From positions 1 to 29,044 of IMG/VR virus record IMGVR_UViG_3300021963_006692: a stretch of 29,044 nucleotides of DNA; one strand, 5' to 3'. Under the pieces are notes generated by a model. The model did no database searches, had not been told where the DNA came from, and saw only the letters and a list, made by a program, of their open reading frames with translations. The DNA is from a virus. The position numbers and the translations under genes were made by a program. Shown here piece after piece: positions 1 through 29,044 of the stretch. The number at the start of each line of letters is the position of its first letter. The stretch's first letter is position 1.

Positions 1-1
1 G

Positions 2-634
2 TGGGGGGAATTAAAAAAATTATCATCATTTCTTTTTGAGAATGGTGTGTTACCTAAATCAACCCTTTATGATTTTTCAGAAAAAAGAATTATCCCTGAC
101 TCAACACACATACCATATCCTTTAGGAGTTTATAAAAAGGCAGAAAAAACAAACGTAATTTTAAACCAACGAGTTGGGTATGATTTTTTTATGATGATTG
201 ATTGTGATGCTTTTTTTCACGAGGATGATTATCCAAAATTATTAGATGTTATATTAAATTTAAAAAAAGGAGACGTGATTACTTTTGATTTGGCTAAATT
301 ACACAATAATGTTTCTGATTATTTAATTGATAATAAATTCATTAAAGATAAATCAAATTGGGATTTTGCATATTCTGGTGATAAATCTAATGGTCCATTA
401 AATGGAAGAATTGGTGGGTTAGGTGGTGTCTATATTTGTGATACTGATTTACTACGAAACTTAGGGGGATTTGATTCTAAATTTGAGACTTGGGGTGGTG
501 AAGATGGAGAAATGATGGATAGAATTTTAACATCAGATATGGTAAAAAATGTAATTCCTATTAGAGATTTTTTCCCATTTCATTTACCGCATTTTATCGA
601 TTGGGGTAATAAAAATTACAACAAAAACGCATGA
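2..634 (+). CDS. Glycosyltransferase, GT-A fold, 5'-truncated by window edge
   Basis: The reading frame is open from base 2 to the TGA at 632-634, so the true start lies left of the window; the GTG at 47 and the out-of-frame ATG at 42 are not needed. The visible part ends a GT-A type sugar transferase. It has a DxD-type metal/nucleotide-sugar motif (MMIDCDAFF, coded around 191-217) and, near 466-525, the pattern GGFDSKFETWGGEDGEM, which resembles the C-terminal acceptor/donor region of GT7/GT27-like galactosyl- and GalNAc-transferases (GGFDxxFxxWGGED). No membrane segment or signal peptide is visible, so it probably acts in the cytoplasm. It overlaps the next gene by the ATGA at 631-634, so it is translationally coupled to two further glycosyltransferase-like genes. 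Substrate is unknown: virion protein glycosylation, modified DNA or host surface glycan are all possible. Confidence 0.75.
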   Translation, partial: WGELKKLSSFLFENGVLPKSTLYDFSEKRIIPDSTHIPYPLGVYKKAEKTNVILNQRVGYDFFMMIDCDAFFHEDDYPKLLDVILNLKKGDVITFDLAKLHNNVSDYLIDNKFIKDKSNWDFAYSGDKSNGPLNGRIGGLGGVYICDTDLLRNLGGFDSKFETWGGEDGEMMDRILTSDMVKNVIPIRDFFPFHLPHFIDWGNKNYNKNA

Positions 635-1506
635 AAAAAATTAAGTTTATAACCGCAATATATAATGACCTTTTTGGTAGTGAATTTGGGGGTAGGATTA
701 ACCGACAACATCACTATAAATGGAGTTTGATTTCATTATTAAGAATGACAGACGCCGATTTTGTATGTTATACATCAAAAAGAGAACTTGATGATTTACG
801 TAGTTTCTTCTATGAAAAGAATAACATATCAGAAAGTCAACTTAAATTTATTGAGTTTGAATTATCAGATAAAAAAAATTTCAATTTTATTGATGAATAT
901 AAAAATATTGAGGAAATTCGCAAATCAGACAGATGTTATGAAATACAATACAATAAGTTTTTTTGGTTCTTAAATGAGGATTTGTCTTATGAATATTATT
1001 ATTGGTTAGATGCAGGATTGTCTCATTGTGGGTTATTACCTGATAAGTACTTAACGTATTGTGATGAATATAGAGGATATTATGATTCTTATTTTTTTGA
1101 TAATAATTTTTTAAATAATCTATTAGAAAAAACAAAAGAAAACATAGTTGTATTTTCAAAGGACAACCATAGAAATTTTTGGAGTGGAACAGTTCCACCT
1201 CAATACTATAATGAATACGATTCTTCAGTTCATATTATTGGAGGGTTATTTGGTGGTAAAAAAGAAAATATGAAGTGGTTTGTTGACGAATTTGACAAGA
1301 TGTTAAATCTAATAACCAACGAACAAAAAAAGATATATAGTGAAGAACAAATAATGTCCCTAATTTATCAAAATAATAAAAATAAATTTAAAACATTTGA
1401 TTTTGACGTTTGGTGGCATGAGACAAATGGTCCTAAAGGATTACCTGAAGATTTTTTTGTAGTTAATAAAAGTTTTTATAAATCATTAGAAGACGTTAAT
1501 ATATGA
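631..1506 (+). CDS. HtrL/YibB-like putative glycosyltransferase
   Basis: A 291-residue protein beginning KKIKFITAIYNDLFG, the style of the HtrL/YibB (WlaTC-like) family, a group usually found in surface-polysaccharide loci and thought to be sugar transferases. Landmarks shared with the N-terminal half of the next gene: a WLDAG motif (residues 125-129), HIIGGLFGGKKE (about 201-211) and SEEQ (237-240). The matching triplet WIDAG / GGFFGG / TEES in the neighbour shows that the two arose by duplication. The start overlaps the previous stop (ATGA, 631-634) and its own stop overlaps the next start (ATGA, 1503-1506), a tight operon. No signal peptide. The family call comes from remembered motif style and is good to the superfamily level; the sugar and acceptor cannot be told. 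Confidence 0.6.
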   Translation: MKKIKFITAIYNDLFGSEFGGRINRQHHYKWSLISLLRMTDADFVCYTSKRELDDLRSFFYEKNNISESQLKFIEFELSDKKNFNFIDEYKNIEEIRKSDRCYEIQYNKFFWFLNEDLSYEYYYWLDAGLSHCGLLPDKYLTYCDEYRGYYDSYFFDNNFLNNLLEKTKENIVVFSKDNHRNFWSGTVPPQYYNEYDSSVHIIGGLFGGKKENMKWFVDEFDKMLNLITNEQKKIYSEEQIMSLIYQNNKNKFKTFDFDVWWHETNGPKGLPEDFFVVNKSFYKSLEDVNI

Positions 1507-3182
1507 GTTTTACTTTAGTTACAGGTTTATGGGATATTGGAAGAGGAGAACTTAATGAAGGATGGTCAAGAAGTTTTAATCACTACTTAGATAAATTTGA
1601 GGAGTTATTAAAAATAGAAGAAAATTTAATAATTTTTGGAGATTCAGAGTTAGAAAAATTTGTAAGTGAAAGAAGAAATCCAAAGAATACTCAATTTATA
1701 ATTAGAAATTTAGATTGGTTTAAAAATAACGATTACTATGAAAAAATTCAAAATATAAGAAATAGTTCGGAGTGGAAACATCAATCAGGATGGTTAAAGG
1801 ATTCCACTCAAAGTAGGTTAGAAATGTATAACCCTTTGGTTATGTCAAAAATGTTTTTATTAAATGATGCTAGAATTTTTGACAAGTTTAACTCTCAATT
1901 TTTATTTTGGATTGATGCAGGTATTACCAACACAATCCATCCTGGATATTTTACTCACGATAAAGTATTTGATAAATTACCTAAAGAAATTAAAAAGTTT
2001 ACATTTGTTTGTTTCCCATATGATGCGTCCAATGAAATTCACGGATTTGAATATCCTGAAATAAATAAATGGGCGGAAGGTAATGTTAAAAAAGTTGCCA
2101 GAGGAGGGTTTTTTGGAGGTCCTAAAGAAACTATATCTGAAATAAACTCACAGTATTATAACTATTTGATTAACACATTAAGTGAGGGATTAATGGGAAC
2201 TGAAGAGTCAATATTCTCAATAATGGTGTATTCCAAATCAGAATTAATTGATTATTACGAAATCGAAGAGAATGGACTGATGGGTAAGTTTTTTGAGGAC
2301 ATTAAGGAAAATAGTTTGGATAAAAAAAGTGAATATAAACCAAAATCAACGTACCTTACAAAATACGATAAGAATAATGTCGGTTTATATGTAATAACTT
2401 TTAATAGTCCAAATCAATTTAAAACTTTAATTGATTCAATGTTAGAATATGATTCGGATTTTGTTAATTCCCCAAAAAGAAAAATATTATTAAATAACTC
2501 TACAGATTTATCGACCACGGATGAATATGTTAGATTGTGTGAAGAATTTGGATTTGAACACATAAAAAAAGATAACATAGGTATTACAGGTGGAAGACAA
2601 TTCATTGCAGAACACTTTAATGAAACTGAATTAGATTACATGTTCTTTTTTGAGGATGATATGTTTTTTTATAATAAAAAGGGGGAAGTTTGTAAGAATG
2701 GATTTAACAGATATACCCCAAATTTATATAAAAAATCTTTAAGTATTATTCATGAAGAAGATTTTGATTTTTTAAAATTAAATTTCACCGAATTTTATGG
2801 TGATAACTCAACACAGTGGAGTTGGTATAATGTACCCCAAAATTTTAGAGAAACTCATTGGCCTAAAAACAAAAAATTACCTGTTCAGGGATTGGACAAG
2901 AATGCTCCAAGAACAAAATTTAATGAAATAAAATCATATAATGGATTACCATATGCTTCAGGGGAAGTATACATATGTAATTGGCCGATTCTCCTATCAA
3001 AAGAAGGTAGTTATAAATGTTATGTCGAAACAAAATATGCAAGTCCATTTGAACAAACAATAATGTCTCACAATTACCAAGAGATGGTTAAAGGTAATTT
3101 AAACCCAGGATTACTATTAATTACTCCGACTGAACATAATAGATTTGAACATTATGAATCAAGTTTAAGGAAAGAATGTTAA
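1503..3182 (+). CDS. Two-domain glycosyltransferase fusion (HtrL/YibB-like + GT2-like GT-A)
   Basis: 559 residues in two parts. Residues 1-270 are HtrL/YibB-like: FTLVTGLWDIGRG at the N-terminus, WIDAG (136-140), ARGGFFGGPKE (199-209) and MGTEES (231-236), parallel to the gene before it. Residues about 285-559 look like a separate GT-A transferase: VGLYVITFNSP (293-303) resembles the start of a GT2 domain, DNIGITGGR (357-365) resembles the nucleotide-sugar region, and FFFEDDMFF (381-389) supplies a DxD-like acidic cluster. Such a fusion could add two sugars in sequence to one acceptor. The gene ends this operon: 26 bases further on a new unit starts with its own TATTTAT box. Cytoplasmic; no membrane segment seen. 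The two-domain reading is fairly secure, the chemistry is not. Confidence 0.6.
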   Translation: MSFTLVTGLWDIGRGELNEGWSRSFNHYLDKFEELLKIEENLIIFGDSELEKFVSERRNPKNTQFIIRNLDWFKNNDYYEKIQNIRNSSEWKHQSGWLKDSTQSRLEMYNPLVMSKMFLLNDARIFDKFNSQFLFWIDAGITNTIHPGYFTHDKVFDKLPKEIKKFTFVCFPYDASNEIHGFEYPEINKWAEGNVKKVARGGFFGGPKETISEINSQYYNYLINTLSEGLMGTEESIFSIMVYSKSELIDYYEIEENGLMGKFFEDIKENSLDKKSEYKPKSTYLTKYDKNNVGLYVITFNSPNQFKTLIDSMLEYDSDFVNSPKRKILLNNSTDLSTTDEYVRLCEEFGFEHIKKDNIGITGGRQFIAEHFNETELDYMFFFEDDMFFYNKKGEVCKNGFNRYTPNLYKKSLSIIHEEDFDFLKLNFTEFYGDNSTQWSWYNVPQNFRETHWPKNKKLPVQGLDKNAPRTKFNEIKSYNGLPYASGEVYICNWPILLSKEGSYKCYVETKYASPFEQTIMSHNYQEMVKGNLNPGLLLITPTEHNRFEHYESSLRKEC

Positions 3183-3184
3183 GG

Positions 3185-3209
3185 TTGATATTTATTTAAA
3201 AAATATCAA
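3185..3209. repeat. Perfect 9-bp inverted repeat at the start of the baseplate/fibre operon
   Basis: TTGATATTT (3185-3193), a 7-base spacer and AAATATCAA (3201-3209). The right arm ends on the A of the start codon at 3209 and the left arm carries most of the TATTTAT box. It could be an operator or an RNA hairpin hiding the start codon; all-AT content means chance cannot be excluded. Confidence 0.4.
3189..3195 (+). promoter_or_regulatory. TATTTAT box (candidate phage promoter), fibre operon
   Basis: TATTTAT 13 bases upstream of the ATG at 3209, in the only gap of this size between the glycosyltransferase operon and the fibre operon. Same box as at the other unit starts in this window. Confidence 0.5.
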
Positions 3210-3577
3210 TGGAGTTTACTATTGCAAAAAATTCTAATTTACCTGTTTTAAAAATGCAACTTGTTAATGACGGTATAACTGACCCGTCAAAATTTAGTTC
3301 ATTTATTGAGAATTCTTTGATTTATTTTTCTATGAAGGACTCGAGTAATGGGTCATATAAGATTCAAAGTGCACCTGCAGGGTTTGTTAACAAAACATTT
3401 ACCAATCCTGACGCAACACCTGAATATTATATTTTTTATAAATTTACAAAAACAAATACAAATAAATCGGGGATTTATGAAGGTGAGTTCAAATTCATTA
3501 ATGATGAAGGTACCACCATTTTACCGATAAGAGAAAAATTAATAATAAAAGTTATTGATAGTTATGTTTATTTTTAA
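3209..3577 (+). CDS. Small BppU-like baseplate/virion protein (single-domain paralogue)
   Basis: A 122-residue, beta-rich protein with no signal peptide or catalytic motif. It lines up along its length with the first ~125 residues of the next protein: FTIAKNSNLPVLKMQL matches WFIKKNSTQPILQLEF; YYIFYKFTKTNTNKSGIYEGEF matches YYVNYQFTNKETKNIGRYEAQL; ILPIREKLIIKVIDS matches ILPISEKLYINVIDS. The pattern (Y-x-Y-x-F-T...G-x-Y-x-A/G-x-x...LP...I-x-V-I-D) is like the N-terminal Ig-like domain of BppU-type baseplate upper proteins. First gene of the seven-gene baseplate/fibre operon, two bases from the next gene. I infer a baseplate or fibre-anchoring role; the exact function is unknown. Confidence 0.5.
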   Translation: MEFTIAKNSNLPVLKMQLVNDGITDPSKFSSFIENSLIYFSMKDSSNGSYKIQSAPAGFVNKTFTNPDATPEYYIFYKFTKTNTNKSGIYEGEFKFINDEGTTILPIREKLIIKVIDSYVYF

Positions 3578-3579
3578 TT

Positions 3580-4584
3580 ATGGAATGGTTTATTAAAAAA
3601 AATTCAACACAACCTATTTTACAACTTGAGTTTTCTCTCAATGGTAGAAGTGATTTTAATAAGAATGAAAATTTAACAAATTTCCCATCTGTTTATATAT
3701 CTTTTTTAGATGTTAATAAGGGGAAATATTTATCAACTTCAAAAACGTGTTACATAACAAAAAGTGGGTTAACAACAAATCCTACCGTTGAGAAGTATTA
3801 TGTTAATTATCAATTTACTAATAAAGAAACTAAAAATATTGGTAGATATGAGGCTCAATTATCTATGATAGGTACTGACGGTACAAATATACTACCAATA
3901 TCTGAAAAATTATATATTAATGTGATTGATAGTTTTTCAGCGGATTATTATGGGTTTGATACAAATTATAAATTAGAAAGACCTTGTTGTAATGGTAAAG
4001 GAATTACTCCTGAACCCGAACCTGAACCACCGTTACCCGATGCGTTATTATTTATTGAGCCAGTTTCAAAATCTTCTTTTGTGTCAAATTATATGGTATC
4101 TCAGGGAGCAAATTTTTACGGTTTTAATTATGGAATACCTCCAACATCTGATGATGATATTTTAAACTATATGGAAATGTATGCCAATTATGGGGACGAT
4201 ACTAATTTACCAATAGTTATACGACAAACAATACCCCAAACTAATGGAGGTTATGATGATTTTAACAATCCTATAACAAAATATAATTTTTTAACAACCG
4301 AGATTGATTTAGGAACAATAAATGAAGACGCTTGGTATACTTGGGTTATACCCATGGATTCTTTAGGAGGAGGTAAACAAACTAAAATATCTTATAGTAC
4401 ATCATCCCCAAATGACCTATTAACTGAAAATATGAACAATGTAATATATCAATACGATGTTGTTTATAATGGTGTGAGCTTTAATTCGGGAAAATATTCA
4501 GTTTATACAACTTTTCAAAGTCATAATTTTAGGTTGAATAATAATAATAGATATATTTATTTTAAAGGTCATACTGTAGAATAA
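3580..4584 (+). CDS. BppU-like baseplate protein with C-terminal extension
   Basis: 334 residues. Residues 1-125 duplicate the whole preceding 122-residue protein. A Pro/Glu linker (TPEPEPEPPLPDA, about residues 145-157) then leads to a unique ~175-residue beta-rich domain ending at IYFKGHTVE. A double cysteine (CC, near residue 137) sits before the linker. This anchor domain, PE-rich linker and distal domain is the architecture of a baseplate adaptor that holds a receptor-binding or accessory domain. It starts two bases after the previous stop and ends one base before the next ATG, with no promoter box between, so it is co-transcribed. The distal domain is not recognised. Confidence 0.5.
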   Translation: MEWFIKKNSTQPILQLEFSLNGRSDFNKNENLTNFPSVYISFLDVNKGKYLSTSKTCYITKSGLTTNPTVEKYYVNYQFTNKETKNIGRYEAQLSMIGTDGTNILPISEKLYINVIDSFSADYYGFDTNYKLERPCCNGKGITPEPEPEPPLPDALLFIEPVSKSSFVSNYMVSQGANFYGFNYGIPPTSDDDILNYMEMYANYGDDTNLPIVIRQTIPQTNGGYDDFNNPITKYNFLTTEIDLGTINEDAWYTWVIPMDSLGGGKQTKISYSTSSPNDLLTENMNNVIYQYDVVYNGVSFNSGKYSVYTTFQSHNFRLNNNNRYIYFKGHTVE

Positions 4585-4585
4585 A

Positions 4586-6124
4586 ATGAGTTTCAATTAT
4601 AAAAATCCATTATCATCAACACAATTAGACGGTACTAATTCGGTATCAAGAACATCAGTTTTTGGTACAAATTTTTCGGTTTTACAGACTGGTGGTTATA
4701 TGGAAATATACCATTTAAGTGGTCTAACATTTACAATACCTAACGGAAGTACAGGTTTAACTGAATATAGTGGTAATACAATACCTATTCAGTTTACTGT
4801 TTCAAATAATGTTAATGTACCAAATGTACTAACATTAAATTCTGATAATATATCTTCAGGGAGACAAAGGTTGGGAATGTTGGTTTATGTTTATGAAAAC
4901 AATACAACCTATCAATTAAGAATTCCTAATTATGATGAATTATTTACTAGTGCAGTTACTACCAATGACGTTACCCAAACACAATTTGGTACTGCTGTAA
5001 CTTATTCAGGACAAGGTGGGGTATCATTAATTAACGCTTGGACGGCGAACACTATTGATGGTGTTGGTGGATATACAAAGGATGATGCTAAATGGGTAGT
5101 ATATGTTGGGGATGGTGGAGGTGCGTCTTTAGTGAGTGGAACCACATCAGCAGGTACGGGTTCAACAACCGCAATCACTTTAAATTTAGTTGAGAATAAT
5201 GGCACGAGTGGAATTACTGTAGATTTATCTAATGCGTTAACCTACATAAATCCTGACCCTGTTAAAAAAACTGTTGGAGGTATAGAAATACCTAACGCAC
5301 CATTTGTTAGTGGGATGACTTTTCAACAAATAATTGATGAGATTTTTTATCCTAAATTACCTCCCACAATTTTATTTAATAGATTTAATAGTTTTTTAAT
5401 TGGTGGGACTGGACTTTTTGATACAAACCAAGTTTATGAAGTGGGTACGATTGGTGGGGTACAAATGACCGCAGGAATTATTCGAGGGCAATCAACTGCA
5501 ACTGGACAACCAATAAAATATATGGGTTTACCAAACACATATACATTTACAGGAAACGGATTTACAACACAAACATTTAGTACTGCCGATTTAAGTAGAG
5601 CAACAACAGAAGTAAATTATACAGGTTCGGTAGGTACAAACACATTTTACGTTAAAGTTGATTATAATTCAGGTGACATTCCTGTTTATGATGATGGTAG
5701 TCCATATAATAATGCGACATTTATTAATGCTGGTAGCATTTCAACAACAACAAGTTTTAATTGTAACTATCCATTTTTTGCAAATACTTTAGATATAACA
5801 GACTCTGACGGAACAAAATTAACATTAGCGGCAAGCACTGTATCTGAATACGTTTTTGAATACTTTCAAACAGAAATTAACGACCCAACAGGAATTGGAG
5901 TTTTTAAAAATTATATTGATATTGCCCAAGACTATCCAAAAAACTTAACTGATATTTTATACTATGATGGTATAAGTAAATCATATGTTTCAATATTCCA
6001 AAATTTTAGTATTGATAGTACAGTGACACATAATATCCAAGGAGTTACTATAGATTATGATAGATGGGAAAATAATTATAGTGTTGCGGCTGGAGGTAGA
6101 ACAATTAAATTAATATTTAGTTAA
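4586..6124 (+). CDS. Baseplate/tail-fibre structural protein
   Basis: 512 residues, rich in G, T, N and S. Residues ~90-115 carry RLGMLVYVYENNTTYQLRI, echoed in the next protein by KGMLVSVYDDNDSNKNGLY, so the two share a module. The middle has TVGGIEIPNAPFVSGMTFQ followed by a P-rich IFYPKLPPTILF, a linker-plus-domain pattern I associate with tail or baseplate proteins of Bacteroidota phages. The C-terminal ~200 residues are beta-rich (ITHNIQ...YDRWENNY). No enzymatic motif. It lies inside the operon without its own promoter box, between BppU-like proteins and the large fibre, so a baseplate-proximal fibre protein is the best reading. Confidence 0.55.
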   Translation: MSFNYKNPLSSTQLDGTNSVSRTSVFGTNFSVLQTGGYMEIYHLSGLTFTIPNGSTGLTEYSGNTIPIQFTVSNNVNVPNVLTLNSDNISSGRQRLGMLVYVYENNTTYQLRIPNYDELFTSAVTTNDVTQTQFGTAVTYSGQGGVSLINAWTANTIDGVGGYTKDDAKWVVYVGDGGGASLVSGTTSAGTGSTTAITLNLVENNGTSGITVDLSNALTYINPDPVKKTVGGIEIPNAPFVSGMTFQQIIDEIFYPKLPPTILFNRFNSFLIGGTGLFDTNQVYEVGTIGGVQMTAGIIRGQSTATGQPIKYMGLPNTYTFTGNGFTTQTFSTADLSRATTEVNYTGSVGTNTFYVKVDYNSGDIPVYDDGSPYNNATFINAGSISTTTSFNCNYPFFANTLDITDSDGTKLTLAASTVSEYVFEYFQTEINDPTGIGVFKNYIDIAQDYPKNLTDILYYDGISKSYVSIFQNFSIDSTVTHNIQGVTIDYDRWENNYSVAAGGRTIKLIFS

Positions 6125-6127
6125 TAT

Positions 6128-8851
6128 ATGAGTAGGTTATCAGGACAAACAAGTGTTGCAACAAACGCAGACATTTTAATGAATTCACCCTTTGACACAA
6201 GGTCGTGGACTCCTTATTATTCTGGGTTAACTGACGGTACAATACCACAACCATATAAAGGAATGTTAGTTTCGGTATATGATGATAACGATTCAAATAA
6301 GAATGGTCTTTATTTTTGTACAGATATTGGGGGCCCCGGCGTTGTAACTACTAGTTCCACTATTTGGGAAAAATTGGGGTCGGGAGCCGGAACATTGACA
6401 GGAGGAACAATATCTACCGATAATAAAATATCAGGTGGAACAATTAGTGGATATACAATATATTTTGGTCAAGTAAATGCTTCAACAGGTGGTACATATT
6501 CTAATGGCACTATAAGTTTATCAGGTACTGGGTCTTTAGGTACTATAACAGGTTTTGAAGTACTATCGGGTACAGGTGTTGATGTTAGTTATGTTAATGC
6601 AAATAATAATTATGGTCTTAAAATTGATGCAACAAATCAAATAATATCATTTAGATTAAATAACGGAACAACATTATCGGCATCTACCGGCTCACTTAAA
6701 GATTATTATGTTACGGCAGGAACTTATAATAATACATCCGGGATAATTACATTTTATAACACTTCAGGAAGTTCATTTCCTGTTTCAGGATTTACAACAG
6801 GAAATAACAATTACTACACAACAGGCTCAACGTATAACCCAACTAATGGTGTAATAACATTTAATAGAACTGATTTACAACCGGCATATTCCGCAACAGG
6901 ATTTAATTATGTTACCGGATTTACTGTAAGTAGTAACAGAATAAGTGGTTATACGAATATTAGTGGAGCTTCAGTTGTTTATGGTGGAACAATAAATGCA
7001 GTAACTGGAGGTAGTTTCTCAAATAACATATTATACTTATCAGGAACAGGTAGTATATTATCAGGAGTATCCATCACAGGGTTTAGTACGACTTTAGGGG
7101 AATATCTTCCACTAAGTGGAGGAACCGTAACAGGAGGTACAAGATTCCAAAGTGGATTAACTGCAAATACAATATCGGCAACAACTTACTTTAATCTTCC
7201 AATCAGTGGGTTGACTAACGGAACAGGTATCGGTATAAGTGGTTCAAATGGTAATTACACAATCTCATATACCGGCTCAACAGGTATTTCAGGAAACTAC
7301 CTACCTATAAGTGGAGGGACCCTAACAGGAGGTACAATATTCCAAAGCGGATTGACGGCAAACACAATTTCTGCGACAACTTATTATAATTTACCTGTTA
7401 GTGGTTTAACTAACGGAACAAGTATTGGTATAAGTGGTTTAAATGGTAATTACAGAATTTCATACACGGGTAACACAATAACTGGAGGTACTTTAAATTT
7501 AACAGGTGGCAGTATTAATTTTTCAGGGACATCATCAGGGTTTACTGTGACAGGATTTACTTATGTAACAGGTTTTACTGTTAATTCAAATAATACAATT
7601 AGTGGTTATACAAATATTAGTGGAGCGTCAGTTGCTTATGGTGGAACAATAAATGCAGTAACAGGTGCTACGTATAACGCAACAGGTAGAACATTATCTT
7701 TGTCAGGTACTGGAAGTTTATCCTCAGGTGTTACAGTTTCAGGACAATTTGATTATTATGGTTTAAAGGAATTATACCTAAACCCAACTAATTTTTTATT
7801 AAGTGCAACTACTTTTGGGGGGGTAGTTGTTACCGCAAACACAACTCCATTAAGTGTTGATAATTATGTAACTGGTGGAACTTACAACATATCAGCAGGT
7901 ACAATAACATTTCGTTCAGTATCAGGAACACCGTTCCCTGTTTCAGGATTTACAACCGGATTAACTACAACTACTGGAGCAACTTACTATCCAAGTCAAG
8001 GTACTATTGAATTTACTAAAACAGGTACGGCACCCGCATACTCAGCAATTGGATTTAATTATATTACAGGAATAACTGTAAGTAGTTCTACTAACGCTAT
8101 AAGTGGTTATACAAATATCAGTGGAACGACCGCGGCGTTTGGAGGTATTTTAACTGCAGTAACAGGAGGTACTTATACGGGAGGAACACTATATTTGTCA
8201 GGTACAGGATTAATTTCAACAGGAATTACAATATCAGGATTTAACAATAATCAATCAAACGCAGTATTAAGTGGTGGTGTTAATAATTATTTGGCAAAAT
8301 GGACAGGGTCAACCGCATTAACTGTAAGTCAAATATATGATAATGGTACAAATGTTGGAATAGGATTATCGGGAGTAACAAATAAACTACACATATCCGC
8401 ATCAACAAATCCTATAAGAATAGAGGGTATTCAACAGTCGGCTCAAACTCAAACTACATCTAAATTTTTAATGATTGATGATAGTGGTACCGTATTTTGG
8501 AATAATGTTACCCCAACTACAGGTATTTCAATATATCTTTCAGCAAGAACTAATAGTGGGCAAGTTGATTTTATACCTACAGGAACATCTGCAAATTACA
8601 GAAGTGTTAATTATAATTACCAACTAAGAAGAACTGCAAACCAAACAATAAGAAGCGGTACATTACAAGCGGTTTGGAGTAGCGGAGCGACTGGCGGAGT
8701 TAATTACACTGATATGGGACCATTACAATTTTTAGAAGTCGGTGATTCTATAAATTATATAGCAGTTTCAGGAGTTACAGGAGGAATCACTGTAGATATT
8801 AGTGTTTCTAATGGTAATTGGGAATTTAAAGCTTATAAAGTTTTATTATAA
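6128..8851 (+). CDS. Large repetitive tail-fibre protein
   Basis: 907 residues, dominated by G/T/S/N repeats typical of trimeric beta-structured phage fibres. Residues 1-90 form a non-repetitive head (KGMLVSVYDD, residues ~44-53) shared with the upstream protein. The shaft has at least three kinds of module: a VTGFTVSSN...ISGYTNISGA module in three copies (from 6911, 7565 and 8063), a YVTxGTYNxSxGxITF...PVSGFTTG module in two copies, and a 65-residue tandem repeat (7103 and 7298). The C-terminal region begins NYLAKWTGSTALTVSQIYDNG and NVGIGLSG, a pattern common in Bacteroidota fibre proteins, followed by a globular end. Its stop overlaps the next ATG (TAATG, 8849-8853). Probably the long fibre shaft of this virion. 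Confidence 0.75.
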   Translation: MSRLSGQTSVATNADILMNSPFDTRSWTPYYSGLTDGTIPQPYKGMLVSVYDDNDSNKNGLYFCTDIGGPGVVTTSSTIWEKLGSGAGTLTGGTISTDNKISGGTISGYTIYFGQVNASTGGTYSNGTISLSGTGSLGTITGFEVLSGTGVDVSYVNANNNYGLKIDATNQIISFRLNNGTTLSASTGSLKDYYVTAGTYNNTSGIITFYNTSGSSFPVSGFTTGNNNYYTTGSTYNPTNGVITFNRTDLQPAYSATGFNYVTGFTVSSNRISGYTNISGASVVYGGTINAVTGGSFSNNILYLSGTGSILSGVSITGFSTTLGEYLPLSGGTVTGGTRFQSGLTANTISATTYFNLPISGLTNGTGIGISGSNGNYTISYTGSTGISGNYLPISGGTLTGGTIFQSGLTANTISATTYYNLPVSGLTNGTSIGISGLNGNYRISYTGNTITGGTLNLTGGSINFSGTSSGFTVTGFTYVTGFTVNSNNTISGYTNISGASVAYGGTINAVTGATYNATGRTLSLSGTGSLSSGVTVSGQFDYYGLKELYLNPTNFLLSATTFGGVVVTANTTPLSVDNYVTGGTYNISAGTITFRSVSGTPFPVSGFTTGLTTTTGATYYPSQGTIEFTKTGTAPAYSAIGFNYITGITVSSSTNAISGYTNISGTTAAFGGILTAVTGGTYTGGTLYLSGTGLISTGITISGFNNNQSNAVLSGGVNNYLAKWTGSTALTVSQIYDNGTNVGIGLSGVTNKLHISASTNPIRIEGIQQSAQTQTTSKFLMIDDSGTVFWNNVTPTTGISIYLSARTNSGQVDFIPTGTSANYRSVNYNYQLRRTANQTIRSGTLQAVWSSGATGGVNYTDMGPLQFLEVGDSINYIAVSGVTGGITVDISVSNGNWEFKAYKVLL
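6911..8240 (+). repeat. Dispersed in-gene fibre repeat, three copies
   Basis: Copies near 6911-7083, 7565-7743 and 8063-8240 encode versions of VTGFTVSSN...ISGYTNISGA...GGTINAVTGG...LSGTG...SG. A weaker fourth copy precedes them around 6451-6570 (ISGYTIYFG...STGGTY...LSGTGSLG). Protein similarity is higher than nucleotide similarity, so the duplication is old. Confidence 0.7.
7103..7471 (+). repeat. Tandem 195-bp (65-residue) repeat in the fibre gene
   Basis: First unit 7103-7297 (YLPLSGGTVTGGTRFQSGLT...) and second unit from 7298 (YLPISGGTLTGGTIFQSGLT...). About four of five residues match between the units. Confidence 0.75.
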
Positions 8852-10356
8852 TGGGTAATACTAATGGAACAATTTCATATCAGTCAATTTATGTTAATTC
8901 AGGTACTACAGCAAGTATAATATCTGCAACAACAATAAGTGCAAATACTTTTTATGGGGGAAGTTTATCTGCGTCTTTTATTGGTAACGGTGATGTAAAT
9001 GACCAAGAATTTATTTATATTAGTGGTATCACATCCGATACTCAAACTCAAATAAACCAAAAAGTATCAGTCAATACAAATTTTTTAACATATACCGAAT
9101 CTCAAAATTTAATACCATTAAGTAAAAAATTAGAAGGTATTAATATTGAATTAAATGAAACTCAAAATGAAATTGAAGTTTCTTTACCTTTTAATCAAAC
9201 TTTATTTAAACAATATTTTATTTCAGTTTCATCTGTGTTATCTTCAACTGCAGTAACTAATTTTAATTTATCAACATTATTTAATGATTCAAATAGAGCC
9301 GTACAAATTGTTATAACACAAGGTAACGCAGTTATCTCAGGTATTAGTGGAGGTACTGACGGTAGTATTTTAATGATTACAAATACAGGTACTGGATTAA
9401 TAATTTTAGAAAATGAAAGTACTAAATGTACACCAAACAATTCGATTAAATTTAAATTTACTTTTGGAGAAGCTTTTTTCTTAACATATAGAAAAACTAT
9501 ATTTTTAATTTATAATTCATCTGAACAATGTTGGAAAAACATAAATTTTGGGGCATCAAATAATCAATATGATTATGTTAATGATTTTAATGATTTATTT
9601 GATTATTCTACTGCAAATACCGATTCAGGACAATATAATGGTTTAATCCCACACATTGGAATGCAATCAAATATAGGTACTGCGAGTACTATTAATAATG
9701 TTGTTAGAACAAATTTTTTAGACTCAAATCATGTTTTAAAAATTTCTTTACCTCAAAATACTGCATCAACTTCATCTTATTATGTTTGTCTACATAAAGC
9801 AAACAGAGCAGATAATTACTTTGAATCTTTAGGTGCTACAAATATTTTTGGGGTGTCCGAATTTAATTTATATAAATTTTCTTTAACATCAACAACTTTT
9901 AATAGTGATTATTGTTTTACTTTTGGATTTACAATTGCATCATCTGGAAACCGATTAAAATTAAATGCGTCAGTAAGTTCTTGGGGGTTTAGAACCCCAA
10001 TAAGTACAGACACTTTACCATTGTATTTCCAAACAGGAACTGTTACACAGTCTGACACATCCCCATTGTATGAATTATCATTTGGAAGTACTTCCGCTAC
10101 AAGTTTATTATTATCAAGTTGTATTAATAGTTGGTGTTATGCCGGGATTTATTCCTCAACAATTACAACACAAAATTCAAATTTAATTTTTATTACATCA
10201 ATTAATGGTAATGAATATACTATTGATAGGGTAGAGGGGACCTCGTCTGGTAATCAACTTGCGCCATTCTCAATTCTTCGTTCTAAATTTGGGTCGACAA
10301 ACACTAATTCAATTTTTATAGATACTTACAATCAAATAGATTCAGGAACTTTTTAA
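8851..10356 (+). CDS. Tail-fibre paralogue 1 (receptor-binding candidate)
   Basis: 501 residues, first of three tandem paralogues. N-terminal anchor: ISATTISANTFYGGSLSASF (from ~residue 24) followed by YISGITSDTQTQINQKV, the repeat-like motif of fibre shafts. Middle module about residues 145-230: VVI-type strands, GISGGTDGSILMI, LIILENEST and a C(W)-type end (CWKNINFG), matched in the two following proteins. The C-terminal ~260 residues are specific to this paralogue and beta-rich. No catalytic motif. The ATG shares its A with the previous stop (TAATG), so it is coupled. Conserved anchor plus divergent tip is typical of receptor-binding fibres; the receptor is unknown. Confidence 0.6.
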   Translation: MGNTNGTISYQSIYVNSGTTASIISATTISANTFYGGSLSASFIGNGDVNDQEFIYISGITSDTQTQINQKVSVNTNFLTYTESQNLIPLSKKLEGINIELNETQNEIEVSLPFNQTLFKQYFISVSSVLSSTAVTNFNLSTLFNDSNRAVQIVITQGNAVISGISGGTDGSILMITNTGTGLIILENESTKCTPNNSIKFKFTFGEAFFLTYRKTIFLIYNSSEQCWKNINFGASNNQYDYVNDFNDLFDYSTANTDSGQYNGLIPHIGMQSNIGTASTINNVVRTNFLDSNHVLKISLPQNTASTSSYYVCLHKANRADNYFESLGATNIFGVSEFNLYKFSLTSTTFNSDYCFTFGFTIASSGNRLKLNASVSSWGFRTPISTDTLPLYFQTGTVTQSDTSPLYELSFGSTSATSLLLSSCINSWCYAGIYSSTITTQNSNLIFITSINGNEYTIDRVEGTSSGNQLAPFSILRSKFGSTNTNSIFIDTYNQIDSGTF

Positions 10357-10357
10357 T

Positions 10358-11884
10358 ATGAGTGATTTAAAAATTTATAATAATTTAAATGTAGAAAATA
10401 ATTTAGTATTTTCTTTATTATCGGCAAATACAATTTCGGCGTCGACCTTTTACGGTTCTTTAAATGCTCAGTATTTGGCATCTGGTATCACTAATACAAA
10501 ATTTTCCTATAATAATTCATTAACTGACTATATACAACCACAATTAAATAATAAGGCACTAAGTGGTGAACCATTTTTAATTTATAGTACTAATGTTTTT
10601 GGTAATCAAAAAATATTAACAGGAGGGACTGACATAATAATTAACACCGGGTATACGGCATTTCAAGTATCTTTTAACAACAGTGGTTTTAGCTCAATAA
10701 ATGTTTCATCATTAATTGATAATATTAATATAAATTATCCATTTACAATCAATAATTATTCTCCAGTAGGATTTAATAGTTCAATTGTTAATATAAATTT
10801 AAATCCTAATTCAGTTATAAAAATAACAGGTATATCTGGAGTAACATCAGGTAGAAATTTAATATTACAAAATTTAAGTGATTATTTAATAATATTAGAA
10901 AATCTTGGAACCGCGAGTACGAGTAGTCATCAGTTTTATTTTACAAATAAAACAAGTTATTTTTTAAAACCAAATTCTCAAATACAAATAGTGTATAATT
11001 CAGCAATTAATAAATGGACTGACACTATAAATAATAATGGTTTAATAAATTATGATTATTTTAGATTATCCGATACATTTGATGGATTATGGTTCCCAAA
11101 TGCTTCAGTTGTACCAGGGGGGTCACTAAGAACTACATTTCCAAAAAATGGAGATATATTTTCAATTGAGTCTAATCCAAATAATTTAGTAACTAATCAA
11201 ACCGCATTTTATTCTTCCGAAAATGGATTAAGAGTATTCAGAGGTATTGGGCCAACTGTAGGTACAAGATATGGTAGAATTAGTGTTGGATACGCAAATT
11301 CAGATATTGATTTACAAACTAGTTCGGCCAATTCGTTAACAATTGTATCTAAATTTTCAGTACTTAAACCATTGGCACCTTTTTTAAGTAACTCTGATAA
11401 TTGGGTTATAAGTTTTGGTACTAATAATAATTTATTATCTTCAGATTATCCCACATTAACAAATAGTAATACTAACTTTCCTAATTTTGGTGGAGGGTCA
11501 TTTTGGTTATTTGATTGGAAATCAAATCAAAATTATGCTAGATACGCAATACAGTCAACAGGTAATACATATACTGTAAGTGCGTCATCTTTTAATTTAT
11601 CTGATATACAATCAGAACAACCTAAAATTTTTGGAATTTATTATAAACCATTAAGGAGTTCTGTAAATTCAATTTCTACATTTTTTTGGGCAAATATTTC
11701 AGGGGAATCAGAAAACTATACTATTGAACAACCTTTAAGTGGCTCACAAATTTCAAACGAAACTATTAAAGGAGTACCATCTTTAATATTTTACGGTAAC
11801 TCAGATTATACCCCTGAAAGTAATATTAATAATAACGCTAAAGTGCAAATAAATTATTTGGTTATAGATAAAGATAAATTATAA
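10358..11884 (+). CDS. Tail-fibre paralogue 2 (receptor-binding candidate)
   Basis: 508 residues. It repeats the plan of the preceding gene: ISASTFYGSLNAQYLASGIT anchor (about residues 29-48), TKFSYNNSLTDYIQPQLNNK, then a middle module with LNPNSVIKITGISGV, LIILENLG, YFLKPNSQIQIVYNS and NKW. The C-terminal domain has PNFGGGSFWLFDWKS (about 370-384), which matches PNFSGGVFFIGVSG in paralogue 3, so these two share a distal fold, perhaps a lectin-like jelly roll (inference). One base separates the upstream stop from its ATG, and the next ATG follows its stop directly. Structural fibre protein. Confidence 0.6.
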   Translation: MSDLKIYNNLNVENNLVFSLLSANTISASTFYGSLNAQYLASGITNTKFSYNNSLTDYIQPQLNNKALSGEPFLIYSTNVFGNQKILTGGTDIIINTGYTAFQVSFNNSGFSSINVSSLIDNININYPFTINNYSPVGFNSSIVNINLNPNSVIKITGISGVTSGRNLILQNLSDYLIILENLGTASTSSHQFYFTNKTSYFLKPNSQIQIVYNSAINKWTDTINNNGLINYDYFRLSDTFDGLWFPNASVVPGGSLRTTFPKNGDIFSIESNPNNLVTNQTAFYSSENGLRVFRGIGPTVGTRYGRISVGYANSDIDLQTSSANSLTIVSKFSVLKPLAPFLSNSDNWVISFGTNNNLLSSDYPTLTNSNTNFPNFGGGSFWLFDWKSNQNYARYAIQSTGNTYTVSASSFNLSDIQSEQPKIFGIYYKPLRSSVNSISTFFWANISGESENYTIEQPLSGSQISNETIKGVPSLIFYGNSDYTPESNINNNAKVQINYLVIDKDKL

Positions 11885-13366
11885 ATGGAATCTAAAAAAA
11901 TATATGGTGGTTTATCAGGTTTTACATTTTCAGTGTATTCCGATTTTGTAAATTCAACTTTTGCAAGTGGAACAACTTTATATGGTCAAATAAACGCTCA
12001 ATATATCGGGACTGGACTAACCACTCCAAATAACGTCACAAACACCGAAGTTTCATATTTAACAGGATTAACAGGTAATGTACAATTACAAATTGATTTT
12101 AAAGCGGATAAAACACAAACATACATTACACATGATGTTAGTAATAATTTAACTAATTATAAAAAAATAGTTCCGGGTATTAATGTGACATCAAGTACGG
12201 TAGGGAATTATGTGAGTTTTTCATATAATCCCATTATTGAAGAATATAATGTGTCAATTATTGAGGATTCCCCATCTTCCGATGATAATATAATAACAAA
12301 TTATAATCCAACAAACTGGGACGGAACATTACCAAATAAAGCAACCGAAATAAGATTAAACCCAACAAATTTAATTGTTATACAAAATTTATTGGGAAAT
12401 ACAAATGGTAGAATATGTAGATTGAGAAATATAAGTAGATATCCGATAATATTACAAAACAATGTAACTTCAAATGGGGGATTTTTATTTAGAAATAGTT
12501 GTGATTATATTTTAAGACCTAACAAATCTATTATGTTTACTTGTATAAGTTTAAATTGGGTTGAGTTTGGGGATATAAAATATTATGGATTTGATTATAT
12601 TGATACATTTAAAAGTGTTTTTTCTGATTATACAACGGTAACACCTGCACCAAATTTCTTTTTTCCAAAAAAATCTAGCCATTTCATTTTTTCCGCTCAT
12701 ACATCGTTAGTTAGTACACGAACTTACGCATGTTATTACCAAAATAACATTAGGTTACTCAATGTAAGATTTGGGGCTCCTGTATCAGGACCAAATTTAA
12801 AGTTTTATACTTTAGGACAATTTAATAGAAAAAATATACTGAACGACTCAGGTCATACTGTAGTCATGCAAACAAAACTAGTTCAACCTGTTATAGGTAC
12901 TCTTTCTGGAATCGGAATGCCAGTTGTTGTCAACGGGTTTACAAACTTTGATTTGAGTTATGGATATCAAACATCTACAAACAATTATTCAACAAGATTA
13001 CCTAATTTTAGTGGAGGTGTATTTTTCATTGGGGTTTCAGGATATAACTATTCAGCAGTGACTCAGTATAATGACAATACAAGTACTGTTTTTGACACAG
13101 GATTTAATTATTTAAGTTCCTTAACTTTAGGTGTTTGTGTACTAACAAAATCAGGGAATAGTAATTTAGAATCAATTTTTTATATTAAAAATAATGCAAC
13201 ATCAACATATACAGTTTTTGATAAACAAACATTTAATAGCGAAATTTTAAATTCTTACCCAAATCTATCAATTTTTTCTAATAATTTAACTACAACGGAA
13301 TCTACAAACGCTACTAGTGCAAGTGGTTATATCCCATTAAAATATATTGCAATATCTAAAGATTAA
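11885..13366 (+). CDS. Tail-fibre paralogue 3 (receptor-binding candidate)
   Basis: 493 residues, last of the fibre operon. Anchor: FASGTTLYGQINAQYIGTGL (about residues 26-45), then NTEVSYLTGLTGNVQLQIDFK, the classic fibre N-terminal motif. Middle module: IRLNPTNLIVIQNLLGNTNG, PIILQNN, YILRPNKSIMFTC and LNWVEFG, aligning with paralogues 1 and 2. Distal part: LPNFSGGVFFIGVSGYN and a tail ending PLKYIAISKD, comparable with VQINYLVIDKD in paralogue 2. The three genes are in one direction with gaps of 0-1 base, which points to tandem duplication followed by strong divergence of the tips. Confidence 0.6.
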   Translation: MESKKIYGGLSGFTFSVYSDFVNSTFASGTTLYGQINAQYIGTGLTTPNNVTNTEVSYLTGLTGNVQLQIDFKADKTQTYITHDVSNNLTNYKKIVPGINVTSSTVGNYVSFSYNPIIEEYNVSIIEDSPSSDDNIITNYNPTNWDGTLPNKATEIRLNPTNLIVIQNLLGNTNGRICRLRNISRYPIILQNNVTSNGGFLFRNSCDYILRPNKSIMFTCISLNWVEFGDIKYYGFDYIDTFKSVFSDYTTVTPAPNFFFPKKSSHFIFSAHTSLVSTRTYACYYQNNIRLLNVRFGAPVSGPNLKFYTLGQFNRKNILNDSGHTVVMQTKLVQPVIGTLSGIGMPVVVNGFTNFDLSYGYQTSTNNYSTRLPNFSGGVFFIGVSGYNYSAVTQYNDNTSTVFDTGFNYLSSLTLGVCVLTKSGNSNLESIFYIKNNATSTYTVFDKQTFNSEILNSYPNLSIFSNNLTTTESTNATSASGYIPLKYIAISKD

Positions 13367-13372
13367 TTACTA

Positions 13373-13410
13373 TTTGACAAAAATGATAATTTAAACTAAA
13401 TTTAAATTTG
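13373..13410 (+). promoter_or_regulatory. Candidate promoter of DNA polymerase gene
   Basis: The 93-base gap 13367-13459 lacks a TATTTAT box close to the start. It has TTGACA at 13374-13379 and TAAATTTG at 13403-13410, the latter a full match to the Bacteroidota -7 pattern TAnnTTTG. The spacing between the two (about 23-26 bases) is longer than usual; a TAAATT at 13397-13402 would give 17. A host-type early/middle promoter is plausible, not shown. Confidence 0.35.
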
Positions 13411-13420
13411 TAAGGTAAAC

Positions 13421-13463
13421 TCCATATGTTATGGAAGCCAATGTACCAAATTTAATTTTATGA
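13421..13463 (+). promoter_or_regulatory. Hairpin and 10-codon leader ORF upstream of polymerase start
   Basis: A perfect 6-bp stem with 3-base loop (TCCATA-TGT-TATGGA, 13421-13435) lies 24 bases before the polymerase ATG. An ATG at 13431 opens a 10-codon ORF (MEANVPNLIL) whose TGA overlaps the polymerase ATG as ATGA (13460-13463). Either could serve translational control; T4 gp43 is known to repress its own mRNA at a hairpin near its start. This parallel is inference. Confidence 0.3.
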
Positions 13464-16255
13464 TATCTAACGAAGAAATTGAAAATTTCCTACAAGGAAA
13501 TGATGAAGAAAAATATATAATCGGAGTTGAATACGATTATGTTAAAGATTGTGTTTGGAAAATCATTGAACACCCAATTCACGGAAAACAAATTAAGAAA
13601 GATACTTTTATCCCATTTGCATGGGTTGGTGATTTACGTGGGTTAAATTTCTACCAGTCATCAAAAGCATTACAGAAAGAAGCGATGACAAAACATAAGA
13701 TTGTCATTGAAAAATTACGTACAGACGGAAATGAAAGACTAGAGAAAGGTTTGACATTTATGGTCAAATCCTTGAATGGTTATCGTTCCTTAATACAATT
13801 CTTTAGAGATGGTGGTGTTGACCCATGGGGTGAAAGAACTAAAGGATTAATCCTTATCCTACCACCTGTTGAACAATTTTTGGTAACAAAAGAAAAACGA
13901 CTATTTAAAGGATTTGATGATTACAATAGTATCACAAGGTTTGTATTTGACTTGGAGACGACCGCATTAGAACCAAAGGATGGTCGTATCTTTATGATAG
14001 GAATGAAAACCAATAAAGGTTTTAGTCAAGTAATTGAGTGTTCAACTGAAGAACAAGAAAGAGAAGGTATTATTAAATTTTTTAATACTATAGATGAACT
14101 TAAACCAAGTATCATTGCATCTTACAACGGATTTAACTTTGACTGGTTTTGGATATTTGAAAGGGCGAAATCATTAGGATTAGACATTAAGAAAGTTGCT
14201 AAAACTCTTAATCCAATTAACCCAATCAAACAATCTGAAAGTATGTTAAAACTTGCAAACGAAGTTGAGAGATTTAATCAGACATCTATGTGGGGGTATA
14301 ATGTTGTGGATACATTACACGCAGTTAGAAGAGCCCAAGCAATTAATTCATCTATCAAGTCTGCGGGTTTGAAGTATATTACCCAATATATTAAGGCAGA
14401 AGCTGCTGACCGTGTTTATATTGACCACACAGATATTGGTCCGTTTTATGCGAAGAAAGAAGAGTTTTGGTTGAACATTCAAAACGGAAAATATAAGAAA
14501 GTGGGAGTTGACCCAACAATTGACGAAGCGTGTTCTAAACATTCAAATGTTTATATTAAAACAACGGGTGATAATTTGGTTGAACGATATCTTGACGATG
14601 ACTTGGAAGAAACTCTAACAGTTGATGAAGAATTCAATCAGGGGTCATTTCTACTGGCATCTTTGGTCCCAACAACATATGAAAGGGTTTCTACTATGGG
14701 AACTGCAACATTATGGGAAATCCAAATGAGAGCTTGGTCATACAAACATATGTTAGCAATTCCTAAAAAGAATGAAAAGACAGAGTTTGTAGGAGGATTA
14801 TCCCGACTACTTAAAGTAGGATATTCAACAGACGTATTGAAACTTGACTTCTCGTCACTTTATCCTTCAATACAACTTGTTCACGATGTATTCCCAACTT
14901 GTGATATTACAGGGGCAATGAAGGGTATGTTAAATTACTTCCGTAATACTCGTATTAAGTATAAAAATTTAGCAAAAGAATATGCGGATATTGATAAGAA
15001 ACAATCAACATCTTACGACAGAAAACAATTACCAATTAAAATTTTCATCAACTCGATGTTCGGGGCATTATCTGCTCCACAGGTATATCACTGGGGTGAT
15101 ATGTATATGGGTGAACAGATTACTTGTACAGGTCGACAATATTTACGTCAGATGTTAAGATTTTTTATGAAACGAGGTTATACCGCATTAGTATGTGATA
15201 CGGATGGTATGAACTTCTCATTACCTGAAGGTGGCGTGGATGATAGAACTTATATCGGTAAAGGTAAAAATTGGTTAGTTAAGGAAGGTAAGGAATATAA
15301 AGGATTTGATGCGGATGTTGCCGAGTTTAATGATATGTTTATGAAAGGTGCGATGGGTCTTGATTGTGATGGAACTTGGAAGTCCTGTATGAATATTGCT
15401 CGTAAGAACTACGCAACAATGGAACATAATGGTAAGATTAAACTAACAGGTAATTCTATTAAGAGTAAAAAACTACCCCTGTATATTGAAGACTTCTTGG
15501 ATAAAGGGATTAAGATGCTACTCGAAGGTAATGGACAAGATTTTGTTGAATGGTATTACGAATATTTAGAAGTAATCTTTAACCAACAGATTCCGTTAAT
15601 GAAAATTGCCCAAAGAGCGAAGGTTAAATTATCAATTGATGATTATAACAAACGTTCAAAAGAAAAAACCAAAGCGGGTAATGAAATGTCTCGTATGGCT
15701 CATATGGAATTAGCGATTAGAGATGGAATTGCAGTTAGTTTAGGTGATGTAATATTCTATGTCAATAATGGGGTTAAAGCATCACACGGAGATGTTCAAA
15801 AGGTTAATAGACCTAAAAAAGGGTGGTCACAATCTGATTTGGATAATATGATAGAAGGATATGGTAAAATACCTCGTGAAATGGTTGAATCGTATGTAAA
15901 ACTTAATTGTTATCGTCTTAACCCATCTGAACTGGAGTCAAATCCTAATATGACAGGTGAATACAACATAGCTAGAGCTATTGTTACTTTTAATAAAAGA
16001 ATTGAACCATTGTTGATTGTATTTGGTGAAGAAGTAAGAAATAATCTAATTGTTACAGACCCTAAAGACAGAGGTTTGTTTACCAAACAACAATGTAAAT
16101 TAATCAATGGTGTACCGTTTGAAAATGGTGACCAAGATAGTATTGAGGATTTGTTAACTATTACAGAACAAGAAAAAGTATACTGGGGTAAACGAGGAAT
16201 CGACCCTGAATACATTTACGAATTGGCTGAAGAAGGATGGGAGGATATGGTATAA
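13460..16255 (+). CDS. Family B DNA polymerase (T4 gp43-like) with 3'-5' exonuclease
   Basis: 931 residues, close to the size of T4 gp43 (898). It replicates the phage genome in the cytoplasm. Exonuclease domain: Exo I as FDLETTAL with D164/E166, Exo II as ASYNGFNFDW (about 220-229), Exo III as YNVVD (Y-x3-D). Polymerase motif A is LDFSSLYPSI with D463; motif B is KIFINSMFG with K527 and N531; motif C is CDTDGMN with D580 and D582. All catalytic acids are present, so it should be active with proofreading. Motif C has CDTDG where many family B enzymes have YGDTDS. The ATG at 13460 gives a full N-terminal domain. It stands alone between the fibre operon and a convergent minus-strand operon (two-base gap), with a different upstream region from the virion genes, so it may be expressed earlier. 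Confidence 0.93.
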   Translation: MISNEEIENFLQGNDEEKYIIGVEYDYVKDCVWKIIEHPIHGKQIKKDTFIPFAWVGDLRGLNFYQSSKALQKEAMTKHKIVIEKLRTDGNERLEKGLTFMVKSLNGYRSLIQFFRDGGVDPWGERTKGLILILPPVEQFLVTKEKRLFKGFDDYNSITRFVFDLETTALEPKDGRIFMIGMKTNKGFSQVIECSTEEQEREGIIKFFNTIDELKPSIIASYNGFNFDWFWIFERAKSLGLDIKKVAKTLNPINPIKQSESMLKLANEVERFNQTSMWGYNVVDTLHAVRRAQAINSSIKSAGLKYITQYIKAEAADRVYIDHTDIGPFYAKKEEFWLNIQNGKYKKVGVDPTIDEACSKHSNVYIKTTGDNLVERYLDDDLEETLTVDEEFNQGSFLLASLVPTTYERVSTMGTATLWEIQMRAWSYKHMLAIPKKNEKTEFVGGLSRLLKVGYSTDVLKLDFSSLYPSIQLVHDVFPTCDITGAMKGMLNYFRNTRIKYKNLAKEYADIDKKQSTSYDRKQLPIKIFINSMFGALSAPQVYHWGDMYMGEQITCTGRQYLRQMLRFFMKRGYTALVCDTDGMNFSLPEGGVDDRTYIGKGKNWLVKEGKEYKGFDADVAEFNDMFMKGAMGLDCDGTWKSCMNIARKNYATMEHNGKIKLTGNSIKSKKLPLYIEDFLDKGIKMLLEGNGQDFVEWYYEYLEVIFNQQIPLMKIAQRAKVKLSIDDYNKRSKEKTKAGNEMSRMAHMELAIRDGIAVSLGDVIFYVNNGVKASHGDVQKVNRPKKGWSQSDLDNMIEGYGKIPREMVESYVKLNCYRLNPSELESNPNMTGEYNIARAIVTFNKRIEPLLIVFGEEVRNNLIVTDPKDRGLFTKQQCKLINGVPFENGDQDSIEDLLTITEQEKVYWGKRGIDPEYIYELAEEGWEDMV

Positions 16256-16257
16256 AT

Positions 16258-16572
16258 CTATGACAGTTTTAATCCGTCAGAAGATAATATATACCAATTC
16301 GTGAATGCAAATAAAAATTCAACACATGCTCCTTTACCTAAATTTAATTCATTGAACTCTTCGTCGATTAATCCTTCTTTTGTCACTATTTTAGTTTCAC
16401 CTAAAGATTTAATTACGACATGATTGTTTTTTGAACTATCTAAAATAATTTTTGTTGAGTTTTTAGTTATGACAACAGATTCACCATTAATTGTATATTC
16501 TTCAGAATCAGTAATTACTACATCTGAACTTTTTATTGTTTTTTCAATTATTGGTGAATAAAGATTGGCCAT
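16258..16572 (-). CDS. Small beta-rich virion-like protein, function unknown
   Basis: 104 residues, made of short alternating strands (SDVVITDSEEYTINGESVVI, then KIILD, HVVIKSLGETKIVT) and ending ELNLGKGACVEFLFAFTNWY and LSSDGLKLS. That end pattern, a turn with G-x-G/PN, a hydrophobic strand and N(K)W, looks like the middle module of the three fibre paralogues (LKPNSQIQIVYNS...NKW; LRPNKSIMFTC...LNW). It starts two bases after the stop of the gp13-like neck gene and is surely co-transcribed with it. No enzyme motif, no signal peptide. A small head, neck or whisker accessory protein is my best guess. The gene ends two bases from the convergent polymerase gene, with no terminator visible between them. 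Confidence 0.55.
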   Translation of the reverse strand: MANLYSPIIEKTIKSSDVVITDSEEYTINGESVVITKNSTKIILDSSKNNHVVIKSLGETKIVTKEGLIDEEFNELNLGKGACVEFLFAFTNWYILSSDGLKLS

Positions 16573-16574
16573 AA

Positions 16575-17696
16575 TTATATAACGTAAATATTTCTTTGGA
16601 AAGCTCTTGTTTTCATTTGTTTTTGAAGATTTTCAGCCATTAGAGCCTCTCTTTCCAATATTTTTTCAGGTCTTAATCTTGTCAGTTTACCTTCAGCCCC
16701 TGTTAGTTCTTCAACTAATTTTAACTTTTCATCTTTACCTTCAGTACTTAAAGTTTGCCATTCTAATGTTAATTCAGAATCAGGAGTTTTTAAACTGCCA
16801 CTGTACTTACCTCTAACTTTAGATAATGTTTCTTTAACTGACGCAATAAAATATTTTCTAACCCAGTTTTGAGCGGGTGAATTTAAGTCTACCCAAGAAA
16901 GTGTTTCTAAAGGTACATCAGATGGTAATTTTATAATATCGGGGTTCGCTTTTAAACAACTCGCTCTATCTTTTCCTTCAGTATCATAATACCAATACCA
17001 AACTTTACCATTCATTAAATCTGCGTTTCCAAAATCAAATTTACCTCCAGGTGTTTGCATAAGATGAATTGCCTTTTTACCATCAGGTAACGCAGTAATC
17101 CTGTAAGTTTTATCTCCGGCAATTATTCTTCTTTGTATGTTAATTTCTTGCATTCTTAACATCATATCAAATGCTGGCATCATGAAGTATGAACCTGAAT
17201 ATCCCATTTGGGAATATCCCGCAGGGCCACCAAAACCTCCCCCTCCTAATCCCCCAAAACTCCAAGGGTCGAATAAAATGTTATTTTGAGATGGAGGTGT
17301 AAACCACAATAATTCATTAACTTCTCTATTTGCTGGAATCTCATAAATTTGTCTGTGCCTTTCAAGTTGGATATAGTCTTTTTTTAAAACCCAATCTCCT
17401 CCAGCTTGTAGACCAACTATTTTAGAATATGCATGAGTATATCTGTCCTCATAATCAAAACTTCTAGTTACAAATGCTCTTGCTAATGAACTAGTATCCA
17501 TGTTAAGGTTATATAAAGATGTCCATTGAGAATCGATTAACCAATCGTGAACAAACTGAGAATAGTCATTAATTGAAAACTCCAATAGAGTATCCATCTG
17601 TTCGTCTTCAATTTCTATCGAACGAAGAGGTGCTCCTAAAATGTGTCTTACTTTAGTGTATAGTTGACTTCTATATGGTTCTTCAATTATTGTCAT
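16575..17696 (-). CDS. Neck protein, T4 gp13-like
   Basis: 373 residues (T4 gp13 is 309). It begins EEPYRSQLYTKVRHILGAPL and IEIEDEQMDTLLEFSINDYS, the helical N-terminus seen in gp13-type neck/head-completion proteins of T4-related phages. The C-terminal half has SPAQNWVRKYFIASVKETLS, VRGKYSGSLKTPDSELTLEW and LSTEGKDEKLKLVEEL, again typical. Such proteins join the DNA-filled head to the tail. A Gly-rich loop (FGGLGGGGFGGPAG, about 147-160) interrupts the middle and accounts for part of the extra length. A TATTTAT box lies five bases upstream of its ATG. It is followed by the small 104-residue gene. gp14- and gp15-like genes lie nearby on the other strand, which supports the call. Confidence 0.75.
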   Translation of the reverse strand: MTIIEEPYRSQLYTKVRHILGAPLRSIEIEDEQMDTLLEFSINDYSQFVHDWLIDSQWTSLYNLNMDTSSLARAFVTRSFDYEDRYTHAYSKIVGLQAGGDWVLKKDYIQLERHRQIYEIPANREVNELLWFTPPSQNNILFDPWSFGGLGGGGFGGPAGYSQMGYSGSYFMMPAFDMMLRMQEINIQRRIIAGDKTYRITALPDGKKAIHLMQTPGGKFDFGNADLMNGKVWYWYYDTEGKDRASCLKANPDIIKLPSDVPLETLSWVDLNSPAQNWVRKYFIASVKETLSKVRGKYSGSLKTPDSELTLEWQTLSTEGKDEKLKLVEELTGAEGKLTRLRPEKILEREALMAENLQKQMKTRAFQRNIYVI

Positions 17697-17701
17697 ATTA
17701 T

Positions 17702-17708
17702 ATAAATA
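17702..17708 (-). promoter_or_regulatory. TATTTAT box upstream of gp13-like gene
   Basis: Reads TATTTAT on the minus strand, five bases before the ATG at 17696, in the 12-base gap after the superoxide dismutase stop. Confidence 0.5.
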
Positions 17709-18419
17709 TTACTCAGTTTTTTTAGTGTACGTTGTGTACAGTTCATCAACAAATTTCCAATTAATTGCGTCCCAAAAGTTTTCAATATAACTGTCTTTTT
17801 TGTTTTGATATTTTAAATAAAATGCGTGTTCCCACAAGTCTAATCCAAGTATAGGGTATCCACCTTTATCGTATATATTCATTAATGGGTTTTCTTGGTT
17901 TTGGGTTGACATAACTTTCAGTCTACCACTTTTAGTAACCACTAACCAAACCCAACCTGAACCAAATCTATTTTTAGCGACTTTTTCAAATCTTTTTTTA
18001 AATTCTGCGTAAGTACCAAAATATTTTTTAATTTCTTTGAGAACTATTCCGTATGGTTTTTGTGGTGTTGGAGATAACATCTTCCAAAATAGAGCGTGGT
18101 TAAATGCTCCACCCGCATTATTTTTTATAGTTGTATTATATTTTGATATTTGTTTGACAATCTCAATTAGTTCAACATCTCCATAATCTTTTTTTCTTAA
18201 CGCTGAATTTAACTTTTTAACATACCCCTTATAATGTTTTTGATAATGAAACTTCATAGTTTCAGGGTCAATAAATCTTCTTATAGATGAATAAGAATAT
18301 GGTAATTTATCAATACCAATAGTTCTCATTTCATTAATGAAAAATTTAGGACCAAATTCAGGATTACCTAAGTTGATTTTTTTCTCTAAAGATTCAGTTA
18401 TTATGTTGAGATATTTCAT
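17709..18419 (-). CDS. Fe/Mn superoxide dismutase with CTS-like N-terminus
   Basis: 236 residues from the ATG at 18419; an in-frame TTG at 18425 would add two residues but falls inside the TATTTAT box. It converts superoxide to O2 and H2O2. Metal ligands are all present: H58 (MKFHYQKHY), H108 (AGGAFNHALFW), D194 and H198 (GLDLWEHAFYLKY). The second-shell Tyr is Y66 (KGY), and STQNQENPLM (171-180) puts Gln175 where manganese SODs carry theirs, so a Mn or cambialistic enzyme is likelier than a strict Fe one. FGSGWVWLV and NFWDAINWKFV are also standard. Residues 1-37 are an extra N-terminal extension; MKYLNIITES resembles the capsid-targeting start of T4 internal proteins (MKTYQEFIAEA), with ITE|S fitting the I/L-x-E cleavage rule. 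It sits between neck and helicase genes with phage-like composition, so it is not host contamination. Confidence 0.93.
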   Translation of the reverse strand: MKYLNIITESLEKKINLGNPEFGPKFFINEMRTIGIDKLPYSYSSIRRFIDPETMKFHYQKHYKGYVKKLNSALRKKDYGDVELIEIVKQISKYNTTIKNNAGGAFNHALFWKMLSPTPQKPYGIVLKEIKKYFGTYAEFKKRFEKVAKNRFGSGWVWLVVTKSGRLKVMSTQNQENPLMNIYDKGGYPILGLDLWEHAFYLKYQNKKDSYIENFWDAINWKFVDELYTTYTKKTE

Positions 18420-18424
18420 CAACA

Positions 18425-18431
18425 ATAAATA
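18425..18431 (-). promoter_or_regulatory. TATTTAT box upstream of superoxide dismutase
   Basis: TATTTAT on the minus strand, five bases before the ATG at 18419, inside the 13-base gap after the helicase stop. The position supports the ATG over the upstream TTG. Confidence 0.5.
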
Positions 18432-18432
18432 C

Positions 18433-20175
18433 TTACTTATTGTTAATTTCGTTTAATATCTGTTCGACAATATCCCCTGTATTTTCAGAATCTCCCATTA
18501 CAGTTTCAATTATTTGTTTTTTCTTTGTTAAGATATCGTAAATAACACCTTCAATTGTGTTATCAAACAATGGGTAGAATATTGATACATTATTTTTTTG
18601 ACCGTATCTATAGGCCCTATCTTCGGCCTGTGAATGGTCTGAGGGTACAAAAGATAAGTCATTCATAATAACGGCTTCTGCCTCAGTCAAAGTTAATCCA
18701 ACACCAGCGGCTTTAATATTACCACAGAAAACTCTGATTTTATCGTTTGTTTGGAATTTGTCTACAGCGTCTTGTCTTGCGGGTTTAGAAGTTGACCCAT
18801 CTAAATAAACAGAAGATTTACCAAAATGTTCATGAATCTTTTTAATCGGTTCTGTAAAATTACTAAAAATAATTACTTTTTTACCTTGTTCAATAATGTT
18901 CTCAGCAATTTCAATAGTGTGTTCTATTTTTTCTTCAGCAATTACTTGTCTGACTTTAGTTAATTTTGAAAATTGAATTGTTAAAGATTTTGATTCTTCA
19001 ATTCTATTATTGTACCAATCATAGTATTCTCCCATTAATCCCTCATATAATCGAGACTTCAATCTCAAATAAACAGGTGTTATTATTTTATCAGGTAAAT
19101 CTAATACTTCAGTTTTTAATCTCCTTAAAATTTGTCTAGAAGTTCTATCCCTTAATTCTTCTAAATTTGATGCTCCTGTTACATTCCAAACTTTTTTACT
19201 ACCGACTCTGAATTGATAACCATTACAGTACCTAATCGCATACGCCATCCAATTTTGACTAACAGGACTATCAATTAATTTTAACAAATTATAATAGTTC
19301 ATAGGTCTAGAGGTCATCGGGGTTCCTGTTAATAACCATAACTTTTTAACCTGTTTACAAATATCCATTATAATTTTAGTCCTTTGTGCTTGTGGATTTG
19401 AAACATAATGTGCTTCATCAATGATTATTAAATCAAACTTAGATTTAACCAACAATGAATTTTCATTATCCTTAGGGTCATGGAAATTTTTTAAAATATC
19501 ATAGTTTGATATTATATAATCTGAATCTTCAAATTTTTTACCTTCACATATGTATATTGACCTATCAGTATAATTTCTAATTTCTCTTTCCCAATTTAAT
19601 TTTAAAGATGCGGGACATATAATAAGAATTTTTTTAGCACCACTTTCTAAAGAAGCAATTATGGTTGAGGTAGTTTTACCTAAACCCATATCGTCGGCTA
19701 AAATAAATTTATCATTTTTTAATAGTCTTTCTATTGCCTCTTTTTGATGAGATAATGGGGGTCGGTTATCGTATTTTGAATAATCTACGTTAACTTCATT
19801 TTCTTTATGTTCCTTAATTATTGCGGCTTTCGGTATCCAAAAATCGTGAATAGTATCCCCACTAAAAATCTTACCCCATATATGATACGCTTTATCCTTC
19901 TCAACTAATAATTTCTCAATATAAATTTTGTCAGGTTCTTTAATGAATGGATTGTCTTCAACAAGTTTTGTGGAAAAATAAGAATCGACTGGAACCCATT
20001 TTTTTGCAACTTTTGGAGTTACCTCATGATAATTTATAACATAATCACATTGAGCTCTTGTAGGTATGTTTTTTTTAGACACCTCAATTTGCTTCTTAAT
20101 TTTAAGAATGTAATTATTGGAACCATTATAAGATTCTAAAATTTCGATTGCTTGTTGTTCAATACTTATTGCCAT
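18433..20175 (-). CDS. SNF2-family (SMARCAL1-like) DNA helicase/translocase
   Basis: 580 residues, two RecA-like lobes of superfamily 2. Q/P-rich region PPLSHQKEAIERLL (139-152), Walker A with DDMGLGKT (161-168), DEAH (253-256), motif III LLTGTPMTSRP (281-291), motif IV region KVIIFSNF (433-440), motif V AAGVGLTLT (489-497) and motif VI QAEDRAYRYGQ (516-526). The DDMGLGKT plus QAEDRAYRYGQ pair is diagnostic of SNF2/Rad54-type translocases, the closest well-known architecture being SMARCAL1-like fork-remodelling enzymes. In T4 the UvsW helicase does fork reversal and branch migration; this enzyme may play that part here (inference). The 130 residues before the motor are not recognised. It is divergent from the gp14-like gene and precedes the SOD by 13 bases. 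Confidence 0.88.
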   Translation of the reverse strand: MAISIEQQAIEILESYNGSNNYILKIKKQIEVSKKNIPTRAQCDYVINYHEVTPKVAKKWVPVDSYFSTKLVEDNPFIKEPDKIYIEKLLVEKDKAYHIWGKIFSGDTIHDFWIPKAAIIKEHKENEVNVDYSKYDNRPPLSHQKEAIERLLKNDKFILADDMGLGKTTSTIIASLESGAKKILIICPASLKLNWEREIRNYTDRSIYICEGKKFEDSDYIISNYDILKNFHDPKDNENSLLVKSKFDLIIIDEAHYVSNPQAQRTKIIMDICKQVKKLWLLTGTPMTSRPMNYYNLLKLIDSPVSQNWMAYAIRYCNGYQFRVGSKKVWNVTGASNLEELRDRTSRQILRRLKTEVLDLPDKIITPVYLRLKSRLYEGLMGEYYDWYNNRIEESKSLTIQFSKLTKVRQVIAEEKIEHTIEIAENIIEQGKKVIIFSNFTEPIKKIHEHFGKSSVYLDGSTSKPARQDAVDKFQTNDKIRVFCGNIKAAGVGLTLTEAEAVIMNDLSFVPSDHSQAEDRAYRYGQKNNVSIFYPLFDNTIEGVIYDILTKKKQIIETVMGDSENTGDIVEQILNEINNK

Positions 20176-20181
20176 ACATCA

Positions 20182-20188
20182 ATAAATG
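20182..20188 (-). promoter_or_regulatory. CATTTAT box upstream of helicase
   Basis: CATTTAT on the minus strand (one change from TATTTAT), six bases before the ATG at 20175, in the divergent 53-base region shared with the gp14-like gene. Confidence 0.35.
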
Positions 20189-20217
20189 ATATCAATTAAT
20201 AATAAATGAAAATTGGA

Positions 20218-20224
20218 TATTTAT
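20218..20224 (+). promoter_or_regulatory. TATTTAT box upstream of gp14-like gene
   Basis: TATTTAT four bases before the ATG at 20229. With the box facing the other way at 20182-20188 it forms a compact divergent pair. Confidence 0.5.
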
Positions 20225-20228
20225 CAAT

Positions 20229-20744
20229 ATGTCAAATAGAAATGTACCAATTACAAGATTAGGAAAATTTTTTAGTGAGAAAGATTATGATTTAGAAGTC
20301 CGAATGGGAGAAGAATGGCTTTTAGGCGATATGAATTTTACATTAGTTTTATACGCAATTGATAGACAAAAAACTAAAACTGATGATGTTTACGGTGAAA
20401 CTCTAAGTGATGGAATTAAATTTAAACCTCCTGTAGAATTTAAAGGACTTGTACAAGTTAATGCACCTGAAAATAAATTTTTAGGTAATTCAAAAATAAA
20501 TCAGGTTGAACCAGGAAATGTTAGAATTTCGATTTATTTAAAACATTTGGAAGATTTGGAAATTGATATAAATTTTGGAGATTACATTGGTTATTATGAA
20601 ACTGAAAATAAAGTTAGATACTATGTAGTTAATAATGACGGTAGAGTTACTTCAGACAATAAACACACATATGCAGGTTATAAACCTTATTACAGAACAA
20701 TATTGGCGTCACCTGTAACTGAAAATGAATTTAGAGGATTATAA
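20229..20744 (+). CDS. Neck protein, probably T4 gp14-like
   Basis: 171 residues. The call rests on local features, VYGETLSDGIKFKPPVEFKG (a Y-G-E/D turn followed by a beta strand, as in gp14 neck proteins around their YGED region), and on order: it stands directly before a gp15-like gene and close to gp13 and gp18 homologues, as gene 14 does in T4. It is shorter than T4 gp14 (256). The rest is beta-rich with a conserved-looking INFGDYIGYYE and a C-terminal YKPYYRTILASPV. Its last base is the first base of the next ATG (TAATG), so the two are coupled. No Shine-Dalgarno. An alternative reading is another head-tail connector protein. Confidence 0.55.
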   Translation: MSNRNVPITRLGKFFSEKDYDLEVRMGEEWLLGDMNFTLVLYAIDRQKTKTDDVYGETLSDGIKFKPPVEFKGLVQVNAPENKFLGNSKINQVEPGNVRISIYLKHLEDLEIDINFGDYIGYYETENKVRYYVVNNDGRVTSDNKHTYAGYKPYYRTILASPVTENEFRGL

Positions 20745-21784
20745 TGTCGTTACCAAAAAAAGTAGTACCTAATTTGTCATTGGTTAATCCTAAAACTGGA
20801 TTATCAAGAAGAGAAGAACTTTTGGAAAGAATCCAAGAGGGGGGTACCTTTTTACCAAAATCAATTTTACACGAAGATTTAGATAAAGGTTTTTTAGATT
20901 TTGTTAAAAATGATTTAAAATTAGTTGTAAGTGGAAAATTAGTACCTACTGTTGATATAATTATAACAACTCAAAATTGGGCTCAATTTACACAAACTTG
21001 GAATTTTCAAAATATTGATAAGAATGCGGAACCACCATTCATAACCGTAGTTAGAAGTCCCGAGGGTAAGTATGGTAGTACACCATCATTACAATATAGA
21101 ATACCTAATTCAAGACAATTTTTTTACGCTGCGGTACCAACATGGAATGGGGATAGAAAAGGGTTAGATGTATATACCATACCACAACCAATTCCTATTG
21201 ATTTAACTTTTAGTATTAAAATAATTTGCAACAGAATGAGAGAGTTAAACTCATTTAATAAAATTATTTTAGGTAAATTTTCATCAAGACAATCTTACAC
21301 TAATGTTAAAGGACATTATATACCAATAATATTAAACAGTATTAGTGACGAATCAGTGAATGATTTGGAAAAGAGAAGATATTATTCCCAAAGTTACGAT
21401 TTTACAATGATGGGATTTTTAATAGATGAGGATGAATTTGAGGTTAAACCTGCAGTTAGTAGAGCATTACAATTAATTGAAGTTGATAATTCAAAAAAAT
21501 TAAAAAGACCTAAAAAGTTTCCAAAAAATCCTGATACTTTTAATTTTAATTTTAATTTTAGTTCTTCTGATGATTCTCAAACACAGACAATAGAATATAC
21601 ATCTACTTTAAAAAATATATCAACAAATAATGTTACCACGTATTCAGTTTATATTAATAGTATTTTCTTTGGTGATAATGTTAGTGAAATATGGATAAAT
21701 CAAGGAGACACTTTAACTATTGAAATTACTAAAACAGTTTTGGGACAAGAGTCTTCTGTTAATTTTTCAGGAACCTTAAATTAA
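20744..21784 (+). CDS. Tail terminator / sheath stabiliser, T4 gp15-like, with extra C-terminal domain
   Basis: 346 residues (T4 gp15 is about 270). The core, residues about 60-240, has QNWAQFTQTWNFQNIDKN, a PSLQYRIPNSRQFFYAA region and VYTIPQPIPIDLTFSIKIIC with NRMRELNSFNKIILGKF, the pattern of gp15 family proteins that cap the tail tube and sheath and join the tail to the neck. It ends with the family-like SQSYDFTMMGFLIDEDEFEV. Residues about 255-346 form an additional beta-rich, Ig-like-looking tail (NTDT/FNFNFNFSS...TYSVYINSIFFG...INQGDTLTIEITKT) absent from T4 gp15. It lies upstream of the sheath gene, with only a short minus-strand gene between, in line with the T4 order 13-14-15-18-19. 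Confidence 0.65.
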   Translation: MSLPKKVVPNLSLVNPKTGLSRREELLERIQEGGTFLPKSILHEDLDKGFLDFVKNDLKLVVSGKLVPTVDIIITTQNWAQFTQTWNFQNIDKNAEPPFITVVRSPEGKYGSTPSLQYRIPNSRQFFYAAVPTWNGDRKGLDVYTIPQPIPIDLTFSIKIICNRMRELNSFNKIILGKFSSRQSYTNVKGHYIPIILNSISDESVNDLEKRRYYSQSYDFTMMGFLIDEDEFEVKPAVSRALQLIEVDNSKKLKRPKKFPKNPDTFNFNFNFSSSDDSQTQTIEYTSTLKNISTNNVTTYSVYINSIFFGDNVSEIWINQGDTLTIEITKTVLGQESSVNFSGTLN

Positions 21785-21930
21785 CCCTCTCCATATATGT
21801 CCGAATCAAGGACACAATTTTTTCTAATTAATTTCTCAACAAACTTATTAATCTTCAAACCTTTTTTTTCACAGTATTTTTTCAACACTTTATGGGTGTC
21901 TTCTGAGATTTTTAAGTTCTTAATGTTCAT
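21781..21930 (-). CDS. Small ribbon-helix-helix-like DNA-binding protein
   Basis: A 49-residue ORF running from the ATG at 21930 to the TAA at 21781-21783. It reads MNIKNLKISEDTHKVLKKYC, then EKKGLKINKFVEKLIRKNC and an acidic tail ending DIYGEG. The order fits the Arc/MetJ (RHH) fold: a short basic strand (IKNLKIS), a helix (EDTHKVLKKYCEKKG) and a second helix (KINKFVEKLIRKN). The phrase KISEDTHKxLKxYC is like many small phage RHH proteins. A TACTTAT box five bases upstream matches the box and spacing of neighbouring genes, which supports it as real. It converges with the gp15-like gene (stops overlap in TTAA) and diverges from the sheath gene across 124 bases containing a palindrome. Probable transcription regulator; target unknown. 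Confidence 0.7.
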   Translation of the reverse strand: MNIKNLKISEDTHKVLKKYCEKKGLKINKFVEKLIRKNCVLDSDIYGEG

Positions 21931-21935
21931 ACAAT

Positions 21936-21942
21936 ATAAGTA
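21936..21942 (-). promoter_or_regulatory. TACTTAT box upstream of RHH-like gene
   Basis: TACTTAT on the minus strand (one change from TATTTAT), five bases before the ATG at 21930. Confidence 0.35.
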
Positions 21943-21967
21943 TGAATAAAAGATATTTTTTTCATAC
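21940..21967. repeat. Imperfect palindrome between RHH-like gene and sheath gene (candidate operator)
   Basis: GTATGAATAAAA (21940-21951), spacer GATA, TTTTTTTCATAC (21956-21967); arms pair at 11 of 12 positions. It overlaps the box of the RHH-like gene by three bases and lies about 50 bases upstream of the box of the sheath gene, where an autoregulating RHH dimer or tetramer could act. Confidence 0.4.
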
Positions 21968-22017
21968 CATATTATTTTAATTACACTGAAAGTAAAGGTT
22001 TTTGTATTTTTTCAAAG

Positions 22018-22024
22018 TATTTAT
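22018..22024 (+). promoter_or_regulatory. TATTTAT box upstream of tail sheath
   Basis: TATTTAT 30 bases before the ATG at 22055, followed by an A-rich leader with no Shine-Dalgarno. The longer leader is shared with the tail tube gene, the other highly expressed tail protein. Confidence 0.5.
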
Positions 22025-22054
22025 GCAATAAATAAAAAGAAATAAAACAATAAA

Positions 22055-25000
22055 ATGGCAGAATCTAATAAAGTTTTCGTATCTCCAGGTGTTTATACAT
22101 CGGAAAGAGACTTGTCGTTTGTAGCTCAAAGTGTGGGGGTTACAACATTAGGTATTGTTGGTGAAACCTTAAAAGGGCCAGCATTTGAACCTATCTTTAT
22201 TACAAGTTATGATGAGTTTTCAACCTATTTTGGTGGAACTTCAGCTGAAAAATTTGTAAATACACAAATTCCTAAATATGAATCGGCGTACATTGCTAAG
22301 TCATACTTACAACAATCAAATCAATTATTTGTAACAAGAGTACTTGGTTTATCAGGGTATGATGCAGGTCCTTCATGGTCAATTAAAACAATCGCAAATC
22401 CTGATGTTACAACTATGGGATTAAACGGTACCGGAACGGCATATTCCGTAGCGTTCTCAGGAAATACTGGTGGAACATATAATTATGTTGGTTCATTCCC
22501 ATCAATAATTGAATCTAACAGAACTGCAACATATACAACATTTGCTGGAGGGTCATCTACAATCCAAGAATCATTAAATACTTTAATTACAACTTTTCTT
22601 GGTAATGTATCAACATCTGCAAACACAATTTATTATTTTGGGCCTGTTTCAGGTTATAGTACATTATCGTCTACATATACTGCGGACACTAATGTATTTG
22701 GTGTGGATACCGAATCAACTGCGACAATAGACTATGCTTCAGGTACAAATGATGCTTGGTTCTATTCTAACTGGTCTCCAACAGCAGGAAATGCTTACAC
22801 AGGATATTCTTTCTATAGTGTGATTACAAATACAAGCGGAGGGACTGCAGGAACTTACACAGGTACTGTATCAGGAAAATACTATCAATTTAGTGGTACT
22901 GCTTATGTAGACTATAACAATTTAGTAATTGCAACTTTACGTTCAAGAGGTATTTCAACATACAGTAGTACTAATGGACCAACTTATCAAGTTTCAGGAG
23001 TGAATAACGTATCATTAATTACGACAGGTTCTTATTCAGGTGTAAGTGAAAATCCATATCTAACATTTAAAGTTAGTGGTTCAACAATTGAAAATACAAA
23101 CTTTGAATTTGAAACATCTTTAGATGATAATGATACAAGTTATATGAATAAAGTTTTTGGAAGAACTAACTTCGCAAAAGACAGAACTACAGTTCCATTA
23201 TTTGTTGAGGAAATTTATCCAACTATGTTGTCATACGGTTACAATCAAGGATATATCAGAGGTATCAGTTCTAATTTAGTTAGTTTAAACAGTGCTAGAA
23301 GTGCGGCTTCAACGTCAATTGGTAACTATACTGAAAGATATCAAACCCCAGTTACTCCTTATTTAGTTTCTGAGTTAAGAGGTAATAAAGTTTATCAGTT
23401 ATTTAGATTTGTTTCAATATCTGACGGTAATGATGCTAACACAGAAATTAAAGTATCTGTCGCTAACATGTCATTTAATAACTTAACATTTGATGTTATA
23501 GTTAGAGATTTTTATGACACAGATGCTAACCCTGTAGTATTAGAGAAATTTACGAACTGTACAATGGACCCTAATGAAAATAGTTTTGTTGGTAAGAAAA
23601 TTGGTTCTTCTGACGGGGAGTACGCAATAAATTCTAAATTTATAATGGTTGAGGTTAATCCTGAAGCTCCAACAACGGCAATTCCTTGTGGATTTGAGGG
23701 TTATAACACAAGACAATACTCAACTTACCCAACAAATTTACCTCCATTCCCAATTTTAAAAACTAAATACGATTTTCCTGGTGAAGTTATCAGTAATCCT
23801 CCATTTGGTTCTACTTCAGGGGATGATGCTGTTACATCAGCAGGTGATAATGTAAGAAGAACTTATTTAGGTTTCTCTACTAAAGTTGGTGTTGATACTG
23901 ATTTCTTACAATATAAAGGTAAGATAAATCCTTCAAATCTTTGTACGGTAACTGAATACGACCAATGGGGAGTAAGAACTCAAGGTTTCCACATGGATAG
24001 TGGAGCAACTGTAATTACTATCGGAACTTCATTTACAACTTCAGGTGACCCAGCGTTTGATTGTGGTGTTGCATCATTCCAATCAGAACCAACAACTGAA
24101 TCAAATCCTTACTACAGATTATATTCTCGTAAGTTCACACTTGTATTCCAAGGAGGTTTTGATGGATGGGACATCTATAGAGAAAATAGAACAAACCAAG
24201 ATAGATTTGCATTGGGTGGTTCAGGATTTTTGGCAGGAGCTTGTTCTTCTACAAGATACCCAACCGCATCAGGTAAACTATTTAAATCAATAACTGTAGG
24301 TGACAACTCAACTGATTGGGCTAATACTGACTACTACGCATACTTATTGGGTATTAGTACTTTCTCAAACCCTGAAGCGGTTAACATTAACTTGTTTGTT
24401 ACACCTGGCGTTGATTATACTAATAATAGTGGTGTTGTAGAATACGCGATTGATATGGTTGAGAATGACAGAGCGGATTCATTGTATATTACAACAACTC
24501 CTGACTTTAATTTATATCAACCATCAACAGATATCAGTAATTTAATTTACCCACAAGAAGCGGTTGATAACTTGGAAACTACAGGATTAGATTCTAACTA
24601 TACTGCAACTTACTACCCTTGGGTATTAACAAGAGATACTGTAAATAACACTCAGATTTATTTACCAGCAACCGCTGAGGTAACAAGAAACTTAGCATTA
24701 ACCGACAACATTGCATTCCCTTGGTTCGCAGCAGCTGGTTATACAAGAGGTATTGTAAATGCGGTTAAAGCTCGTAAAAAGTTAACTCAAGAAGATAGAG
24801 ATACTCTTTATAAAGGAAGAATTAATCCAATCGCTACTTTCAATGATGTTGGAACTGTAATTTGGGGTAACAAAACTTTACAAGTAAGAGAATCAGCTTT
24901 AGATAGAATTAACGTAAGAAGATTGTTATTACAAGCACGTAAATTGATTTCAGCGGTAGCTGTAAGGTTATTGTTTGAACAAAATGACGATATTGTTAGA

Positions 25001-25213
25001 CAACAATTCTTGGATTCAGTTAACCCAATCTTAGATGCAATCAGAAGAGACAGAGGTCTTTATGATTTTAGAGTTGTTGTTCAAAACACTCCTGAAGATT
25101 TGGATAGAAACCAAATGGTAGGTAAGATTTATATCAAACCAACTAAGGCTCTTGAATTCATAGATATTGAGTTCTTAATCACTCCATCAGGAGCGTCTTT
25201 TGAAAATATCTAA
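22055..25213 (+). CDS. Contractile tail sheath protein, T4 gp18-like, enlarged
   Basis: 1052 residues; T4 gp18 has 659. It forms the contractile outer tail. The N-terminus (FVSPGVYTSERDLSFVAQSV, then TLGIVGETLKGPAFEP and YIAKSYLQQSNQLFVTRVLG, residues 1-100) is typical sheath. So is the C-terminal third: FPWFAAAGYTRGIVNAV, LYKGRINPIATFNDVGTVIW, INVRRLLLQARKLISAVAVR, NDDIVRQQFLDSVNPIL and the closing IDIEFLITPSG. Between them, residues about 105-370 are G/S/T/Y-rich with little resemblance to gp18 and probably make a surface-exposed extra domain. Codons here are more regular, with more C-ending ones, than in the fibre genes, as expected for an abundant protein. It has its own promoter box upstream and a strong terminator downstream, so it is a single-gene unit. 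Confidence 0.92.
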   Translation: MAESNKVFVSPGVYTSERDLSFVAQSVGVTTLGIVGETLKGPAFEPIFITSYDEFSTYFGGTSAEKFVNTQIPKYESAYIAKSYLQQSNQLFVTRVLGLSGYDAGPSWSIKTIANPDVTTMGLNGTGTAYSVAFSGNTGGTYNYVGSFPSIIESNRTATYTTFAGGSSTIQESLNTLITTFLGNVSTSANTIYYFGPVSGYSTLSSTYTADTNVFGVDTESTATIDYASGTNDAWFYSNWSPTAGNAYTGYSFYSVITNTSGGTAGTYTGTVSGKYYQFSGTAYVDYNNLVIATLRSRGISTYSSTNGPTYQVSGVNNVSLITTGSYSGVSENPYLTFKVSGSTIENTNFEFETSLDDNDTSYMNKVFGRTNFAKDRTTVPLFVEEIYPTMLSYGYNQGYIRGISSNLVSLNSARSAASTSIGNYTERYQTPVTPYLVSELRGNKVYQLFRFVSISDGNDANTEIKVSVANMSFNNLTFDVIVRDFYDTDANPVVLEKFTNCTMDPNENSFVGKKIGSSDGEYAINSKFIMVEVNPEAPTTAIPCGFEGYNTRQYSTYPTNLPPFPILKTKYDFPGEVISNPPFGSTSGDDAVTSAGDNVRRTYLGFSTKVGVDTDFLQYKGKINPSNLCTVTEYDQWGVRTQGFHMDSGATVITIGTSFTTSGDPAFDCGVASFQSEPTTESNPYYRLYSRKFTLVFQGGFDGWDIYRENRTNQDRFALGGSGFLAGACSSTRYPTASGKLFKSITVGDNSTDWANTDYYAYLLGISTFSNPEAVNINLFVTPGVDYTNNSGVVEYAIDMVENDRADSLYITTTPDFNLYQPSTDISNLIYPQEAVDNLETTGLDSNYTATYYPWVLTRDTVNNTQIYLPATAEVTRNLALTDNIAFPWFAAAGYTRGIVNAVKARKKLTQEDRDTLYKGRINPIATFNDVGTVIWGNKTLQVRESALDRINVRRLLLQARKLISAVAVRLLFEQNDDIVRQQFLDSVNPILDAIRRDRGLYDFRVVVQNTPEDLDRNQMVGKIYIKPTKALEFIDIEFLITPSGASFENI

Positions 25214-25227
25214 AATTAACTAACTAT

Positions 25228-25256
25228 AAAAAACCCTCACGAAAGTGGGGGTTTTT
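25228..25256 (+). terminator. Rho-independent terminator after tail sheath
   Basis: A-rich run, stem CCCTCAC/GTGGGGG (25234-25240 with 25245-25251, one G-T pair) closed by a GAAA tetraloop, then TTTTT. The flanking A and T runs extend the stem. Confidence 0.88.
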
Positions 25257-25267
25257 AATTTAAAGAA

Positions 25268-25274
25268 TATTTAT
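25268..25274 (+). promoter_or_regulatory. TATTTAT box upstream of HAD-like gene
   Basis: TATTTAT four bases before the ATG at 25279 and 11 bases after the terminator U-run, so it must start a new transcript if this gene is expressed separately. Confidence 0.5.
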
Positions 25275-25278
25275 AATT

Positions 25279-26103
25279 ATGAAATTGTATATCGTCGAAA
25301 AAATGGATGAAAAAAATACACCCGATATGGATTATTGGGCGTTTGATTGGGATGATAATATTATGATTATGCCAACTAAAATTGTTCTTAAAGACTCCAA
25401 CGGTAAGGAGATTGGAATGTCAACTGAAGATTGGGCAGAATATAAAGATATTGTTGGAAAAGAAGATTTTGAATATGAAGGTCATACTATTGTAGGTTTG
25501 GCAAATAACCCTTTTAGATATTTTAGTACTGAACATGATAAAATGTTTACAATAGATGCTATGTTAGGTAAGTTAGGTCCTGCTTGGGATGACTTTAAAA
25601 ACGCTATAAATGGAGGTTCTATTTTTGCAATCATTACCGCTAGAGGACATTCTCCGTTAAAGATAAGAAGTACCATAGAAAAAATGATTGACGGTAATTT
25701 CAGGGGTATTTCTAAAAGAGAACTTGTTAAAAATTTAAGAAAGTATAGAAATATTGCTGGTGAAGAAGATATGCCCGATGATGAGTTAATTGACGCTTAC
25801 ATGGATATGAATAGATATTATCCTGTAACTTTTGAAAAGGGAAGTGCCCAATCTCCGGCAGAATTAAAAAATGAAAAATTAAGAGAGTTTGAGGAGTATG
25901 TGAAATATATTGCTAATATTGTTCATAAACCTGCACACTTTAAAAATATGGTTTCAAATAAATTTGCACCAGTGATACATTTTTCAGATGACGATGAAAC
26001 TAATTTAGAATATTCATATAAAAGAAACAAAGACAGACCAGATAACATTATTAATTATGTTACTACCAAAGGAGGAGTTAAAAAACCTTATGAATTAAAA
26101 TAA
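25279..26103 (+). CDS. HAD-superfamily phosphatase-like protein
   Basis: 274 residues. HAD motif I is AFDWDDNIMIM with nucleophile D23 and acid D25; motif II is FAIITARGHSP with T120; motif IV is IHFSDDDETN with D237-D239; motif III lysine is not certain (K198 or K200 in ELKNEKLREF). These place it among Mg-dependent HAD phosphohydrolases. A long helical insert lies between motifs II and IV (about 125-225), perhaps a cap. The substrate is not recognisable; nucleotide, polynucleotide 3'-end or sugar phosphate are all open. It is a separate unit, with a terminator before it and its own promoter box, inserted between the sheath and tube genes, which adjoin in T4. That makes it an accessory gene (moron-like) in the tail cluster. 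Confidence 0.7.
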   Translation: MKLYIVEKMDEKNTPDMDYWAFDWDDNIMIMPTKIVLKDSNGKEIGMSTEDWAEYKDIVGKEDFEYEGHTIVGLANNPFRYFSTEHDKMFTIDAMLGKLGPAWDDFKNAINGGSIFAIITARGHSPLKIRSTIEKMIDGNFRGISKRELVKNLRKYRNIAGEEDMPDDELIDAYMDMNRYYPVTFEKGSAQSPAELKNEKLREFEEYVKYIANIVHKPAHFKNMVSNKFAPVIHFSDDDETNLEYSYKRNKDRPDNIINYVTTKGGVKKPYELK

Positions 26104-26174
26104 ATAATTTGCTAGGTATATTGCAATTATCCCCAAAAAAAAACTAAAGTAAATAAAAAATCTTTTTATTGATA

Positions 26175-26181
26175 TATTTAT
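26175..26181 (+). promoter_or_regulatory. TATTTAT box upstream of tail tube
   Basis: TATTTAT 31 bases before the ATG at 26213, followed by an A-rich leader, almost the same arrangement as for the sheath gene (30 bases). Confidence 0.5.
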
Positions 26182-26212
26182 AAATAAATAAAACGAAAAA
26201 AAATTAAATGAT

Positions 26213-26701
26213 ATGGCAGATTTGCTAATGAAAATGCCCGTACCTTACGAGCCAAAAAGACAGAATAGATTTATTCTAAGATTTCCGTCTTCGTTGGGTA
26301 TTAACGAATGGTTCGTACAAGCAGCGTCAAGACCAACTATAACAATCGGCTCAACTCCGATTCCGTTTTTAAATACTGAAACATATGTTGCAGGAAGATT
26401 TAAGTGGAGTACTATACAAGTTACATTTATTGACCCAATCGGTCCTTCAGCGTCTCAAGCTTTGATGGAATGGGTTAGATTACACGCTGAGTCTGTTACA
26501 GGTCGTATGGGATACGCCGCAGGATATAAGAAAAATATTGATTTAGAAATGTTAGACCCAACAGGAGTTGTGATTGAAAAGTGGATTATGGAAGGTTGTT
26601 TTATAACAAACGCTGGTTTCGGGTCACTTGGTTACGCTAATGAAGGTTTGGTTAATATTCAGGTAACACTACAACCTGACAGATGTATTTTAGTTTACTA
26701 A
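26213..26701 (+). CDS. Tail tube protein, T4 gp19-like
   Basis: 162 residues, nearly the exact length of T4 gp19 (163). It stacks in hexameric rings inside the sheath, the channel for DNA. Recognisable family features: PYEPKRQNRFILRFPSSLGI at the N-terminus, the ITIGSTPIPFLNTETYVAGR stretch, then WSTIQVTFIDPIGPSASQAL and MEWVRLHAESVTGRMGYAAG, and a closing GLVNIQVTLQPDRCIL. It has its own promoter box with a 31-base A-rich leader and a terminator 25 bases downstream, so it is a single-gene, probably very highly transcribed unit. No Shine-Dalgarno. An in-frame alternative start is not needed; the ATG gives the standard length. Confidence 0.93.
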   Translation: MADLLMKMPVPYEPKRQNRFILRFPSSLGINEWFVQAASRPTITIGSTPIPFLNTETYVAGRFKWSTIQVTFIDPIGPSASQALMEWVRLHAESVTGRMGYAAGYKKNIDLEMLDPTGVVIEKWIMEGCFITNAGFGSLGYANEGLVNIQVTLQPDRCILVY

Positions 26702-26725
26702 AAAATTAATTACTATTATATTTTT

Positions 26726-26752
26726 AAAAAAGTCCTTAATGGGCTTTTTTTT
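26726..26752 (+). terminator. Rho-independent terminator after tail tube
   Basis: AAAAAAGTCC (26726-26735), loop TTAAT, GGGCTTTTTT (26741-26750) continuing into more T. Ten-base stem with one G-T pair and a T run. Confidence 0.82.
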
Positions 26753-26795
26753 GTTTACAAATAATTTTTTAAGTATACTTTTTTAATAAAAAAAC

Positions 26796-27548
26796 ATGGA
26801 CGCGAAACAAGCTGGACAAATGGATTTTAATTTACCACATGATGTGGTAGAGTTACCTTCAAGAGGGATTTTTTATAAATCTAAGAAAAAATCTTTAAAG
26901 GTTGGTTATTTAACGGCAAATGATGAAAATATTTTGGCTAACGCTCGTAAAAACGGGGGACAAAATATTATCCAATCATTATTAAGAAGTAAAATATATG
27001 AAACTGAAATTAAACCTGAAGAATTATTATCAGGTGATGTTGAGGCAATCCTTATCTTTTTAAGAAATACTTCATTTGGACCTGAATATACTTTTGAGGT
27101 TGCTGATGACGATGGTAAGAAGTTTGAAACAACTGTAACTATCGATGAATTAAATATAAGAAAACCCGAAGTTAATCCAAATGAAGACGGCACTTTTACA
27201 ACGACATTACCAAAATCAGGTTATTCTGTAAAATTAAGACCACTTACTTTTGGTGAAAATGTCGATTTAGAAAAAATGGAAGATTCATATCCGACTGGAC
27301 TTGTCGCTCCGACAATAACATGGAGATTAAATAAGATGATTGTTGAGGTTAATGGAGATAGTAATATGGAGACAATTTCTTCATTTATTAATAATTTACC
27401 TATTATGGACTCTAAATATATTAGAAGTTTCATTGACATAAACGAACCAAAGTTAGACTTAGCAAGAGAAGTATTTACCCCGTCAGGAAAAAGGAAGAAA
27501 GTATTAGTTTCCTTTGGGGTTGACTTTTTTCGGCCTTTCTTCAGCTAG
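26796..27548 (+). CDS. T4 gp26-like baseplate hub / tail-assembly chaperone
   Basis: 250 residues (T4 gp26 is 208). Family features: VELPSRGIFYKSKKKSLKVG, YLTANDENILANARKNGG, LLRSKIY, PEELLSGDVEAILIFLRNTS and FGPEYTFEV, then a hydrophobic C-terminus VSFGVDFFRPFFS before the TAG. This resembles the T4 gp26-type baseplate proteins (LPSxGxFY, TAxDExIL, LLxGDxxAIL, RxxSxGPEY). It stands directly before a short out-of-frame ORF and the tape measure gene, the position of the tail-assembly chaperones G/GT in other tailed phages and of 26-51 upstream of 29 in T4. The start has an A-rich leader (TTTAATAAAAAAAC) and only a weak TATACTT-like box 15 bases before the ATG. The end may be extended by a +1 shift (see the next entries). 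Confidence 0.7.
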   Translation: MDAKQAGQMDFNLPHDVVELPSRGIFYKSKKKSLKVGYLTANDENILANARKNGGQNIIQSLLRSKIYETEIKPEELLSGDVEAILIFLRNTSFGPEYTFEVADDDGKKFETTVTIDELNIRKPEVNPNEDGTFTTTLPKSGYSVKLRPLTFGENVDLEKMEDSYPTGLVAPTITWRLNKMIVEVNGDSNMETISSFINNLPIMDSKYIRSFIDINEPKLDLAREVFTPSGKRKKVLVSFGVDFFRPFFS

Positions 27549-27687
27549 TCTAGAAAATCATATTTACGAGTATTATATTTTAGCTCACTATTTACGGACA
27601 TCATATTCTGACTTTATGTCTATGCCAAGTTATTTTAGGAAGACCCTAATAAGTAAGGTTATAGAAAAAAATAAAAAAACAGATTAG
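27508..27687 (+). CDS. gp51-like second ORF, +1 frame, probable frameshift product extension
   Basis: An open frame from 27508 (after a TAG at 27505) to the TAG at 27685-27687, overlapping the end of the gp26-like gene by 41 bases in the +1 frame. It encodes FPLGLTFFGLSSASLENHIY, then EYYILAHYLRTSYSDFMSM and PSYFRKTLISKVIEKNKKTD. The helical, charged make-up, the aromatic ENHIYEYYIL, and a location between the gp26-like gene and the tape measure suggest the T4 gp51 / GT-type C-terminal chaperone part. There is no ATG before 27616, which would cut off most of it; TTG at 27514 or 27520 is possible. A +1 ribosomal frameshift from the upstream gene gives the cleanest model. An extra T in the T6 run through assembly error is the alternative. 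Confidence 0.6.
   Translation, partial: FPLGLTFFGLSSASLENHIYEYYILAHYLRTSYSDFMSMPSYFRKTLISKVIEKNKKTD
27523..27534 (+). other. Candidate +1 programmed frameshift site (GAC TTT TTT CGG)
   Basis: In frame 0 the codons read GAC-TTT-TTT-CGG. A phenylalanine tRNA on the second TTT (27528-27530) can slip one base to TTC (27529-27531), a pairing at least as good, while the ribosome waits at CGG, a rare arginine codon in such AT-rich DNA. Reading then continues GGC-CTT-TCT into the gp51-like ORF. No X-XXY-YYZ site for a -1 shift is present, and the -1 frame stops at 27551. Confidence 0.45.
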
Positions 27688-27690
27688 GGT
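27643..27690. repeat. 8-bp inverted repeat around the gp51-like stop
   Basis: ACCCTAAT (27643-27650) and ATTAGGGT (27683-27690), perfectly complementary, 32 bases apart. The right arm ends on the first base of the TATTTAT box of the tape measure gene. Function unclear. Confidence 0.25.
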
Positions 27691-27696
27691 ATTTAT
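27690..27696 (+). promoter_or_regulatory. TATTTAT box upstream of tape measure
   Basis: TATTTAT 16 bases before the ATG at 27713, just after the stop of the gp51-like ORF. Confidence 0.45.
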
Positions 27697-27712
27697 TTTA
27701 TAAAGAACTTAT

Positions 27713-29044
27713 ATGGCGAAAACTGAAGGTGACGGTGAAGGTGAAAAAAGTACAAATTTCATCAAAAATTTAGGAGACGAGATAAAAAAATCGTTATCTT
27801 TTGATGCTGTCAATGAACAAGCCAAAACTTTATACAAAAATGTTAATGATGTAGTTAAAGAAATGGGTATTGGTCGTGAAAACGCCTATGCTCTTACTGT
27901 TGAATTAGGTGATGCGGAATCTAAAATAACCGCTTTAGGAGGTTCTTTAAAGGACGCTGTCGATATCCAAAAGGACTTTATGGTTACGACAAATCAACAG
28001 TCTATATTGTCGGCACAAATTCTTGAGGATGTATATGAAACATCTAAAGCTTTAGGTGCGACATCAAAAGAGTTTATTAAATCATTTGAAGTTGTTGGAG
28101 GGTCAATTGAAAAATTCACCGAAAACATGAGTCAAGTAAGTCAGATTGCTGCGTCGTTTGGTGTAAACGCTAAAGCGGTATCAAGTGATGTATTATCTAA
28201 TATTGATTTGTTAGACAATTATGATTTCTCTAATGGTGTTGAAGGATTAGCCAATATGGCTTCAACCATGAGTCAGTTGAAATATACTTTAGGTGATGTT
28301 GAAAAAGTTACAAACGCTTTATTAGACCCAAGTAAAGCTCTGAATTTCTCTCAAAAAATGGCAAGTTTAGGAATTCAGAATAGAGAATTGACGGACAATT
28401 TAAATGTCCAAATGATGGCGTTAGAGAATCCTGAAAAGTTAATGAAAAATATTACTGAGGAATTTTCTCATTTTTATGAGAAACAACAGGACGGAACATA
28501 TAAATTAGGAAAAACAGGTCTTTTAATGATGGACGATTTCGCAAATGCATCAGGTATTAGTGCTGATAAATTAAGAGTTGCATCAAAAGAAATGTTAGAA
28601 ATTAAAGACAAGATGGGTCAAATAACTTTACCAACATTAGAATCTGACGAGGCAACTAAGAATTATATCTCTCAGATGTCTAAAATAGGTAAAGACGGTA
28701 AGGCAGTTATTACTTTTGAGGCGAAAGATGAGAGAGGAATGATTGAAAAGGTAACCAAAACATTAGATGAGTTGACTACGAGTGATGCTGAAATGTTGAA
28801 GATACAAATGGAGGAACAAGCCAAAAAAACGTCTGAAGAAAAAGTTATTGAACAAATGACTCCTGAAGAAAGAGAGAAAGCGTTAAGAGAATCAATAACT
28901 GCAGCGATTAAAAACGGGTTTGCAACAACGAAAGTTGTACAAGGTGCAATTGAATTAAAGAAAGATGCTATTGAATTAATGTTAAAACCGTTATCTGCGG
29001 CAATTGATAGTAGTTCAATTAGAAAGGCAGGTGATACAGTCGCA
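27713..29044 (+). CDS. Tape measure protein, N-terminal part (3' end beyond window)
   Basis: Open from the ATG at 27713 to the last base of the window, 444 codons without a stop, so the gene is cut off on the right. It begins AKTEGDGEGEKSTNFIKNLG and is almost wholly helical, with coiled-coil-like stretches (ALGGSLKDAVDIQKDFMVTT; NQQSILSAQILEDVYETSK; VVGGSIEKFTENMSQVSQIA) and later charged helices (DAEMLKIQMEEQAKKTSEEK). Such low-hydrophobicity helical proteins directly after the tail-assembly chaperone pair are tape measures, which set tail length inside the tube. The usual hydrophobic segments, if any, would be in the missing part. In T4 the equivalent position holds gene 29. The call rests on context and helical make-up, without a sequence motif. 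Confidence 0.75.
   Translation, partial: MAKTEGDGEGEKSTNFIKNLGDEIKKSLSFDAVNEQAKTLYKNVNDVVKEMGIGRENAYALTVELGDAESKITALGGSLKDAVDIQKDFMVTTNQQSILSAQILEDVYETSKALGATSKEFIKSFEVVGGSIEKFTENMSQVSQIAASFGVNAKAVSSDVLSNIDLLDNYDFSNGVEGLANMASTMSQLKYTLGDVEKVTNALLDPSKALNFSQKMASLGIQNRELTDNLNVQMMALENPEKLMKNITEEFSHFYEKQQDGTYKLGKTGLLMMDDFANASGISADKLRVASKEMLEIKDKMGQITLPTLESDEATKNYISQMSKIGKDGKAVITFEAKDERGMIEKVTKTLDELTTSDAEMLKIQMEEQAKKTSEEKVIEQMTPEEREKALRESITAAIKNGFATTKVVQGAIELKKDAIELMLKPLSAAIDSSSIRKAGDTVA

Follow-up and report, generated by a model that had tools for sequence, protein, structure and literature searches.

A phage superoxide dismutase with a gp21-type propeptide-like extension, a candidate prohead-packaged cargo enzyme

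A viral DNA stretch of 29,044 bases (an IMG/VR record whose ends coincide with those of the stretch analysed, hereafter the window) encodes an Fe/Mn superoxide dismutase (SOD) with an N-terminal extension that, by inference from sequence, appears to behave like a propeptide of the gp21 type. We propose, with a probability of about 0.65, that this SOD is a prohead-packaged, protease-trimmed cargo enzyme whose likeliest final cut would fall at E30|M31. The extension, its conserved sites of the cleavage type, the protease and capsid genes of relatives and the tag-like starts of unrelated proteins can be read from sequence; we infer that the SOD is docked, cut, carried in the virion and injected, and that the phage benefits. 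The head of a T4-like jumbo phage would carry SOD as a cargo enzyme; a 30-residue N-terminal module would dock the SOD precursor into the prohead core, and, as the head matures, a gp21-type S77 protease would cut at (I/L)xE sites and remove the module, the last cut being at E30|M31, leaving a SOD of ordinary length. The enzyme would then remain in the head, exit with the DNA and be able to act against superoxide in a newly infected cell ahead of phage gene expression. In phage T4, gp21 is described as cutting after L/I-X-E and the first ten residues of IPIII as sufficient for targeting and packaging (PMC9026906), and internal proteins with such propeptides are described as being ejected (PMC9026906, PMC9391042, PMC3012670).

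The SOD gene and its N-terminal extension

The SOD gene (17709..18419, minus strand) encodes 236 residues in which Pfam recognises, both above cut-off, Sod_Fe_N at residues 36-116 (74.3 bits) and Sod_Fe_C at residues 125-226 (128.9 bits); Pfam and structure alignments place the SOD fold at about residues 36-229 (17733..18314, minus strand). H58, H108, D194 and H198, which we take to be the four metal ligands (His, His, Asp, His), are unchanged across 24 aligned SODs (22 from phages and two cellular), and by its domains and ligand-type residues the product is an Fe/Mn SOD. The upstream neighbour (18433..20175, minus strand) encodes a SNF2-family DNA helicase by Pfam/PHROG-level annotation, and the downstream neighbour (16575..17696, minus strand) encodes a neck protein of the head-tail adaptor Ad2 family (phrog_211, E=7.6e-8); tail sheath, tube and baseplate genes also lie near the SOD gene.

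The extension, which we propose to be a propeptide or capsid-targeting module, comprises residues 1-30 (18330..18419, minus strand) and has no counterpart in solved SODs such as 5n56_A. The open reading frame, its coordinates and its N-terminus, with MKYLNIITES as residues 1-10 of the SOD (18390-18419, minus strand), were as the initial annotation had given them; that annotation was also right about the existence of an extension, for which it had estimated some 37 residues and alignment to solved SODs gives a length of about 31. In SODs solved without a leader or tag, query residue 36 pairs with chain residue 4-5 (e.g., in 5n56_A), and in the model of a relative with a fused second domain, SOD chain residue 3-4 falls on model residue 33 in most alignment rows; because the structure alignments enter at chain residue 3-5, an ordinary SOD would begin near residue 31. 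The two structure models, of the window SOD and of the fused relative, have mean pLDDT values of 69.2 and 72.9, respectively, with the extension mostly below 50, and both were used for fold placement only.

Cleavage-type sites before and after the SOD fold

A scan of viral contigs yielded at least 593 SOD relatives, of which the best 80 were retained, and all counts are from these. From the 80 loci, 78 SODs were read, one of them identical to the window SOD; the loci L048 and L051 stand outside the counts and, by eye, both carry ISE and FINE|A. That homologous phage SODs might share the extension, a point raised in the initial annotation, is borne out in this set (the best 80 of at least 593 relatives), as F(I/L)xE immediately precedes the native SOD start in 78/78 SODs and a further (I/L)xE lies within residues 2-20 in 78/78; the 78 represent 37 distinct extensions, and both sites are found in all 37. 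In the window SOD, the site at the native start is I28-N29-E30|M31 (18327..18338, minus strand), which conservation and structure alignment mark as the likeliest final cleavage point. Across 22 aligned phage SODs, the extension is variable at most positions, but F27 and E30 never change and only I or L is found at residue 28; residue 31 (P1') is Met in 17 and Ala in five.

The N-proximal site of the window SOD, I7-T8-E9|S10 (18390..18401, minus strand), was read from the sequence and obeys the L/I-x-E rule, as had been noted at the outset. An E9-type first site occurs in 14 of the 22 aligned phage SODs, with E13 in seven and E18 in one. The earlier proposal of E9|S10 as the exact cut was demoted, since I/L-x-E9 is present in only 36/78 relatives, V replaces I/L in 21/78, and the site lies at residue 13 in more distant clades; the cut most likely falls at E30|M31 rather than at E9|S10. 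Starts of the form M..[IL]xE are found in 40/242 called genes of T4 (16.5%), 62/249 of the related genome G001 (24.9%) and 4/21 of the window, and the same pattern follows 8.9% and 10.7% of internal methionines in T4 and G001, respectively. The pattern is enriched at gene starts in the relatives, for example in G001 (62/249 vs. 118/1098 internal Met, p=2.5e-8), and in the window alone the enrichment is not significant (4/21 vs. 9/123, p=0.099). As such starts are common by chance, the I7-T8-E9 motif alone is little proof.

The initial annotation had also aligned MKYLNIITES with the T4 capsid-targeting sequence. Against a profile of 15 tags from non-SOD proteins of relatives, MKYLNIITES scores 9.6, a value reached by 4/3806 internal-M decamers; the T4 decamer MKTYQEFIAE scores -7.7, which is reached by 2019/3806 and corresponds to background, and the idea of homology between the two was dropped. 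SOD starts of some relatives (e.g., MKHIENKIKL) also score like background on this profile, and the first ten residues are therefore not a conserved SOD-family signature.

With regard to sites beyond the extension, 51/78 relatives have a second domain joined to the C-terminus of the SOD, which spans about 250-285 residues in complete copies, and 50 of the 51 linkers after the SOD carry at least one (I/L)xE within the 45 residues checked, most commonly LNE|S followed by LYE|N or ISE|G. Site density was determined for 15 fused relatives chosen from the 51, with region borders set by eye. The extension holds 38 (I/L)xE sites in 494 residues (7.7 per 100) and the interdomain linker 29 in 492, compared with 22 in 2925 residues of the SOD fold (0.75 per 100) and 39 in 3825 residues of the C-terminal domain, such that extension and linker carry the sites at roughly six to ten times the density of the folded domains. 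Composition-matched shuffles lead to an expectation of 16.2 sites for the extension and 10.0 for the linker, and the observed counts were matched in 0/5000; the folded domains are at chance (22 vs. 26.3 for SOD and 39 vs. 42.1 for the C-terminal domain). With eight representatives below 75% identity, 19 vs. 8.7 sites were found in the extension and 15 vs. 5.3 in the linker (0/5000 shuffles), although, because the sequences counted are related, the shuffles overstate independence. Sites that are dense in extension and linker form the pattern expected of trimming at domain boundaries by a protease that follows the gp21 rule. Taken over its full length, the extension provides strong evidence for this reading, whereas its first ten residues by themselves provide little.

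The C-terminal domain itself, in L024:10001-11503 and 50 other relatives, contains an E...D...D...QxK arrangement, which by eye suggests a PD-(D/E)XK nuclease. Pfam assigned no family above cut-off to the C-terminal domains scanned, with one match to DUF7244 below it (E=0.0015); a PDB sequence search with the domain gave no match better than E=0.23, and SODs filled all matches listed in fold searches with the 501-residue fused model. A stand-alone tagged protein of a second related genome, G005, resembles the domain at 25% identity over 218 columns (E=3e-7 in a single comparison).

An extension that serves as a docking or localisation module and is never cut, tethering the SOD, with (I/L)xE as part of amphipathic docking helices, appears unlikely, although several observations are compatible with it. 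A helix is predicted, at low confidence, at residues 2-16 of the window SOD, and in the fused relative helices are predicted, also at low confidence, at residues 2-16 and 22-33, the second spanning E30; the tags on many small proteins of the relatives resemble amphipathic helices that are capped by LTES-type motifs, and the support for cleavage consists of a sequence pattern. Against an uncut module, FINE30|M31 is kept while its flanks change and coincides with the native SOD start, and the same kind of site recurs in linkers after the SOD, where N-terminal docking would not need it.

Head-maturation genes, SODs of other phages and known packaged proteins

The reading of the SOD as trimmed cargo presupposes a gp21-like protease, which the initial annotation had named as a gene to look for. 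An S77 protease (PF03420) was found above cut-off in 6/10 large SOD-bearing records, and Gp23 capsid in the same six; neither an S77 protease nor a capsid gene was seen in the 29,044-base window. No S77 was found in the other 4/10 large relatives (95-140 kb) or in any of eight additional virus records of 12-78 kb, which include a PA5oct-like one; all of these may be fragments. In four related genomes (G001, G003, G005 and G010), the first 90 residues of the capsid protein contain five (I/L)xE, and the fifth, LINE60|(A/S), is at the position that SFLTE65|A occupies in T4. INE is common to this site and to FINE30 of the SOD; P1' differs, being Ala or Ser in the capsid site vs. Met (17/22) or Ala (5/22) in the SOD.

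A SOD that is part of the virion but is retained there, or that resides in the neck or tail and protects the packaged DNA or the particle from oxidants, is improbable in our assessment; the SOD gene does adjoin the neck gene, in G001 as well as in the window, but the sites match head-core maturation and T4 internal proteins with such propeptides are described as ejected (PMC9026906, PMC9391042). Quite improbable is an ordinary intracellular auxiliary enzyme whose extension is a lineage quirk or whose true start is M31, for, although phage SODs without such an extension exist (Vibrio phage 2.275.O and the phage-labelled record MW462191, where the SOD starts MAFELPALPY) and residue 31 is Met in 17/22, Ala31 in 5/22 provides no start codon, the (I/L)xE sites are kept while the remainder of the extension changes, and codon positions 1/2/3 of the extension differ 150/48/456 times among 90 close pairs of relatives. 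Because of these codon-position differences, the extension is, as judged from its sequence, translated and under coding selection, and on the strength of these differences and of Ala31 an internal start at M31 was rejected. Vibrio phage 2.275.O (L141) has an S77 protease, yet its annotated SOD is without such an N-terminal extension; the C-terminus of this SOD reads MLDE|SVNIRHLINFISK, an (I/L)xE-type site. The initial annotation had held that the same extension in non-phage homologues would speak against packaging; it is absent from both cellular SODs, the only two cellular homologues in the genome scan (n=2). One cellular homologue, without extension, starts MQHEFPDLPY, and the SOD of L130, a Verrucomicrobiia MAG, has a secretion-type, twin-arginine-like leader, MMTRRQAIKTTALVATAAAVV (MMTRRQAIKTT...), before the fold, without (I/L)xE sites.

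Pseudomonas phage PA5oct, a distant and independent lineage that encodes an S77 protease and Gp23, offers the closest hint from experiment. Its SOD-like protein EST35_0261 (Sod_Fe_C above cut-off, Sod_Fe_N just below) starts MNDSIKKYISIAE|AASSVKKIPIPY, i.e., ...ISIAE|AASS...IPIPY, with IAE|A before the fold; the sole relative of this protein found (L148, 43% identical) reads ...DLLE|AKEK...KLPY, i.e., ...LLE|AKEKGTLEQIKLPY. EST35_0261 is like the window SOD in its Fe/Mn SOD domain and in having (I/L)xE just before the fold, with S77 and Gp23 encoded by PA5oct as by relatives of the window phage, and is unlike it in its shorter leader, an identity of about 26% and its annotation as a hypothetical protein. 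A GenBank note on EST35_0261 gives ESI-MS/MS, and it is one of 93 CDS so flagged (count by reading); the PA5oct paper is said to report 93 virion-associated proteins. For Pseudomonas phage KTN4, ESI-MS/MS is described as having been used for virion-associated gene products (PMC4908380). The flag in PA5oct is suggestive and not proof, and its SOD may be a contaminant, because the flagged CDS also include non-structural enzymes (ribonucleotide reductase, thymidylate synthase, FtsH, DNA ligase and ClpP).

Packaging of the SOD would follow the same logic as that of the T4 internal proteins, and what is new is the different tags and the unexpected cargo. The likeness to T4 IPI, IPII, IPIII and Alt lies in a putative propeptide ending in (I/L)xE, in the S77 and Gp23 genes of the relatives and in a short tag shared by unrelated proteins of these relatives; unlike in T4, the tag sequences differ, the extension has 30 residues and two sites, and the proposed cargo is a housekeeping-type metalloenzyme that in many cases forms the N-terminal half of a precursor with two domains. 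The giant phages phiKZ and SPN3US represent a different phage lineage. Many of their head proteins are described as cut after Glu by a gp21-related protease, and, unlike here, no SOD cargo is seen among their inner-body and ejection proteins as far as these are treated in the available text of PMC9026906.

Among viruses of algae, chlorovirus PBCV-1 also encodes a SOD (a245r), although that enzyme is of the Cu/Zn type and the window SOD of the Fe/Mn type. To our knowledge, a T4-type propeptide would not be expected on the PBCV-1 enzyme. The a245r gene is described as late and its product as packaged in the virion, and infected cells are reported to have less superoxide than those infected with virus lacking the SOD gene (PMC7019647); for the window SOD, packaging is a prediction from sequence. 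If that prediction is right, an antioxidant enzyme would join the proteins injected by phages, which in T4 include factors that counter restriction or take over the host, and phages would have a counterpart to the SOD that PBCV-1 packages. A search of open-licence papers, often of top matches only, found neither a phage-packaged SOD nor such a tag family, and no virion proteomics for the window phage or its close relatives was found.

Tags on unrelated proteins and a TATTTAT box

Genes of the relatives were called with a simple home-made caller that uses ATG starts only. The expectation that other genes might begin with MKxY...(I/L)xE-type sequences held in that similar tags occur on many proteins of the relatives' genomes; in G001, G003, G005 and G010 (L088-L128), the tag families MKKxxRLTESDL, MKYLITES and MRNLLTEVSKMKxIMGL(T)E are found on unrelated proteins, and many of the tagged proteins lie toward contig ends. 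A tight version of the tag was found at gene starts vs. internal methionines in 17/249 vs. 0/1098 (G001), 18/354 vs. 0/1363 (G003), 9/192 vs. 3/875 (G005) and 2/84 vs. 0/457 (G010) cases, and at no gene start in T4 (0/242), Flavobacterium phage immuto (0/210) or half of crAss001 (0/45); because the pattern was chosen after inspection of the list, p-values for it are descriptive. A search of phage sequences with the tag peptide, a short query, gave no match.

The loose N-terminal rule is less selective. In T4, its 40 matches among 242 called N-termini include 7/10 gp21 substrates listed for comparison, and with seven substrates among 40 matches its precision is under a fifth. In PA5oct, the loose rule matches MS-flagged proteins no more often than the remaining ones (14/93 vs. 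33/210, p=0.62) and was discarded as a predictor of virion proteins; a stricter N-terminal rule is marginal (6/93 vs. 4/210, p=0.05), and the tight tag is present in 1/93 flagged and 0/210 other proteins (1/303). A set of 55 loosely tagged proteins of at least 120 residues, none crossing the end of a stretch, fell into 37 unrelated groups in BLAST comparisons with the first 34 residues removed; this set includes three or four SOD-related proteins and surely some chance matches (e.g., a start MKIAFGMIVFE). Pfam identified PPK2, SOD and DUF6576 in three proteins each, and phage lysozyme, a glycosyltransferase, a nucleotidyltransferase, an L5 gp82-type protein, DUF4240 and GYF_2 in one each.

In G001, L099:7412-9196 encodes a tagged polyphosphate kinase 2 (PPK2) fused to a phage lysozyme. 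INE359|Q lies just beyond the PPK2 domain of this fusion, close to the point at which the PPK2 proteins without a fusion partner end in G003 and G005. Whether this phage group runs a general modular loading system, in which gp21-site tags would mark dozens of unrelated proteins, some cargo would be made as polyproteins cut at domain boundaries (SOD with a nuclease-like domain, polyphosphate kinase with lysozyme) and the toolkit would be injected, is in our view a question with even odds; if so, the particle would inject a metabolic and attack toolkit alongside its DNA. Few of the proteins that giant phages inject have been recognised, since cargo proteins have no homology in common, and, should the tag-and-cut logic hold, cargo would become readable from sequence in hundreds of uncultured phage genomes.

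A TATTTAT box (18425..18431, minus strand) lies 5 nt before the SOD start codon and, by motif count, is a putative, possibly late, promoter element. The heptamer occurs within 60 nt upstream of 69/249 G001 genes vs. 0.020 expected per gene, and is found mostly 0-20 nt before the start codon, in 26-29% of the genes of G001, G003, G005 and G010 vs. about 2% expected. It precedes 8/21 window genes, including those for SOD, neck, sheath and tube, and was not found upstream of the window gene for a 931-residue protein or of the helicase gene. Loosely tagged genes have it more often than other genes in G001 (31/62 vs. 38/187, p=1.2e-5), G003 (36/79 vs. 59/275, p=3.3e-5) and G005 (18/40 vs. 38/152, p=0.013). 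TATTTAT is likely a phage promoter element, and its closeness to start codons would perhaps give nearly leaderless messages. An inverted repeat, AACAATAA/TTATTGTT, at window positions 18421-18444 covers both the stop of the helicase gene and the region around the SOD start.

Immuto (L131-L134), which has S77, carries leaders of the form FDLKKFLVENKLT.NS..L.E on four proteins and MKKQILSEQF.RMQ.LAGIITE|S on two; no virion proteomics of this phage was seen among the matches listed. In the window, a second protein with an N-terminal (I/L)xE, MKLYIVE7|K (25279..26103, plus strand; HAD-like by eye), is encoded between tail sheath and tail tube with a TATTTAT box upstream, and its relatives start MKIFLVE|E, MKLIIVE|G or MKRRIKE|G, with the site at residue 7 or nearby. 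The adjacent tail sheath gene (22055-25213) encodes 1052 residues, roughly double the 496 positions of the PHROG profile that it matches, and three adjacent open reading frames at 8851-13366 (501, 508 and 493 residues) have N-terminal segments that are alike and perhaps encode paralogous tail-fibre-type proteins.
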